NCBI RefSeq assembly: GCF_030127145.1
Contig: NZ_CP126158.1
Coordinates: 496,001-560,000 of the forward strand
Direction: 5' to 3'
DNA from: Halobaculum halobium
GTDB lineage: Archaea > Halobacteriota > Halobacteria > Halobacteriales > Haloferacaceae
Length of the DNA stretch: 64,000 bases
The position numbers were made by a program, and so were the translations under genes. The first letter of the stretch is position 1, and each line of letters begins with the position of its first letter. Under the pieces are notes generated by a model, which was not told the DNA's origin, made no database searches, and was given only the letters and a program-made list of their open reading frames with translations. This document shows, piece after piece, positions 1-64,000 of the stretch.

Positions 1-1
1 C

Positions 2-271
2 AAGGCGGGCGAGAACGACGGCGACGTGATCAAAGAGGAGATGCGCGCGGTGGCCAACCCCAACGACGGGATGGAGGTCACGCCCGGGAACCTCGCCGAG
101 GGGCTGCGGGCCGTCGCGAACGGCGACGACGTGTACTACCAAGGCGCCTCATCGTCGGTCGACTTCGACGAGAACGGCGACATGACGGCCGTCACGTATG
201 CGTTCCTCCAGTACAACACGGACGTGGAGGGCAACGTCGAGACGATCAGCACCATCGACTTCGAGGCCTGA
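2..271 (+). CDS. ABC transporter substrate-binding protein, C-terminal fragment
   Basis: The reading frame is open from the window edge to a stop at 269-271, giving about 89 C-terminal residues; the start lies outside the window. The segment with NLAEGLRAVANGDDVYYQGA followed by VDFDENGDM and a short beta-rich tail looks like the last part of a type-1 periplasmic binding protein of the branched-chain amino acid (LivJ-like) kind, where the C-terminus describes a small set of residues around ligand and the second lobe. Such proteins are extracytoplasmic lipoproteins that deliver ligand to an ABC importer. No permease or ATPase follows downstream, so partners must lie upstream if this is a transporter operon. 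The family call is an inference from a short fragment. Confidence 0.55.
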   Translation, partial: KAGENDGDVIKEEMRAVANPNDGMEVTPGNLAEGLRAVANGDDVYYQGASSSVDFDENGDMTAVTYAFLQYNTDVEGNVETISTIDFEA

Positions 272-420
272 ACGGCCGACAGCGGCCGACCGCGTTCAGA
301 GTTTTCACGCGTCCACATTCCTACACCCGCCGGTCCACCTTGGGATCGGTCTCCGCTCGCTCCGCCTCCTTCGACCGCCGCGACCCTCGGATTTAGGCCC
401 TTCCCGGACGCAGCCAGGGT

Positions 421-1569
421 ATGCACGTACTCAAGAACGGGACAGTCGTCGACAGCGACGGCACGCGGGAGGCGGACGTCGCGATCGCGGACGGGGAGAT
501 TATCGCCGTCGGCGACGTCGGCCGCGGCGACTCAGAGACCGATGTGAGCGGGCAGTTCGTCGCCCCCGGCCTGATCGACTCGCACGTCCACCTGATGATG
601 GACGGCCGCCCCGACGTCGCGACCGCCGAAGACGAGAGCGACTTCGACCACGCGTACATCGCCGCTGCGAACCTCCAGAAGGCCGTGGAAGCGGGCGTCA
701 CAACCGTCCGCGACCTCGGCGCCTCGGGAACGCTCGCGCTCGACGCCGGTCGGGCGGTCGCGGAGGGGCGACTCGTCGGCCCGCGCGTACTCGCGTGCGG
801 ACAGAACGTCGTGATGACCGGCGGGCACGGCCACTGGTTCGGCCGCGAGGCCGACGGCCCGGACGAAGTCCGCAGGGCCGCCCGAGAACAGCTCAAGCGC
901 GGCGCGGACGTGATCAAGTGCATGGCGACCGGCGGCGTGCTCACGGAGGGTGCCCAGACCGGCGCGCCGGAGCTCACCGCCGAAGAGCTGGAGGCGCTCG
1001 TCGACGCCGCGAGCGCGAAGGGCGTCCCGACGGCCGCACACGCCCACGGGAAGGAGGGCCTGCTCAACGCCGTCGACGCCGGCATCACGAGCATCGAGCA
1101 CGGCACGTTCATGGACCGGGAGGCGGCCGAAGCGATGGCGACCGAAGGGACGTACTGGGTACCGACCGCGGCCGCCCTCAAGAACATCGTCGAGAACCCC
1201 GACGCGGGGATCCCGGAGTCGGCCATGGACAAGGCCGTCGAAGCCAGCGAAGCGTTTGCCACCTCGTTCGACCACGCCGAGGCCGCGGGCGTCGACATCG
1301 CGATGGGAACTGACGCGGGCACCCCGTTCAACCACTTCGACAGTATCGCCGACGAGCTGGCGTTCATGGTCGAGTACGGACTGAGCCCAGAGGCGGCCCT
1401 GGAGGCCGCGACCGTCACTGCCGCCGAACTGTGCGGTCTCGACGACGTCGGCCTCGTCGACGAGGACTACCGGGCAGACCTTGTCGTCCTCGACGACAAC
1501 CCCGCCGTCGACGCCGACGCGTGGCAGGACCCCGCCGCGGTGTTCGCCGACGGCGACCGCGTCGTCTGA
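421..1569 (+). CDS. Metal-dependent amidohydrolase (imidazolonepropionase/prolidase-like)
   Basis: A 382-residue member of the amidohydrolase superfamily, which hydrolyses amide or C-N bonds with one or two metal ions in a TIM barrel. The metal ligands are visible in order: the HxH pair H55 and H57 (DSHVHLMMD), the likely carboxylated lysine K166 (ADVIKCMATGG), H207/H209 (AAHAHG), H227 (IEHGTF) and D298 (GTDAG). The N-terminal 50 residues and the last 50 form the usual composite beta-sandwich. This is the Xaa-Pro dipeptidase-like branch of cytosolic enzymes; the substrate cannot be told from sequence. The ATG at 421 is preceded by ATTTAGGCC at about 390, correctly spaced for a leaderless start. 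Confidence 0.85.
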   Translation: MHVLKNGTVVDSDGTREADVAIADGEIIAVGDVGRGDSETDVSGQFVAPGLIDSHVHLMMDGRPDVATAEDESDFDHAYIAAANLQKAVEAGVTTVRDLGASGTLALDAGRAVAEGRLVGPRVLACGQNVVMTGGHGHWFGREADGPDEVRRAAREQLKRGADVIKCMATGGVLTEGAQTGAPELTAEELEALVDAASAKGVPTAAHAHGKEGLLNAVDAGITSIEHGTFMDREAAEAMATEGTYWVPTAAALKNIVENPDAGIPESAMDKAVEASEAFATSFDHAEAAGVDIAMGTDAGTPFNHFDSIADELAFMVEYGLSPEAALEAATVTAAELCGLDDVGLVDEDYRADLVVLDDNPAVDADAWQDPAAVFADGDRVV

Positions 1570-1679
1570 CGAGAATCGGCCGTGTGAACGACGACCGTGC
1601 GCCGGAATCCGACCTTCCGCGGATGAGCGGGGCCGATTCTGGGGTGGCTTTTTAGCGATCAAGCGATTGGGTCCGTTCG

Positions 1680-1835
1680 ATGCCGGAGTGTGCAAACTGT
1701 GGCGGATTCGTGACCGAACGCTACGTTCGGGTGTTCGCGCCCGGCGAACGGGAGACGGTTCGGGTGTGCCCGAACTGCGAGGACAAGCTTCGAGACGGTG
1801 CGGACGTGCGCGAGGCGCGTTCGAAGCGGACCTGA
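1680..1835 (+). CDS. Small zinc-binding protein (DUF7563-like)
   Basis: A 51-residue protein beginning MPECANCGGFVTERYVRVFA and carrying two CxxC pairs (CANC near residues 4-7 and CPNC near 29-32), followed by a basic-acidic tail. The four cysteines form one zinc-ribbon knuckle. Small proteins with this exact layout are common in haloarchaea and I believe they correspond to DUF7563; no function is established. A T-rich TATA-like element (CTTTTTAGC, about 1648-1656) lies roughly 26 bases before the ATG, the expected spacing for a leaderless transcript. The frame ends about 100 bases before the amidase gene. Confidence 0.75.
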   Translation: MPECANCGGFVTERYVRVFAPGERETVRVCPNCEDKLRDGADVREARSKRT

Positions 1836-1935
1836 TCGGGTTCTATCGACACGTCGCTTTCGCGGCCCCGCTGGGCGTGACTGCCGGCGGTGTCGCCTCC
1901 GAAGAACTACTACCGGGCCGCCGGAACCGGTCCGT

Positions 1936-3282
1936 ATGAACGGAGATCGATCCGGTGAGGCGCTTGCACCCCTCGCCGGTGCGCTGCGAGCCGGGGAACG
2001 GGACGTGACCGCGTACGCGAGGACCCTTCGAGACCGGATCGACGAACGGGATCCGGACATCCGCGCCTGGGTCGACGGTGGAAAGCCCCGCTCGTGGCTG
2101 ACCGCCGAAGCCGATGCGCTCCGCGAGCGGTATCCTCGATCCAACGCCGAACCCGCGACCGCCGCCGATAGCGTTCCGGAGCGACCGCCGCTGTTCGGCG
2201 TTCCCGTGGGAGTGAAAGACATCTTCCACGTCGACGGGCTGGCCACCCGTGCCGGGTCGGAGCTGCCTCCGGGTGCCCTTGCTGGGACGGAGGCGACCGC
2301 GGTTCGCCGGCTCCGCGCGGCGGGCGCGATCGTGGCGGGAAAGACGCACACGACCGAGTTCGCGTACTTCGCCCCGGCGCCGACGCGAAACCCACACGAT
2401 CTCGCCCACACGCCGGGAGGCTCCTCCAGCGGCTCGGCCGCCGCGGTCGCGAGCGGGACCGCGCCGCTCGCGCTCGGAACACAGACCGTCGGGTCGGTCA
2501 TCCGGCCCGCGGCGTTCTGCGGCGTCGTCGGGTTCAAACCGACTCGGGGCCGTATCCCGACCGACGGGGTGATCCCCCTGTCGGAGTCCGTCGACCACGT
2601 CGGAACCTTCACGCGCGACGTTGCCGGGACGACGCTCGCGGCGTCTATCCTCCTCGATGGCTGGAACGGCGAGCGTCCGACAGGGTCGGCTGACCACGTG
2701 ACACTCGGCGTCCCGAACGGTTCGTATCTCGACCAGGCGTCCGACGTGGGGCGCGAGGCGTTCGAACGGGCCCTCGACGCGCTCGCGGACGCCGGATACG
2801 ACCTCGTCCGCGTCGAAGCGATCCCCGAGATCGACGAAGTGAACGACCGCCACAACACCCTCGTCGCTGCCGAGGCCGCGCTCGCACACGGCGAGTGGTA
2901 CGACCGCTACCCCGACCGCTACGCCGAGGCGACCAGCGAGCTGATTCAGGACGGCCGAGACACCCCCGTCTCGGCGCTGGTCCGCGGTCGCCGCGGTCGG
3001 GACGCGCTGTGCGACTCGCTGGCGTCGACCGCAGCGGACCGGGACATCGACGCGTGGATCGCGCCGGCGGCTCCCGGACCCGCACCCGAGGGGATTGGCG
3101 ACACCGGAGACCCGGTACTGAACCTCCCGTGGACTCACGCCGGACTCCCGACCGTCGGTGTTCCCGCCGGCGACGTGGACGGCCTGCCGGTCGGCGTGCA
3201 GGTAGCTGCGGGCTTCGATGAAGACGAACGCCTGTTGGCGTGGGCCGACGGAATCGCGGAGGCCGTCGAGAACGCCGCTTAG
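1936..3282 (+). CDS. Amidase (amidase signature family)
   Basis: A 448-residue amidase-signature enzyme that hydrolyses carboxamides with a Ser-cisSer-Lys triad. The triad is visible: K94 in GVPVGVKDIF, the cis-serine in GGSSSGSAAA (residues 161-170, S163 by spacing) and nucleophile S187 in GTQTVGSVIRPA, followed by FCGVVGFKPTRG. The nucleophile motif has Val where most family members have Gly (TVGS instead of TGGS). ATG 1936 was chosen over an upstream in-frame start near 1798, which would overlap the preceding small gene and add a composition unlike the family N-terminus. It is not GatA-like in context, since no gatB or gatC is adjacent; the substrate is unknown. Confidence 0.88.
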   Translation: MNGDRSGEALAPLAGALRAGERDVTAYARTLRDRIDERDPDIRAWVDGGKPRSWLTAEADALRERYPRSNAEPATAADSVPERPPLFGVPVGVKDIFHVDGLATRAGSELPPGALAGTEATAVRRLRAAGAIVAGKTHTTEFAYFAPAPTRNPHDLAHTPGGSSSGSAAAVASGTAPLALGTQTVGSVIRPAAFCGVVGFKPTRGRIPTDGVIPLSESVDHVGTFTRDVAGTTLAASILLDGWNGERPTGSADHVTLGVPNGSYLDQASDVGREAFERALDALADAGYDLVRVEAIPEIDEVNDRHNTLVAAEAALAHGEWYDRYPDRYAEATSELIQDGRDTPVSALVRGRRGRDALCDSLASTAADRDIDAWIAPAAPGPAPEGIGDTGDPVLNLPWTHAGLPTVGVPAGDVDGLPVGVQVAAGFDEDERLLAWADGIAEAVENAA

Positions 3283-3385
3283 ACCACTCGCCAGCGCGCC
3301 AAACCCACACACGGCGAGGGCGAACCGACACCGTTTTACAGTTCACAGGCATACGCTGAGTTGCACTCAGAGAGTGCATCACCGC

Positions 3386-3460
3386 GCTCCGGTGGTGTAG
3401 TCCGGCCAATCATATTGCCCTCTCACGGCAATGACCAGGGTTCAAATCCCTGCCGGAGCA
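3386..3460 (+). tRNA. tRNA-Glu (anticodon CTC)
   Basis: A complete 75-base cloverleaf: acceptor GCTCCGG pairs with CCGGAGC (3453-3459), discriminator A3460, and the anticodon stem TTGCC/GGCAA encloses the loop CTCTCAC, giving anticodon CTC for GAG codons. The T arm is CAGGG-TTCAAAT-CCCTG. A second tRNA-Glu with anticodon TTC and a very similar D arm lies at 50356-50430, so both glutamate isoacceptors are in this window. No intron and no encoded CCA are seen. Confidence 0.97.
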
Positions 3461-3465
3461 TTTTT
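3461..3465 (+). terminator. T-run terminator of tRNA-Glu(CTC)
   Basis: Five T residues follow the discriminator base directly. Archaeal RNA polymerase commonly terminates at such T-runs after tRNA genes. Confidence 0.6.
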
Positions 3466-3613
3466 GTCCTTCGTCTAACAGGTAGTCGGGGCTTTCTGCC
3501 ACGAACGCAGGCACCGGTCTCGATAACGCACGTTCTTGCTGTGTAGCAGCCGGCGTCCACTGCTGCGGACGCAATTCGTACGTGCAACGTAACAATCCGA
3601 CCGGACCGTGAGG

Positions 3614-3847
3614 ATGAATACACCCATGGTCATCACAGCCGCGGTCGCCGAGGTTGGGTCGCTGTCGATTGGTGCGCCGCTTCAGTTCTTCAGCGGTGAG
3701 TTTCTCCAGTACGCAGTCGTGTTCTTCGTGTTGGCGATCATTGCGGCCGTGCTCGGAGCTCGCGGTGTCGCCGGAGTGAGTATGACCATCGCGAAGTGGC
3801 TCGTGATCGTCTTCCTCGTCCTCACAATCGCCACGCTGATACTCTGA
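3614..3847 (+). CDS. DUF1328-family small membrane protein
   Basis: A 77-residue protein with two predicted transmembrane segments. The core [20 protein letters not shown], then GVAG, then [19 protein letters not shown], is the recognisable DUF1328 (UPF0391, YtjA-like) pattern found in bacteria and haloarchaea. It sits in the cytoplasmic membrane and has no established function, though bacterial members are linked to stress and stationary phase. GTG 3608, ATG 3614 and ATG 3626 are all in frame; ATG 3614 is a compromise, and 3626 would give a length closer to typical members. It is a monocistronic gene between tRNA-Glu and the rRNA operon terminator. Confidence 0.8.
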
Positions 3848-3998
3848 GTCGGCGGTCTCGACTGTGGACGAACCGGACGTGAACCGCTGGGCAGACCGGC
3901 GTAGCCACTCTTCGATCTAGGAGGTGAGTACTGAGAGAGAAAACGAACAGGTGAACTGAGAGAGGGGTGGGGAGGACTGTGGAGGGTGGGATAGTATG

Positions 3999-4035
3999 AA
4001 AAACGCCCACCAGCGCGCGCGTGCGCTGGTGGGCG
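3999..4035 (-). terminator. rRNA operon hairpin terminator
   Basis: Read on the minus strand, a near-perfect GC-rich stem (GCCCACCAGCGC at 4005-4016 pairing with GCGCTGGTGGGC at 4023-4034) is followed directly by TTTTT (4003-3999). It lies 15-50 bases beyond the 5S rRNA 3' end. A hairpin plus T-run of this strength is unusual for Archaea and probably ends the rRNA transcript. Confidence 0.8.
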
Positions 4036-4050
4036 TGGATTGTGTATGAG

Positions 4051-4173
4051 TGGTGGGCGGCGAACCGGTGTTTCCAGAGGCTCTCGCACTCCAGGACTTG
4101 CCGGAACGCTGGCGGGCTTAACTTCCGTGTTCGGGATGGGTACGGGTGGTGCCCCGCCGCTGTGGCCGCCCGA
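4051..4173 (-). rRNA. rrf: 5S ribosomal RNA
   Basis: The minus strand reads GGGCGGCCACAGCGGCGGGG near the 5' end, then CCCGTACCCATCCCGAACAC, GGAAGTTAAGCCCGCCAGCG and finally ACACCGGTTCGCCGCCCACC. The terminal stem GGCGGCC.../...CGCCGCCC and the universal CCCGAACACGGAAGTTAAG segment identify archaeal 5S. Ends are estimated within a few bases. It follows 23S by about 105 bases, as in other haloarchaeal operons. No tRNA-Cys, usually present after 5S in haloarchaea, is found between it and the terminator. Confidence 0.95.
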
Positions 4174-4227
4174 AGGCCGACCATCGGGAATGATCCGATG
4201 TAGGTGCCTGCGTCGGTCTGTGGCCGA

Positions 4228-4265
4228 TATGTACGTGCAATCCAGGTAACGCCTGGACCCGTTCA
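4228..4265 (-). repeat. 23S rRNA processing stem, 3' arm
   Basis: Positions 4228-4245 are the exact reverse complement of 7243-7260, and 4252-4265 match 7223-7235 as a second helical block. The unpaired bases between the two blocks on each arm are consistent with a bulge-helix-bulge site cut by the archaeal splicing endonuclease during 23S maturation. Confidence 0.9.
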
Positions 4266-4277
4266 CGGGTCCCAGTG

Positions 4278-7200
<2,923 letters not shown>

Positions 7201-7222
7201 CTGATGGTACACTGTGACCCGG

Positions 7223-7260
7223 TGAACGGGTCCAGTGGACGTCTGGATTGCACGTACATA
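7223..7260 (-). repeat. 23S rRNA processing stem, 5' arm
   Basis: The partner arm of 4228-4265: CTGGATTGCACGTACATA at 7243-7260 pairs perfectly with 4228-4245, and TGAACGGGTCCAG at 7223-7235 pairs with the second block. Together they loop out the whole 23S sequence. Confidence 0.9.
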
Positions 7261-7372
7261 CGGTCGTCATCGCACGTCACGTGGGTGTCACGCGAGCGTG
7301 CTCAACCCTTCCCATTCCCGCTCTCGCGGAATGGTGCATCGATCGTGTGTACCAGTTCATCTCCTCGTGCCA

Positions 7373-7383
7373 CACTTAAGGGG
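7373..7383 (-). promoter_or_regulatory. Possible internal promoter in the 16S-23S spacer
   Basis: The minus strand reads CCCCTTAAGTGTGG here. CTTAAGT is close to the TATA elements of haloarchaeal rRNA promoters, and internal spacer promoters are known in Halobacterium. It lies about 175 bases before the 23S 5' end. This is a motif match only. Confidence 0.4.
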
Positions 7384-7409
7384 CACGATTCGAATCGCGG
7401 TACGAGAGT

Positions 7410-7451
7410 GACCTACAGGGAATCGAACCCTGTCGAGGTACCAACGAGGTC
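7410..7451 (-). other. tRNA-like stem-loop remnant in the rRNA spacer
   Basis: On the minus strand a short stem GACCT (7451-7447) / AGGTC (7414-7410) closes a segment that contains GTTGGTA, as in a tRNA D loop, followed by a perfect T-arm-like hairpin ACAGGG-TTCGATT-CCCTGT (7433-7415). There is no anticodon arm and no normal seven-base acceptor, so it is not a functional tRNA. It occupies the place where haloarchaeal operons carry tRNA-Ala(TGC). It may be a decayed tRNA or simply a conserved spacer hairpin. Confidence 0.4.
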
Positions 7452-7476
7452 TGAAAGTGAGCCCCGATAGTTCGTA

Positions 7477-7497
7477 GGTGTCTGGTCGCAACCACGA
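7477..7497 (-). repeat. 16S rRNA processing stem, 3' arm
   Basis: On the plus strand this reads GGTGTCTGGTCG, then CAA, then CCACGA. It pairs with the leader arm at 9070-9093 (TCGTGG...CGACCAGA...CACC), with mismatched interruptions that resemble a bulge-helix-bulge. It lies about 55 bases after the 16S 3' end. Confidence 0.8.
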
Positions 7498-7550
7498 GTG
7501 CCACGAAGACCGCTAAGGTGGGCCAGGCGCGTCGGCCTGGTCCCGTTCTG

Positions 7551-9022
<1,472 letters not shown>

Positions 9023-9069
9023 GTTCCTCCCCGTAAGGGGAGGGGGTGGCGGGTCATATCGTGGCGACA

Positions 9070-9093
9070 TCGTGGAACCGACCAGATGTCACC
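9070..9093 (-). repeat. 16S rRNA processing stem, 5' arm
   Basis: The leader arm that pairs with 7477-7497 to enclose 16S rRNA. Paired blocks are TCGTGG/CCACGA, CGACCAGA/TCTGGTCG and CACC/GGTG, separated by unpaired bases. Confidence 0.8.
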
Positions 9094-9164
9094 GTACTAT
9101 CGAGGCTCACATCAGATACCGTCTTGCGGCGGACCGCAGGGGCGGAATCCTCATCACGTGTCGC

Positions 9165-9182
9165 CGCGCCGACCGCGGCGCG
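9165..9182 (-). other. GC-rich hairpin in the rRNA leader
   Basis: CGCGCCG-ACCG-CGGCGCG is a perfect 7-bp stem with a 4-base loop. It falls at or just after the expected transcription start of the rRNA operon, so it would be the first structure in the primary transcript. Confidence 0.6.
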
Positions 9183-9210
9183 CTTCACATCACATCGAAT
9201 GGCAGTGGTA

Positions 9211-9220
9211 CGTATAAGCC
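9211..9220 (-). promoter_or_regulatory. rRNA operon promoter (TATA element)
   Basis: The minus strand reads GGCTTATACG, which matches the haloarchaeal rRNA TATA box (TTATACG). Initiation is expected 22-27 bases downstream, near 9187-9190. I see only this one strong match in the leader, whereas several haloarchaea have tandem rRNA promoters. Confidence 0.7.
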
Positions 9221-9349
9221 CGTCGTCTCGCGGTCGGCGAGGTACGGCACCACGTGGGTACACCTCTCACGGGTGGCGATTCGGGCCCCTGAACGCCGCC
9301 GGCCGCGATCGTCACAAACTATTCAAATCGGTGATTGGAATTCGCCCTC

Positions 9350-10885
9350 GTGGCCCTCCGCCCGTACTTCACGCGCGCCGCCGGCGCGGTACGGCCGGCG
9401 CTGGCGCGTCGGCTGTCCGTCGACCGCCGAGCGCTCGTCGCGCTCAGAGCCGCATTGGGGGCCCTGTTGCTCGCAGATCTCCTCTTGCGCGCACGTTCGT
9501 TGGCGTTCTTCTACACGGACACTGGTGCGCTTCCACGGTCGGCGCTGGTCGCTCGATATCCACTCACGGCGAACCTCTCGATTCACGCCGTGTTCGGAGA
9601 GGTGTGGTGGGTCGCACTCCTGTTCGTGGCTGCCGGCGTCGCCGCGCTCGCGCTCCTGTTCGGGTACCGAACCAAGGCGGCGGCGATCTGTTCGCTACTC
9701 CTGCTCGTCTCGCTTCACGCACGGAACCCGCTCGTGTTGAACGGTGGCGACTCACTGCTTCGGCGGACGCTCCTGTGGAGCCTCTTTCTCCCGCTCGGCT
9801 CCGGGCTAGCACTACGAGACCGGGGACGGTGCCGGCATCCGGCGGCGGTGGGATTGTTGCTCCAGCCAATCGTTCTCTACGTGGTCAACGCGGTGATCAA
9901 GCTGCGGGGAGACGCCTGGCCGAGCGGCCGAGCCGTGCGGATGGTGTTCAGCATCGAGTCGTTGACCGTGGGCCTTGGAGAGCAACTCGCCGGGTACCCG
10001 AACGTCCTCACCGGACTCGGTATCGCGTGGGTTGCGCTGTTGTGCTGCTCGCCGCTGCTCGTGCTCGCGACCGGTCACTTCCGGACGATCGTCGTCATCG
10101 CGTTCGCGTCCGCGCACGCGGGAATGTCAATCACGCTCGGCGTCGGACTGTTCCCGCTGGTCAGTCTCGCCGCGTTGCTCCCGTATCTCCCCCCCGCTGC
10201 GTGGGACTCCGTCGAAAGGCCGTGGAACGTGATAGCTCGACGGGCGCGCGGAGTCGGTACGGGTGTTCGGGCGTGTCTCATTCGGGCCGGCAGGGCGCTA
10301 TCGGGGACAAGTCGATCTCCATTGCGACGGGTGGTTGCCGTGGGGGAACAGCGAACCAATCGGATCGTCGCTCTCGTCGGCGACAAGGGAGTCCTGGCAG
10401 CCGCCAAAGGCGCCGGAAGAGGACTCGCGACGGCGCTGTTGATCATCGTCGTCGTCTGGAACGCCGCCGCGTTGGGATACGTGGAGGCGCCGTCGACGGA
10501 GGTAGTCGAAATTAGTCCAGAGGAGACGCGTTGGGACATGTTCGCCCCGTCACCGCCGACCGAGGACGTGTGGTACGTCGCGGTCGGCACCCTCGACTCC
10601 GGCGAACGAGTGAACGTGATCCACGGCGGCGATCCGGAAATGAACCGATCGGACCGGCAGTGGGGTGCCTATCCCAGCGCACGCTGGCGGAAGTACTTGG
10701 AGGTAGTCCGGTGGAGCGGCGACGACGAACTCCGTCGGCAGTTCGCCCTGGGACTGTGTGCGCGATGGAACGCGACTCACAGCACCCACGTCGAGTCCCT
10801 CACCGTCCGCGTGCTGTCACAACCGACCCGGCCGAACGCGACAGAGCCGACTCAGCTGTCGAGCGCCCGAACGTTTGGGTGCTAA
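9350..10885 (+). CDS. HTTM-domain membrane protein (vitamin K carboxylase-like)
   Basis: A 511-residue protein whose first 300 residues hold about eight hydrophobic helices with the HTTM pattern: FFYTDTGALPRSAL, HARNPLVLNGGDSLLRRTL and the helix pair after VIKLRGDAWPSG. HTTM is the membrane domain shared with gamma-glutamyl carboxylase. The C-terminal 150 residues are soluble and include the segment WDMFAPSPPTEDVWY, typical of this protein type. Activity is unproven in Archaea. The GTG at 9350 is preferred over TTG 9335 because a TATA-like CTATTCAAATC lies about 25-30 bases upstream. It is divergent from the rRNA operon and lies before orc1. Confidence 0.8.
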   Translation: MALRPYFTRAAGAVRPALARRLSVDRRALVALRAALGALLLADLLLRARSLAFFYTDTGALPRSALVARYPLTANLSIHAVFGEVWWVALLFVAAGVAALALLFGYRTKAAAICSLLLLVSLHARNPLVLNGGDSLLRRTLLWSLFLPLGSGLALRDRGRCRHPAAVGLLLQPIVLYVVNAVIKLRGDAWPSGRAVRMVFSIESLTVGLGEQLAGYPNVLTGLGIAWVALLCCSPLLVLATGHFRTIVVIAFASAHAGMSITLGVGLFPLVSLAALLPYLPPAAWDSVERPWNVIARRARGVGTGVRACLIRAGRALSGTSRSPLRRVVAVGEQRTNRIVALVGDKGVLAAAKGAGRGLATALLIIVVVWNAAALGYVEAPSTEVVEISPEETRWDMFAPSPPTEDVWYVAVGTLDSGERVNVIHGGDPEMNRSDRQWGAYPSARWRKYLEVVRWSGDDELRRQFALGLCARWNATHSTHVESLTVRVLSQPTRPNATEPTQLSSARTFGC

Positions 10886-11234
10886 CGGTGCAACTGTGTA
10901 CCGGAGAGCACTCGAAAAGCGGTGTTGTTGCGGGCGGTATGTGAGGTCGGATGTGGTATCGCGGGGTCAGGTGCGGGTGAGGCGAGGTCAGGTGTGGATG
11001 AGGTGAAGTCGAGTTCGGATGGAGTAGGCGAGAGCATGTCCAGTCAGGCCGGACCGGATCGAGTTGGGTCGGGCGGAGGTCGATACGGGAGTGGAGGCGG
11101 AATCACCGGGTGGAGATAGCGTGCCCGAGCTAGCAGGAGACAGTAGTCCGAAACCAAAACTTGAGGACCGACGGGAAGCGATTGTGTGGGGTCGGATCGA
11201 CGCCGTATGGGTCGGCGCTGTGAGACGAGTTCCC
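10886..11234. other. Purine-rich intergenic region beside orc1
   Basis: This 349-base gap between two convergent genes holds one ORB-like element (10907-10927). The rest is a long G/A-rich plus strand with irregular GGTC/GGTG/GGAG runs (about 10950-11110). No coding sequence or RNA gene was recognised. Confidence 0.5.
10907..10927 (-). repeat. ORB-like element downstream of orc1
   Basis: The reverse complement reads CAACACCGCTTTTCGAGTGC, matching the ORB pattern CACACCGGTTTTCGAGTGCT repeated upstream of orc1 in all but a few positions. It lies outside the main origin, past the orc1 stop. Confidence 0.7.
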
Positions 11235-12524
11235 TCAGGTATCGATCAAGCCGGCGTCGCGGAGGATGCGTTCGATGTCGAGCGAGACCCCGTCGAGGGG
11301 GAGTTCGGACTCGTCGATGGCGTCGCGCACCTGCGCAACGGTGAGCGCCTCGGACAGTTCATACGTGTTGTACTGACCGCCGCGGAGGCCCTCGTTGTTC
11401 TGATAGGAGTGGAGAAATCCCAGCATGTCGAGTCGGGTGAGGTGGTTGTACATCCCCCGCTGACTCAGGGGGTCGTCGCCGGCGGCCTGTGCAAGCCGGC
11501 GGTAGGCGGCGTGGATCGCCTTCGTGCGCACGGGCGTTCGACCGTCGGCGTCGAGGCGCGAGACCGCAGAGAGAATGAGCTGCTTGTGTTGGTCCTGGTC
11601 GGCGACCGACTCGACCATGTCCCCGTAGTCGAGTTCCTCTTTCGCCGCATAGACGTCGTCCGGTTCGATGGGAACGTGTCCCTCGTTCTCGGCCTGTTCG
11701 GCCGCCTGCTTGAGCAGGTCCATCGCGCGGCGAGCGCTGCCCGAGGAATTGCGAACCGCGAGTGCGGCACACAACGAGAGCACCTCTTTGCCGTACGTGT
11801 CCGGGTGAAGTGCGCGTTCGGCGCGGGCCTCGATGATCTCCTCCAGTTCCTCGGCCGTGTAGGCGGGGAACTTGATCTCCGTTTCACACAGCGTGTCTCG
11901 GACCTTCGGCGAGAGGTTCGAGCGGAACGTGTAGTCGTTCGAGATCCCGATGAGACCGATGCGCGTGTTCTCCACGTAGCCGATGTCGCGCGCACGCGGG
12001 AGGTCGTACAGTAGCGTGTCGGATTCGCCGACGCGGTCAACTTCGTCGAGTACGATGAGGACGGTGCCGCCGATGGCGTCGAGTTCGTCGTACAGCATCT
12101 CGTACACCTCACGCGCGGCGTACCCCGTCGACGAGACCGTCTCGCCGTCGCGCAGCTCGTTCACCAGCGCGATGGCGACTTGATACGAGGATGCGGTTCC
12201 GTCGGCGGGTGCGAGATTCTGACAGTTGACGCGCACGTAGGTGAAGCCCCGCTCGTCGCCGGGGGCGTCGGCGTTGCGCGAGTCGATGTCGGCGTCGAGT
12301 TCCTGAAGCAGGTACTTGGTCGCCGCGGTCTTCCCGACCCCGGTGTCGCCGTAGAGGAAGGCGTTTCTCGGCGGTCTGCCCTTGTACACGGGTTTCAGGG
12401 CGTTCACGTAGTCCTGCATCACGTCGTCACGGCAGAGGATCTCCGCCGGCGTGTGCTCCTCTGTGAAGAGATCCGCGTTCCGGATTATCTCCACGTCGTC
12501 TTCAAATATCGAACTAGACCCCAT
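11235..12524 (-). CDS. orc1: Orc1/Cdc6 replication initiator
   Basis: A 429-residue AAA+ initiator that binds origin recognition boxes and opens DNA. Visible motifs: Walker A GDTGVGKT (59-66), Walker B VLIVLDEVDR (155-164), sensor 1 GISNDY (193-198), sensor 2 region GSARRAMDLL (262-271), and a C-terminal winged helix with the Cdc6 pattern TDP-like loop and a YNHLTRLDMLGFL segment. ATG 12524 was chosen since residues MGSSSIFEDD start the usual N-terminus and CTTATCAC sits about 30 bases upstream; a longer frame to 12662 runs into ORB-like repeats. The adjacent repeat-rich intergenic region is the probable cognate origin. Haloarchaea carry several orc paralogues; which one this is cannot be told. 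Confidence 0.95.
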   Translation of the reverse strand: MGSSSIFEDDVEIIRNADLFTEEHTPAEILCRDDVMQDYVNALKPVYKGRPPRNAFLYGDTGVGKTAATKYLLQELDADIDSRNADAPGDERGFTYVRVNCQNLAPADGTASSYQVAIALVNELRDGETVSSTGYAAREVYEMLYDELDAIGGTVLIVLDEVDRVGESDTLLYDLPRARDIGYVENTRIGLIGISNDYTFRSNLSPKVRDTLCETEIKFPAYTAEELEEIIEARAERALHPDTYGKEVLSLCAALAVRNSSGSARRAMDLLKQAAEQAENEGHVPIEPDDVYAAKEELDYGDMVESVADQDQHKQLILSAVSRLDADGRTPVRTKAIHAAYRRLAQAAGDDPLSQRGMYNHLTRLDMLGFLHSYQNNEGLRGGQYNTYELSEALTVAQVRDAIDESELPLDGVSLDIERILRDAGLIDT

Positions 12525-12569
12525 GTCGCACCACTCTCTGCGGCCACCCGAGTGATAAGGCTGTGGAAG

Positions 12570-12651
12570 TTCGAGTGCTTTCGCGTGCTTTCGAGTGTTC
12601 GACCGGGGGGTTGCGAGTGCTCTGCGAGTGACTGCGGGTGACTGCGAGTGT
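12570..12651 (+). repeat. Cluster of ORB half-sites upstream of orc1
   Basis: TTCGAGTGCTTTCGCGTGCT and then TTTCGAGTG, followed by repeated TGCGAGTG/TGCGGGTG units and a GGGGGG run. These repeat the right half of the ORB. They sit just before the orc1 promoter, which suggests autoregulation or an extended initiator array. Confidence 0.6.
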
Positions 12652-12675
12652 TCCGCCAGCATACGCCGGGGATAG

Positions 12676-12694
12676 CACCGGTTTTCGAGTGCTT
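12676..12694 (+). repeat. ORB-like element 1
   Basis: CACCGGTTTTCGAGTGCTT, identical to the core of element 2. Confidence 0.8.
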
Positions 12695-12883
12695 CGGCGT
12701 CCGTGACGTACAGCGTGCGCGGAGTTACATTTGGTGAAAATCACAGCCAGTGACGGGACGCGCAGTTAGAGAAGAGGAGGCGGATACGAAAGCGGCGACA
12801 GCGGTAAAACCGCTCAACTGGCAGTCCCGGCTGCACAGGCCCGTCGCGAACGCCGCGATTCGACCACCTGTTGGTCACGGACA

Positions 12884-12904
12884 CACACCGGTTTTCGAGT
12901 GCTT
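12884..12904 (+). repeat. ORB-like element 2
   Basis: CACACCGGTTTTCGAGTGCT followed by T; the best match to the consensus and identical to element 1 over the core. Confidence 0.85.
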
Positions 12905-12955
12905 TTGCTTCGGCGCTCGGGGAGCGACGCCGGACAGTCACCGATCGGTGAGCGT

Positions 12956-12976
12956 CACACCGGATTTCGTGTGCTT
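12956..12976 (+). repeat. ORB-like element 3
   Basis: CACACCGGATTTCGTGTGCT followed by T; two differences from the consensus. Confidence 0.75.
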
Positions 12977-13116
12977 ACTGCCCCGGCTCGGTCGTCGAGC
13001 GAGTGCCTCGACCCGATCTGCCGTATTCAGCCGTCACGTGCGGGTCTGTCGAATTCGGGCCCAGGAGGACGCCCTGTCTCGGCGACGGATTCGGTCGCCT
13101 TCCCAGAGGACTCCCT

Positions 13117-13136
13117 CACACCGTATTTCGAGTGCT
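13117..13136 (+). repeat. ORB-like element 4
   Basis: CACACCGTATTTCGAGTGCT; it lies about 50 bases left of the AT-rich patch. Confidence 0.8.
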
Positions 13137-13186
13137 CGGGTCGAGTGGGTGTAAGCGCGGATTCGAGGGTCGCCACCTCGCAGCGA

Positions 13187-13325
13187 GGTTGTATATAAAC
13201 GAAGGCGTATGGTTACAATCTAGAGATGACTCGGCGGACGAGACTGTCGAATACTGCCGGAAGACTCGTTTGCTTCTTCTTCTTCTAGCTAGGATCGATA
13301 GCCATATATTATACGCGAAGGCCTC
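13187..13325. other. AT-rich candidate duplex unwinding element
   Basis: Contains TTGTATATAAACG, GGTTACAATCTAGAG, a TTCTTCTTCTTCT pyrimidine tract and CCATATATTATACGCG within a region that is otherwise strongly GC-rich. It is bracketed by inverted ORB-like elements 4 and 5. Confidence 0.7.
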
Positions 13326-13359
13326 GCGATTCACCCCTCCCCCACACCGTCCTGTGGAA

Positions 13360-13378
13360 AGCACACGAAAACTGGTGT
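13360..13378 (-). repeat. ORB-like element 5 (inverted)
   Basis: The reverse complement reads ACACCAGTTTTCGTGTGCT; it faces element 4 across the AT-rich patch. Confidence 0.75.
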
Positions 13379-13398
13379 CAGAGGGTGGCCGACCCGAT

Positions 13399-13419
13399 CA
13401 CACCACTTTGCAAGTGCTT
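13399..13419 (+). repeat. ORB-like element 6 (degenerate)
   Basis: CACACCACTTTGCAAGTGCT followed by T; the ends match the consensus and the centre is altered. Confidence 0.5.
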
Positions 13420-13490
13420 CACAGACAGGGAACTCGACGCGAGGTCGTCCAGACCGACGTGGCGCGTCGACGGCGCCTCCACGACGATCC

Positions 13491-13511
13491 CACACCGGGT
13501 TTCGAATGCTT
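13491..13511 (+). repeat. ORB-like element 7
   Basis: CACACCGGGTTTCGAATGCT followed by T; it is about 110 bases from the stop codon of the next gene. Confidence 0.75.
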
Positions 13512-13619
13512 CTCACCGAGATGACCCGCGCTGGATGGTCACAACTGCGTGGAGTGACTCCCGCGCGGAAATCGCCTTCTTCGACGCAGATTGCGAGCGA
13601 TTGCGAGAAGAGAAACTCG

Positions 13620-14384
13620 TCACTCGACGGGGATCACCTCGCCGTCGGCAGGGATCGCGACGCCGTCGACCGCGTCGCGAAGGTCGTCTCTCGTCACGAG
13701 GCAGTGGTTGATCGCGTCCATGTGCGCGGCCGCGACCGTGCTGTCGTCGGGGGTGGCCTCCCGCACCCGCCGCACGTCATCCGCGTCCATCGTGATCGGT
13801 TTGCCTTCGCGAAATCGCGCGCCGCCGGCGTTCACGACCACCGCGTTCGGCTGTGCCGTCGCCAGCGTCTCCGCGACCCCGTCGTACCAGACGGTGTCGC
13901 CGGTCAGGTAGACGGAGCGATCACGAGCAGAACCGCGTACCAGGGCGCCGGTCACGGGCGCCATCGCCGTCGCGAGGTCGCCGTGTCCGTGCCGGGCGGG
14001 GGTCGGAGCCACTCGGAGGTCGCCGACGGCGACTTCCCCATCGAGCGGACGAGCGTCGGTGAACCCCTCTGACTCGAACGCCTCGATCTGCTCGGGATGT
14101 CCGATCAGCGGGACGTCCGTGTCGAGTCGGTCGCGCGCGGCGTCGTCGAAGTGGTCGTTGTGGCGATGGGTCACGAGCACCGCGTCGTGGTCGAGGTCGA
14201 CGGGCGGGAGATCGACCGTCGGATTCCGTCGCTGGTTGGGAGTGTTCTCCACAGGCGGGTCGGCCCCCGCCTCCCCAAGCATCGGATCCACGAGGAGAGT
14301 GGTTTCGTCGAGTGTGATCAGAAGCGTCGCGTGACGAACGAGCTGGACGGTTCCGGGTGAGTTCGCGGGCGAATCTGTCGACAT
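13620..14384 (-). CDS. MBL-fold metallo-hydrolase (UPF0173/UlaG-like)
   Basis: A 254-residue metallo-beta-lactamase-fold protein. The metal-binding HxHxDH motif is present as THRHNDHFD near residue 80, with later histidines in ARHGHGDL and MDAINH and the aspartate in LTGDTVWYDG. The opening VQLVRHATLLITLDETTLLV with VDPML matches the UlaG/UPF0173 branch, whose members act on small phosphoesters or lactones and often have unknown substrates. ATG 14384 (MSTDSPANSPG) gives the family-like start; an upstream ATG at 14411 would add nine residues. It is divergently arranged with the next MBL gene and ends at the origin. Confidence 0.85.
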   Translation of the reverse strand: MSTDSPANSPGTVQLVRHATLLITLDETTLLVDPMLGEAGADPPVENTPNQRRNPTVDLPPVDLDHDAVLVTHRHNDHFDDAARDRLDTDVPLIGHPEQIEAFESEGFTDARPLDGEVAVGDLRVAPTPARHGHGDLATAMAPVTGALVRGSARDRSVYLTGDTVWYDGVAETLATAQPNAVVVNAGGARFREGKPITMDADDVRRVREATPDDSTVAAAHMDAINHCLVTRDDLRDAVDGVAIPADGEVIPVE

Positions 14385-14563
14385 GTCGATGACCCCGAGC
14401 GGCGTACGCATGTGCCTGTCGTCACCGGAATCCGAGAACAGTACCCCGGTGACAGACGGTGCGGCGAAGACGAGCGCGTTCGGATACGACGGCCCCTCGG
14501 AAGGTCCCGTTTCGGACCAGTTCGACACGTACGTTCAAGCCCTCGGCGACCCATCCTGCACCC

Positions 14564-15352
14564 ATGCCGGAGGTTACTCTTGTCGACCGCGGTCGGGTCC
14601 GAGCGGATCAGGCGTACGTTATCGACGGCGCGTCGATGGCCAGCGCAGCGGAACCGGAACCGGAGCACACCCGCGTCGAGTTCGTCGTCTGGAACGCCGT
14701 CATCGAGGCCGGCGGTCGGACGTACCTGTGGGACACCGGCGTGCCGACTGACGCCGCGGAGTACTGGCCCGATCCGCTGTACGGCGCGTTCGAGGCGCAC
14801 GACGCGGGCGAGCATTCCCTGGACGGCGATCTCGCGGACGCGGGGTACGACATCGAGGACATCGACGCGGTGGTGATGAGTCACCTCCACCTCGATCACG
14901 CGGGCGAGCTCGACGCCTTCGCCGGCACCGGCACGCCGGTGTACGTCCACCGGGACGAGCTGCCGTTCGCCTTCTACTCGGCCCACACCGACGAAGGGTC
15001 GATCGCGTACCTCGCCGCGGACTTCGACGGCGACCTGAACTGGCGCGTGGTTCACCGCCATCGACACACCCTCGGGGACGGATTCGAACTGCTCCACCTC
15101 CCCGGTCACACCCCCGGCCTGCTCGGGGCACAGATCGAGACGCCCCAGGGGACCCTCCTCGTCGCCGGCGACGAGTGTTACGTCGACGCCAACTACGCGG
15201 AGGGCGCGCCGCTCGGGCCGGGGCTGCTGTGGAGCGAACGGGACTGGCGTGAGAGCCTCGAGACGCTCAGAGAACTGGAGCGGCGGACCGACGCGGACGT
15301 CCTATACGGTCACGACCTCGACAGGTTCGAGCTGCTCGCCGCGCGCTACTGA
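14564..15352 (+). CDS. MBL-fold hydrolase, N-acyl homoserine lactonase family-like
   Basis: A 262-residue metallo-beta-lactamase-fold enzyme. The motif SHLHLDHAGELDAF (HxHxDH) near residues 107-120, the distal histidine in LLHLPGHTPGLLG, the aspartate in LLVAGDECY and the final YGHDLDRFE histidine give a complete dinuclear zinc site like that of AiiA-type lactonases. Several haloarchaea have such genes, annotated as acyl-homoserine lactonase family, but the true substrate is unknown. The ATG at 14564 (MPEVTLVDRG) starts about 27 bases after ACGTTCAAG. It is divergent from the preceding MBL gene and unrelated to it in detail. Confidence 0.82.
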   Translation: MPEVTLVDRGRVRADQAYVIDGASMASAAEPEPEHTRVEFVVWNAVIEAGGRTYLWDTGVPTDAAEYWPDPLYGAFEAHDAGEHSLDGDLADAGYDIEDIDAVVMSHLHLDHAGELDAFAGTGTPVYVHRDELPFAFYSAHTDEGSIAYLAADFDGDLNWRVVHRHRHTLGDGFELLHLPGHTPGLLGAQIETPQGTLLVAGDECYVDANYAEGAPLGPGLLWSERDWRESLETLRELERRTDADVLYGHDLDRFELLAARY

Positions 15353-15397
15353 CCGCAGACGGCGTCGAGTCGGAATCGTCGCGACGGTCGAATGCGC

Positions 15398-16402
15398 TTA
15401 CTCCACCGGCCGGATCGTGGTGTCGCCGTCGACGAGGATCCGAACCGGTCCCGAGGGAAGGTCGTACTCGACGACGGGCTCGTCGCCGTCGACGACGTGC
15501 AGTGGCCATCCTGCCGTGACGGCAAACGCGTCGTACCCCAACCGGTCGACGCCGGCGGCCGCGAGGGCCTCGCGGAACGGCGTCCGGTGGCTGACCATGG
15601 CGGCTGGGGGGACGATCCCGCCCTCGGAGCACACCTCGCAGCTCACGTGGACGGTCGCGGGCAGCGCCGTTCCGCACTCGTCGCAGTGACCGTCGCTGTC
15701 GTCGTGGGACGAACACGCACGGAGGGTCGCATCTACGCGCCCCCCGCAGCGCGGACACCCGCCGTCGCCGAACATTCGAGCGCGGTGACAGAAACGCCCG
15801 TGGAGCCGGTTCAGAAGCTCCTCCGGCGCCGCGTCGACGTCGGTTCCGACGGCGGCTGGCGGGGCGGGAATCGAACTCAGCGCCCCCTCGGGCATGTAGT
15901 CGAAGCCGAGTGCGCCCGAACACGACGTGCACTGTGCGGAGACGTAGCCGTTCGTGTACGCCACCGCGATCGGCGCACCGCACAGGTAACAGGAAGCGTC
16001 CGTTGGCTCGGACACCGCGGGGCTCGCTGCCTCAACGGCGCCGCTTTCCACCGTCCGCACGAGTTCCTTGCCGGGGTAGCGAATGGCGTACCCCTCGGGC
16101 CGCTTCTCGACGAACTCCCCGAGTAGTTGGTTGAGGTGATAGCTGAACTTCCCGCTGTCCGGTTCGCCGACGGCCTCTCGCAGTTCGGTGAACGGGACGC
16201 TGTACTCGCTGCGGTCGCCGATCGAGGCGCGTTCGTGGAGCACGCGAAGGATCGACAGCCGCGTCTCGTTCCCGACGACCGCGAACGAGTCCTCCGGCGG
16301 CTGTCGGTTCTCTCGACCGACTGCGACTGGCTCCTCCTCGCCAGTGACGCCTGACTTCGAATCGGGGTCGGGGGCGTCACCGAGGGGAGCGTCGTCCGAC
16401 AT
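15398..16402 (-). CDS. Winged-helix transcriptional regulator with zinc-ribbon C-terminal region
   Basis: A 334-residue protein. Residues about 38-115 form an ArsR-type winged helix (SFAVVGNETRLSILRVLHER, then ELREAVGEPDSGKFSYHLNQ and VEKRPEGYAI). The remainder carries CxxC-type pairs (CYLCGAPI, CTSC, CPRCGG, CDECG, CEVC), indicating two or more zinc knuckles, and a C-terminal domain of unknown fold. Haloarchaea have many such regulators, some annotated with DUF7351; that name is a recollection I cannot verify. ATG 16402 (MSDDAPLGDA) was chosen over the upstream in-frame start because the preceding residues are not conserved-looking. It is divergent from bioY. Confidence 0.8.
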   Translation of the reverse strand: MSDDAPLGDAPDPDSKSGVTGEEEPVAVGRENRQPPEDSFAVVGNETRLSILRVLHERASIGDRSEYSVPFTELREAVGEPDSGKFSYHLNQLLGEFVEKRPEGYAIRYPGKELVRTVESGAVEAASPAVSEPTDASCYLCGAPIAVAYTNGYVSAQCTSCSGALGFDYMPEGALSSIPAPPAAVGTDVDAAPEELLNRLHGRFCHRARMFGDGGCPRCGGRVDATLRACSSHDDSDGHCDECGTALPATVHVSCEVCSEGGIVPPAAMVSHRTPFREALAAAGVDRLGYDAFAVTAGWPLHVVDGDEPVVEYDLPSGPVRILVDGDTTIRPVE

Positions 16403-16490
16403 GTTCGGGATTCGACGGGCCGCGGTCATAAACGTGGCTCCGACGCGACAATTCTGATCGAGTGACGACGTGGCGGCCGACCGTCAGTCA

Positions 16491-16598
16491 CTGCGTGCGG
16501 CCACCGCCTTCACCTCCTGTTGCGCGGCCAGCACCTTCGACCCCCTGCTGCGCGGCCGCAAGCCGTCCCCCCGGCTGCGCGGCCGCCATCCGTACTCA
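16491..16598. repeat. Four-copy imperfect tandem repeat, about 27-bp unit
   Basis: Units beginning at about 16491, 16517, 16545 and 16572 share CTGNTGCGCGGCC, followed by a pyrimidine-rich filler (CACCTTCGACCCC, CAAGCCGTCCCCCC). The period is 26-28 bases. The repeats lie between two divergent genes and do not look coding in either direction. Confidence 0.7.
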
Positions 16599-16613
16599 GC
16601 GACCGACGCATTC

Positions 16614-16643
16614 CGTAAAGTCTAACGGATAACTCGGTTTACG
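16614..16643. promoter_or_regulatory. Possible biotin operator upstream of bioY
   Basis: CGTAAA and TTTACG form a perfect 6-bp inverted repeat with an 18-base spacer, and the inner TCTAAC/GGTTTA bases are partly symmetric. Long-spacer palindromes containing TAAC/GTTA are typical for the biotin repressor BirA. The site ends ten bases before the bioY ATG (16653). Inferred from symmetry and gene context only. Confidence 0.4.
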
Positions 16644-16652
16644 AGCGGCCAC

Positions 16653-17234
16653 ATGAGTACTGCAACGGAGGACGTCGACCTCGTCGGCGAAGAAATCGCC
16701 GCCAACGTGGCGCGCGCCGCGTTGTTCGCGGCGTTGACGGGCGTGTTCGCGTACGTGTCGTTTCAGCTCCCGGTGACCTCGGTGCCCTTCACCCTGCAGG
16801 TGTTGGGCGTGTTCCTCGCCGGGGTGTTTCTGGGGCCCGTCTGGGGCGCCGCGTCGATGGTCCTCTACGTCGCCGCCGGCGCCGTTGGCGCGCCGGTGTT
16901 CGCGTACGGTTCGGCCGGGCTCGGATCGCTGTTCGGACAGTGGGGCGGCTACCTGTGGTCGTACCCGTTCGCTGCGAGCCTCGTCGGCCTCGGCGTCCAC
17001 GGGGCGGGCGACCTGGCCGACCCGGGGTCAGTCGGCCTCGGCCGCCTTGTGGGTGCGATGACGGTGGGGACAGTCGTTATCTACGCGTTCGGCACCGTCG
17101 GGTACGCCGTCGTCGGCGACGTGGGGCTCTCGACCGCGGTGCTGGCCGCGGCGGTTCCCTTCGTTCCCGCGGAGGCAATCAAGGCGGCAGCGACGGTGGC
17201 GATCGTTCGCAGCGACGCCGTCATCGCGCGGTAG
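16653..17234 (+). CDS. bioY: Biotin transporter substrate-binding component BioY
   Basis: A 193-residue integral membrane protein, the S component of an energy-coupling-factor (ECF) transporter for biotin. Hydrophobic segments cover most of the length. BioY hallmarks are visible: VTSVPFTLQVLGVFLAGVFL, then the glycine-rich loop LGPVWGAASMVLYVAAGAVG with APVF, and GGYLWSYPFAASLVG further on. The ATG is close to a possible BirA-type site. The ATPase and T-component genes follow within ten bases and by overlap, so bioY-bioM-bioN is one operon. Confidence 0.93.
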   Translation: MSTATEDVDLVGEEIAANVARAALFAALTGVFAYVSFQLPVTSVPFTLQVLGVFLAGVFLGPVWGAASMVLYVAAGAVGAPVFAYGSAGLGSLFGQWGGYLWSYPFAASLVGLGVHGAGDLADPGSVGLGRLVGAMTVGTVVIYAFGTVGYAVVGDVGLSTAVLAAAVPFVPAEAIKAAATVAIVRSDAVIAR

Positions 17235-17243
17235 CTCCGATCC

Positions 17244-18008
17244 GTGATCGAGGTTAGCTGCCTCACGCACCGCTACGGCGGCAGCGACGGCAGCGACGGC
17301 AACGGCGTTTCCGGCAGCGATGGGGACGGCGACGGCGCCGCGACCGCCCTGCGCGACGTGTCTCTTCGGATCCCCGACGGGGAGTTCCTCGTGCTCGCGG
17401 GTGCCAACGGGTCCGGGAAGTCCACGCTCGTCCGCCATTTCAACGGCCTCCTCTCGCCCGACGAGGGAACGGTGGTCGTCGACGGTACTCCCGTCGGCGA
17501 CGACCTCGTCGCCGCGCGAACGCGCGTCGGGATGGTGTTCCAAGAGCCGCGCGACTGCTTCGTCGCCGCGACGGTCGCCCGCGACGTGGCGTTCGGTCCG
17601 GAGAACCTCGGCCTCTCCCGCGAGGAGATCGACCGCCGAGTCGCCCGCGCGCTCGCGGCCGTGAACCTGGCCGGCCGCGGCGACGAGCGCATCGACCGGC
17701 TCTCCGGGGGAGAACAGGAGCGGGTCGCCATCGCCGGGGCGCTCGCGATGGATCCCGACCACCTCGTGCTCGACGAGCCGTTCGCCGGACTCGATGAGCC
17801 GGCCCGCGAGTCGGTTCTCGCGCATCTGCTCGACCTGCAAGAAGGCGGAACCGGGATCGTCCTCGTGACGCACGACCTGCGCGACGTGCTCGACCACGCC
17901 GACCGGCTCGTGGTCCTCGCCGACGGCGAGGTCGCGCTGGACGCACCGCCAGCCTCAGCCGCGGATGCGCTTGACGACCTTCCGATCAGGCGCCCCGAGC
18001 GATGCTGA
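17244..18008 (+). CDS. bioM: ECF transporter ATP-binding protein (BioM/EcfA)
   Basis: A 254-residue ABC ATPase that powers biotin uptake. Walker A GANGSGKST is at residues 53-61, the Q loop in MVFQEPRD, the signature LSGGEQERVAIAGAL and Walker B HLVLDEPFAGLD follow, then the switch histidine in LVTHDLRD. A low-complexity Gly/Ser/Asp stretch (residues about 12-32, repeated GSDG units) is inserted between the first beta strand and the rest of the domain, where most EcfA proteins are much shorter. The start is GTG at 17244, ten bases after the bioY stop, and its stop overlaps the bioN ATG. Confidence 0.92.
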   Translation: MIEVSCLTHRYGGSDGSDGNGVSGSDGDGDGAATALRDVSLRIPDGEFLVLAGANGSGKSTLVRHFNGLLSPDEGTVVVDGTPVGDDLVAARTRVGMVFQEPRDCFVAATVARDVAFGPENLGLSREEIDRRVARALAAVNLAGRGDERIDRLSGGEQERVAIAGALAMDPDHLVLDEPFAGLDEPARESVLAHLLDLQEGGTGIVLVTHDLRDVLDHADRLVVLADGEVALDAPPASAADALDDLPIRRPERC

Positions 18009-18727
18009 CGTACGAGCCGGGCGACTCGGTCGGTCACCGACTCGATGCCCGCAGCAAACTCCTCCTGCAGGCGACGTTCGCGGCCGCGGCGTTCGGCCAC
18101 ACCGACCCGGTCGGGCTGGCGGCGCTGACTGCGATCGCGCTCGGACTGCTCGCGCTGGCGTCGACGTCGCCGGCCGTCGTGGTCGCGGAGTACCGCGGTG
18201 TGCTTCCGTTTCTCGCGGCTGCGCCCGTGATCGAGTCGCTTCGACTCTCGGCGCCATGGATCGATCCCGCCGCGGCGGTTGGCCCCGCTCTGGCTGCCTA
18301 CCGGACCCTGCTGCTGCTGGCGCTGGTGGCGGCGTACGTCCGGACGACGCCCGTTCGGGAGTCCGAGGCCGCTGTCGCGACGCTCGTTCCCGGAAAGGCG
18401 GGCCGGTTACTCGGGCTCGGTGTCGGGCTCGTGTTCCGCTTTCTCCCCGTTCTCCAGGCCGATCTCGCCCGGACGCGGGAGGCGACGGCCGCGCGCCTCG
18501 GCGGCGAACGGCCGCTGCACCAGCGAGTGCAGATCGTTGCGACCGCGGGGCTGAACCGCGCCTTGTCGCGCACCGACCGGCTGGCCGACGCGCTCCGCGC
18601 CCGGTGCCTCTCCTGGAACCCGACGCCGCCGGCGTCGACGCTCGGTCGCGACGACGCCGTAGCGCTGCTGCTGGCGTGTGCCTTCGCGGCGTGGGCCGCG
18701 TGGCCGGTGTACGCCAGTGTTGCGTGA
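18002..18727 (+). CDS. bioN: ECF transporter transmembrane protein (BioN/EcfT)
   Basis: A 241-residue T component that links the ATPase to BioY. It starts MLTYEPGDSVGHRLDARSKL, typical for EcfT (xxxLDPRxKL pattern), has four to five transmembrane segments, and shows the two coupling-helix motifs AARLGGE near residue 163 and LRARCLSW near 200 (ARG-type signatures). The ATG overlaps the bioM stop by seven bases, implying translational coupling. Confidence 0.92.
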   Translation: MLTYEPGDSVGHRLDARSKLLLQATFAAAAFGHTDPVGLAALTAIALGLLALASTSPAVVVAEYRGVLPFLAAAPVIESLRLSAPWIDPAAAVGPALAAYRTLLLLALVAAYVRTTPVRESEAAVATLVPGKAGRLLGLGVGLVFRFLPVLQADLARTREATAARLGGERPLHQRVQIVATAGLNRALSRTDRLADALRARCLSWNPTPPASTLGRDDAVALLLACAFAAWAAWPVYASVA

Positions 18728-18859
18728 TCGGAGGTCGACTGACGTGACTGTCGTCTCGGCCCGGCGACGTGACCGTCCCCTGGGCTGTCTGCGTGAGAAT
18801 GGATCGGGCGGCGAATGCCGACGCGCTTTTACCGGATCGCGGAGCAACCTTCGACAACA

Positions 18860-19054
18860 ATGAGTGAGCGCGAGGCTGAGGACTGGTTGATCCGCTACCT
18901 AGTCGTGATGGTCGTCGCCGCGACCGCCCTGCTGATGCTCATCTACGGGCTCGTGTTCGCGCCGAACATGGCGCTGACCGCCGGTGCGGTCGTGGCGCTC
19001 GCGGCCGTGACCGCCATCATTATCATCGATCTGCGGTCGTGGCGCACCGCGTAG
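18860..19054 (+). CDS. Small two-helix membrane protein
   Basis: A 64-residue protein with an acidic, positively balanced N-terminus (MSEREAEDWLIRYL) and two transmembrane segments, VVMVVAATALLMLIYGLVF and ALTAGAVVALAAVTAIIIID, ending in a short basic tail. I do not recognise a named family; it resembles many conserved haloarchaeal small membrane proteins. The start is ATG 18860, about 30 bases after a GCGCTTTTACC TATA-like element. Monocistronic; function unknown. Confidence 0.65.
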   Translation: MSEREAEDWLIRYLVVMVVAATALLMLIYGLVFAPNMALTAGAVVALAAVTAIIIIDLRSWRTA

Positions 19055-19103
19055 CCGGACCCCGTCGACCCGTATAGGGTAGCCCCCAGACCGACCGGTC
19101 CTG

Positions 19104-19973
19104 TCACTCCCCGGCGTCGACGAGTCGGGCGACCTCCGCATCCGAGAGCGACAGCGACGCGGCGGCCACGTTCTCGCGCAGGTGCTCGACGCTCGCAGTG
19201 CCGGGGATCGGGATCGTGACGTCCGAGTGGGCGAGTAACCACGCGAGCGCTACCTGTCGCCGGGTCGCGTCGTGAGCGGCGGCGACCGCGTCGAGCGTCT
19301 CGCCGACGGCGCCGAGGTCGCCGGCGCCGAGCGGGAACCACGGGATGAAGCCGATACCGGCGTCCTCACACGCACGCAAGACGGCCTCGTCCTCTCGGTT
19401 GGCGACGTTGTACTGGTTCTGGACGGTCGCGATGTCAACCTGCTCGCGCGCCTCGTCCAACTGCTCGACGGAGACGTTCGAGAGTCCGACGTGCTCGACG
19501 TGACCCTCGTCTTTCAGCTCCGCGAACGCGGCCACGCTGTCGGCGAACGGCGTCTCCGGGTCCGGGCGGTGGAACTGGTACAGGTCGAGGGTGTCGACGC
19601 CGAGGCGGTCCTTGCTGACGAGCACCTGGTTTCGGATGTAATCGGGGTCGCCGTGCGGGAGCCAGTCGCCGCCCGCCTCCCGGAGGAGTCCGGCCTTCGT
19701 CGCCACTACCGCGTCGTCGACGACCCCCGCCTCACGTAACAGCCGCTCGGAGGTACCCGGTCCGTAGGAGTCGGCCGTGTCGACGAAGTCGACGCCGAAC
19801 TCAACGGCGCTTCGCGCGACCTCGCGGGCGTTCTCCTCGTCGGCCGGCGGGCCGACGATGTCCGCTCCACACAGACGCATCGCACCGAATCCCATCCGGT
19901 TCACGGTCGTCTCGCCGTCTAGGTCGAACGTCCCTGCGGCCGCCGCGCCCGGGAAGTCAGAGTCCTCAATCAT
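19104..19973 (-). CDS. Aldo/keto reductase
   Basis: A 289-residue NADPH-dependent oxidoreductase of the AKR superfamily with a TIM-barrel fold. The catalytic tetrad is visible: Asp in FVDTADSYGPG, Tyr of the same motif, Lys in VVATKAGL and His in YQFHRPDP. The NADP-binding C-terminal part carries IPIPGTASVEHLRENV. The variant resembles pyridoxal reductase/YdbC-like bacterial members that reduce small aldehydes; the substrate is not predictable. Convergent with the preceding small gene, and separated by about 85 bases from the ATP-grasp gene, which runs in the same direction. Confidence 0.88.
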   Translation of the reverse strand: MIEDSDFPGAAAAGTFDLDGETTVNRMGFGAMRLCGADIVGPPADEENAREVARSAVEFGVDFVDTADSYGPGTSERLLREAGVVDDAVVATKAGLLREAGGDWLPHGDPDYIRNQVLVSKDRLGVDTLDLYQFHRPDPETPFADSVAAFAELKDEGHVEHVGLSNVSVEQLDEAREQVDIATVQNQYNVANREDEAVLRACEDAGIGFIPWFPLGAGDLGAVGETLDAVAAAHDATRRQVALAWLLAHSDVTIPIPGTASVEHLRENVAAASLSLSDAEVARLVDAGE

Positions 19974-20057
19974 GTAGACGCCAGTTGGACGCCCCCAGAC
20001 ATAGGCGCCACGGCGGCGGAACGCCCGCCGCGCGGCCCGTGTCGGTCGGAGGTACCC

Positions 20058-21371
20058 TCACGCGGGGCCGAGATACCCCCACGCCTGGAGCCGGTCGCCG
20101 TCACCGTTGACCCACCGCTCGCCGATGTCGTCGCGGTAGTACATGTTCGGCATGACGATGTCGTCGATCCGGTCGTATGCTTGGTTCCGTGCTGCGTGCA
20201 TCGTCTCACCCTTGCCAGTCACGACGATGGGCATCCCGTTATCACCGGCGACGCGCCACTGCCCGTCTACGTTCTTGGCATCTTCAAGATGAATACCGTC
20301 GCGGCTCTCCGTTTCGAACACCACGGCCGCGTTCCGGGAGTTCTCGTCGTACGTCTGCTCGTCGTCGAACGGGAACGGTGGCAGGACGACTCGCACAGCG
20401 ATTTGGTACCCGTTGTGAACGTCTACGTCTGGCTTGGTGCCGTGCGCGAGATCATAGAAGAATTGTCCGGTAGACGACTCGATCGACTCTTCCTGCAGCG
20501 CGATCGTCGGGTACCCGAACCGCGGCGTGAACTCCAACGGGTAAATCCCGTGTTGATTGATGATACAGTTGATGTCGATGCTCCCGACGTACCCCTCGTT
20601 GGCGAGCCAGTCTTCGATTTTCCCGAAGGTTTCCTTGAAGAGTTTGTTCTGGCCAGCCCAGAACATTGCGGTCCCCATCTCGCCGGTGGAGGGACCGATG
20701 TTTCCTGGGAATAATTTCTTATGCTCAAAATTAAAATTGACTTGGTCAATGAACTCGTTCCCGTTGAAGAACCCGCAGATAGCGACTTCAACACCCTCCA
20801 CTTTGCGTTGCAGCTGGAAGCCCTTCATCCGGTGCCCCCACGCCTTCTTGTACGCCTGCAACACGTCTACGACGTCACTCCCGTCGTCCTCGTTCCCAAC
20901 GTACAGTAGGCGCTTGACGTTCTGCACTTCGCCGAGCGGTTTGATCACATACGGGGCAGGATTCTCTTGAACGTGCTGTATCCCTGCGTCGAAATTATCG
21001 AAGATGTGGTGTTCGACGGTATTCACACCGTGATCTTCGAGCACCTCCATCGCGTAGCCGCGATCCTCTTCGAGATGATCGGTGTTTGGTGTCCCGCCGA
21101 CGACAGCTTTCCCTTTCTCACGGAGTTCCTGCGCGAGCGCGCCGGTTCCGACATCCGGGCCGACCCAGATGTCGTCGAAGATGATGACGTCGGCCCACTC
21201 GACTTCTGCTTCCCAGTCGTCGGTCTTCGGGACGAAGCCGTCGCCGACCTCCCTGTCCTGTTCGGCCTCGATGTAGTACTTCACGTCGTGTCCCTCCCGG
21301 TGGACCTGCCAGGCGAGATCGGTGATCAGCGCGGCGTCAGCGGACACGAACAGGAACGAGTACTCGGCCAT
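20058..21371 (-). CDS. PurD-like ATP-grasp ligase (phosphoribosylamine-glycine ligase-like)
   Basis: A 437-residue ATP-grasp protein that resembles GAR synthetase in length and domain order. An N-terminal nucleotide-like fold (MAEYSFLFVSADAALITDLA) is followed by the ATP-grasp segment APYVIKPLGEVQNVKRLLY, the acidic metal site in SIDINCIINQHGIYPLEFTP with RFGYP, and a C-terminal PurD-C-like domain (NGMPIVVTGKGETMHAARNQ). It lacks the canonical PurD N-terminal glycine loop, so it is probably a paralogue with another amine and acid substrate. Its base composition is clearly AT-richer than its neighbours: positions 20701-20760 contain 19 G+C of 60. This suggests acquisition by transfer. Confidence 0.75.
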   Translation of the reverse strand: MAEYSFLFVSADAALITDLAWQVHREGHDVKYYIEAEQDREVGDGFVPKTDDWEAEVEWADVIIFDDIWVGPDVGTGALAQELREKGKAVVGGTPNTDHLEEDRGYAMEVLEDHGVNTVEHHIFDNFDAGIQHVQENPAPYVIKPLGEVQNVKRLLYVGNEDDGSDVVDVLQAYKKAWGHRMKGFQLQRKVEGVEVAICGFFNGNEFIDQVNFNFEHKKLFPGNIGPSTGEMGTAMFWAGQNKLFKETFGKIEDWLANEGYVGSIDINCIINQHGIYPLEFTPRFGYPTIALQEESIESSTGQFFYDLAHGTKPDVDVHNGYQIAVRVVLPPFPFDDEQTYDENSRNAAVVFETESRDGIHLEDAKNVDGQWRVAGDNGMPIVVTGKGETMHAARNQAYDRIDDIVMPNMYYRDDIGERWVNGDGDRLQAWGYLGPA

Positions 21372-21488
21372 ACGTTCACAGCGACGCGGACGGAGTTATA
21401 GGCGGCGGGGCGGCGTCCGCCGACACGACCGTGGGGGCGGCTCTCGCACCCGGATCGACGGTGTCGATCCGAAGCCGAACCGCTTTTG

Positions 21489-21506
21489 ACTGACTGGCCA
21501 GTTAGT
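21489..21506. promoter_or_regulatory. TetR-type palindromic operator
   Basis: ACTGACTGG/CCAGTTAGT is a palindrome with 8 of 9 paired positions, centred between 21497 and 21498. It overlaps the likely promoter (CGCTTTTGAC) of the TetR-MATE pair and begins about 60 bases before the ATG. Operators with TGACTGACTGG are characteristic for TetR regulators. Confidence 0.75.
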
Positions 21507-21547
21507 TAGCACAGACGCGGCCACGAGGCCTCACCCCGTTCCACACG

Positions 21548-22198
21548 ATGAGCCAGGAGCACGACACCCAGACGGCGTTCATGGAGGCGACGTACCGCGC
21601 GCTGTGCACCCACGGGTACGCCGACCTCACCATGCAGGACATCGCCGACGAGACCGACAAGAGCAAAGCGGCCCTCCACTACCACTTCGACGGGAAGGAC
21701 GACCTCTTTCGCGAGTTCCTCGCGTACCTCCACGAGGGATTCACCGAGAAGATCGCGGACCACCCAGACGCCCCTCCGGTGACGCAGTTGGTCGCACTCG
21801 TTCGTCGCGTGCTCGACCCCGTGGACGACGAGTCCGACCAGCAGTTCAACACGGCGTTCATGGAGATCAAAGCGCAGGCGCCGTACCGCGACGGCTACCG
21901 TACGGTGCTGCGGCGGTTCGACACCGACCTCCGAACCGAAATCGCCGACCTCGTTCGCGCGGCGATCGAGGACGGCCAGTACCCGGAGGACACCGACTCG
22001 GAGGAGGTCGCAGAGCACGTCCTCACGTACATCCACGGGACGTGGACCCGAGCGGCCGCCGTCGGCGCCGACGTGGTGGCGATGCGCGAGCACCTCGTCG
22101 ACGACCTCCTCGACATGCTGGTCGAGGACGCGAACGTCTCGGCCGACGTTGAGACCGCCGTTGAGAGCGCCCCGAGCGACGCGGCGGGGTCCGAATGA
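21548..22198 (+). CDS. TetR/AcrR-family transcriptional regulator
   Basis: A 216-residue regulator. The N-terminal helix-turn-helix is clear (ATYRALCTHGYADLTMQDIA, then DETDKSKAALHYHFDGKDDL), and the C-terminal ligand domain contains VLTYIHGTWTRAAAVGADV as in haloarchaeal BetI-like regulators. It probably represses the downstream MATE exporter and itself through the palindrome at 21489-21506 until a drug or metabolite binds. Its stop overlaps the next gene start by four bases (ATGA), so both are one operon. Confidence 0.9.
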   Translation: MSQEHDTQTAFMEATYRALCTHGYADLTMQDIADETDKSKAALHYHFDGKDDLFREFLAYLHEGFTEKIADHPDAPPVTQLVALVRRVLDPVDDESDQQFNTAFMEIKAQAPYRDGYRTVLRRFDTDLRTEIADLVRAAIEDGQYPEDTDSEEVAEHVLTYIHGTWTRAAAVGADVVAMREHLVDDLLDMLVEDANVSADVETAVESAPSDAAGSE

Positions 22199-23673
22199 CT
22201 CCCCGAGAACGCCTCTCGACGGTGTTCAAGGGGCGAGACGAGTTCGACCTCACCGACGGAAGCATCGGGAAGCCGCTGTTTTACCTCTCGCTACCGATCG
22301 TCGTCACCAACCTGCTGCAGACGGCGTACAATCTCGCGGACACGCTCTGGCTCGGTCGCTACAGCACCGAGGCGCTGGCGGCCATCTCGTTCGCGTTCCC
22401 GATGGTGTTCCTCCTGTTCTCGCTCGGGATGGGGGTCACCGTCGCGGGCTCGGTGCTCGTGGCACAACACGTCGGCGCGGACGAGGAGGAGGAAGCGAAG
22501 TACGCCGCCTCACAGACTGTCTCGTTCGCGATCATCGTGTCGCTGGTCCTCGGCGGCATCGGCTACTTGGTCGTCGGGGACCTCCTCGGCCTGCTCGGCG
22601 CGTCTCCGGAGGTGCTCCCGCTCGCGACGGACTACATGCGGGTCATCTCCTCGGGGCTGGTGTTCATGTTCGGCTTCTTCGTGTTCACCGCGCTCATGCG
22701 CGGGTACGGCGACACGATCACGCCGATGCTGGTGATGCTGCTCACGGTCGTCGTGAACATCGTCATCGACCCGTTCCTCATCTTCGGGTGGTGGGTCTTC
22801 CCCGAGCTCGGCGTCGCCGGCGCCGCGTACGCGACGATCTTCTCGCGGGCGCTGGCGTTCGTCGTCGGCATGGCGATCATGCTACGCGGCACTCGCGGCG
22901 TGCAGATCGTCCCCCGCGACATGGTGCCGAACCTCTCGTACGCGAAGAAGATCCTCCGGATCGGCGTCCCCGCATCGATCGAGGGGACCGGCCGCTCGCT
23001 GTCGGTGAACCTGATGCTCGTCATCGTCGGCCTGTTTCCGACGACCGTCGTCGCCGGGTACGGAATCGGCGTGCGCGTGTTCTCGGTGATCTTCCTCCCG
23101 GCGATCGCCGTCGCTCGCGGCGTGGAGACGATGACCGGACAGAACATCGGCGCCGAAAAGCCCGACCGAGCCGCGGCCGCCGCCGGCATCGCCGCCAAGA
23201 CCATGCTCGCCATACTCGGCGCGCTGGGGGTCGTGGTGATCCTCACCGCCCGTCCCATCGCCGCGGTGTTCACCGACGACCCCGCCGTTATCACGGTGAC
23301 CGCGGACTTCCTGCGCTGGGTCGCCCCGACGTTCGGCTTCATCGGCGTGATGCGAGCATACACCGGCAGCTTCCGAGGCGCGGGAAAGACGATGACCGCC
23401 GCCGCCATTTCGATCCTGATGCTCGGCGTCATCAGGCTCCCGGTCGCCCTGGGACTCGCGCGCCCGGACATTCTCGGGCTCCCGCTGCCGGCGTTCGACT
23501 CGACGGGGATCTGGATCGCCTTCGCGGTCTCGAACACGGCAGGGGCGATCATCGCGTACCTCTGGTACCAGCGCGGCACCTGGCGCGATGCCGACCCTCG
23601 CGGGGACGTGCCCGTCGGCGACGACGAGGACGAGGAGGGCTCGGACGCGGCCGTCGCACCGACTGACGACTAA
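22195..23673 (+). CDS. MATE-family efflux transporter
   Basis: A 492-residue cation-coupled exporter with twelve predicted transmembrane helices in two homologous halves. Typical MATE features are IGKPLFYLSLPIVVTNLLQT, YNLADTLWLGRYSTEALAAI and GAGKTMTAAAISI in the second half. It belongs to the DinF/NorM-like group common in haloarchaea and would remove cationic drugs or metabolites. The last 25 residues are an acidic tail (GDDEDEEGSDAAVAPTDD), as seen in halophile membrane proteins. It is translationally coupled to the tetR gene. Confidence 0.93.
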   Translation: MTPRERLSTVFKGRDEFDLTDGSIGKPLFYLSLPIVVTNLLQTAYNLADTLWLGRYSTEALAAISFAFPMVFLLFSLGMGVTVAGSVLVAQHVGADEEEEAKYAASQTVSFAIIVSLVLGGIGYLVVGDLLGLLGASPEVLPLATDYMRVISSGLVFMFGFFVFTALMRGYGDTITPMLVMLLTVVVNIVIDPFLIFGWWVFPELGVAGAAYATIFSRALAFVVGMAIMLRGTRGVQIVPRDMVPNLSYAKKILRIGVPASIEGTGRSLSVNLMLVIVGLFPTTVVAGYGIGVRVFSVIFLPAIAVARGVETMTGQNIGAEKPDRAAAAAGIAAKTMLAILGALGVVVILTARPIAAVFTDDPAVITVTADFLRWVAPTFGFIGVMRAYTGSFRGAGKTMTAAAISILMLGVIRLPVALGLARPDILGLPLPAFDSTGIWIAFAVSNTAGAIIAYLWYQRGTWRDADPRGDVPVGDDEDEEGSDAAVAPTDD

Positions 23674-23829
23674 CGCTTCCTCCGGCCCGAATACGGTCTC
23701 TCCCGTCGGAGCTCCGGACCGCGCGACCCGCGGTGACGCTTCGTCGTCGAGCCGCGACACTGGGCACGACTGGGCGCGTCCACCGGGAATCACCGTCGGC
23801 GCTTTATTTACGCCCGTGCTACTATCGGT

Positions 23830-24129
23830 ATGAGCACCGCAGACACGGGTGAGGGCGGCGACGGCGAGTCCATTCGCGTGTGGCTCGTTGAGCGGACGTA
23901 CGGCGACGACGAACTGAACATCGTCATCCTCGTGTACGCCGACGAGACGGGCGAACGCTACTTCCGCAAGGAGCGCGCGCTGACGAGTTTCACCGACGAG
24001 CGCGAGACGCCGGTATCCCAGGTCGTCCCCGCAGGCGAGCTCGGTCGGACCGACGAGTCGGATCGGGATCGCTACGCCGCGGAGGCCGACCGGATGGCCG
24101 CCGCTCACGACCCGGACGACACCGTCTGA
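23830..24129 (+). CDS. Conserved haloarchaeal hypothetical protein
   Basis: A 99-residue acidic protein. The central part IRVWLVERTYGDDELNIVIL, followed by VYADETGERYFRKERALTSF, is a compact alpha/beta pattern; the rest is a disordered-looking acidic tail. I recognise no named family. The TATA-like CTTTATTTACG about 30 bases upstream of ATG 23830 supports a leaderless start. It lies 61 bases before the aldehyde oxidoreductase gene on the same strand, but the second gene has its own TATA-like element, so linkage is uncertain. Confidence 0.65.
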   Translation: MSTADTGEGGDGESIRVWLVERTYGDDELNIVILVYADETGERYFRKERALTSFTDERETPVSQVVPAGELGRTDESDRDRYAAEADRMAAAHDPDDTV

Positions 24130-24190
24130 AGCGTCGGCTCGTCCCGTCGGCAGAGGTACCGTTTTATTCTGCGCGCCGAAATCGCCATGT

Positions 24191-25897
24191 ATGCTCACAG
24201 CGAAGGGACCGCTGCTGACGGTCGACGTGACCGAGCGCGCCGTCGAAGAGACGGACATCTCGGAGACGCTCTCGGAGTTTATCGGGGGCCGTGCCGCCGC
24301 GACGGCGCTGGCACACGACCGCATCCCCGCGGACGCTGACCCGTTCGGCGCCGAGAATCGAGCGTATCTCTCGACGGGGCCGCTCCAACTGAGCCGGATG
24401 AGCTTCACCGGTCGGATGAACATGACCGGGCTGTCGCCGCTGACGGACGGGCTCGCGTCGACGAACGCAGGCGGGTACCTCTCGCGGAACTTCGCGGACA
24501 CCGGCTACTCCGTCGTCGAGCTCGTCGGCGCCAGCGACGAGCCCCTGGCCGTCCACGTCAGGGACGACGGCGTCTCCTTCGAGGAGGTGCCGGAGTTGGC
24601 GGGCGCCGAAGTCTCCGCGGTGTCGGAGTACGTGGCCGACGAGCACGACCTCGGGGCCGAACACTGCATCGCGATCGGCCCCGCCGGCGAAGCCCTCGTC
24701 CGGTTCGCCTCGGTGATGACGTTCGACTCCCGGGCGTTCGGTCGCGGCGGCCTCGGCGCCGTGCTGGGGAGCAAGAACGTGAAGTGCGTCACCTTCGCCG
24801 GCGACGGCAGCGCGAGGCCGGACATCGAGGTGTCGGACCCGCCCGCGATGGACGTTCACCGGGAGGCAGCGACCTCCGACGACCGGATGAAACGTCAGGG
24901 AACGACCGGCGGGACGGAGTTCATCAACGACAACTTCGCGCTCCCGACGCGCTACTTCGACGAGTACGAATTCGAGTCAGCGGCGGGTATCGGTGGGAAC
25001 GCCGTCGAGGAGAAGAAGTACAAGAAGGGCGCCTGCTCGCAGTGCGCGTACGCGTGCAAGCTCCCGACCCGCGACGAGGAGCGCGGCGTCGAGACGGAGG
25101 GGCCGGAGTTCGAGACCGTCTACGCGTTCGGCTCGTGTCAGGGCGTCGGTGACATCGTCGACGTGATGGAGGCGAACGAACTGTGCGACGAACTCGGGAT
25201 GGACACCATCTCCGCGGGCGTCACCGTCGCCGCGTACCTCAAGAGCCGGGACGAGTTCGGGAACGCCGAGTTGGCGCGGGAGGTGCTGCGGGAGATCGCG
25301 ACCCGCGAGACCGACCGCGGGGACCTGCTCGCGGAGGGCGTCCACCGCGCCCACGAGGAACTGGGCGTTGGCGATTACACGGTGAAGGGGATGGAGTTCG
25401 CCGCCCACGACGGTCGCGTGCTTCACGGACAGGGGCTCAGCTACGCCGTCTCGAACCGCGGCGCCGACCACATGTACGCGGGGATGCTCGGCTTGGAGTA
25501 CTCCGGCGAACTCGACCCGGAGGGGACCCTCGGGAAGGCAGAGCGGCTCGTTCACGAGGAGAACCGCAACGTCATCCGCGACTCGGGGATCGTCTGCGCG
25601 TTCGCCGGCGACTACGTCACCGACGACCGCCTCGCGGCGCTGCTGGAGACCGACTACGAGCGCTTGCTGGAGATCGGCGCCCGCGTGGTCGCCCGCGAAC
25701 GCCACTTCAATAACAGGCGCGGCATCGCCGCCGCCGCAGACGGGCTCCCGTACGCCGACGAGGTGCCCGACCTCGACGCCGCGATCGCGGAGTACTACGA
25801 CGCCCGCGGGTGGAACGCCGACGGGACCGTCCCCGACGAGAGCCTAGACTCCCCCGCGACGACGGCGGTCGGGGCCGGAGTCGTCGCCGACGACTGA
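24191..25897 (+). CDS. aor: Aldehyde ferredoxin oxidoreductase (tungsten enzyme)
   Basis: A 568-residue enzyme of the AOR family, which oxidises aldehydes to acids with a tungstopterin and a [4Fe-4S] cluster, passing electrons to ferredoxin. Cluster ligands C282, C285 and C289 (CSQCAYAC) and a distal cysteine C469 are present, along with the pterin-region motifs RGGLGAVLGSKNVK (186-198) and SNRGADHMYAG (421-431). The length fits family members. A TTTTATTC element lies about 30 bases before the ATG. A MoaD-like gene lies convergently only 48 bases downstream, consistent with pterin cofactor maturation. Confidence 0.93.
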   Translation: MLTAKGPLLTVDVTERAVEETDISETLSEFIGGRAAATALAHDRIPADADPFGAENRAYLSTGPLQLSRMSFTGRMNMTGLSPLTDGLASTNAGGYLSRNFADTGYSVVELVGASDEPLAVHVRDDGVSFEEVPELAGAEVSAVSEYVADEHDLGAEHCIAIGPAGEALVRFASVMTFDSRAFGRGGLGAVLGSKNVKCVTFAGDGSARPDIEVSDPPAMDVHREAATSDDRMKRQGTTGGTEFINDNFALPTRYFDEYEFESAAGIGGNAVEEKKYKKGACSQCAYACKLPTRDEERGVETEGPEFETVYAFGSCQGVGDIVDVMEANELCDELGMDTISAGVTVAAYLKSRDEFGNAELAREVLREIATRETDRGDLLAEGVHRAHEELGVGDYTVKGMEFAAHDGRVLHGQGLSYAVSNRGADHMYAGMLGLEYSGELDPEGTLGKAERLVHEENRNVIRDSGIVCAFAGDYVTDDRLAALLETDYERLLEIGARVVARERHFNNRRGIAAAADGLPYADEVPDLDAAIAEYYDARGWNADGTVPDESLDSPATTAVGAGVVADD

Positions 25898-25945
25898 ATC
25901 GGGGGACAGCGATTCCCCGGCGCGTCACTGACCGGACGCGCCCAG

Positions 25946-26242
25946 TCAGCGATTCTCCCCGCCGTACACCGACGGAACCAGCCGGATCACGTCGCCGTCG
26001 TCAAGCGGCGTGTGTAGTCCGTCGAGGTGGCGCACGTCCTTTTTGGCTTTCGTCACGACCGTCGATCCGGCGACAGTTTCGCCGTGTTCGTCGACCAGCC
26101 GGCCGGAGAGCGACGGGTACGCTCGCTCCAGTTCCCAAAGGAGGTCGCCGACACTGTCGGCGTCCGTCTCGTGGACGGCGCGTTCGACGCCGGCGTCCTC
26201 GCGGAAGGGACCGAACAGCCGACACTCGACTTCGATCGCCAT
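25946..26242 (-). CDS. MoaD/SAMP-like ubiquitin-fold protein
   Basis: A 98-residue beta-grasp protein (MAIEVECRLFGPFREDAGVE, then WELERAYPSLSGRLVDEHGE). MoaD-type proteins donate sulfur in molybdopterin/tungstopterin synthesis, and in haloarchaea they also act as SAMP protein modifiers, both through a C-terminal Gly-Gly. Here the end reads VPSVYGGENR: the diglycine is followed by three extra residues, so activation would need trimming or the protein may act differently. ATG 26242 gives the natural start. Its position facing the tungsten oxidoreductase suggests a dedicated cofactor role. Confidence 0.85.
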   Translation of the reverse strand: MAIEVECRLFGPFREDAGVERAVHETDADSVGDLLWELERAYPSLSGRLVDEHGETVAGSTVVTKAKKDVRHLDGLHTPLDDGDVIRLVPSVYGGENR

Positions 26243-26335
26243 AGCTCCGCATCGGCGTCGCGCGGGTTTGTAGCTTCGGACGCCTGCCGGCGTACCCGAC
26301 GGAGTCTTGAGGTCCCACCGAGTACCGCACGCACG

Positions 26336-26668
26336 ATGAGCGATCACGGCGACGACGACGCGACCGTCACCGCGGACGCCGAGTCACCCGTCGCCGAGGG
26401 CGACACCTTCGGCGTCGGCATCCACGTGACGAGCGAGGAGTTCAGGTTCGTCGTCCACGTCCCCTCGGAGATCGACTCCGGCTGGAGCGACCCCGACGAG
26501 TTTCAGCGGCTGATCGAGCAGGTGACGTGGGACACGCTCGACCAGCGGGCGACGCTACAGGCGGTCGCGCGGACGACCGCAGAAGAGGAGACGGCGACGC
26601 TCGGGACCGTGACGATGCGACCCGACGGTGAGGTGGTGGAACACTCGCTGGCTCCGCCCGACGAGTGA
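26336..26668 (+). CDS. Conserved haloarchaeal hypothetical protein
   Basis: A 110-residue acidic protein with a hydrophilic N-terminus (MSDHGDDDATVTADAESPVA) and one compact domain (TSEEFRFVVHVPSEIDSGWS). No known family, signal peptide or membrane segment was recognised. The ATG 26336 is supported because the track to its left overlaps the divergent MoaD-like gene. Its 3' end abuts an unrelated gene on the opposite strand. Confidence 0.6.
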   Translation: MSDHGDDDATVTADAESPVAEGDTFGVGIHVTSEEFRFVVHVPSEIDSGWSDPDEFQRLIEQVTWDTLDQRATLQAVARTTAEEETATLGTVTMRPDGEVVEHSLAPPDE

Positions 26669-26734
26669 GGAAGTGAGTTGGAAGTGAGTGAGCGATTACA
26701 CAACGGACCGCCGAGGCGATCGACTTCGGCTCGG

Positions 26735-27718
26735 TTATACCGCGTCGAGCGCCGAACCGATCGCGTCGACGCGGCCGGGGTCGTACCGAGTGAGGTCGTA
26801 GCGATTCGCCGCGACGGTGTCGCCCCAGACGTCGAGCGTGCCGAGCGTAACGAGTCCCTGCAGCGCCGCACCAAGCGTTCGGGGCGTCGTCTCCGGGTCG
26901 GGAATGCTCGCGTGGATCTGCTTCGACTGCGGATAGGTCATTTCCACCGCTGTCAGCCCCCGCCGCGCTTCCCGCCAGTGGTGGCGGAGGTATCCGAAGT
27001 TGGTCGGGTCACTGCGGCGGAGGTGCGCGATCAGCCGCTCGGTGAGCAGCCGTTCGGCGTCGTCATCGACAGGGGCGAGCCGCCGCGAGAGCGTCGATAA
27101 GGCGGCGGCCGGGGCGTCGCCAACGGCGGGGGGTTCGACTGCGTCGCTGCCGCCGTACACGTGGTCCTCGTGCGTCTCATTCTCGCCGATCGCCCTGCTC
27201 CCGTCGGTCGCGCTGTCGTGGTCAGGCGCGCTGTCGCCGCCGGCTGTGAGTGCCACGTGGAGCTCGACACCTGCCGCCCGAGTCGCGTCCACGAACTCGG
27301 AAACGACTGAATCGACGTCGGCGTCGTCCGGGACGAGCGCGCCGACGTCGTCGACAACCACGGTGCCGCCGGCGTCGAGGTCGGCGCCGAGATCGGCCAG
27401 CACGGTCTCGAGGTACTCGGCGGGATCCGAGAGGGGCGCCTCGGCCGCGCCCACGACGACCCCGCCGCCGATCGGCCGACCGCCGGACACCGGTGAGGCG
27501 GCGACCGCGCCGCCGCGAACCGTCTCGTCGACCCTGACGAGGATCGAACGACTGGGTGGTGAGGTCCCCGCCGCCTCGACGGCGCGGTGCCACTCGTCGA
27601 CCGACCGGTCGGCGACGAGCGCGACGTGAACGCCCCCGGCAGTGGCGGCCGCCCTCGCGAGCGACCCCGCGTCGGCGTGAATCGCGCCGGCCGAACGCTC
27701 GAGGACCTCACCGGACAT
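26735..27718 (-). CDS. Unrecognised haloarchaeal protein with RecA/KaiC-like fold features
   Basis: A 327-residue protein. The N-terminal half alternates hydrophobic beta strands (GGVHVALVADRS, SRSILVRVDETV, GGTVVVDDVGALVPDD), as in KaiC/RecA-type folds, but has no Walker A; VVVDDVG resembles a Walker B. A low-complexity acidic linker (about 160-205) leads to a C-terminal winged-helix-like region (NFGYLRHHWREARRGLTAVE). Such domain orders occur in haloarchaeal DUF7504-type regulators, but this name is only a possibility. Function unknown. Divergent from the gene upstream of tbp. Confidence 0.6.
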   Translation of the reverse strand: MSGEVLERSAGAIHADAGSLARAAATAGGVHVALVADRSVDEWHRAVEAAGTSPPSRSILVRVDETVRGGAVAASPVSGGRPIGGGVVVGAAEAPLSDPAEYLETVLADLGADLDAGGTVVVDDVGALVPDDADVDSVVSEFVDATRAAGVELHVALTAGGDSAPDHDSATDGSRAIGENETHEDHVYGGSDAVEPPAVGDAPAAALSTLSRRLAPVDDDAERLLTERLIAHLRRSDPTNFGYLRHHWREARRGLTAVEMTYPQSKQIHASIPDPETTPRTLGAALQGLVTLGTLDVWGDTVAANRYDLTRYDPGRVDAIGSALDAV

Positions 27719-27813
27719 GTACTATCACCGGCATCCGCACCAGACATAAATTTACTGGGCCCGCTATCGGAAGTGATGTCACAGCCAGCCGAGCGCGACC
27801 GAACCGTCGGGCG

Positions 27814-28479
27814 ATGAGCCGCGAGCGCGACCCCGGGCGCCCGATCGAAGCCGTCCAGAACGCGGCGATCGAACACGCGCTGACGGCCGGCGAATCGCGC
27901 GCTGCGCTCGCACTCGTCGGCGCGCTCGAACCCCTCCGGGATCCGCGGCTCGGTCGCGACGGTGAGTCCGGTCGACCCGGCGGTGACAACGCGAGCGATC
28001 CGGCGTCGGCTCCGTCGGCATCGTCCCCCTCAGCGACGGTATCGCCCGACGCGGGTCCGTCCTCGACTGCCCCCTCGATGGCGCTCTCCTCAGCGCTTAC
28101 AGCGTGGATCGGGCTCCGGTTGCGATCGGACCGAGATGTCCCGACTCGCCCGACTGCTCCGACGGCGCCGACGACTACCGGCCCGAGCGGTGGCGACGCC
28201 CCCCGGACGCAACCGTCGCCGTCGAGCACCGAAGCCGGTGGCGCCGCCGACTGGAGCGGGGATGAGCCCGACGGCAGCGATCGAAGCAGCGACCACCGGG
28301 GAGGCGGCGCGCGCGCTCGCCCGGCCGTGATCGGCGCCGCCGTCGCTTGCGAGCGGTTCGACGTATCGCCGTCGTACGCCGCCTCGCTCGCGGAATGCAG
28401 CGTGTTCTCGGTCCGACAGGTGGCCGCTGAACGTGGGGACGCGGAGGGGTCCGCGAACGACCCTCCGAGCGGTGAGTGA
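27814..28479 (+). CDS. Hypothetical protein directly upstream of tbp
   Basis: A 221-residue protein of mostly low-complexity Ser/Pro/Thr/Asp sequence. A short N-terminal helical segment (IEAVQNAAIEHALTAGESRA) and a C-terminal one (CERFDVSPSYAASLAECSVF) look folded; between them about 120 residues are disordered-looking. No family recognised. It ends 77 bases before the TBP gene on the same strand, but tandem TATA boxes lie between. The start ATG 27814 is the most downstream plausible one. Confidence 0.5.
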   Translation: MSRERDPGRPIEAVQNAAIEHALTAGESRAALALVGALEPLRDPRLGRDGESGRPGGDNASDPASAPSASSPSATVSPDAGPSSTAPSMALSSALTAWIGLRLRSDRDVPTRPTAPTAPTTTGPSGGDAPRTQPSPSSTEAGGAADWSGDEPDGSDRSSDHRGGGARARPAVIGAAVACERFDVSPSYAASLAECSVFSVRQVAAERGDAEGSANDPPSGE

Positions 28480-28510
28480 CCGGGGGGCGGCGACCGCGGA
28501 GACACCCGGC

Positions 28511-28533
28511 TTTATAACCCCGCGGTTTATAAA
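28511..28533 (+). promoter_or_regulatory. Tandem TATA boxes upstream of tbp
   Basis: TTTATAA at 28511-28517 and TTTATAAA at 28526-28533, 15 bases apart, lie 24-46 bases before the tbp ATG. The second is well placed for a leaderless start and the first could serve a second start or bind TBP to block initiation. Confidence 0.7.
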
Positions 28534-28556
28534 GGACCGCAGAGGAACGACGACGC

Positions 28557-29117
28557 ATGACGGACCCGGCAGAATCCATCGAGATTCAAAACGTTGTAGC
28601 ATCGACGGGGATCGGGCAGGAGCTCGATCTCGAAGCCCTGGCCGAGGACCTCCCGGGCGCGGACTTCAACCCGGACAACTTCCCCGGCCTGGTGTACCGG
28701 ACGCAGGAGCCGAAGGCGGCGGCCCTCATCTTCCGCTCGGGGAAGATCGTCTGTACGGGCGCCAAGAGTATCGACGACGTGCACGAAGCGCTCGGGATCA
28801 TCTTCGAGAAGCTCCGCGGGCTGAAGATTCCCGTGGAGGACGACCCGGACATCACCGTTCAAAACATCGTCTCGTCGGCCGACCTGGGCCACCAGCTCAA
28901 CCTCAACGCCCTCGCGATCGGCCTGGGGCTGGAGGACGTCGAGTACGAGCCCGAGCAGTTCCCCGGTCTCGTCTATCGGATGGACGAACCGGACGTGGTG
29001 ATCCTCCTGTTCGGTTCGGGGAAGATCGTCATCACCGGCGGCAAGCGCACGGACGACGCGGAGGGCGCAGTCGAGGAGATCGTCGACCGTATCGAGGCGC
29101 TCGGCCTCCTCGGATAA
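28557..29117 (+). CDS. tbp: TATA-box-binding protein
   Basis: A 186-residue general transcription factor that binds TATA promoters and recruits TFB and RNA polymerase. Two direct repeats are visible: EIQNVVASTGIGQELDLEAL with FPGLVYRTQEPKAAALIFRS, and TVQNIVSSADLGHQLNLNAL with FPGLVYRMDEPDVVILLFGS. Both carry the DNA-intercalating phenylalanine and the GKIVCTGAKS/GKIVITGGKR basic strands. The length is the usual one for haloarchaeal TBP. Haloarchaea have several tbp paralogues; the well-matched tandem TATA boxes suggest autoregulation. Confidence 0.97.
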   Translation: MTDPAESIEIQNVVASTGIGQELDLEALAEDLPGADFNPDNFPGLVYRTQEPKAAALIFRSGKIVCTGAKSIDDVHEALGIIFEKLRGLKIPVEDDPDITVQNIVSSADLGHQLNLNALAIGLGLEDVEYEPEQFPGLVYRMDEPDVVILLFGSGKIVITGGKRTDDAEGAVEEIVDRIEALGLLG

Positions 29118-29259
29118 CCACCGTCGCTTCCCCGCACCCGTCTTCGGGTAGCCGGGGTGGTATCCATCGCCTACCCCCCGGAGTGTGCGCCGACCGACAG
29201 CCGAACCCCGTGTTGTCGGGGAAATAAGTATATACTCGGACTGCTCATTGTCGGGCACA

Positions 29260-29892
29260 GTGGCTTCCCGACAGGGCGCCGCTGACGCCCCCGCGGCGTC
29301 GGCGCACACCGGTCGCGGCGGCTCGTCCACGAACACCCGGGCACGCACTCGTTCGCCCGACACACCCGAACGGGTGCACGACGTCTCGGCCCCGCCCGAA
29401 CGCGACCCGGGACTGTATGCGCAGACGGACCACTTCCGACACCGCCTGCGTCAGCAGGGTCGCTACGTCACCCTTCCGGTCGCGAGCGACGCGATCAGAA
29501 CGGGGCAGCTCCGCTGGAACTCCAGCGACGGCTGGCGGTTCGCTACCGTCCGTGACGGCGTCCGGTTCGTCGTCGTCGTCGGCGACACGGAGACGCCCTC
29601 GCCGGTACTCGTCACCGGGTGGACCGAGATCGCCGACTGGGACGCCGCGTTAGCGTCCGATCGCTGGGACGAGGCCGACGTCAACACGATCCAACTGCGG
29701 GCTGATCTGTCCGAACACAGGGACCGACAGATCCCCGGCCGGATCCGCCCGCGCGTCGTTTCCCGCCCGTTCGCCGTCGGCGGGCACCGCGTCTGCACAG
29801 CCGCGGGCGACGGGCACGTCGAGTGCGTCGACTGCGGCGCCCGCTTCCGCTCGAAGCGGGAACTCTGTGAACTCCCCTGCGGTGCACGCTGA
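29260..29892 (+). CDS. Hypothetical protein with C-terminal zinc-finger motif
   Basis: A 210-residue protein. The C-terminal segment HVECVDCGARFRSKRELCELPC holds four cysteines of a likely zinc finger (CxxC and CxxxxC spacing). The centre (HRLRQQGRYVTLPVASDAIR, then RFVVVVGDTETPSPVLVTGW) looks like a small beta-rich domain. No family recognised. The GTG at 29260 lies 27 bases after AAGTATATACT (about 29227), a good leaderless promoter; a shorter start at GTG 29374 is possible. The first 50 residues look disordered. Confidence 0.6.
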   Translation: MASRQGAADAPAASAHTGRGGSSTNTRARTRSPDTPERVHDVSAPPERDPGLYAQTDHFRHRLRQQGRYVTLPVASDAIRTGQLRWNSSDGWRFATVRDGVRFVVVVGDTETPSPVLVTGWTEIADWDAALASDRWDEADVNTIQLRADLSEHRDRQIPGRIRPRVVSRPFAVGGHRVCTAAGDGHVECVDCGARFRSKRELCELPCGAR

Positions 29893-29986
29893 GTGACTTC
29901 GAAGCCCGGATCACGATCCGGGCTCACTAGACAATCTCCGTTCCTCGAGCGCGGTTCCTTTAGGCGCCGGCGACGTACCGTGCCTG

Positions 29987-31930
29987 ATGACAGACGACGG
30001 CGATGAGTCGCCCGACGGCGGTCCGGACGCCACCGATGCTGACGGCGCCGACGGCGCCGACGGCGCTTCGGACGTCGGGGCGACCGCAGGCGAGGAGCCC
30101 GACGGCCGCGCGGCCTCCGCCACCCCTCCGGGACTCACGATCGATCGCTTCTACGACGCCGTCGAGGCGGCGCAGCGTCCGGTACTCACCGCCTCACAGG
30201 TCGCACGCGAGACCGGGCGCACGCAGGCCGAGGCGCAACGCGCGCTCGACGATCTCACCGAGGACGGGTCGGTCGAACGCGTCGACGTGGAATCGGACCC
30301 GGTGGTGTACTACCCCAGTTCCTGGGGCGACCTCGCCGAGCGCGAGCGGGTCGTGCTGTTCCCCACCCGCCGGCAGATCGTGGTCGACCAGCCGACGCAG
30401 TACACGCGGGCGATGCTCGCCGACTTCGCGCACCTGGTCGACTCCACCGGCACCGATCCCGGGACCCGCGGCTATCTCTACGAGATCCGCCAAGAGGACA
30501 TCTGGGCGGCGCCGTTCGAGGAGTTCTCACAGTTGCTCGCGCGGATGCGGTCGGTCCTCCCTCGACGCTCGCCGCACCTGGAGGAGTGGGTCGAGAGCCA
30601 GTGGAAGCGCGCCCGGCAGTTCCGCCTGCGTACCCACGAGGACGGCTACGTGATCCTCGAGGCCGACCGAGAGGAGCTGATGGGCAACGTCGCCCGCCAG
30701 AAGCTCGACGCGTCGGCTCTACAGGCGGATCTCTCTGACACCGAGTCGTGGGTGAACGAGCGCGAGATCGGCCACGTCAAACGCGTCCTCTACGAGGCCG
30801 GCTACCCCGTGATCGACCGGCGCGACCTGGAGTCGGGCGAGCCGCTGGACGTCGGACTCCGGGCCGACCTCCGAGCGTACCAACGGGACTGGGTCGACCG
30901 CTTCACCGACCAGCGGGCCGGCGTGTTCGTCGCGCCCCCGGGCTCCGGCAAGACCGTCGCCGCGCTCGGGGTGATGGAAGCGGTCGGCGGAGAGACGCTG
31001 ATCCTCGTCCCCTCTCGGGAACTCGCCGGGCAGTGGCGCGCCGAGCTACTCGAGCACACCAGCCTCGACGACGGCGACATCGGCGAGTACCACGGGGGGC
31101 AAAAGACGATCGCGCCGGTCACGATCGCCACCTACCAGACCGCCGGGATGGACCGCCATCGGTCGCTGTTCGACTCGCGCGAGTGGGGGCTGATCGTGTA
31201 CGACGAATGTCACCACATCCCCAGCCCGGTGTACCGGCGCTCGGCCGACCTCCAGAGCAAACACCGGCTCGGACTGTCGGCGACGCCGGTGCGGGAGAGC
31301 GACGACGAGGAGGAGATATTCACCCTCATCGGCCCGCCGATCGGCACCGACTGGGACGGGCTCTTCGACGCGGGCTACGTGGCGGAGCCGGAGGTGGAGA
31401 TCCGGTACGTGCCGTGGCGCGACGACGAGGCGGAAAACGAGTGGGCGAACGCCGACGGTCGCGCGCGCCACATGGCGGCCGCGCGCAACCCGGCGAAGGC
31501 GGGTGAAGTCCGCCGCCTCCGCGACCAACACGGCGACGCGAAAGCGCTCGTGTTCGTCGACTATCTCGATCAGGGCGAGGCGCTCGCGGCCGAACTCGGC
31601 GTCCCGTTCGTCTCTGGCGAGACCCGACATCACGTGCGCCAACGGCTGTTCGAGGAGTTCCGACAGGGCGAGCGCCAGACGCTCGTCGTCTCGCGCATCG
31701 CAGACGAGGGGATCGACCTACCGAACGCCGGGCTCGCGATCGTCGCCTCCGGACTCGGCGGGAGTCGTCGCCAGGGCGCCCAGCGCGCCGGGCGGACGAT
31801 GCGACCGACCGGCTCGGCGCTCGTGTACGTTCTCGCGACCCGCGGGACCAGCGAGGAGGACTTCGCCCAGCGCCAGATGAACCACCTCGCGGAGAAGGGG
31901 ATCCGCGTCCACGAGCGAACCGTCGAGTAG
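29987..31930 (+). CDS. XPB/Rad25-like superfamily 2 DNA helicase
   Basis: A 647-residue SF2 helicase with two RecA domains. Residues 1-45 are acidic and low-complexity (repeated DGADGADG). Next is a small domain, and the motor starts near 290 with RADLRAYQRDWVDRF. Walker A PPGSGKT is at 317-323, DEAH-box-type DECHH at 406-410, SAT at 431-433; the second domain ends with GxxGSRRQGAQRAGRTMRP. The XPB-type RED-like loop is not clear. Such archaeal XPB-like proteins are implicated in repair and transcription-linked opening of DNA. The gene is monocistronic; no Bax1 nuclease partner is adjacent. Confidence 0.9.
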   Translation: MTDDGDESPDGGPDATDADGADGADGASDVGATAGEEPDGRAASATPPGLTIDRFYDAVEAAQRPVLTASQVARETGRTQAEAQRALDDLTEDGSVERVDVESDPVVYYPSSWGDLAERERVVLFPTRRQIVVDQPTQYTRAMLADFAHLVDSTGTDPGTRGYLYEIRQEDIWAAPFEEFSQLLARMRSVLPRRSPHLEEWVESQWKRARQFRLRTHEDGYVILEADREELMGNVARQKLDASALQADLSDTESWVNEREIGHVKRVLYEAGYPVIDRRDLESGEPLDVGLRADLRAYQRDWVDRFTDQRAGVFVAPPGSGKTVAALGVMEAVGGETLILVPSRELAGQWRAELLEHTSLDDGDIGEYHGGQKTIAPVTIATYQTAGMDRHRSLFDSREWGLIVYDECHHIPSPVYRRSADLQSKHRLGLSATPVRESDDEEEIFTLIGPPIGTDWDGLFDAGYVAEPEVEIRYVPWRDDEAENEWANADGRARHMAAARNPAKAGEVRRLRDQHGDAKALVFVDYLDQGEALAAELGVPFVSGETRHHVRQRLFEEFRQGERQTLVVSRIADEGIDLPNAGLAIVASGLGGSRRQGAQRAGRTMRPTGSALVYVLATRGTSEEDFAQRQMNHLAEKGIRVHERTVE

Positions 31931-31949
31931 CGGGCGACGCGTCGCCGGC

Positions 31950-32498
31950 CTACTCGTCGAGCGGCGCGTCGGCGAAGCGTGCGCCGCAGTCGTCGCACTC
32001 GACGACCGGTTCGTTTCGGTCGTCTGTCGCGAATCCCAGTCCGTCGCTCTCGCAGTCTGGGCACGGTGTGGGGACGTGCGCGGCGCCGCATTCGGGACAC
32101 TCGAACGTGAGATCACCGTCGGTGTCGAGCCGGAGGCCGACGGATCCACACTCGGGGCAGGTCGCCGGGACGCGAACGTCGTCGCTGTCGCGGGGTGCCC
32201 CGATCGCGAGGACGACGAGATCACTGTCGCCGGCGTTTTCTCCCCGCTGATACTCCCCGGGGGCGAACCGAGTGGCCTCGCCAGTGTCGACGTGAACGTC
32301 GCCGTCGAGCGTCTCGAACCGCGCGGCGCCGGCCACCACCACGAACACCTCCTCCTGATCGGTGTGCGCGTGGAGGCCGCTCGGGAGTCGCCCGCCCGGC
32401 GGGATCCGATATCGATTGACTGCGACGTGTTCGGTTCCGAGCCTGTCGCCGAGACGGACTAGCGTCGTGGACGGGTCGTCAAAGCCGATCCGCTTCAT
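31950..32498 (-). CDS. Cupin-domain protein with C-terminal zinc ribbons
   Basis: A 182-residue protein. The first 100 residues form a cupin barrel with metal ligands visible in GLHAHTDQEEVFVVVAG (HxH and E) and the ending TRFAPGEYQRGENAG. Three pairs of cysteines follow (CPECGSVG, CPECGAAH, CPDC, CDDCGARF), forming two zinc ribbons. Cupins of this kind sense or isomerise small ligands; the zinc part suggests binding to nucleic acid or protein. ATG 32498 overlaps the stop of the next gene upstream by four bases (ATGA), a translationally coupled pair. Confidence 0.8.
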   Translation of the reverse strand: MKRIGFDDPSTTLVRLGDRLGTEHVAVNRYRIPPGGRLPSGLHAHTDQEEVFVVVAGAARFETLDGDVHVDTGEATRFAPGEYQRGENAGDSDLVVLAIGAPRDSDDVRVPATCPECGSVGLRLDTDGDLTFECPECGAAHVPTPCPDCESDGLGFATDDRNEPVVECDDCGARFADAPLDE

Positions 32499-33271
32499 TC
32501 GGTCCCGTCGAACGACGGTTCCGCCCACTTCGCGTCCGGGTCGACCGGGTCGAGTGCGTGGTCGATCTGCTCCTCGGAGAACTCGGCGTCGCGCAGGACC
32601 ATGTTCAGTCGCTGCCAGCGCGCGCTCTGTTCGTCCTCGCCCTCCGGGCCGACGCGGGCGCCGTGGGTCTTGAAGAACTCGCCGCCGCGGCCCATGCGGC
32701 TTCCCTCGCCGGTGTGTTTGTCAAAGGCGACGTCGTACGGACCGCCGGGTTCGAACGCGCCGACCGGGAAATCGACCCGCGGCTCTTCACCCGTTTCGCG
32801 GGCCTTCGCGCGGGCGTCGGCGGCGTTTCCGAAGAACTCGTCGGCGTTGGGCGCCTCGCGCGAGGACGTCGCCCGTGCACACGCCAGCGCGCCGTGGACT
32901 GCACAGAGACGCCCGCGCCACTCGCCCGGCTCCCACCGCTCGGTCGCGAGGGTCTCGTAGCGCTCGACGAGCAGCGCCACGTCTTGGCCGGCGCAGAGGT
33001 CCTCGACGACGTACAGGTGGAGGCGATCCCAGAGGTTCCACGCGAACCCCGAGCGCGCCAGTTCCCAGGCCGCCCAGGCGGCGACCTCTTCGTCGGAGCG
33101 GCGGACCGCCTTCTGGAGCAGGCTCGACACCGCGTAGCGGTTGTAGCCCCCGTCGGTCTCGTCAGCTTCCTTTGGATCGCCGAAGTCGTTCGTGCCGTCG
33201 GCGTCGGGGTCGCGGTCGGAGAGATCGCCGTCGGCGCCGAACGTCGCCTGTCGGCTGTCGTCGTCGCCCAT
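32495..33271 (-). CDS. Haloarchaeal protein resembling the RarA/MgsA C-terminal domain
   Basis: A 258-residue protein. The centre (GYNRYAVSSLLQKAVRRSDE, then WAAWELARSGFAWNLWDRLH and LYVVEDLCAGQDVALLVERY) and the later HGALACARATSSREA pattern resemble the C-terminal clamp-loader-like domain of RarA/MgsA, without the AAA+ ATPase part. It may bind DNA ends or single-strand binding protein, but this is inferred. The acidic N-terminus (residues 1-40) is low complexity. Cotranscribed with and overlapping the cupin gene. Confidence 0.55.
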   Translation of the reverse strand: MGDDDSRQATFGADGDLSDRDPDADGTNDFGDPKEADETDGGYNRYAVSSLLQKAVRRSDEEVAAWAAWELARSGFAWNLWDRLHLYVVEDLCAGQDVALLVERYETLATERWEPGEWRGRLCAVHGALACARATSSREAPNADEFFGNAADARAKARETGEEPRVDFPVGAFEPGGPYDVAFDKHTGEGSRMGRGGEFFKTHGARVGPEGEDEQSARWQRLNMVLRDAEFSEEQIDHALDPVDPDAKWAEPSFDGTE

Positions 33272-33387
33272 GTCCGCGGGTGTGTGGCGCGAGCGATAAA
33301 CCCCCCGACGGGACCGTGGCTGGGCGTGACGCGGCGCGGGCGAATGAGAACCCTTAAGTCTGAATCGGCGGGTATCTGTTGATGTAT

Positions 33388-33461
33388 CCGGGTTTAGCTC
33401 AGCCTGGTAGAGCAGCCGACTGTAGATCGGCTTGCCCCCCGTTCAAATCGGGGAACCCGGA
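33388..33461 (+). tRNA. tRNA-Tyr (anticodon GTA)
   Basis: A 74-base cloverleaf starting with C1 that pairs with G72, the archaeal tRNA-Tyr hallmark. Acceptor CCGGGTT/AACCCGG, anticodon stem GCCGA/TCGGC with loop CTGTAGA, anticodon GTA, discriminator A33461. No intron is visible. A partial copy of its 3' end lies at 33582-33606. Confidence 0.97.
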
Positions 33462-33581
33462 TTTCTCTCGGCACGTCGCTGCGAGGGAGCAACGCGACCG
33501 AGTCGGCGGCGACGAAGCCGACCCGTGAGCCGGTTTGAGCACCGAAGACGCGCGCAGCGAAGCGAGCACGTCTTCAGGAGT

Positions 33582-33606
33582 TCAAATGGGGGCCCCGGTC
33601 TTCTCG
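33582..33606 (+). repeat. Partial copy of the tRNA-Tyr 3' end (att-like)
   Basis: GTTCAAATGGGGGCCCCGGT followed by CTTCTC. It matches the tRNA-Tyr T arm, acceptor and flank (33441-33467) in about 22 of 27 positions with one gap. Integrases of archaeal elements often duplicate the tRNA 3' end; nothing recognisable remains between the two copies. Confidence 0.45.
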
Positions 33607-33711
33607 TGGCACGCCACTCGCGACAGCCGACCACCATCCTACATAAATGCTTCTACGAGTTGTCGAGCCGACATCGTCCGTCACCGGTTGAAGTGGTGAG
33701 CGGTCGAACGC

Positions 33712-34551
33712 GTGAACGTGAGCGGACACCTCACGCGTCGCCGCGTCCTCGCGGGCGGCGCAACGGCCCTCCTTGCATCGATCGCCGGCTGCAGCGGCGC
33801 GACGCCGTTCGTCGGCAAGCGAAGCGAGCGCGACGAAACGATCGCCGTCGACGGCGCGGAGCGGCTCGTCGCCCGAACCGATCTGGGTGACGTGACCCTC
33901 CGCGCCGAGGAGCGCGACGACATCGACGTACGGATCACGAAACAGGCCAGCAGCGTCACGGCCGACCTCTCGGATCTCGCCTTCCGGGTCGAGCGGTCGG
34001 GGGGAGACCTCGTCCTCCGCTCGGAGTTCACCGGGGACACGGAGTTCCTCGGCGGTCGCCCGTCGATGTCGATCGACGTGACGCTGCCGCGTTCCCTGCC
34101 GGTGTCGTCCGTCCGGAGTTCGGTCGGCGACGTCTCCGTCGACGGCGTCGACGGCGACGTGGACGCCGAGACGGACACCGGCGACGTCCGGCTCCGCGAC
34201 GTTGCCGGGTCGGTCAGGGCGGCGGCGTCAACCGGCGACGTGACGGTGGCCGGCCCGGACGCGATCCGAGGCGCCCGGACGCAGACCGGCGACGTGGCCG
34301 CCGACGTTCCCGACATCGACGGCGACGTTCGGATCGAGTCGCGAACCGGCGACGTCGCGGTCGCGGTCGGCGAGGACGTCGACGCCGACCTGCGGGTCGC
34401 CACGAACACCGGCGACGTGTCGGTCACCGGCGTGTCGCTGTCGGACGCGACCCGAACCGGCGACTCGGTGACCGGAACGCTCGGCGACGGCGGCCCCGCC
34501 CTCGCGGTCGAGACCCGCACCGGCGACGCGACGGTCTCCCCGCTGAGCTGA
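33712..34551 (+). CDS. DUF4097-family beta-helix lipoprotein (Tat signal)
   Basis: A 279-residue protein. The first 25 residues (LTRRRVLAGGATALLASIAG before CSG) are a twin-arginine signal with a lipobox, so it should be exported folded and anchored outside the membrane. The rest is a right-handed beta-helix of about 20-residue repeats containing TGDV (VETDTGDVRL, ASTGDVTVAG, RTGDVAVAVG, NTGDVSVTG), the DUF4097 pattern shared with bacterial LiaG-like envelope proteins. The GTG start 33712 precedes the signal directly. Followed by a Sensor-type membrane protein on the other strand. Confidence 0.85.
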   Translation: MNVSGHLTRRRVLAGGATALLASIAGCSGATPFVGKRSERDETIAVDGAERLVARTDLGDVTLRAEERDDIDVRITKQASSVTADLSDLAFRVERSGGDLVLRSEFTGDTEFLGGRPSMSIDVTLPRSLPVSSVRSSVGDVSVDGVDGDVDAETDTGDVRLRDVAGSVRAAASTGDVTVAGPDAIRGARTQTGDVAADVPDIDGDVRIESRTGDVAVAVGEDVDADLRVATNTGDVSVTGVSLSDATRTGDSVTGTLGDGGPALAVETRTGDATVSPLS

Positions 34552-34784
34552 TCCCCCGCTGAACTGAACGCGGTTCCCCACTTCGGCTCTCCCCTCGTTT
34601 TCGATCGATTCGCCGACGGCTCGCCGTCGAGGCTGATCGCATTCGTTCGACCGTCGACCGTGTCGCATCCGCGATGGTCCGTCCCCTCAGAGAGCAGTCA
34701 TCCGTCGAGATCGCCACGGCGGGCCGTGCCGGACGATGGACGGACCGTCCAGGACGACAAGTCGAAAAAGAGCGTGGCAGCGTA

Positions 34785-35471
34785 TCAGGCGTCAGACCGA
34801 GTGGTTCCGACCGAACCGGAACCTCCGCCCGCCTCGGTGTCGACGGCGTCCTCGCCGTCGATGAGCGACGACGTGACCGCCGCGGCGACGCGCCCGAGGA
34901 GGTTCGCGGCGTACAGCGTGAGCAGACCGACGAGCGCGCCGACGCCGGCGGCGCCGAGCGCTCGCGGCAGCGTGTTCACGCGGTACACCCCGAGTTGGTA
35001 GTCGACCAACAGGAACTCGCCGTAGGCGAGCGGCGCGACCAGGAGTCCCGACGCCAGCGACAGGCCCGTCGTCAACACGACGAGCGCGATCACTGCCAAC
35101 ACCATCCGCCAGCAGAGGTACAGCAGGCCGGTCCACGTCGAGCGGGCGAACGCGAGCCGCTTGCAGAACTCCACGACACCGAGATCCCGGGGTGGGAACC
35201 ACGGCGACACCTCGACGCCAAGCAGGCCGGCCGTCAGCTTCGCGTCCGCCCAGACGACCGCGACCGCGAGCAGCAGCGTTCCCAGCACCGCCACCGGGGC
35301 GAGGATCGTGACGCTCAGTCCCAGCGACAGCGATCCGGCCACCGAGAACGCGATCAGGTAGCCGAACCCGAGCGGGACCGCCAGCGCGAGGTACAGGAGG
35401 CTTCGATACGTGCGGGGATCGAGGGGTGCGCCGGCGAACGAGGCCAGCGCATCCCGGTAGTTCGTCGTCAT
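34785..35471 (-). CDS. Sensor-domain membrane protein (PF13796-like)
   Basis: A 228-residue membrane protein with six hydrophobic segments. Its start TYRSLLYLALAVPLGFGYLI and the later LTAGLLGVEVSPWF are the signature of the Sensor family, found in bacteria at the N-terminus of envelope-stress histidine kinases. There is no kinase here. A paralogue at 36685-37452 carries TYRNLAYLALAVPLGFAYFL and LLGVEIDRSG. The last 20 residues are a hydrophilic acidic tail. It is probably an envelope sensor or transducer; the exact role is unknown. Confidence 0.75.
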   Translation of the reverse strand: MTTNYRDALASFAGAPLDPRTYRSLLYLALAVPLGFGYLIAFSVAGSLSLGLSVTILAPVAVLGTLLLAVAVVWADAKLTAGLLGVEVSPWFPPRDLGVVEFCKRLAFARSTWTGLLYLCWRMVLAVIALVVLTTGLSLASGLLVAPLAYGEFLLVDYQLGVYRVNTLPRALGAAGVGALVGLLTLYAANLLGRVAAAVTSSLIDGEDAVDTEAGGGSGSVGTTRSDA

Positions 35472-35564
35472 GCGACACTGGAGTCTGTGTTCCGATCCCC
35501 GGTAAAACGGGAACGCCGGCTGTTCGTCCCGCGGACCGTCGAAGGATACAAGTAGCGGTTCTCG

Positions 35565-35849
35565 TCAGGTGCCGTCCAGCGAGTAGATCAGCGCCAGCAG
35601 GCCGGCGACGTTCGCACACAACACCGCGAGCAGCGTCATCGCGTCGTCGAACCCGACCAGCGGCGCGATGCCGTAGGTGATGGGGAACGGCGCGACCGCC
35701 ACGAGCGCGATGCCGACCGCGAGATAGCGCATCATGTCGCTGTCGTGGCGGCGATACCCTCGGTATGCCGTCACGGCGACGATGGTGCCGACGAGGGCCG
35801 TCGCCGCGGCCGTCAGGAACAACAGCGTGCCCGGGTCAACGGCGGTCAT
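35565..35849 (-). CDS. DUF7521-family small membrane protein 1
   Basis: A 94-residue protein with three hydrophobic segments and the pattern VAVTAYRGYRRHDSDMMRYL, recognised from DUF7521 haloarchaeal proteins that usually lie beside a small winged-helix regulator. Overlaps the next membrane protein gene by 14 bases and belongs to the three-gene unit 35565-36518. Confidence 0.75.
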   Translation of the reverse strand: MTAVDPGTLLFLTAAATALVGTIVAVTAYRGYRRHDSDMMRYLAVGIALVAVAPFPITYGIAPLVGFDDAMTLLAVLCANVAGLLALIYSLDGT

Positions 35850-36177
35850 AGATCACCCCCAGTACGACGAGGAGTCCGACGAGCTGGCTGGCCGTCACGG
35901 CGAGCGAGCGAACCGTCGGGTCGGTTTCGGGGAGGTTCGACAGCAGCAGGCGCAGGAGGATCGGTACAGTCGTCACGAGCACGAGTCCGACGCCGAGCAG
36001 GAGCCGGCGTCGTCCGCCGCTGGCCCGGTAGCCGTCGTAGAGGCGACGGGCGAGGTACAGCGAGAGCACGACGGCCACGAACAGCGCGGCGAACACCAAC
36101 AGGACGACCGTCGGCGATCCGCCGGTCGTCGTCTGGAGGGCCGGAAGCGTGGCCGGGAGGGAAGTTGCCACCGTCAT
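35836..36177 (-). CDS. DUF7521-family small membrane protein 2
   Basis: A 113-residue protein with three hydrophobic segments (VVLLVFAALFVAVVLSLYLA, LLLGVGLVLVTTVPILLRLL and TASQLVGLLVVLGVIYD). The loop YLARRLYDGYRASGGRRRLL resembles the AYRGYRR region of its neighbour, so both appear related. The start overlaps the stop of the regulator gene (36174-36177), indicating one operon with coupled translation. Confidence 0.7.
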   Translation of the reverse strand: MTVATSLPATLPALQTTTGGSPTVVLLVFAALFVAVVLSLYLARRLYDGYRASGGRRRLLLGVGLVLVTTVPILLRLLLSNLPETDPTVRSLAVTASQLVGLLVVLGVIYDRR

Positions 36178-36518
36178 TTGAACCCCTCGTACAGCCGCGT
36201 GAACCGGTCCGCGGCGTCGGACTCGGATCGGTCGACGGTCACCTCGAAGCCGTCGTCGGACAGTTCGAGGTGGACTGCCCTGACACGGGCTCGATACGTC
36301 TTGTAGTGGTGGCCCTCCGGATCGAGTTGCTGTTCGTCCTCGAGCAGGCCGGCGTCGTGAAGGCGTTGGACCCGGCGGTAGACGGTCGAGGAGTCGGCAT
36401 CACAGGCCTCCGAGAGCGACTCGACGGACTTCGTGTCGCCGTACGTCTCCCGGAGGATGGTCCGGGCGTAGTCGTCGCCGAGGAGGTCGACGATCCCGTC
36501 CCCGTCGTCCCCGGCCAT
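36174..36518 (-). CDS. Winged-helix regulator of the DUF7521 operon
   Basis: A 114-residue ArsR-like DNA-binding protein: DDYARTILRETYGDTKSVES, LSEACDADSSTVYRRVQRLH and AGLLEDEQQLDPEGHHYKTY form a winged helix. Small regulators like this accompany DUF7521 membrane proteins in many haloarchaea. It is the first gene of a three-gene operon, and probably controls it. ATG 36518 was chosen (MAGDDGDG). Confidence 0.82.
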   Translation of the reverse strand: MAGDDGDGIVDLLGDDYARTILRETYGDTKSVESLSEACDADSSTVYRRVQRLHDAGLLEDEQQLDPEGHHYKTYRARVRAVHLELSDDGFEVTVDRSESDAADRFTRLYEGFK

Positions 36519-36684
36519 GGTCACTGTCGTGTCGAGCAGCCGGCAAAAGCGTCCCGAATCCGCCATCGGTGTCGACACATCGTCCCCGCGTACCCGACCG
36601 ACACGCAAAATGACCGGCACACGGTTGCAGCGCCGCCAGACCGTCCCGAACGTTTATGTTCTCATATCTGACTCGTTCGCATGT

Positions 36685-37452
36685 ATGTCCTCGCGAGCGA
36701 GCGTCGGCCTCGGACGTGGCGTCGCTTCGTTCCTCCTCTCTCCGTTTCGGCGCCAGACGTATCGCAACTTGGCGTACCTCGCGCTGGCGGTCCCGCTGGG
36801 GTTCGCGTACTTCCTGCTCGTCGCGGTCGGCGTCCCGCTGGGGATCGGGCTCGCGTTCGTGGTCGTCGGGATCCCGTTGCTCGCACTGCTTGTCTCGTTC
36901 GCCCTCGGCTTGGCGGGGGTGGAGCGGTGGCTTGCGACAGCGCTCCTCGGCGTGGAGATAGACCGCTCCGGCCCCGAACTCCCCGGGGACTCACGCCGCG
37001 AACGACTCGTCTCGCTCGCGACCGACCGGAGCACGTGGACGGCGCTGGCGTACCTCCCGACCAAACTGGTCCTCGGGATGGCGTCGTTCACCCTGATCAC
37101 GAGCACGCTGACGACCGGCGTCAGTCTCCTGCTCGTCCCGCTGTACTACGATCAGCCGGGGCTGTACGTCGGCGTGGTGACCGATCGCCCGGTGGAGTTC
37201 CACCCCGCGCTGTACCTCGGCTGGAACCGCCTGCTCGTCGGCTACGAGGCGGTGTTCCGGGTCGACGCCTGGCGCGTCACGACCCTCGGTGAGGCGGCGG
37301 CGGTCGCGCTCGTCGGCGTGTTCGTCCTCCTGTTGGGTCTCCAATTGCTGAACTGGCTCGCGCGCCTGTCCGGCTGGTACACGCGACTGATGCTCGACGG
37401 GACGTACGACGTCGCGGGCGCGGTCCGACGGGCGGTCGGCGGACGCGTATGA
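36685..37452 (+). CDS. Sensor-domain membrane protein, second copy
   Basis: A 255-residue membrane protein, paralogous to the one at 34785-35471. Shared features are TYRNLAYLALAVPLGFAYFL, LLGVEI and a C-terminal hydrophobic pair (LVGVFVLLLGLQLLNWLARL). Six transmembrane segments are predicted. ATG 36685 (MSSRASVGLG) is in frame and about 30 bases after CGTTTATGTTC, a likely TATA element. Divergent from the winged-helix operon, so the two share an intergenic region that could hold the regulator operator. Confidence 0.75.
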   Translation: MSSRASVGLGRGVASFLLSPFRRQTYRNLAYLALAVPLGFAYFLLVAVGVPLGIGLAFVVVGIPLLALLVSFALGLAGVERWLATALLGVEIDRSGPELPGDSRRERLVSLATDRSTWTALAYLPTKLVLGMASFTLITSTLTTGVSLLLVPLYYDQPGLYVGVVTDRPVEFHPALYLGWNRLLVGYEAVFRVDAWRVTTLGEAAAVALVGVFVLLLGLQLLNWLARLSGWYTRLMLDGTYDVAGAVRRAVGGRV

Positions 37453-37464
37453 CTCAGACGACGA

Positions 37465-37842
37465 CTACTTGCGCCCGCCCCACACCCGTTTCTCCGTGAG
37501 GAGTTCGACCGTCAGCGGCTCGGAGACGACGATCTGACACGACAGCCGCGGGTAGCCGAACCGTTCTGCGAGGGAGTCGTGCCAGTGTGACGCCTCCGGG
37601 CCGTCGATGACGCGGACGCCACAGGTGGCACAGAGACCGCGCCCGCCGCAGTTGAGACGCTCCGTCGCCGTCGCGTACGGGGAGAGATCCAGATCCGCGC
37701 CAGCGTCACGGTCGGCGGCGAGTAGCGCGTCGCGGAGCCTCGCGCCGCGCTCGACGTGCAGCGTCACCTCGCCGTCGCCGTGACGGACCCGGACCGGAAC
37801 ACGGCCCGGACAACCGTCGGTCTCGTCGTCGTCGAGTGCCAC
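37465..37842 (-). CDS. 2Fe-2S ferredoxin-like protein
   Basis: A 125-residue protein with a plant-type [2Fe-2S] ferredoxin fold. Cluster cysteines are in CGGRGLCATCGV (CxxxxCxxC) and the distal cysteine in YPRLSCQIVV. It lacks the halophilic insertion of the main haloarchaeal ferredoxin, so it is probably a specialised electron carrier. The start is GTG 37842 (MALDDDETDG). Divergent from queC. Confidence 0.85.
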   Translation of the reverse strand: MALDDDETDGCPGRVPVRVRHGDGEVTLHVERGARLRDALLAADRDAGADLDLSPYATATERLNCGGRGLCATCGVRVIDGPEASHWHDSLAERFGYPRLSCQIVVSEPLTVELLTEKRVWGGRK

Positions 37843-37961
37843 GGGCGTCCTTCGGCGGTCGCGACCAAAAACCGTCGCCGCGTCGCCTCCGATCGCCCCC
37901 GGATGCCGACGGCGAGCCGGGTTCGAAGGGCTATTTTTCCCGCACTCGCTACCCTCCGATC

Positions 37962-38723
37962 GTGACCGAATTGGACTCCGCGAGGGACGACGGACGAACC
38001 GATCGCGGAGCGGTCGTCCTCGTCTCCGGCGGGATGGACTCCGCGACGACTGCCTACGAGGCCCGCGAGCGCGGCTACGACCTCCACTTCCTCCATACGT
38101 CGTACGGACAGAACACCGAATCGAAGGAGCGCGCGTGTGCCGAGGCACTGCGCGAGGAGTTGCACGTACCGACCGACCGCGTCCTCCACATCGAGACGGA
38201 CCACCTCGCGCGGATCGGCGTCTCCTCGCTCACCGATGCGTCGATCGAGGTCGAGGACGCCGATATCGACGCCGAAGACGACGACGTCCCCTCCTCGTAC
38301 GTCCCGTTCCGCAACGCGAACCTGCTCTCGATGGCCGTCTCGTACGCCGAGGCGAACGACTGCCAGGCCGTCTTCGTCGGCGCTCACTCCGAGGACTACT
38401 CCGGCTATCCCGACTGTCGCCCGGAGTTCTTCGAGGCGTTCGAGCGGATGGTCGCTGTCGGCACGAAGCCGGAGACGGACATCGAGATCGTCGCCCCGTT
38501 CGTCGAGGACTCGAAGACCGACATCGCCGAACGGGGCGTCGAACTCGGCGTTCCCTACGAGCTGACGTGGAGCTGCTACCGGGAGGAGGCGCCCGCCTGC
38601 GGCACCTGCGACGCCTGCGCGTTCCGCCTGCAGGCGTTCCAGCGGCTCGGGATCGACGACCCCATCGAGTACGAGGAGCGCCCGGACTACACCGGAGGCG
38701 ACGATCCAGCGAGCGGCCGCTGA
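37962..38723 (+). CDS. queC: 7-cyano-7-deazaguanine synthase QueC
   Basis: A 253-residue PP-loop ATPase that converts 7-carboxy-7-deazaguanine to preQ0, the precursor of archaeosine in archaeal tRNA. The PP-loop SGGMDS is at residues 22-27, with the Cys4 zinc site in SCYREEAPACGTCDAC and the substrate motif YVPFRNANLLSMAVSYAE. The GTG at 37962 is used as start since it is 30 bases after CTATTTTTCC. An insertion EVEDADIDAEDDDVPSS lies before the PFRN motif, typical for haloarchaea. No queD or queE follows, so the pathway is not clustered. Confidence 0.93.
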   Translation: MTELDSARDDGRTDRGAVVLVSGGMDSATTAYEARERGYDLHFLHTSYGQNTESKERACAEALREELHVPTDRVLHIETDHLARIGVSSLTDASIEVEDADIDAEDDDVPSSYVPFRNANLLSMAVSYAEANDCQAVFVGAHSEDYSGYPDCRPEFFEAFERMVAVGTKPETDIEIVAPFVEDSKTDIAERGVELGVPYELTWSCYREEAPACGTCDACAFRLQAFQRLGIDDPIEYEERPDYTGGDDPASGR

Positions 38724-38958
38724 CCGAGTCACGCGAACCTTCTTGTACGAAAGCGGAACCATCGCGGCCGTGTCCTGACGAGCGCTCCGCGAGCGAAACG
38801 CGGTCGCGCGACGCACCGCTCGCGGCCCACGGGTCGGCGGCTGGAACCCGCCGCACCATCGTTCATCCGCGTCGCCAGTTCGCCATCCAGTCGTCGCGGT
38901 TCGCCGTCGCACGCGACGCCGCCTGAACCGCAAGGGATTCCCGCCCACTCGCGTAGCC

Positions 38959-39888
38959 ATGGGTGTGACGAGTCTCGCCGCCATCGACGCGCTCGAGGAG
39001 CGCGTGCCGCCACTCGTCGGCCTCGCCGTCGCGGTCGTCGCCATCTCGACGAGCGCAATCCTCGTCGAGTTCAGCGGTGCCCCGAGCCTCGTAAAGGCGC
39101 TCTACCGCGTCGTGTTCACCACCGCGTTGCTCCTCCCGATCGCGGTGGCCCGACCGGGGGACCGCGCCGCATTCGGCGATCTGAGCGGTCGGGACCTCCT
39201 GCTTGCGACCGTGTCCGGGATCGCGCTCGCGATCCACTTCGCCTCGTGGTTCGAGAGCCTCCGCTGGACGAGCGTCGCCGCGAGCGTGACGCTCGTCCAG
39301 GCGCAGCCGCTGTTCGTCGTCGCCGGCGCGTGGGCGCTGCTCGACGAGCGCGTCGGTCGAAAGACGGTCGTTGGAATCGGCGTTGCGATCGCCGGCATGG
39401 CCGTGATGAGCGTCGGCGACGCGCTGCTGGGCGCCGCGCCCGCAGTCACCGGGCCGGATCCGCTGTACGGCAACGCGCTCGCGGTGCTCGGCGCCGCGAC
39501 GGCGGCCGCGTACGTGCTGCTCGGGCGGTCGCTGCGTCAGCGGCTCCCGTTGCTCCCGTACGTGGTCGTCGTGTACGCGACGTGTGCGCTCGCACTGCTT
39601 GCGGCGACGCTGGCTCGCGGGCACCCGCTAACCGGCTACGGAACCGACGAGTGGCTGCTCTTTCTCGCGATGGCGGCCGGACCCGGGGTGTTCGGTCACA
39701 CGGTGATCAACTGGGCGCTCGCGCACGTCGAGTCCAGCGTCGTCTCGGTCTCGTTGCTCGGCGAGCCGGTCGGCAGCACCATCCTCGCCGCCGTGCTCCT
39801 CGCCGAATACCCGTCGGCGGTGACGCTCGTCGGCGGCGCGGTGGTGCTCGCGGGCGTCATCACGACGGCGCGGGCCCACCAGGCGTAG
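38959..39888 (+). CDS. EamA/DMT-family transporter
   Basis: A 309-residue membrane protein with ten predicted helices in two EamA repeats (SAILVEFSGAPSLVKALYRV first; VIYATCALALLA and LGEPVGSTILAAVLLAEYPS in the second). DMT proteins export amino acids or other small metabolites; the substrate is not known. ATG 38959 follows 233 bases of non-coding sequence after queC that contains no second gene I can support. Confidence 0.88.
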   Translation: MGVTSLAAIDALEERVPPLVGLAVAVVAISTSAILVEFSGAPSLVKALYRVVFTTALLLPIAVARPGDRAAFGDLSGRDLLLATVSGIALAIHFASWFESLRWTSVAASVTLVQAQPLFVVAGAWALLDERVGRKTVVGIGVAIAGMAVMSVGDALLGAAPAVTGPDPLYGNALAVLGAATAAAYVLLGRSLRQRLPLLPYVVVVYATCALALLAATLARGHPLTGYGTDEWLLFLAMAAGPGVFGHTVINWALAHVESSVVSVSLLGEPVGSTILAAVLLAEYPSAVTLVGGAVVLAGVITTARAHQA

Positions 39889-39938
39889 CTGGGGGCGTCG
39901 TGTTCGTCGCTGTTGTCGGTCTCCTCGGCCGACGGTCG

Positions 39939-40424
39939 CTACTCCAGTAACTCGCGCGTCTTTCGGTGACGGAACCGGAACATCGGCTCGAACCCGACCC
40001 ACCCCAGCGGTGACACCGTCTCGCCGAGCACCCCGCCCGGGAACTCGTATCGGACCTCGTCGTCGACGACGGTCTCGCCCCCGCGCTCGTAGAAGCGGTG
40101 GGTGTGTCGCCACAGCGGGAACGGTCCGCCGTCCATCGTGTCGACGAACCGCGCGCGTCCGGCTTCGAGATCGGCCTCGCGCTCGTCGATGCGCGACACC
40201 CACGACTGGCGGGGACCGACTCCGAACGGGCGGGCGCTCATCTCGATCTCGGTCCCAGTCGCGAGCACATCGGGGTCCTCTCTGCCGTCGGGCCCGGTGA
40301 CGCGCTCGACGCTGAGGTTCATGAATCCGGGCGTCAGCGCCTCGAGCCCGCCGATGTCGGAGTGAAACGCCCATACCTCCTCGAGCGGCGCCGAGACACG
40401 AACGCGTCGTCGATAGGTCGCCAT
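39939..40424 (-). CDS. SRPBCC-family protein
   Basis: A 161-residue protein of the START/Bet v1-like SRPBCC fold, which makes a hydrophobic ligand cavity. It opens ATYRRRVRVSAPLEEVWAFH with SDIGGLEALTPGF and ends PLGWVGFEPMFRFRHRKTRE, as in the CoxG-less ligand-binding group that includes many haloarchaeal proteins of unknown role. The start ATG 40424 excludes ten upstream residues in frame. Convergent with the DMT gene. Confidence 0.82.
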   Translation of the reverse strand: MATYRRRVRVSAPLEEVWAFHSDIGGLEALTPGFMNLSVERVTGPDGREDPDVLATGTEIEMSARPFGVGPRQSWVSRIDEREADLEAGRARFVDTMDGGPFPLWRHTHRFYERGGETVVDDEVRYEFPGGVLGETVSPLGWVGFEPMFRFRHRKTRELLE

Positions 40425-40559
40425 ACCCCAGACAGGGACCGCACAGTGAAACACGCATCGGCGCCGCCGACCGCTCGGTCGGTCGGGAGCGCTCGGACAC
40501 CCGACAGTGGCGGGGGCGGTGAGAGAGACGCGAGAGGAGCGGGAGCCAGCGATCCGGTG

Positions 40560-40735
40560 TCACCGCGAGACGGCGCCGGCGATAGCGCCGGCGAGCGCGC
40601 CGATGAGGAAGGCCGGTTCAGCGAGCGCGAACATCGACAGCGCGACCGCGAGCGCGACGGCGAGGGCCGTCGCGAGGTCTGTCAGAGGGCGGCAAGTCTC
40701 GTCGTTCCGGCCGTCGGCCGGCGATCTGGGGACAT
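40560..40735 (-). pseudogene. Frameshifted small membrane protein gene
   Basis: On the minus strand an ORF beginning MSPDRRPTAGTTRLAAL stops at a TGA that overlaps the sequence CCTCTGACAG. If one of the two CT pairs is removed, the frame joins LTDLATALAVALAVALSMFA, then LAEPAFLIGALAGAIAGAVS, giving a plausible 57-residue protein with two transmembrane segments. The stop is at 40560-40562. The region is otherwise 485 bases without a gene. This is either a real two-base insertion or a sequencing error. Confidence 0.5.
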
Positions 40736-40909
40736 CGTCCTGTGGTAGCGATCCGATCGTCGATCGATTCGGGGGCGAATCACCCCTCGGCTCACGAATC
40801 AGACGAGTTACACTTGAACGTGAGGCAGGCGTGTCAACACATCCCGCAATCCCGGCGACACACGGCCGTATCGGTGGTTTTTACGACCGCTGCCCACGAC
40901 GCGTCGCGT

Positions 40910-42334
40910 ATGAGCGAGGACACCAACGAGGAGCAGGAGTTCCGCGTCGAATCCGACAGCCTCGGCGAGATGCAGGTGCCGGCGGACGCCTACTGGGGCG
41001 CACAGACCCAGCGCGCCGTCGAGAACTTTCCCATCAGCGGCGTCGGCTTCAGCCGCCGGTTCGTCCGCGCGCTGGGCGTCGTCAAGAAGGCGGCCGCACA
41101 GGCCAACCGCGATCTCGATCACCTGGAGGCGGACACGGCCGGGGCGATCGTTGCGGCGGCCGACGAAGTCATCGCCGGCGAGCACGACGACCAGTTCCCC
41201 GTCGACGTGTTCCAGACCGGATCGGGCACCTCCTCGAACATGAACGCCAACGAGGTCATCGCCAACCGCGCCGCCGAGATCTCCGGCGCCGAGGTGGGCG
41301 ATCGAGTTATCCACCCGAACGACCACGTCAACTTCGGGCAGTCGAGCAACGACGTGATCCCGACGGCGATGCACGTCGCGGCGCTGGAGGCCGTCGAGAA
41401 GGATCTCATGCCCGCGCTGGAGGAACTGCACGCCGCCTTAGAGGAGAAGGAGGCGGAGTTCGACGGTGTCGTCAAGACCGGTCGAACGCACCTCCAAGAC
41501 GCGACTCCCGTCCGGCTCGGCCAGGAGTTCGGCGGCTACCGCGCGCAGATCCAGAAGGGGATCAAGCGCGTCGGCGACGTGCGCTACCACCTCCGTGAGC
41601 TGGCTCTGGGCGGCACGGCCGTCGGAACCGGACTCAATACCGACCCCGAGTTCCCCGAACTCGCCGCCGAGTACATCTCCGAGGAGACGAACACGCAGTT
41701 CCGCGAGGCCGACAACCACTTCGAGGCGCAGGCGGCTCACGACGCCATGTCGGAGGCCCACGGCGCGCTCCGCACCGTCGCCGGGAGCCTCAACAAGATC
41801 GCCAACGACCTCCGCCTGCTCGCCTCCGGTCCCCGTAATGGCCTCGGCGAGATCGAGCAGCCCGAGAACCAGCCGGGCTCGTCGATCATGCCCGGAAAGA
41901 TCAACCCCGTCGTCGCGGAGGCGGTGAACCAGGTGCACAAGCAGGTCGTCGGCAACGACGCCGCGGTGTCGGCGGGCGCGGCGGAGGGACAGATCGACCT
42001 CAACCTGTACAAGCCGGTGCTGGCGCACAACTTCCTCCAGTCGGCGGAGCTGCTCGCGAACGCCAGCGAAGTGTTCGGCGAGCGCTTCGTCGCCAAGCTG
42101 GAGGCCAACGAGGCGTACGCCGCCGAGCGCGTCGAGCAGTCGATGGCGCTGGCGACGGCGCTCAACCCCGCCATCGGCTACGACAAGGCCAGCGAGGTGG
42201 CCAAGACCGCGCTCAAGGAGGACAAGACCGTCCGCGAGGTCGTCCTGGAGAAGGGGTATCTCACCGAGGAGGAGGCCGACGAAGTGCTGAACCCCGAGGC
42301 GATGACCCACCGCGGTATCCTCGGCGAGGAGTAA
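40910..42334 (+). CDS. fumC: Fumarate hydratase class II
   Basis: A 474-residue enzyme of the citric-acid cycle that hydrates fumarate to malate. The signature GSSIMPGKINP (323-333) and VFQTGSGTSSNMNANEV (100-116), SSNDVIPTAMH (145-155) and GRTHLQDATP (191-200, catalytic His194) are all intact. The usual length is 460-475. ATG 40910 (MSEDTNEEQE) lies about 30 bases after TTTTTACG, a probable TATA element. Convergent with the AsnC-TRASH regulator; monocistronic. Confidence 0.97.
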   Translation: MSEDTNEEQEFRVESDSLGEMQVPADAYWGAQTQRAVENFPISGVGFSRRFVRALGVVKKAAAQANRDLDHLEADTAGAIVAAADEVIAGEHDDQFPVDVFQTGSGTSSNMNANEVIANRAAEISGAEVGDRVIHPNDHVNFGQSSNDVIPTAMHVAALEAVEKDLMPALEELHAALEEKEAEFDGVVKTGRTHLQDATPVRLGQEFGGYRAQIQKGIKRVGDVRYHLRELALGGTAVGTGLNTDPEFPELAAEYISEETNTQFREADNHFEAQAAHDAMSEAHGALRTVAGSLNKIANDLRLLASGPRNGLGEIEQPENQPGSSIMPGKINPVVAEAVNQVHKQVVGNDAAVSAGAAEGQIDLNLYKPVLAHNFLQSAELLANASEVFGERFVAKLEANEAYAAERVEQSMALATALNPAIGYDKASEVAKTALKEDKTVREVVLEKGYLTEEEADEVLNPEAMTHRGILGEE

Positions 42335-42367
42335 CCGACCGGCCGGAGTCGGACGGTCGCCGACCAC

Positions 42368-42970
42368 TCACCCCGACTCCGCGGCGCCTTCTTCCATCCG
42401 CTCGTATCGCTCTGCGAACGTCGACTCGCACGTGGGACAGCAGAAGTGGTACAGCGTTCCGCCCACCCGACTCGCCACGCCTTCGCTGGTGACGCTGTTC
42501 CCACACTCGGCGCACTCCAGCGCGAATTCCGTGCCGGCGACGCTGGGGCTCCACTCGACATCGGAGACCAGGTCGACCGCGTAGTCGTCAATCGGGTCCG
42601 TCCCGACGACCGCCGCGACCCACTCGTCGACGGCGTCTTCGGCGATACGGGCGTACGCGACCACGTCGCTCTCGGCGGTCGCGAACACGTGTTCGACCGC
42701 CTCGCTCGCGCGAAGCGACTCGCGAACGTCGCCGGCACCGCCTGGCGGGAGTTCGAAGCGGAGTAAGACCGGCGTGCCGGCGCGCAGCAGCGATCGGTCC
42801 ACGTCGATCGTGAACCGTCGGATCACGCCAGACTCGCGGAGCCGTGAGACGCGCTCGGACACCGCGGGCGCCGAGAGGTCGACCGCCTCGCCGATGTCGC
42901 TGTATGACCGCCGGCCGTCGGCTGCGAGCATCCGGAGGATCTCCATGTCGGTTTCGTCGAGGTCGCGCAT
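42368..42970 (-). CDS. Lrp/AsnC-family regulator with TRASH domain
   Basis: A 200-residue regulator. The N-terminal helix-turn-helix (DETDMEILRMLAADGRRSYS, DIGEAVDLSAPAVSERVSRL) is followed by an AsnC ligand domain and a C-terminal TRASH metal-binding domain (CAECGN...HFCCPTCESTF, with C, C, C, C and H). Such regulators in haloarchaea respond to copper or other soft metals and control P-type ATPase exporters. No exporter is adjacent here. The start is ATG 42970. Confidence 0.93.
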   Translation of the reverse strand: MRDLDETDMEILRMLAADGRRSYSDIGEAVDLSAPAVSERVSRLRESGVIRRFTIDVDRSLLRAGTPVLLRFELPPGGAGDVRESLRASEAVEHVFATAESDVVAYARIAEDAVDEWVAAVVGTDPIDDYAVDLVSDVEWSPSVAGTEFALECAECGNSVTSEGVASRVGGTLYHFCCPTCESTFAERYERMEEGAAESG

Positions 42971-43146
42971 ATCCGACAGCGACGCGCGCAGCGGTGAAAA
43001 ACGACGCCCCGCCTCTGGTCGGCGTCGCTGCGCCCGTTCCCGTCGATCCCGGCGCCGACTGTCGGTTCCACAAACAGCCGTTTCGAACCGGCTACCGGCC
43101 GGAACAGACCGGTACGTTCAATTCCTCGCGCTCGAAGATATCAGAC

Positions 43147-43314
43147 ATGCCTCAGCTCACCACGAGAGCGACCGGTCGGGATCTCCTGCGCTGCCGACGG
43201 TGCGGAACGGAGTTTCCGGAGGGACGTGCGACCGAAGACGGCTGGCACTACGCGTGCCCCGAGGAGAGCTGTGACGCGAAGGGGCTGGGCGATGGCCTGA
43301 AGCGCGTCGAGTGA
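43147..43314 (+). CDS. Small zinc-binding protein
   Basis: A 55-residue protein MPQLTTRATGRDLLRCRRCG with a later CPEESC pair; together CRRC and CPEESC form a zinc ribbon. The opening methionine is 30 bases after CGTTCAATTC. No named family recognised; similar small zinc proteins abound in haloarchaea. Divergent from the AsnC-TRASH gene. Confidence 0.65.
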   Translation: MPQLTTRATGRDLLRCRRCGTEFPEGRATEDGWHYACPEESCDAKGLGDGLKRVE

Positions 43315-43505
43315 CGGTCTCTGAGTACGGAGGACGGATGCTCTCGGGGTGTGGGCCGCCGCGGGGGAGGCGTCCGGGGTCACGAGTGCGGGCCAAGCGG
43401 GATCGGGGGGTCGTTTCTGCGTACAACGGATCGAGCCGGAGTCGCGCGAGTTCGGCCGTGAGTAATTGACACCCTTTTTCTCCCCGGCCGCCGCACGTTC
43501 GCGCA

Positions 43506-45379
43506 ATGACCGATCGCTCGTTCGACCCCGAGGAACTCGGCCTCGTGGCGGGGCTGGAGATCCACCAGCAGCTCGACACGGCGACGAAGCTCTTCTGTGA
43601 CTCACCGACGACGCTCCGAGAGCCCGAGGAGGCCGAGCGCACCGTCACGCGCTACCTCCATCCCACGAAGTCCGAGTTGGGCGAGATCGACGACGCGGCC
43701 TTAGAAGAGTCGCAGGTCGATCGCACGTTCGAGTACCTCGCGTACGACTCCACCTGCCTCGTGGAGGAAGACGACGAGCCGCCCCACGAACTCGACCAAG
43801 AGGCGCTGGAGGTGGCGATGCAGATCGCGGACCTGCTCGACATGAGCGTCGTCGACCAGGCGCACGTGATGCGCAAGATCGTCATCGACGGCTCGAACAC
43901 GTCCGGCTTCCAGCGGTCCACCCTGCTCGCACAGGAGGGGGAGATCCAGACGTCCGAGGGCGCCGTCGGCGTCGAGGACCTCATGCTCGAGGAGGAGTCG
44001 GCAAAGCGCGTCGAAGAGACGGAAGCCGGCGTGCGCTACTCGCTGGACCGGCTGGGTATCCCGCTGGTCGAGATCGGCACGAAGCCGGACATCTCGACGC
44101 CGGCACAGGCCCGCGAGGCCGCCGAGCGCATCGGAATGCTGCTGCGGTCGACGGGGACGGTGAAGCGCGGCCTGGGCACTATCCGCCAGGACGTGAACGT
44201 CTCCATCGCGGAGGGGGCACGCGTCGAGATCAAGGGCGTCCAAGCCCTCGATCAGATCGACGAGATCGTCGCGACCGAGGTGCGCAGACAGGCCGAACTG
44301 GTCGAGATCGCGGCGGAGCTCGACGAGCGCGGCGCCGCTGTCGGCGACCCGGTCGACGTGACCGACGCCTTCGAGGGGACCGATTCGGGCGTCATCGGCG
44401 GCGCGCTCGACGCGGGCGGCGTCGTCCGCGCGGTTCGGCTGGGGGCTTTGACGGCCTCGTCGGACGGGAGATCGCGCCGGACCGCCGCCTGGGCACGGAG
44501 CTGTCCGACCACGCGAAGCGCCACGGCGCCGGCGGCATCTTCCACACCGACGAGCTGCCGGCCTACGGCGTCACCGAGGCGGAGGTCGAAGCGCTTCGGG
44601 AGGCCGTCGACGCGAGCGAGGGCGACGCGGTCGCGCTCGTCGCCGACGACCCCGAGACCGCGGCGCTGGCGATCGACGCGGCCGCCGAACGCGCGGCGGT
44701 CGCCACCGACGGGGTACCCGAGGAGACGCGCGGCGCGAACGACGACGGCACCACTCGGTACATGCGGCCGCTGCCCGGCGCCGCGCGGCTGTACCCCGAG
44801 ACGGACGTGCCGCCGGTCGACCCCGACCCAAGCGAGGTCGAGACCCCGGAACTGCTCACCGAGAAGGTCGAGCGGTATCAGGAGGAGTACGGCCTCGGCG
44901 CCGGGCTCGCCGAGCAGGTCGCGTACGGCCGTCGGATGCCGCTGTTCGAGTCGGTCGTCGCCGAGGGCGTCGACCCGACGTTCGCGGCGACGACGCTGGA
45001 GTCGACGCTGACGGAACTTCGCCGCGACGACGTGCCCGTCGACGAGCTCACCGACGACGACCTGCGGGGCGTCTTCGGGCTGGTCGAGGACGGCGACCTC
45101 GCGAAGGAGGGCGTGGGCGATGTGCTCACCGTTCTGGCGGAGAACCCGGCGCTGTCGCCCGAAGCGGCAGTCGAGGAGGCCGGCCTCTCCGGCGTCGACG
45201 AGGAGGAGGTGCGCGAGGCGGTCGCCGAGGTCGTCGAGCGCAACGCAGCCCAGGTCGAAGCGGAGGGGATGGGCGCCTTCTCGGGGCTGATGGGCGAGGC
45301 GATGGGGGCCCTGCGCGGGAAGGCCGACGGCGAGGTCGTCAGCGACGCGCTCCGCGAGGAGATTCAAAAGCGCGCCTGA
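43506..45379 (+). pseudogene. gatE: Glu-tRNA(Gln) amidotransferase subunit E with one-base frameshift
   Basis: GatE with GatD converts Glu-tRNA(Gln) to Gln-tRNA(Gln), an essential archaeal step. The first frame (43506-44444) holds the GatB/E cradle (GLEIHQQLDTATKLFC, HPTKSELGEI, DGSNTSGFQRS, GIPLVEIGTKPDI). After VRAVRLG the frame becomes nonsense, while frame 2 continues GFDGLVGREIAPDRRLGTEL through the C-terminal YqeY-like part (SGLMGEAMGALRGKADGEVV) to 45379. Adding one G to the GGGGG run at 44441-44445 restores a full-length protein of about 624 residues. A sequencing error is likely because the gene should be essential. Confidence 0.9.
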
Positions 45380-45449
45380 GCCGGTCGGGAGCCCGGCGGG
45401 CCGGCCTCGACCCGCACCGTTATTCTCGCCGGGGCCGGATGAGCGAACA

Positions 45450-46082
45450 GTGCCACACCAGGAGGAACTCTCGAACCCCTACGGGATGGACACCGACTGT
45501 CAGCACTGCCCGGCGCTGGCAGACTGCCGCGAGCGCGTCGTCCACGGCTACGGCGACGCCGAGGCGGAGGTGCTGGTCCTCGGAGCGGCGCCCACCGCGG
45601 GTGCCGAACGCACGGGCGTCCCGTTCACGGGCGACGAACACGGTAAGCGGATCCAGCGCGTCCTCGGCGATCTGGGCCTCTCGCGCTCGCCGCCCGACGC
45701 AGACGAGCCGGACCTCCAGAACGTCTACACCACGTACCTCACCCGCTGTCGCCACCCAAACAGGGGACCAACCGACGAGGAGGTGTTGAACTGCGACGCG
45801 TTCCTCACCGCCGAGGTGCGGATGATCAACCCCGAACTCATCGTCCCCGTCGGCCAGCGCGCGCTGGAGGCGCTCGCGATCGAGTACACCACCCGCGCGC
45901 CCGATTCCTTCGACGCCGACGCCGAGCACGCGACCACCGTCCGCGGCCGAGGATTCGAACTCCTCCCGATGAAAGCACTCGCGGACCTCACCGACGCCGA
46001 CGCGGACCGGTTCGTCGAGCACGTTGCCGAGAACGTCTTCTCGCGCGACTACCGCCAGACGAAGGGGCGGCGGAGCCGCTAA
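45450..46082 (+). CDS. Uracil-DNA glycosylase superfamily protein
   Basis: A 210-residue UDG-superfamily protein (family 4/5-like). The N-terminal cysteines (CQHCPALADCRERVV) and the later CRHP are consistent with a [4Fe-4S] cluster. Motif A-like GAAPTAGAERTGVPFTGDEH (canonical GEAPGxxE) is altered: Ala replaces the first Glu and Thr-Ala the Pro-Gly. The C-terminal motif is degenerate, so the enzyme may be active on another base. GTG 45450 is a probable start; no closer ATG gives a sensible N-terminus. Confidence 0.8.
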   Translation: MPHQEELSNPYGMDTDCQHCPALADCRERVVHGYGDAEAEVLVLGAAPTAGAERTGVPFTGDEHGKRIQRVLGDLGLSRSPPDADEPDLQNVYTTYLTRCRHPNRGPTDEEVLNCDAFLTAEVRMINPELIVPVGQRALEALAIEYTTRAPDSFDADAEHATTVRGRGFELLPMKALADLTDADADRFVEHVAENVFSRDYRQTKGRRSR

Positions 46083-46119
46083 GCCGGCGACGCGGCCGCA
46101 CGGATTCGGTCGGCGCCGC

Positions 46120-46338
46120 TCACCAGTACGGGGTCTCCCAGCGAGCGGGCGCCCCCAGCCGTCCCCACACGACGGCGGCACTGACCGCGACGACGAGGAA
46201 CGCGAGCGTCGCGAGCAGCGCGACGACCGGAACGCCGTCGGCGCCGATGCCGGCGACGAACAGCAGCCCGACGGCGGCGACCGCGGCTAGCACCGACCCA
46301 AGCGACCCGATACGGACGAGCGTTGCCGTGGTTTCCAT
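46120..46338 (-). CDS. Small membrane protein
   Basis: A 72-residue protein METTATLVRIGSLGSVLAAV followed by two transmembrane segments (AAVGLLFVAGIGA, VVALLATLAFLVVAVSAAVV) and the C-terminal tail GAPARWETPYW. ATG 46338 is divergent from the DUF2064 gene; the 60-base intergenic region has GGTTTATC (minus) and AAACCCC (plus) elements that could form a bidirectional promoter. Function unknown. Confidence 0.65.
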   Translation of the reverse strand: METTATLVRIGSLGSVLAAVAAVGLLFVAGIGADGVPVVALLATLAFLVVAVSAAVVWGRLGAPARWETPYW

Positions 46339-46398
46339 GCCGGTGCTGCGTCGGGGCGTTTGATAAACCCCTTTGCCCGTGGCGACCGTCCCGCGAGT

Positions 46399-47145
46399 AT
46401 GACCGTCGTCGCCGTCCTCGCGGACCCGCCACGCCCCGGACTCGCGCTGCCCGACCTCGTCGAGACGACGCCGCTGTCTGCGGACGACGCTGCAGACCTC
46501 TATGCGGCGGGCCTGAAGGACACGTTCCGCGCCGTCGAGCGCTCGGGGGGCGACTTGCTCGTCAACTACCGGCCGGACGACCTCCTGCCCGACGAACACG
46601 TCACCGACACCGCCAGCGAGGCCGAACTCCGCGCGCTCGCGGGCGACGCGCTGGCGGACGTGACCGAGACGCGCTTCGAGCGACAGGTCGGCTCGTCGGT
46701 CTCGGCGCGCGCGGGTAACACCGCGACGCACCTGCTTCGCGAGGAGGGCGTCGACTCCGTCGCCGTGGCCCGCGGAACCGCGCCGTTGCTCACCCGGACG
46801 GTGATCGATTCGGCGGCGATGAAGCTCCGCGGCAACCAGACCGTCCTCGGTCCGTCGACGCGCGGCCGGACGTACTACGCGGGCTTCACCGCGCCCGTCG
46901 ACTACGAGGCCGCCTTCGAAGGGCCTGAGCTGGAGACGCTCGTCGACCGTGCGAACGACGCCGGCCACCGGGTGGAGTTTCTCCCGATGCACGTCGGCCT
47001 CGAAACGGGCGCGGACCTCCGCGACCTCCTGCCCGTCCTGTGGAGCCGGATCGAGGCCGAGCGCGTCGTCCCCGAGCACACCGCGACGTTCGCTCACGAG
47101 CGCGGCCTCCGCGTGCGCGACGGCGCGGTCGTCCTCGACGGGTAA
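46399..47145 (+). CDS. DUF2064-family protein (glycosyltransferase-like fold)
   Basis: A 248-residue protein of the DUF2064 group, related in fold to GT-A nucleotide-sugar transferases. Features are TVVAVLADPPRPGLALPDLV, GGDLLVNYRPDDLLP, GNTATHLLREEG and RGRTYYAGFTAPVDYEAAFE. Most members have no known substrate; the bacterial ones have been linked to mannosylglycerate-like synthesis. ATG 46399 was chosen by its TATA spacing. Confidence 0.78.
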   Translation: MTVVAVLADPPRPGLALPDLVETTPLSADDAADLYAAGLKDTFRAVERSGGDLLVNYRPDDLLPDEHVTDTASEAELRALAGDALADVTETRFERQVGSSVSARAGNTATHLLREEGVDSVAVARGTAPLLTRTVIDSAAMKLRGNQTVLGPSTRGRTYYAGFTAPVDYEAAFEGPELETLVDRANDAGHRVEFLPMHVGLETGADLRDLLPVLWSRIEAERVVPEHTATFAHERGLRVRDGAVVLDG

Positions 47146-47228
47146 CCGACGCCCGGCGCTGATCCGGGAGTCCGCGTTCGGTTCGGGACCGTTAGGTCTT
47201 AGACGCCGACCGCGGAAAGGATGATCGT

Positions 47229-47310
47229 GGTGGGGTGGCAGAGTGGCCTATTGCGTCTGCCTTGAAAGCAGATGGCGCAAGCCTCCTGGGTTCGAATCCC
47301 AGCCCCACCG
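47229..47310 (+). tRNA. tRNA-Ser (anticodon TGA)
   Basis: An 82-base class II tRNA with a long variable arm. Acceptor GGTGGGG/CCCCACC, anticodon stem TCTGC/GCAGA with loop CTTGAAA, anticodon TGA for UCA codons, variable arm TGGCGCAAGCCTC, T arm CTGGG-TTCGAAT-CCCAG and discriminator G47310 (typical for serine). Followed by CTCTTGAC, with no clear T-run. Confidence 0.97.
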
Positions 47311-47358
47311 AACTCTTGACTGATGACGAATCCGTCCACCTGAGCCGCATCTGCGCCC

Positions 47359-47793
47359 TTACAGGAACTGTCCGGCGACGTACCGCCACACACCCAGCGA
47401 CACCGAGCCGACGACAAGCATCACGATCGCGAAGGTGATCGCGACGCCGCCCTCGACGACCGGCGTCGCGCGGACGAGCAGCCCGATGACGGCCGCGGGG
47501 ACCCACGAGCGGATCGCGAGCGGAACCGAGGCCTTCGCCGACTCTGCGGCCCCCGCGGAGTACGCGCCGATGAGCGGCGCGGCGATCGCCCACCCGAGGA
47601 GGAACGGCGCGGCCACCGACAGCAGCGCGAGCACGTCCCCCGCGCCAGCGAGCGGGAACGGGACGGTTCCGTGCTGGAGCGTGCCGGCGTAGATGAACGC
47701 GACGATGACGAGCAGGTCGCCGACCGCGAGCGGAAGCGCGGCCCTGTCGACCCGGTTCGCGAGGAACGAGTCCGTACCCGAATCCGTTGGCAT
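47359..47793 (-). CDS. DUF3054-family membrane protein
   Basis: A 144-residue membrane protein with four helices. The pattern LAVGDLLVIVAFIYAGTLQH at the start, then LLGWAIAAPLIGAY and IRSWVPAAVIGLLVRAT, is DUF3054. Function is unknown in both bacteria and archaea. ATG 47793 is preceded by 25 bases that separate it from the divergent-run methyltransferase gene. Confidence 0.85.
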   Translation of the reverse strand: MPTDSGTDSFLANRVDRAALPLAVGDLLVIVAFIYAGTLQHGTVPFPLAGAGDVLALLSVAAPFLLGWAIAAPLIGAYSAGAAESAKASVPLAIRSWVPAAVIGLLVRATPVVEGGVAITFAIVMLVVGSVSLGVWRYVAGQFL

Positions 47794-47817
47794 ACCCGCC
47801 CGTTCGTCCGGTCCGGC

Positions 47818-48492
47818 TTAACGCCCGCGTTCCTCAGTCGACGCCGCGTCCGTCGCGCCGCCGCCGTCACCCACGTCTACCGCGCCGGCGGCGGGCGAGT
47901 CTGCGCCCGCCGCGGTCGGTCGAACGCCGACGACCGTGTACCCGAATCCGGGGTCCACGACGCGGCCGCGCAGCCCCGCGTCTTCGAGCAGCGTCGTGAG
48001 CGAGCCCGGTGTGTAGAACGTCGAGTCCATCCCCGACAGCGACTCCAGTGTCGCCAACGCCCGCCCGCGACGGGTTGCGGGGTCGAATTCGCGTATCACC
48101 AAGACGCCGCCCGGCGCGAGCACGCGAGAGCCCTCTCGGATCGCCGCCTCGGGGTCGGGGAAGTGGTGGAGCGCGTCCGTGACCACGACGGCGTCGACGC
48201 TGGCGTCGCGAAGCGGCAGCGTCGCGGCGTCGGCGCGAACGCCGGGGATGCCAGCCTCGCGTGCGCGTCGGAGCATCCCCGCCGAATAATCGACCACGAC
48301 GGGGTCGAGGGCGATGTCACGGAGCGTCCGGCTGGCGCGCCCCGTCCCGCCGCCGAGGTCGACCACGCGCTCGACCCGCCGGTGGGCGAACGCCAGTCCC
48401 GCGCGCAGGTCCTCGGCGCGCGCCGGCGGCATGACCGCGTCGTACAGGGGGGCGATCCGGTCGAAGAATCCCACGTCGCCGTGGCCGAACAT
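47818..48492 (-). CDS. SAM-dependent methyltransferase (UbiE/Coq5-like)
   Basis: A 224-residue class I methyltransferase. SAM-binding motif I is VVDLGGGTGRASRTL, motif II VVVDYSAGMLRRA, and DALHHFPDPEAAIREGSRVL with APGGVLVIREF follows. The UbiE-like opening FGHGDVGFFDRIAPLYDAVM is also present. The substrate could be a quinone; many haloarchaea have menaquinone methylase elsewhere. The start at ATG 48492 removes an upstream GTG-initiated extension. Confidence 0.85.
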   Translation of the reverse strand: MFGHGDVGFFDRIAPLYDAVMPPARAEDLRAGLAFAHRRVERVVDLGGGTGRASRTLRDIALDPVVVDYSAGMLRRAREAGIPGVRADAATLPLRDASVDAVVVTDALHHFPDPEAAIREGSRVLAPGGVLVIREFDPATRRGRALATLESLSGMDSTFYTPGSLTTLLEDAGLRGRVVDPGFGYTVVGVRPTAAGADSPAAGAVDVGDGGGATDAASTEERGR

Positions 48493-48563
48493 GTCGATCC
48501 GAACGCGCCCCGCGGGCAAAGCGGTGGCGCCGCACTCAAGCCCCGCGGACGCCAATCCAGCCC

Positions 48564-49211
48564 GTGGAGTTCCGACTGCTCGGGTGGCCGTCCGACGGCG
48601 TCGTTCTCAGGCTCGACCACCGCGAGTACGCCTACGCCGGGAAGTTCGCCATGTCGAGCACCGGGAAGGCCGTCGCGCTCGGCGGCACCGAAGGAGCCGA
48701 ACGCAATGGAAGCGACGGAAGCGACGAAAATGACGAAAACGACGGTGACGCCGCCGAGTTCAGGATCCCCGACGATCCCAAGCGCGAGTACGTTGCCCCC
48801 GCGGGAGCCGTGGCTTTCAATGAGGACCGAACGGACCCGGACGCGCTGTGGATCCGGTACGTGACCGTCCGTCGCGAGCGCCGCGGTTCGGGGGTTGGCC
48901 CGCCACTCTGTTCGTTCGTCGTCGACCGCGCGGCCGAACGCGGCTACGAACGCGTCAGGATCGCGGTCAACAACGCCTACAGCTACGAGGCGCTGTCAAA
49001 GGCCGGCTTCGCGTGGACCGGTCGCGAGACGGGCATCGCGGAGGTGGTCCTCGACCGACCGGCGACCGGACCGGCGAGACGAGACCCCGACGCCTATCGC
49101 GAGGGACTCGCGACGATCGCCGCCCGCGACGACGTGGACGAAGAGGAGCGTGCGTTCGCCGAGGGCAAGCGCGAACGCGGGCCGCCGGAGATCGGCGGCG
49201 ACTCGGGGTGA
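48564..49211 (+). CDS. GNAT-family N-acetyltransferase
   Basis: A 215-residue acetyltransferase. The CoA-binding motif [13 protein letters not shown] (residues about 97-109) and the following [20 protein letters not shown] with [11 protein letters not shown] form the GNAT core. A low-complexity segment ([18 protein letters not shown]) lies near residues 52-70, inside the usual beta2-beta3 loop. The start is GTG 48564 ([10 protein letters not shown]). The substrate is not predictable. Cotranscribed possibly with FEN-1. Confidence 0.82.
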
Positions 49212-49273
49212 AGGGCCGAGACGGTGCCTCGCGACTCGGGAGCTTCAAACCCCGCCGCTCCCACGACCCGGTA

Positions 49274-50251
49274 ATGGGAAACGCGGATCTTCGTGACATC
49301 GCGCACATCGAGGAGGTGGCCTTCGACGACGTCTCCGGAGTCGTCGCGGTGGACGCGCACAACTGGCTGTACCGCTATCTGACGACGACGGTGAAGTTCA
49401 CCAGCGACCACCGCTACACCACCGAGGCGGGCGAGGAAGTCGCGAATCTCATCGGCATCGCACAGGGGCTCCCGAAGTTCATCGACAACGGGCTCACGCC
49501 GGTGTTCGTCTTCGACGGCGGCGTCACCGACCTGAAGGACGACGAGGTGGCGAAGCGCCGCGCGGCGCGCGAGCAGGCCGAGGAGCGAAGGAAGGCGGCC
49601 GAAGAGCGCGGCGACTCGGCGGAGGCCGCCCGGCTCGAAGCGCGAACCCAGCGACTCACCGACACCATCCACGAGACCTCTCGGAAGCTGTTGCGCCTGC
49701 TCGATGTGCCGGTCGTCGAGGCGCCCGCGGAGGGCGAAGCACAGTGCGCGTACATGAACCGCGTCGGCGACGCGGACTACTCGGGCAGCGAGGACTACGA
49801 CACCATGCTGTTCGGCGGGCCGCTGACGCTCCGGCAGCTCACCTCGAAAGGAAACCCCGAGCTGATGGACCTGGAGAAGACCCTCGCCGACCACGACATC
49901 ACCTACGAGCAACTCGTCGACGTGGCGATGCTGTGCGGGACGGATTTCAACGACGGCGTCCGCGGGATCGGGCCGAAGACCGCCCTGAACGTCGTGAAAG
50001 AGCACGGCGACCTCTTCTCGGTGCTCGACGATCGCGGCGCCGAGATCCCCAACGCCGAGCGCGTCCGCGAGTTCTTCCACTCGCCGCCGGTCACCGACGA
50101 CTACGCGTTCGACACGACGATCACGCCGGACGTCGACGCCGCTCGCGCGTACGTCGTCGACGAGTGGGAGGTCGACCCCGACGAGGTCGAGCGCGGCTTC
50201 GAGCGAATCGAGGCGGCGCTCACGCAGACCGGGATCGACGACTGGACGTGA
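49274..50251 (+). CDS. fen1: Flap endonuclease FEN-1
   Basis: A 325-residue structure-specific nuclease that removes 5' flaps in Okazaki fragment maturation and repair. Catalytic acidic residues are in [14 protein letters not shown] (D27), [34 protein letters not shown] and [15 protein letters not shown]. The helical arch has the [20 protein letters not shown] segment. No clear PIP box is seen at the extreme C-terminus (TQTGIDDWT), though QTGIDDW is a weak candidate. ATG 49274 is the right start; a GTG-rich N-terminal extension is a shadow. Confidence 0.97.
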
Positions 50252-50355
50252 GGTGTCCGCCCGCGGCCGCGCGGCCCGTGATCGACCGCGAACTGGGCAC
50301 TGCCATCGGTCGGATCCGATGGGATTAACAAGACCGGCCGGAAAGTCGAAGACGC

Positions 50356-50430
50356 GCTCGGTTGGTGTAGTCCGGCCAATCATGTTGGCCTTTCGAGCCG
50401 ACGACCAGGGTTCAAATCCCTGACCGAGCA
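50356..50430 (+). tRNA. tRNA-Glu (anticodon TTC)
   Basis: A 75-base tRNA: acceptor GCTCGGT/ACCGAGC, anticodon stem TTGGC/GCCGA with loop CTTTCGA, anticodon TTC for GAA/GAG, T arm CAGGG-TTCAAAT-CCCTG, discriminator A50430. The D arm TGGTGTAGTCCGGCCAATCA is identical to that of tRNA-Glu(CTC) at 3386. Convergent with the cryptochrome gene, 31 bases away. Confidence 0.97.
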
Positions 50431-50461
50431 CTTCTCGCAGACGCGACCAAATGGCACTCAG

Positions 50462-51916
50462 CTATCGAAGCGTCCGATGGCGATCCTCTAGGTCGATCAT
50501 CGGTTCCGGGTAGTCCACTCCCACCTGCACGTCGTACTCCGCCTGCTCGGTGTCGCTCAGTTCCCACGGCTCGTGGACCGCTTCGGCAGGCACGTCGGAC
50601 AGCTCCGGAACCCAGCGTTTCACGTACGCGCCGTCGCCGTCGTACGTGTTCGCCTGGTTCACGATGTCGAAGGAGCGGTCTCGGCTGTCGTTGCCGACGC
50701 CCGCGATGTACGCCCAGTTGCCGTAGTTCGATGCGGGATCGTAATCGACCAACTGCGTCTCGAAGTACGCGGCACCCTTTCGCCAGTCGATCCGGAGGGT
50801 GTTCGCGAGGAACGATGCCGCGTTCTGGCGGGCGCGGTTGCTCTGGTACCCGGTCGCGTTCAGCTCGCGCATCGCGGCGTCGACGAACGGGATCCCCGTC
50901 TCGCCGCCGGCCCACCGCTCGAGGGCCGCGTCGTCCTGGCGCCAGTCGATGTCGTCGCGACCGCGGATGCCGCCCTGCCCGAAGAAGTCGGCGCCGTGTT
51001 TGGCGAACTGGAACTGGAAGAAATCCCGCCACAGCAGTTCGAACACCAGCCAGTAGGTCGAGTCGTTCGAGACACGCTCGTGCTCGTAGCGGTCGACCGC
51101 GGCGTGCACGTACCGCGGCGACAGACAGCCGGCGTTGAGCCACGGCGAGAGCTTCGAGGAGAACCCCTGCCCGAGCAGGCCGTTGCGTGTGTCCTTGTAC
51201 TTGCGAAGTCGGTCCTCTCTCCAGAGGTAGCGGTCGAGTCGGTCCAGTCCCGACGACTCCCCGCCCTCGAACGCGAGCGCGGCGCGCTCGTCGTACTCGA
51301 CCTCGTCGACCCCCAGACCCGAGGCGGTTGGAAGCGGCCCGGCGCCGACGTCCCCGACCGGAGCCCTCGGCAGATCCGGTTCCGGGAGTGGATCGCGGAC
51401 AGTCGCGTCGCCCTCCACCGACTTCCGGAAGCTCGTGTACGTGTCGGAGATGTCGGTGTACGGGCTCGGGAGGTCGTTGAGGTGGTACAGCGTCTGCGTC
51501 CAGTGGCGCGACGGCGTCACACCGACCTCGCGGAGCCGCTTCCGGACGGCGTTCTCGACCGCCCGTTCTTCGGGGGTCGCGAGCGTCTGGAAGTGGACGA
51601 CGTCGGCGTCGACGGCCGCCGCGACCGCGGGAACGACCTCCTCGGGGCGACCGTGTCGGACGACCAGGTCGGAACCGCGGTCGCGGAGTCGCTCGCGCAG
51701 GTCCGCGACGGATTCCCGGCGAAACCGCGCCCGGTACGGGCCGGTCTTCTCGAACCGAAACGAGTCGTCGCCGCCGAACGCGCGTTCGCCGTACTCGCGG
51801 GGGTCGAAGGCGACCACCGGGAGCACCTCGCCGGCCTCACACGCCTCGACGAGCGCCTCGTTGTCGTGAACCCGGAGGTCGCGCCTGAACCAGACGACCG
51901 CGGTGTCGCTTGCCAT
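50462..51916 (-). CDS. DASH-type cryptochrome/photolyase
   Basis: A 484-residue photolyase-family protein. The N-terminal photolyase domain starts ASDTAVVWFRRDLRVHDNEA; the FAD domain has LLWRDFFQFQFAKHG, YQSNRARQNAASFLANTL and the DASH signature YDPASNYGNWAYIAGVGNDS followed by RSFDIVNQANTYD. DASH proteins repair single-stranded cyclobutane dimers or act as light sensors. FAD is held by conserved Arg/Asp in DSRDRSF. ATG 51916 chosen; an upstream frame adds four residues. Monocistronic. Confidence 0.93.
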   Translation of the reverse strand: MASDTAVVWFRRDLRVHDNEALVEACEAGEVLPVVAFDPREYGERAFGGDDSFRFEKTGPYRARFRRESVADLRERLRDRGSDLVVRHGRPEEVVPAVAAAVDADVVHFQTLATPEERAVENAVRKRLREVGVTPSRHWTQTLYHLNDLPSPYTDISDTYTSFRKSVEGDATVRDPLPEPDLPRAPVGDVGAGPLPTASGLGVDEVEYDERAALAFEGGESSGLDRLDRYLWREDRLRKYKDTRNGLLGQGFSSKLSPWLNAGCLSPRYVHAAVDRYEHERVSNDSTYWLVFELLWRDFFQFQFAKHGADFFGQGGIRGRDDIDWRQDDAALERWAGGETGIPFVDAAMRELNATGYQSNRARQNAASFLANTLRIDWRKGAAYFETQLVDYDPASNYGNWAYIAGVGNDSRDRSFDIVNQANTYDGDGAYVKRWVPELSDVPAEAVHEPWELSDTEQAEYDVQVGVDYPEPMIDLEDRHRTLR

Positions 51917-52001
51917 CGAACACTTCACGGGCGCCGGCGAAGTAAAAACGGGGGACGGTCGGTCCCGCCGTCAAGCGAGCGGGCTCGCCCCGAGCCGGCC
52001 G

Positions 52002-53993
52002 TCAGGCCAGCCACTCCTCGGGGGTGGTGTCGTAGTCGACGTCGTCGGCGGCGATCTGCTCGGCCAGCCTCGGCTCCAGCGCGTGTCGCTCGACGGTCTC
52101 GCCGTCGTAGCGGAGCCGGACCGGAAGCTCCTCGCCGCGGGGCTCGCGACCCCGGCGGCGGGCGACTTCCACCTCGTGGTCGTCGTACTCAGTGACGATC
52201 GTGGCGAGGTTCACCGGCCGACCCCACAGGTCGAACACGCGTTCGAGCGTCTGTTTCGCCTGCTCGATGTCGAGTGCGACCCCGTTGTAGCGGTGGCCAA
52301 GCAGCAGCTCGCCTCGGTTGTCGTAGTTGCCGTCGTACACCGCGATCGTCGGCTTCCCGAAGTTGGTGAACCGGAGGAGGAGCTTGCGCTTCACGTCGTC
52401 GGGATCGACGCTGGCGACGCGGTACCCCTCGGCCGCCTCCGAGTACTCGTAGGTGAAGTAGTTCCCCTCGACGACGAACTCCTCGGTGAGGAACTCGTCG
52501 ATGAACGTCACGTCGTTGTGGCTCTCGCGAACCTCGCGCATGCGCGCCCAGCCGGCGCCGTAGTCCACGTCCGCTAGCGCCGACGCCACGTCGGGGTACA
52601 CCTCGTCGTCGAACATGTACCGCGCGATCCGCTCCAGCTCCGAGCGGCCGATCCGTCGGAGGAACCCCCGGTTCGCCGGCTTCGCCAGCGAGAAGTGTCG
52701 CTCGCACAGCCCCTCGTGGGTCAGAACCGCCCACGGGTACGCGTCGGCGTCGAGGTCGCCATCCGTGGCCCGCGCGAGCGCCTCCGCGTCGACGCGTGGA
52801 TCCTCGGGGTCGAGCGCGTCCAGGTCGTCGGCGGTGACGCCGGCGATCGCCGGATCGGGCTCCAGCAGATCCGCCACCTCGTCGAAGTCGATCACGTCGT
52901 GGAAGCTGCGCCACGTGACGCCCTCGACGCGCAGCAGTTTGTCCACCACGTCGCGGCGGTTGGCCCTGTTCTCGACGTACCGCCAGATCTCGAACCCGAG
53001 CTTGTAGGGGTTCAGCCCCGGCGACCCGAGCACGCGCGCCATGTGGTCGGCGTACGTGACGAACTCGTCGTCGCCGGCGAACCGCTCGTCGCCCATCATC
53101 AGCGACTCCCAGTAGGCGGCCCACCCCTCGTTCATCACCTTCGTCAACCGCTGGGGAGCGAAGTAGTACGCCTCGCGCCGGAGGACCTCGATCACCTCGT
53201 CCATCCACGGCTCGCGATCCGTCGCTTTCCCCTCCTCGTCGTCGTACTGCTTGCCGTGCTCGCGGAGGTACGCGAGCACGTCCGGCCGCGGCTCCGGGAG
53301 GTGGTCGCGGTCGCGCTGGGCGTCGACCCACTCGCGGTCGAACACCTGCTCGCGGACCTCAGCCGAGAGGCCGAGGCGGTCGAGGCGCTCCTCGATGTCG
53401 GTGAGATCCGCGTTCGCCTCCTCGTCGCCGCCGCGTTCGGCGGCCAGCGCGCGGTGCTGGTCGATCGTGTCCTCGACACACAACACGGCGTCGATGAGGC
53501 GCTCGACGTCCTCGCGGTCGATCTCCGGGTCGTCCACGTGGCCCGCGATCGTCTCGGCGTGTCGCTCCAGCATCGCCGCGGCGTCGGGGTCCTCGCGCTC
53601 GCCGGCGAAGCGGCCGAACCACTCGTTGTTGCGGAAGAAGTCGGCGTGCGCCTCGACGTGGGTGATCACCGCCTTCTGGTCGGCGAGCGTGTTCGACTCC
53701 TGGAGGAAGGCGTGACACGGGTTGTCGTTGTTGACGATCTCGAACGCCTTGCCCATCCCGAAGGTGTCCTGCTTGCGCTGGCGGTCGTACTTCATCCCCC
53801 ACCGCCAGTGCGGGTACCGCGTCTGGAACCCGTCGTAGGCGATGAGCTCGTTCATCTCGTCGTGTGTCACGACCCAGTAGTTCACCGGGTACGGACGGAG
53901 GCCCAGCTTCCGGGCGAGTTCCCTCGCCTTCTCGGCGGGCTCCTCCAGCCCGGCGGCGACGCGCCGGGTCGCGACTCTGTCGTCGTGGATCAT
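52002..53993 (-). CDS. SpoVR-family protein
   Basis: A 663-residue protein of the SpoVR family, named after a Bacillus spore-coat gene; in other organisms it accompanies PrkA kinase and YeaH/YhbH. Recognisable motifs: RPYPVNYWVVTHDEMNELIA, DTFGMGKAFEIVNNDNPCHA, LTKVMNEGWAAYWESLMM and GSPGLNPYKLGFEIWRYV. It is longer than the roughly 500-residue bacterial proteins, mostly through an acidic insertion between residues 145 and 235. Last gene of the prkA operon; its ATG at 53993 starts seven bases after the upstream stop. Function in Archaea is unknown. Confidence 0.92.
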   Translation of the reverse strand: MIHDDRVATRRVAAGLEEPAEKARELARKLGLRPYPVNYWVVTHDEMNELIAYDGFQTRYPHWRWGMKYDRQRKQDTFGMGKAFEIVNNDNPCHAFLQESNTLADQKAVITHVEAHADFFRNNEWFGRFAGEREDPDAAAMLERHAETIAGHVDDPEIDREDVERLIDAVLCVEDTIDQHRALAAERGGDEEANADLTDIEERLDRLGLSAEVREQVFDREWVDAQRDRDHLPEPRPDVLAYLREHGKQYDDEEGKATDREPWMDEVIEVLRREAYYFAPQRLTKVMNEGWAAYWESLMMGDERFAGDDEFVTYADHMARVLGSPGLNPYKLGFEIWRYVENRANRRDVVDKLLRVEGVTWRSFHDVIDFDEVADLLEPDPAIAGVTADDLDALDPEDPRVDAEALARATDGDLDADAYPWAVLTHEGLCERHFSLAKPANRGFLRRIGRSELERIARYMFDDEVYPDVASALADVDYGAGWARMREVRESHNDVTFIDEFLTEEFVVEGNYFTYEYSEAAEGYRVASVDPDDVKRKLLLRFTNFGKPTIAVYDGNYDNRGELLLGHRYNGVALDIEQAKQTLERVFDLWGRPVNLATIVTEYDDHEVEVARRRGREPRGEELPVRLRYDGETVERHALEPRLAEQIAADDVDYDTTPEEWLA

Positions 53994-54000
53994 GGCTGTA

Positions 54001-55329
54001 TCAGGTGTCCTCCGTCGAGAGGATCGTTCGGATCGCGTCGGGCACGTCATCGGGGCCGGCGACGCGGGCGACCACGACGTTGTCGCGGTCGGCGAGCTCG
54101 CGCTCGACTTCCTCGGCGTGGGTGGCGTTGATCGTGTTGCCCCCGGGCTGGGTCTCCACGTACGCGTGGAGGTTCGCCGGAATCTCGCGGATCAGCGGCA
54201 CGACGTTCTCGACGGTGTCGTTGCTGGAGTTCTCGGAGTCGCCGGCGGCGAACACGTAGCGGTTCCACTCGCTGAAGGGGTACTCCTCGAGGATCTCGGC
54301 GGCCAGCTCGTAGGCGCTGGAGATGCGCGTCCCGCCGCCCGAGCGGATACCGAAGAACTCCCCGCGTTCGACCTCCCACGCGTCGGCGTCGTGGGCGACG
54401 TAGCGGAACGCCGCCTCGTCGTACTTTCCGGTGAGATACCAGTCCAGCGGCGTGAACGTGCGCTCGACGAGCTCGCGTTTCGTCTGGCGCATCGATCCGG
54501 AGACGTCACGGATGTTGACGACGACGACGTTCTTCTGCTTCTTCTCGATCACCTCGGGCTGGCGGTAGCGCTCGTCCTCGCGGCGGAACGGTACGTCCCG
54601 GAGGCCGTCGCGGCGGATCCGTGCGGTGACCGAGTCGCGCTCGACGCGCGCGGCGAAGTCGTCGAAGTCGTCGTACTCGTCGAGCGCGACGCCCTCGGCC
54701 TCCAGGTCCGCGAGCGCCTCGCGGACCCACGCCAGCGAGACGAGCACGTTGTCCTCGCGGCAGAACTCGAACACGTCGCGGGCGTCGGCGCCGGCGACGC
54801 GACACGCCTCCCGGACGTACTCCTCGTCGAAGTCCGTCGCGAGCTTGCGCTTGAGTCCGCGCTTGAACAGCTGCTCGAAGTCGAGCGTGGAGTTCGGCCC
54901 GGCGCGCGTCAGCTCGGTGAAATCGCCCTCCACCTCCTCGACGACGCGTTTGCCCTTCGGCTCCAAGTCGAGGCCGAGCTCCTCGTCGAGTTCGCGGGCG
55001 AACTCCTCGGGGTCCATCTCGTAGTACCCGTGCTCGCCGCCCTCCTCGCCGGGCTCCCCGTCCTCGTCGCCGTCGCCGTCGGCGTCCCCGGGGTCGCCGG
55101 GCACGTCGACCGGCTGTCCGGGCTGTGGCGTGCCGTCCTGACCCTGTCCGACGCCGCCCATGTCCCGCTGGTCGTACTCGAAGCCCGGGAGATCGACCAG
55201 CTTCACCGGGATCCGGACGGCGTCGCGCGAGGAGCCGGAGAGGTCGCCCTCGCGGATGAACTCCGCGAGGTCCGGTCGACGCTCGTCGCCGATCTCGCGG
55301 AACCGTTCGATGTCTTCTCTCAGTCCCAT
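54001..55329 (-). CDS. YeaH/YhbH-like DUF444 protein with von Willebrand A domain
   Basis: A 442-residue protein. The N-terminal part ([20 protein letters not shown], with IREGDL) and an acidic Gly-rich linker (residues 60-100) precede the vWA domain, whose MIDAS motif DVSGSM is intact at 275-280. [18 protein letters not shown] gives the second metal-binding Thr. DUF444 proteins pair with PrkA and SpoVR in bacterial stress operons (YeaG-YeaH). The start ATG 55329 overlaps the stop of the kinase gene upstream by ten bases. Confidence 0.93.
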
Positions 55330-57605
55330 CGTCCCTTCACCTCGCGCATCACGCGCCTGCTGGCGAGCTCGGCCGACGCCTCGCTGTATCCCTGTTCGGT
55401 CGTCATGTGCTCGATCGCCGCCGCCTTCACCCGGGCGGTCTCGGTGTTCGCGGGCGGGTCGTCCCACTGTGCGGGGTCCAGGTCGTCGTAAATGCGACGG
55501 ACGTCCTCCCACGAGTGCGCCTCCAGCACCGCGCGGATCACCGGGACAGTCGAAAGATCCACGTCCGCGACGGCGAACTCGTCGTCGCGGTGCTCCCACG
55601 CGTAGCGGTTCAGCGCCGTGATCACCGTCTCCCTGCGGAACTCCTCGACCGCCTCGGTGGGCTCGTTGCCGGCGTAGTCGTCGTCCTCGAACCGCCCCAG
55701 GTGCTCGGTCTCGAACACCTTCATCAGCAGCGGGTCGGGGTCGACTGCGCCCCGGTCGGTGTCGACCCGCTCGCCGGCCTCGGCCGCGAACACGTGCTCC
55801 ACGTACTCGGCGACCGTCTCCTCGGGGACGCCCTTGTCTGAGAGCACGGCGTCGAGCACGTCAGCCTCCTGCAACTCGAAGGCGTGGTCTTTCACCGTCG
55901 CCAGTCGACCCTCGTACTCGGCGATCTCGGCGCGCGAGAACACGGGCGCCGTCGACAGCCCCTCGGCCATCGCGTGGAGCACGTCCTCGGGCGTGAGCAC
56001 GTCCTCGACCGGGAGGTCGGGGTGTGCACGGTCGGTCGATCTGTGGAGCAGGTCCGCGATCGTATCCCGGGTGTAGGTGACGGGGATGCCGTGGGCGCCG
56101 TCGTCGCCGCCGAAGTCGAACTCGTCGGCGTCGATCCGCTCCTCGCCGTCGGCGATCGTCCCCGTGTCGAACAGCAGCGCCTTGTCGATCAGGCCGATGG
56201 ACGCTGGGAGGTCTTCGGCGTCGAGCCGGGTGACCACGGCGTACGTTGCCGCGGCCTCCAGCGTGTGCGGCGCCAACTCGCGCGTTCGAACGCGACCGCG
56301 CTCGTCGCGCATCCGAACCGAGAGCGGCGCGGCCATCCGCTCGCGCAGCCGCTCGTGTTCTGCCTCGGGGTCGGCGGCGTCGATCTCGTCGGCCCAGACG
56401 GTCGTCTCGTCGGTCAACTCGCGATGGATCAGCTCCGTCTCCAGCGAGACGCTCGTGAGATAGCGGAACTCGTGGCGGTCGAGACGACGCTTGAGCGCCT
56501 TCAGCGGGTCGCGGTCGTTGCGGTCGGCGAACTGCTCCAGTTCGGCGTCGAGATCCGGGTTCGAGATGACGACCAACTGGGTGTCCAGATCCATCCCGAT
56601 GCTCTTGTCGAGTTTCACCCGCTTCTCGTCGGGAACGTTGAGCAGTTTCCGGAGCAAGTCGGCGTGCTGGCTGGCGTCTTCGACGACGGTGAGCAGGCCG
56701 TTACCCTGCGAGAGCACGCCGTCGTAGCTGAACGCGCGGGCGTCCTTGCGACCGCGGGCGTCCAGTTCGCGGAGCATCCCGGGCATCCACGAGCCGACGA
56801 GCCGCTCTTTCGGGCTCCCGTCGTCCTCCGCGTGGAGGACGCCGACGCCCCTGCCCACGTCGACGACGTAGTTCTTCACCCGGAGGTGCCGGCGGTCCGT
56901 CGCCGCCGAGAACAGGTCGCGGCGGCCCGAGCGCCGGTACCGCTCCTCGAGGATGTCGAACGCCTCGCGGCTGAACGGGTCAAGATCCGACGCCGCGCGG
57001 ATCGGAACGTGATCGTCGTGTGCGGCGTTGAGCGCTTCGACGAGGTCGGCACGGACCTCCTCGGGGAACACCGACAGAGGGTTCGCCTGCACGGGCGACT
57101 CGTACCAGTCGTCTTCGGCTTCGTCGTCGGCGGCGTAGCTCAGCCCGCGGTCTTCGTCGCGAGCGGCGATGTTCCACTCGATCGTGTACCGTCGTCCCTC
57201 CTCCGTCTTCGAGTACGCGCGAAGGCCGTTGATCAGACACCGCTTCAGCTCCGACTTCCCGGTCGCGGTCGGGCCGTCGAACCAGTGGATCTTCTCTTCT
57301 TTCCCGCGACCGGTGGCGACGGTGCGGAGGTCGTCGACGAAGGCGTTCAACACGCCCGTGTTACCGAGCACGGCGTGCTCGCCGTCGTTGGCGGGGTCGT
57401 CGAAGAAGCGGTAGCGCTCGCGTTCGACGCCCTCCTCGACCACCGTCCGGGAACCCATCGACTCGATCGCCGACAGGAGGTACTTGGCGGCGTGACTGGC
57501 GACGCCCGGCCGCTCGAACGCCAGGTCGACGAACTCCGCCAAGGACCGCGGCGGCTCGTAGGCGCCGTCCAACGCCTCGTCCGCGAGCGCGAGGTAGTCG
57601 GTCAT
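55320..57605 (-). CDS. PrkA-like serine protein kinase, second paralogue
   Basis: A 761-residue protein of the PrkA family, which combines an AAA+ ATPase with a C-terminal kinase-like part. The Walker A GPTATGKS lies at 111-118 ([20 protein letters not shown]), with the conserved PrkA segments [20 protein letters not shown] and [20 protein letters not shown]. It diverges from the first paralogue and from bacterial PrkA. The role may be to phosphorylate translation or stress factors, as PrkA/YeaG does. ATG 57605 starts at the stop of the first kinase gene. Confidence 0.88.
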
Positions 57606-57606
57606 C

Positions 57607-59721
57607 TCAGTCCTCGAGCTCGCTTTTTGCGACCTCCGCGCCGGCGAACTCCAGCACCTCGCGGGCGCCCTCCGCGGAGTAGCCCTGCTCGGTCAGGGCG
57701 TCGACCCACGCGGCCCGCTCGTCGTCGTCGAGTTCGCCCGCCGACACCAGCGCGGAGAAGTTGATGTTGTGTTTCTTGTCTTCCCACAGCTTCCGCTCGA
57801 GGGCGCGCCGGAGGCGGTCGTTCTCCTGCGGGTCGAAGCTCGACCCCTCGCGGGCGCGGCGGCTCACCCAGTTGGCGACTTCCTGTCGGAAGTCGTCCTT
57901 CCGGTCGCCGGGGACCTCCAACTTCTCTTCGACCGAGCGGAGGAACGTCTCGTCGGGCTCCTGCTCGCGGCCGGTGAGATCGTCCTCGACGGTGGTGTCG
58001 TCGATGTACGCCATCACGTGGTCCATGTACTTCTCGCCCTGACGGCGGATCTCGTCGACGTCGTACGCCAGCGCGTGGCGCACGTCCTCGATGGCGCGCT
58101 CTTTGTACTCCTCGCGCACGAGTTCGAGGTAGCGGTGGTAGGTGTCGAGCTTCTCCTCGGGGATCGACCCGTGGTTCTCGAGGTTGTGCTCGAAGTGCTT
58201 GAACACCGCAAGCGGCGAGAGGTAGCCGCGCCCGCGGTGTCTGGAGTCCATGATCGCCTCGGCGATCTCGTCGCCGATGAACCGGGCGGAGACGCCCTCC
58301 ATCCCCTCGGCGATGTCGGCGGTCTGGTCGCCCGTCTCCCGGAGCTTGCGCTCGTCGATCTCGTCGGTCTCGTCGATCTCGCCGTTGTACGCCTTCGCCT
58401 TCTGGACGAGCGAGACGGACTCGTCTGTCGGCTCCTCGACGCGCGTGAGCACGCCGAACAGGCCCGCCATCTCCATGGCGTGTGGCTCGATGTGGATGTC
58501 GGGCACGTCTGCGTTGCGGAGCATCTTCCGGTAGATCTCCGCCTCCTGCGCGTACTCTAAGACGTACGGGTAGTCGATCCGCTTCGTGCGGTCGTTGAAC
58601 GCCTCCATCTTCTCGTCGCCCTTCTTGTCCCGGTACTCGGGCATGTTCGTCCGACCGACGATCACCTGGTCGATGTCGATGCGCGGGTTGTTGCGCGGCT
58701 TGATCGTCTGCTCCTGGCTTGCGTGCAGGAAGTCGTAGAGGAACTCCCGCTGGAGCTTCAGCAGCTCCTCCCCCGAGAAGATGCCGCGATTGGCGTTGCA
58801 GAACGCGCCCGCGTAGTCGAACGCGCGCGGGTCGTTCTCGCCGTACACCGCGAGCTTCGAGTAGTTCACGTCGCCGGTGAGCTCCGTCTCGTCCTGGTTC
58901 TTCTTGTCTTTCGGCTCGAACGTCTCGATGCACCGCCGCTGGTTCTCGTCGGCGACGAGGCGGACGATCTCGACGTGGTTCTCAAGCACCTGTTGGAGGT
59001 CGTCCTCGTAGTGCGCGAGCAGTTCGTCCATGTAGAAGCCCGACGCGGGGTCGAGGCTCTGCTCGTTGCGGATCGTGTACGGCGCGTCGAGGTTGTCGTT
59101 CAGTTCGGCGATCACGCCGTCACGCTGCTCTTGCGGGAGCAACACGAGCGGGTCCTGGTTCATCGCCGAGCGAACGGTGTCGTCGGCGGGGTCCTGGTCG
59201 TCGATCACCGAGCACAGATCCGTCCACCGGAACGTGTACATCCGGCCCTCGTCGCTGCGGGTGTAGTCCTCGAAGTAGCGCCGAACGAGCCAGTCGAAGT
59301 GGCTCTTTCCCGACCCGACCGGTCCGAGCAGGAGTTTGATGCGCTTCTCGGGCCCGAGCCCGCGCGCGCCGGACTTCACCTTGTTGACGAACTCGTGGAT
59401 CGACTCGTGGACTTCCCGGCCGTAGAAGGTGTTCTCCCCGTCGTGGATCGGGTCCTCCGAGGCGAGCAGGTACTCCACGACGCCCGCGTCCTCGTCGTAG
59501 CGCGTGCCGTACTGGTCGAACATGTCGGCGACGCGCTGGTGGGCGTTGCGCGCGATCCGCGGGTCGGCTGTCACCTCCCGGAGGTACCACTCGAACGGCT
59601 TGGCCTCCCTGAGGTCCGCCGGAACCGATCGCTTGTACTGTCGGCTGAGCTCCTCTAAGCTGTGCGTTCTCGATGCCTCCCCTGGCGTGAGTTCGTTCGC
59701 GTTGTCGGTCTGATCACTCAT
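57607..59721 (-). CDS. prkA: PrkA-family serine protein kinase, first paralogue
   Basis: A 704-residue PrkA/YeaG-type protein. Walker A GPVGSGKS is at 133-140; typical PrkA segments follow: RMYTFRWTDLC, DPLVLLPQEQRD, ANRGIFSGEELLKLQREFLY, DFLHASQEQTIKPRNN and the VGRTNMPEYRDKKGDEKMEAF motif. In bacteria this kinase is activated under stress or nitrogen limitation. ATG 59721 (MSDQTDNANE) starts the conserved protein; an in-frame start at 59772 would add 17 unlikely residues. It begins a four-gene minus-strand operon that ends with spoVR. Confidence 0.93.
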   Translation of the reverse strand: MSDQTDNANELTPGEASRTHSLEELSRQYKRSVPADLREAKPFEWYLREVTADPRIARNAHQRVADMFDQYGTRYDEDAGVVEYLLASEDPIHDGENTFYGREVHESIHEFVNKVKSGARGLGPEKRIKLLLGPVGSGKSHFDWLVRRYFEDYTRSDEGRMYTFRWTDLCSVIDDQDPADDTVRSAMNQDPLVLLPQEQRDGVIAELNDNLDAPYTIRNEQSLDPASGFYMDELLAHYEDDLQQVLENHVEIVRLVADENQRRCIETFEPKDKKNQDETELTGDVNYSKLAVYGENDPRAFDYAGAFCNANRGIFSGEELLKLQREFLYDFLHASQEQTIKPRNNPRIDIDQVIVGRTNMPEYRDKKGDEKMEAFNDRTKRIDYPYVLEYAQEAEIYRKMLRNADVPDIHIEPHAMEMAGLFGVLTRVEEPTDESVSLVQKAKAYNGEIDETDEIDERKLRETGDQTADIAEGMEGVSARFIGDEIAEAIMDSRHRGRGYLSPLAVFKHFEHNLENHGSIPEEKLDTYHRYLELVREEYKERAIEDVRHALAYDVDEIRRQGEKYMDHVMAYIDDTTVEDDLTGREQEPDETFLRSVEEKLEVPGDRKDDFRQEVANWVSRRAREGSSFDPQENDRLRRALERKLWEDKKHNINFSALVSAGELDDDERAAWVDALTEQGYSAEGAREVLEFAGAEVAKSELED

Positions 59722-60144
59722 GTGTGGGGCCACGTGTGCGGGGACGACCGCGACGGTCCCGCTTGCAGGCACCCGGTGTCGATGCCGACGCCCGCTCCGT
59801 CGGCTCGCCCCGATTCGAGCGCCGCCGAACCGTCGTGTCTACTCATACCACACGACCGCGTAGGGGTCCGGCGTAGGCGTCGTCTCCAACAGAACTCGTC
59901 GTGAGGGCGGCCGGTGGGGGTCGTTGCCTCCGTCCCGTGGTCGGACCGAGACTATATGTTGTGGTGGGTGTTAACACACATAAACTTGTCGGCAATCGGT
60001 TCCGCTACCCTCGCGCCCTCGATCGGTTGTGATCCCAGCAGACACCCCGAATACCACCAATTGACGCTCTGTATCACGGATTCGGCGGACCTGCACACGG
60101 GGTCTGCGGATCGCGAGCGTGGCGCCTAAGCCCTCGGACGGGTA
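59722..60144. other. Intergenic region with the prkA operon promoter
   Basis: A 423-base non-coding stretch between two divergent genes. Toward the prkA side the minus strand holds TTTATGTG (about 59986-59979) and CATATAGT (59957-59950) as TATA candidates, which would leave a leader near 200-230 bases, long for haloarchaea. The palindrome at 59968-59977 lies between them. An ORF of 71 codons on the plus strand (59914-60129) looks like chance coding. Confidence 0.5.
59968..59977. promoter_or_regulatory. Palindrome in the prkA operon promoter region
   Basis: GTGTTAACAC is a perfect 10-base palindrome just downstream of a TATA-like TTTATGTG on the minus strand. Its place between TATA and the likely start would let a bound regulator block transcription of the kinase operon. 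Confidence 0.5.
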
Positions 60145-60555
60145 ATGACCGCCATGACTGACGACGCTGACGGCCTCACAGACACGCTCGCCGACGGCTG
60201 GAAGCTGTGGAACGAGGAGCCGAACGGACGCGCGATCGTCGTGTTCAGGCCGGACGTGTTCGACGCCGACCGCTTCCCCGCGCCGTGTCTCCCGACAGTG
60301 TACCTCACCAACGGTTCCCGACGCGCCCGGCCCGGCTCCGGGCAGCGACAGACCGAGGAGTGGCACGTGACGCTGTTTCTCGAACCGGAGGTCGAGGTCG
60401 AATCCAGCACGTTCGACGACCGCGCGGCCGCCCTCGCGGGAGTACGCGACGTGACCGAGCGGTTCGTCGCCGACGCCGTGGACTACCGCGGCGCCTACCA
60501 GGTCCCGCGAGAGGGGTACCTCGACCGGCTCGACGAACTGCTCGAGGACGGCTGA
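60145..60555 (+). CDS. DUF5820-family haloarchaeal protein
   Basis: A 136-residue protein with the DUF5820 pattern: LADGWKLWNEEPNGRAIVVF, RPDVFDADRFPAPCLPTVYL, WHVTLFLEPEVEVE and the end YRGAYQVPREGYLDRLDELL. Restricted to haloarchaea and of unknown function; the fold is mostly alpha/beta without obvious catalytic residues. ATG 60145 or 60154 is the start. Confidence 0.75.
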   Translation: MTAMTDDADGLTDTLADGWKLWNEEPNGRAIVVFRPDVFDADRFPAPCLPTVYLTNGSRRARPGSGQRQTEEWHVTLFLEPEVEVESSTFDDRAAALAGVRDVTERFVADAVDYRGAYQVPREGYLDRLDELLEDG

Positions 60556-60661
60556 GCCTACGACGACCGAGCCCACAGGGACCCAACTGATCGGGAATCC
60601 GCGAGTGGGAGGCGGGCGCGGCGGCGACGCCGTTATCAGCGGCGCGCGGGATATCTCCGGT

Positions 60662-61117
60662 ATGTCCGCTGTCACGCTCATCGGTACACAGCTCGCGACC
60701 GAGGGGACCGAGTTCGTCTATCAAGGGGAGTCCAGCGCCTGCGAGGGCTGCCCCTACCGCGGGCAGTGCCTCAACCTCACCGAGGGACGGCGCTACCGGG
60801 TGACCGGCGTTCGCGACGGGACGCAGGCGCTCGACTGCGCCGTCCACGCTGACGCGAGCGTCCGCGCCGTCGAGGTCGAGCCGACCGCCGTCACTGCGAA
60901 CGTCTCCTCCCGCGGCGCGTACGCCGGATCGTCGGCGTCGCTGGAGGGGCCCTGTCCGCACGTCGACTGCCCGAGCCACGAGTTGTGCGAGCCGCTTGGC
61001 GCCGATTTCGACGAGGAGTACCGCATCGCCGAGGTCCACGGCGACCCCCCACACGACGTGTGTCACCTCGACCGCGACCTGGCGACGGTGACGTTCGAGG
61101 CACCCGACGGGGAGTAA
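60662..61117 (+). CDS. UPF0179-family protein
   Basis: A 151-residue archaeal protein. It starts SAVTLIGTQLATEGTEFVYQ; cysteines occur as CEGCPYRGQC, then CPHVDCPSHELC, indicating metal or iron-sulfur coordination. UPF0179 occurs widely in Euryarchaeota, and its function is unknown. ATG 60662 lies just after a TATA-like GCCGTTATCAG element at about 60627. Confidence 0.92.
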   Translation: MSAVTLIGTQLATEGTEFVYQGESSACEGCPYRGQCLNLTEGRRYRVTGVRDGTQALDCAVHADASVRAVEVEPTAVTANVSSRGAYAGSSASLEGPCPHVDCPSHELCEPLGADFDEEYRIAEVHGDPPHDVCHLDRDLATVTFEAPDGE

Positions 61118-61195
61118 GCGCGCGCGATCGCGGACCGCAGCCCTCGACGGAGGAACGGTGCTCCGACAGCGAGCCTGACGGCTCAGGAGGGCGGG

Positions 61196-61897
61196 CTACG
61201 GGTCGTCGTCGGGCGTCCGCGTCCCGCTGGCGTTGACCGAAGCGAGCTCCTCGCTGTCGACCTCCCGCATCGGGTCGGGAAGGTGGTCGGACGCGGCGTC
61301 GAGGGCGGCCATCGCCTCCCGGACGGCGTCGGACTGCGGCCCCTCACCGAGGTTGAGCTGTCGGAGATACCCCCGCGCGAGCGCGGTGTACACGCCGGCC
61401 TCCGCGAGATACGAACAGCCGAGCATGTTCGCCCAGACGTGGCCGGGGCGGTTCACGGTCCGGTGGAACGCGTACGACTCGCCGAGCCCGCCCTCGACCG
61501 CCGCGACCGCGAGCGTGGACAGCCGCGACTTCGCCTCGACCCACAGCTCCAGGTGCTCGCCCCAGTAGCCGCGGAGGCGCTCGGCGTCGTACGCGGGGTC
61601 CACGTCGAATCGCTCCTCCTCGACGCCGCGGGCGGCGAGCGCGTCCGCGACGGTCGCGCCTGCGGTCGCCGGGTCGACGCCGGCGTCGACGCCGCAGACG
61701 ACGCGGAGGGTCGGGACCTCGTAGCGGCCGGCGGCGTCCCAGAAGGAGTGGAACCACAGCTCCACCTTCCCGTCCGCGGCCGTCTCCCGCATCGCCGGGG
61801 CGACCGTCTGGGTGAGCACGCGGTGTTTCCCGGTCAGCGACCCGTCCGAGTCGGCGCCGAGCTGGCGCCACCGCACCGCCACCGCGAGATAGTCCAT
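61196..61897 (-). CDS. Unrecognised haloarchaeal protein
   Basis: A 233-residue protein, MDYLAVAVRWRQLGADSDGS at the start. A mixed alpha/beta segment (VELWFHSFWDAAGRYEVPTL) leads to a helical C-terminal half (GHVWANMLGCSYLAEAGVYT and ARGYLRQLNLGEG). It has no membrane segment and no metal motif. I recognise no family. ATG 61897 is chosen because the upstream in-frame residues do not look conserved. Convergent with the UPF0179 gene and divergent from the histidine kinase. Confidence 0.6.
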   Translation of the reverse strand: MDYLAVAVRWRQLGADSDGSLTGKHRVLTQTVAPAMRETAADGKVELWFHSFWDAAGRYEVPTLRVVCGVDAGVDPATAGATVADALAARGVEEERFDVDPAYDAERLRGYWGEHLELWVEAKSRLSTLAVAAVEGGLGESYAFHRTVNRPGHVWANMLGCSYLAEAGVYTALARGYLRQLNLGEGPQSDAVREAMAALDAASDHLPDPMREVDSEELASVNASGTRTPDDDP

Positions 61898-62121
61898 GAG
61901 ATTTGGTGTGCGGCCTCGGCGGATAAACACCAGCGTGTGCGATTCCGGAACGGTACCCGTCTGGGGGTATCGGTCAGCGAGATGCCCGGACACAGCTACC
62001 GGAATTCGCTCCATCGGTATCGGCCCGCGTCGCAGACGGCGGGGGCGCCCGCGGTCGTATCGGCCCCCACAGACGGTACTGTTTTGCCTCGTACCTCCGA
62101 TGTCCGAGCGAGCGCCCACAG

Positions 62122-63174
62122 ATGACCGATCCCCGGGAGTCGACCCCTGGCGAAGCCTGTCGTGACCGCGAGTTGCAACTGTACGAGACCGTACTCGACG
62201 ACCTGGATGACGCGGTGTACGCCCTCGGCCCCGACGGCGAGATCGTCTATGTCAACGAGCGCTACGCCGAAATGAAGGGGGTCGCGGCCGAGACGTTGCT
62301 CGAGACGCACATCTACGAGTGGGTCGATGAGGAGACGGCAAAACGGGCGCAGACAGTGCTGAATGAGGTCGACGCGGGCGAACGTGAGGTCGGCGTGGTC
62401 GAGTACGACTTCCTCACGGCCGACGGTGACACGTTCCCCGTGGAACTCCGGTTCAACAGAGTGACGAGCGGCGAGGTCGAACTCGGCCGGGTCGGCGTCA
62501 TCCGCGACGTCTCCGAGCGCAAGCGCCGCGAGGAGGCGCTTCGTCGGAAGAACGAGCGGCTCGAATCGTTCGCGAGCGTCGTCTCGCACGACCTCCGAAA
62601 CCCGCTGAACGTGCTCTCCGGATCGCTCCAACTGGCTCGCGAAACCGGCGACGAGGAACACCTCGAACGCGCCGAGCGGGCCGTCGAGGACATGACGACG
62701 CTCGTCGACGATCTGCTGATGCTCGCGCGCGAGGGCGAGGTGATCGACGACGTTGAACCGGTCGACCTCGCGTCGGTCGCCGAGTCGACGTGGGAGACCG
62801 CGACGGAGGGATCGGACGCGACCGTGTCGATCGAGGCGACGAACCGGATCGTCGCCGACCCCGCCCGACTCACACAGTTGCTGGATAACCTCTTTCGCAA
62901 CGCGGTCGACCACGGCGGCGACGACGTCACGGTCACCGTTGCGGATCTCACGGACGGTTTCCGCGTCGCCGACGACGGACCGGGAATCCCCTCCGGCGAC
63001 CGGGATCGAGTGTTCGAGAGCGGGTACTCGACCGCCGGGGGCGGCACCGGATTCGGGCTCGCGATCGTCGCCGAGATCGCCGACGCGCACGACTGGCAGG
63101 TCTCCGTCGACGAGTCCGAGAACGGGGGGGCGGTGTTCGCGGTCCACAGCGTCGAATGTGTCCGGCGAGAGTGA
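62122..63174 (+). CDS. PAS-domain sensor histidine kinase
   Basis: A 350-residue soluble histidine kinase. A PAS domain covers about residues 18-135 (LDDAVYALGPDGEIVYVNER through GRVGVIRDVSERKRREEAL). The HisKA H-box FASVVSHDLRNPLNVLSGSL gives His156, the HATPase has LLDNLFRNAVDHGGDD (N box, N260), DDGPGI and TGFGLAIV. No response regulator is adjacent, and no transmembrane segment is present, so it senses something in the cytoplasm. ATG 62122 is 35 bases after TACTGTTTTGCC. Confidence 0.93.
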   Translation: MTDPRESTPGEACRDRELQLYETVLDDLDDAVYALGPDGEIVYVNERYAEMKGVAAETLLETHIYEWVDEETAKRAQTVLNEVDAGEREVGVVEYDFLTADGDTFPVELRFNRVTSGEVELGRVGVIRDVSERKRREEALRRKNERLESFASVVSHDLRNPLNVLSGSLQLARETGDEEHLERAERAVEDMTTLVDDLLMLAREGEVIDDVEPVDLASVAESTWETATEGSDATVSIEATNRIVADPARLTQLLDNLFRNAVDHGGDDVTVTVADLTDGFRVADDGPGIPSGDRDRVFESGYSTAGGGTGFGLAIVAEIADAHDWQVSVDESENGGAVFAVHSVECVRRE

Positions 63175-63298
63175 CGCTCCGTGGGCCTCGACTCGCTGTG
63201 AGCGGGCCCCCCGGGAACGCGGTCTTCGTCGGCGGAGGTGGCGAGATCGTGCCGCCGGCACCGACACCGTTTTTCGCGAGCGCCCGTCGTATCGGACA

Positions 63299-64000
63299 GT
63301 GAACGTTCGCGGTCCCCTCGTCGACGTCGGTGAGGTCCGGCAGGTGAGCACCCGCTACGGCGAGCGCGACCTCGCGGAGTTGAGCGTGCGTCCGGACGGC
63401 GGAGCCGCCGACCCGGTCACGGTCACCCTCTGGGGGAAGTGGACCCACACCGCCGAGCACGCCGAGCCAGGAATGGATCTGCTCGTCACCGACGTCGAGC
63501 GCGACGACTACGGCGACCGCGAGGGCTACACCACCTCCGGAGACTCGTACGTCGTCCTCGAACCGGACTTCCTCGTCGACGTGACCGACGTGCGCTCGTG
63601 GGTGCAGTGCCCCCGGATGTACTACCTGAACAAGCTCTCGGGGATCCCGCTGAACTACCCCGTCGTCAAGGGGACGGTCGTGCACGAGGTGTTCGGCGAC
63701 CTCCTCCGCGGCGTCGACCTGGAGGAGTCCATCGAGGACCGGGTCGCGGAGGCCGGTCTCGAACTCGGGCTGCTGGGGAGAGAGCGCGAGGAGGTCGCCG
63801 ACGAGGTCCGCCGCAACGCCGCCGCGATCGAGGGGTGGCTCAGCCAGGGGCGCCTCGCCGCGAGCGACGACAGCGACGGCGGGGATGGCGGCGACGACGC
63901 GGCCGACGGCGCGGGCGACGCCGACCGCGGCGGCAACGCGTCGCTGTCCGACTGGGACGGCGGCCCAGACGAATCGGAGTGGCGCTCGGAGTACACGCTC
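63299..64000 (+). CDS. Dna2/Cas4-like nuclease-helicase, N-terminal part
   Basis: The frame is open to the window end, so only 234 residues are visible. The first 95 residues resemble an OB-fold (VTVTLWGKWTHTAEHAEPGM). A Cas4/RecB-type nuclease then starts: C104 in WVQCPRMYYLNKLSG is the first cysteine of a probable [4Fe-4S] cluster and KGTVVHEVFG (H129) contributes the first metal residue. A Gly/Asp-rich linker (GDGGDDAADGAGDADRGGN) follows. The GTG 63299 lies 35 bases after CCGTTTTTCGC. Similar haloarchaeal proteins continue with a Dna2-like helicase; no cas genes are adjacent. Confidence 0.8.
   Translation, partial: MNVRGPLVDVGEVRQVSTRYGERDLAELSVRPDGGAADPVTVTLWGKWTHTAEHAEPGMDLLVTDVERDDYGDREGYTTSGDSYVVLEPDFLVDVTDVRSWVQCPRMYYLNKLSGIPLNYPVVKGTVVHEVFGDLLRGVDLEESIEDRVAEAGLELGLLGREREEVADEVRRNAAAIEGWLSQGRLAASDDSDGGDGGDDAADGAGDADRGGNASLSDWDGGPDESEWRSEYTL

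Follow-up and report, generated by a model that had tools for sequence, protein, structure and literature searches.

Do the repeats that surround an orc1/cdc6 gene of Halobaculum halobium serve as a replication origin only, or do they also place the initiator gene under the control of its own product? The amount of initiator, and hence the firing rate of each origin or replicon, is poorly understood in archaea. The analyzed window (64,000 nucleotides, C1:496001-560000; the genome comprises 3.46 Mb in three contigs) contains the initiator gene and, around it, eight ORBs and an AT-rich patch:

10905..10926, minus strand: ORB 8, downstream of orc (weight matrix and genus comparison)
11235..12524, minus strand: Orc1/Cdc6 initiator gene (429 aa and a stop codon; predicted ATG start at 12522-12524)
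12674..12695, plus strand: ORB 1 (weight matrix and genus comparison)
12884..12905, plus strand: ORB 2, the consensus copy (weight matrix; genus identity 0.952)
12956..12977, plus strand: ORB 3, 72 bp from ORB 2, a spacing conserved in most Halobaculum
13117..13138, plus strand: ORB 4, on the left side of the AT-rich patch
13187..13325, no strand: AT-rich patch between ORB 4 and inverted ORB 5, candidate duplex unwinding element
13190-13201: TATATAAA within the patch (genus identity 0.722 vs 0.313 background)
13283-13319: TAGCTAGGATCGATANNNATATWATATACGCG within the patch (genus identity 0.895 vs 0.313 background)
13358..13379, minus strand: ORB 5, inverted, on the right side of the AT-rich patch
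13399..13420, plus strand: ORB 6, a more diverged copy detected by weight matrix
13491..13512, plus strand: ORB 7, distal (weight matrix and genus comparison)

Judged from its sequence, the gene product is a standard member of the Orc1/Cdc6 family: it (i) matches TIGR02928 with 353 bits and has a Cdc6_lid and a Cdc6_C winged helix, (ii) contains both the Walker A (GDTGVGKT) and the Walker B motif (LIVLDEVD), and (iii) agrees well with the solved Orc1 structures of Sulfolobus and Aeropyrum. The gene is intact and adjoins the ORB repeats. Its closest named relatives are from Halobaculum species, with 97-100 % protein identity across 11/11 genomes of the genus and all alignments beginning at the ATG at 12522-12524. 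About 2 kb past the orc stop codon, a 16S-23S-5S rRNA operon (4052-9022, minus strand) is transcribed away from the origin; this operon is also located next to the orc locus in several further Halobaculum genomes.

The original prediction had counted at least eight ORB-like copies, seven upstream of orc and one at about 10907. Exactly eight were found in this 7 + 1 arrangement, with weight matrix scores of 27.9-35.3; the next-best site in the 64 kb window reaches 15.6. When up to 3 mismatches are allowed, CACCGGTTTTCGAGTGCTT matches 7 times in the window (0.01 expected from shuffles), and the search for further copies that had been proposed as a check again yielded 7 matches across the whole 3.46 Mb genome, all of them at the orc locus; the reversed control pattern had 0 matches genome-wide at the same threshold. 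A spread of ORBs over the genome, named beforehand as evidence against an origin, was thus not seen. Chance as the source of the ORBs was rejected on the basis of the window count relative to shuffles and of the uniqueness of the motif in the genome.

All 11 Halobaculum genomes possess 7 or 8 ORBs with order and orientation kept. Mean pairwise identity among 10 of these genomes amounts to 0.74-0.95 for the ORBs, vs 0.313 elsewhere in the intergenic DNA. On one strand, the ORB ends read CCGGTGTG or similar, i.e., G-rich without a long G run. The single copy past the orc stop codon, earlier described as outlying, is no stray element: it is kept in 11/11 Halobaculum genomes and would fit the titration by downstream ORBs known from Haloarcula hispanica. 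As anticipated, the inverted ORBs at 13117 (+) and 13358 (-) bracket the AT-rich patch, where the AT fraction in 40-bp bins is 0.47-0.55, a modest rise over the mostly 0.33-0.45 of the surroundings. The TATATAAA element could represent unwinding DNA or a second promoter, and elements resembling it occur between ORBs in other Orc families.

Haloarchaeal origins adjacent to orc/cdc6 genes have been described with family-specific ORBs in the adjacent intergenic DNA, an inverted pair around an AT-rich patch, and sometimes ORBs on both sides of the orc gene (Wu et al. 2012, PMC3528665). The present locus shares the Orc1/Cdc6 gene, the family-specific ORBs, the inverted pair around the AT-rich patch and the two-sided ORBs with these origins, and in its sequence layout matches their published definition. 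It is an ORB/orc replicator of an already known haloarchaeal kind, and both two-sided ORBs and downstream titration were known before.

A different kind of element is located at the orc promoter. The cluster of half-sites previously noted there proved to be an array of seven units that is found nowhere else in the own genome:

12553..12559, minus strand: putative TATA box of orc, reading CTTATCA on the coding strand; predicted, with its ATAAG portion conserved across the genus
12570..12652, plus strand: tandem ORB half-site array of seven ORB cores, mostly with a 10-bp step
12570, 12580 and 12590, plus strand: array units 1-3, a conserved block
Between array units 3 and 4: G-tract spacer, mostly ACCGGGGGG, conserved
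12612, 12623, 12633 and 12643, plus strand: array units 4-7, the second block

The array begins about 10 bp upstream of the putative TATA box. Its mean pairwise identity among 10 Halobaculum genomes is 0.887, reaching 0.929 for units 1-3, vs 0.313 for the remaining intergenic sequence, and the 30-bp windows with the highest intergenic conservation have their first base at 12564-12568 and span units 1-3. Between species, arrays differ by indels of 1 bp and 10 bp, and the array is therefore not coding. A longer orc frame extending back to 12662, which would render the array coding, was rejected in view of these indels and the period of 10. In nearly all Halobaculum, array unit 2 (12580) reads CGCGTG instead of CGAGTG; in the related family B, the middle unit likewise deviates (CACGTG), i.e., the deviation is kept.

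For comparison across haloarchaea, orc loci were gathered from the same family and order and from named plasmids, and, in a test with few parameters, each promoter (the segment 20-110 bp ahead of the predicted start codon) was compared with itself at shifts of 5-16 bp, a tandem being called at ≥9 of 12 matching positions. The non-redundant set comprised 37 orc promoters with Orc proteins less than 80 % identical, by which shared ancestry is reduced, not removed. Exact 9-bp tandems are present in 21 of these 37 haloarchaeal promoters (57 %), as compared to 2 % of shuffles and 0-3 % at other lags; Halobaculum, with its step of 10 bp, is the exception to the 9-bp lag. At lag 9, segments of these orc loci lying farther from the gene reach 4.5 %, and 607 putative promoters of the own chromosome reach 11 % (Fisher p 3e-10 vs orc promoters). 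Raised lags of 6, 9 and 12 among the latter look like coding periodicity. At the stricter level of 11/12 matches, lags 9 and 10 account for about 0.3 % each of the putative own-chromosome promoters vs 9/37 (24 %) of the orc promoters. Such an array as a general feature of haloarchaeal promoters was consequently rejected (less than 1 % of own promoters vs 24 % at this level). Among 14 non-redundant non-haloarchaeal orc loci, for which start codons are uncertain, no lag-9 signal and a weak lag-10 signal (3/14) were obtained.

Most other Orc families have a predicted TATA-like element at the equivalent place, and the array adjoins the predicted TATA box in the same orientation. The own genome harbours two independent cases of such an array, i.e., the present locus and the orc gene of the C2 plasmid, while the one own-genome orc without detectable ORBs (L049) is also devoid of an array. 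The orc of plasmid pHME505 of Haloferax mediterranei (L169) has this kind of promoter tandem as well.

The sequence of the half-sites follows that of the ORBs. The ORB core varies among Orc families (TTTCGAGTG, TTTCAAATG, TTTCCTGAG, GTCCGCTGT, TTCCGGAGC and others), and family matrices were built from ORBs outside the 140-bp promoter region, every matrix being scored on every promoter; the matrix seeds were hand-chosen from an automatic search, which is a limitation. The cognate matrix ranks first in 15 of 19 families with a 115-bp window and in 14/18 with the proximal 60 bp, and the observed fit was never reached in 100,000 random pairings (permutation p 1e-5). In an earlier, smaller test of co-variation, the cognate matrix was best in 10/11. 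Some ORB-bearing families and the tandem of pR1SE2 (see below) run counter to the general pattern. Families K, R, T and U have one promoter ORB or half-site and no tandem, and family S has no clear tandem, with a full ORB positioned almost at the start codon. In case of family J (own chromosomal orc at 2.04 Mb), the cognate fit fails and no clear promoter half-site is apparent.

Reading of the array by Orc would be the simplest account of this pattern, because nothing else should follow the ORB core family by family. The self-regulating initiator, formerly a guess, is now strongly supported by comparison, through promoter half-sites that co-vary with the ORBs. As at an autoregulated promoter, putative initiator sites that match the origin ORBs lie beside the initiator's own promoter with its predicted TATA box. 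On these sequence comparisons, the locus is probably a self-contained replicator, in which Orc would fire the origin via the ORBs and repress its own gene via the promoter array. The Orc1/Cdc6 protein made at the locus would bind the ORBs upstream of its own gene, with the distal ORBs firing the origin and the inverted pair 13117/13358 bracketing the melting DNA, at which MCM would be loaded. The same Orc would also bind the tandem half-sites that directly precede the putative TATA box of its gene; excess Orc would fill the array and block TBP/TFB, leading to repression of its own gene. The lone downstream ORB would titrate a little Orc. Array binding by Orc, the order of occupancy, repression over activation, and origin firing are what we infer here. 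Since the step of 9-10 bp is shorter than an ORB of about 22 bp, it suggests either a packed complex of several Orc molecules or a weak, concentration-sensing site.

Alternatively, the array could be an origin element rather than an operator, with Orc assembling in rows and then moving to, or bridging, the ORBs, and with the promoter position being incidental. The shared ORB core and the strictly fixed step, suggesting contacts between neighbouring Orc molecules, would fit such a role, as would the resemblance of the G tract to the G-rich half of the ORB. However, the array stays at about 30-50 bp from the orc start even in families with widely varying ORB and AT-patch distances, and at the present locus it is more than 500 bp away from the AT-rich patch, which makes this alternative unlikely.

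Sites beside BRE/TATA can either block or recruit TBP/TFB, and archaeal activators can likewise occupy DNA immediately upstream of BRE/TATA. Array-bound Orc might hence activate its own promoter, e.g., by recruiting TBP or TFB, and generate a pulse of initiator. However, self-activation would carry the risk of runaway initiation, and bacterial initiators mostly repress themselves. In favour of activation, and as a precedent for an Orc1-family protein acting on its own promoter, Orc1-2 of Sulfolobus binds a motif there, a hexanucleotide site; this relative is not an initiator but a regulator of the DNA-damage response (PMC9738581). Halobaculum Orc, for which binding is putative, likewise has candidate sites at its own promoter, but differs in having a cognate ORB set. 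Activation is assigned a low probability, and repression is the better bet for the sign of Orc self-control, because a self-activating initiator would be unstable.

Because the ORBs are unique, the layout is conserved and the initiator is adjacent, the locus is a well-supported candidate for a second chromosomal replication origin. These features uphold the original prediction of a full candidate origin; the GC-skew check proposed with it was run and turned out flat and uninformative at this locus, as did gene-strand bias (40 sampled 20-kb stretches and the window). Gene-strand bias flips at an oriC1-type orc at 1.63 Mb, and the present locus is therefore probably not the dominant origin of the chromosome. 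The flat profiles would also agree with a dormant or decayed origin retaining its ORBs as remnants, and dormant haloarchaeal origins do exist (PMC4595724). Identities of 0.74-0.95 for the ORBs and 0.89 for the array, vs 0.31 in the intergenic DNA around them, together with the 97-100 % identity of Orc across the genus, render decay quite improbable, while being compatible with dormancy under laboratory conditions.

Finally, a different regulator reading the tandem half-sites, as might be suspected from plasmid pR1SE2 of Halorubrum lacusprofundi (L086), where the promoter tandem (TTTCCAGTG x2) and the nearby ORBs (core TTTTGCGAGTG) differ, is very improbable, as the half-sites co-vary with the cognate ORB in 14/18 families and the array is unique in the genome.

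The promoter half-site array appears to be the new element of this locus and is in our view the real find. Half-site arrays are not described for the origins in PMC3528665, in whose main text the words promoter, tandem and TATA are absent. Likewise, promoter half-sites are not mentioned in the open main texts of Wu 2012, Wu 2014, the work on a dormant origin of Haloferax mediterranei (PMC4595724) and reviews; an earlier description outside these open main texts is possible. As for haloarchaeal cdc6 promoters, only a deletion study was found.

The E. coli dnaA promoter carries DnaA boxes, by which dnaA is autoregulated. In both systems, sites for the initiator (putative ones in Halobaculum) lie at the promoter of its gene and adjoin the origin, whereas the proteins and the promoter machinery are unrelated and the Halobaculum sites are tandem half-sites with a fixed step of 9-10 bp. 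If true, self-control via such arrays would amount to an archaeal parallel of DnaA autoregulation that co-evolves with the ORBs of each replicon, and it would account for each orc gene remaining next to its origin. Through a conserved element that matches the ORBs of each family and lies at the promoter of the initiator gene, self-control becomes a concrete question in tractable haloarchaea. The strict 9-bp step offers a structural clue, pointing to possible side-by-side packing of Orc on DNA. One may tentatively extend this, as a serious possibility somewhat short of a probable one, to most origin-linked Orc1/Cdc6 proteins of haloarchaea: self-control might proceed via a second kind of Orc site, i.e., half-sites with a strict 9-bp step (10-bp in Halobaculum) beside the TATA box, bound by a packed multi-subunit Orc unlike the complex on a single ORB.

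ORBs downstream of the initiator gene are shared with oriC2/oriC2D of Haloarcula hispanica, where a cluster of 11 ORBs beyond cdc6E reduces oriC2 activity, probably through titration of Cdc6E, and two downstream ORBs have an intermediate effect (Wu et al. 2014, PMC3936714). Past the Halobaculum orc lies one conserved ORB rather than an oriC2D-type cluster, and any titration should therefore be small; by analogy, the single ORB may be a weak version of oriC2D titration.

In a sister lineage (H. halophilum, H. salinum and sp. XH14; L025-L027, L088), the orthologous orc is located on a plasmid of 196-264 kb, sharing the ORBs and the array of the Halobaculum locus. Four ORB copies lie downstream of orc in these plasmid-borne orthologues, and the genus-specific TAGCTAGGATCGATANNNATATWATATACGCG element was not found in them. 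The plasmid location of orthologous orc, ORBs and array suggests that the replicator moved between plasmid and chromosome. The plasmid contig C3 of the own genome carries two near-identical orc copies (L047 at about 57 kb and L048 at about 165 kb), one with a shorter frame, representing either a duplication or an assembly artefact.
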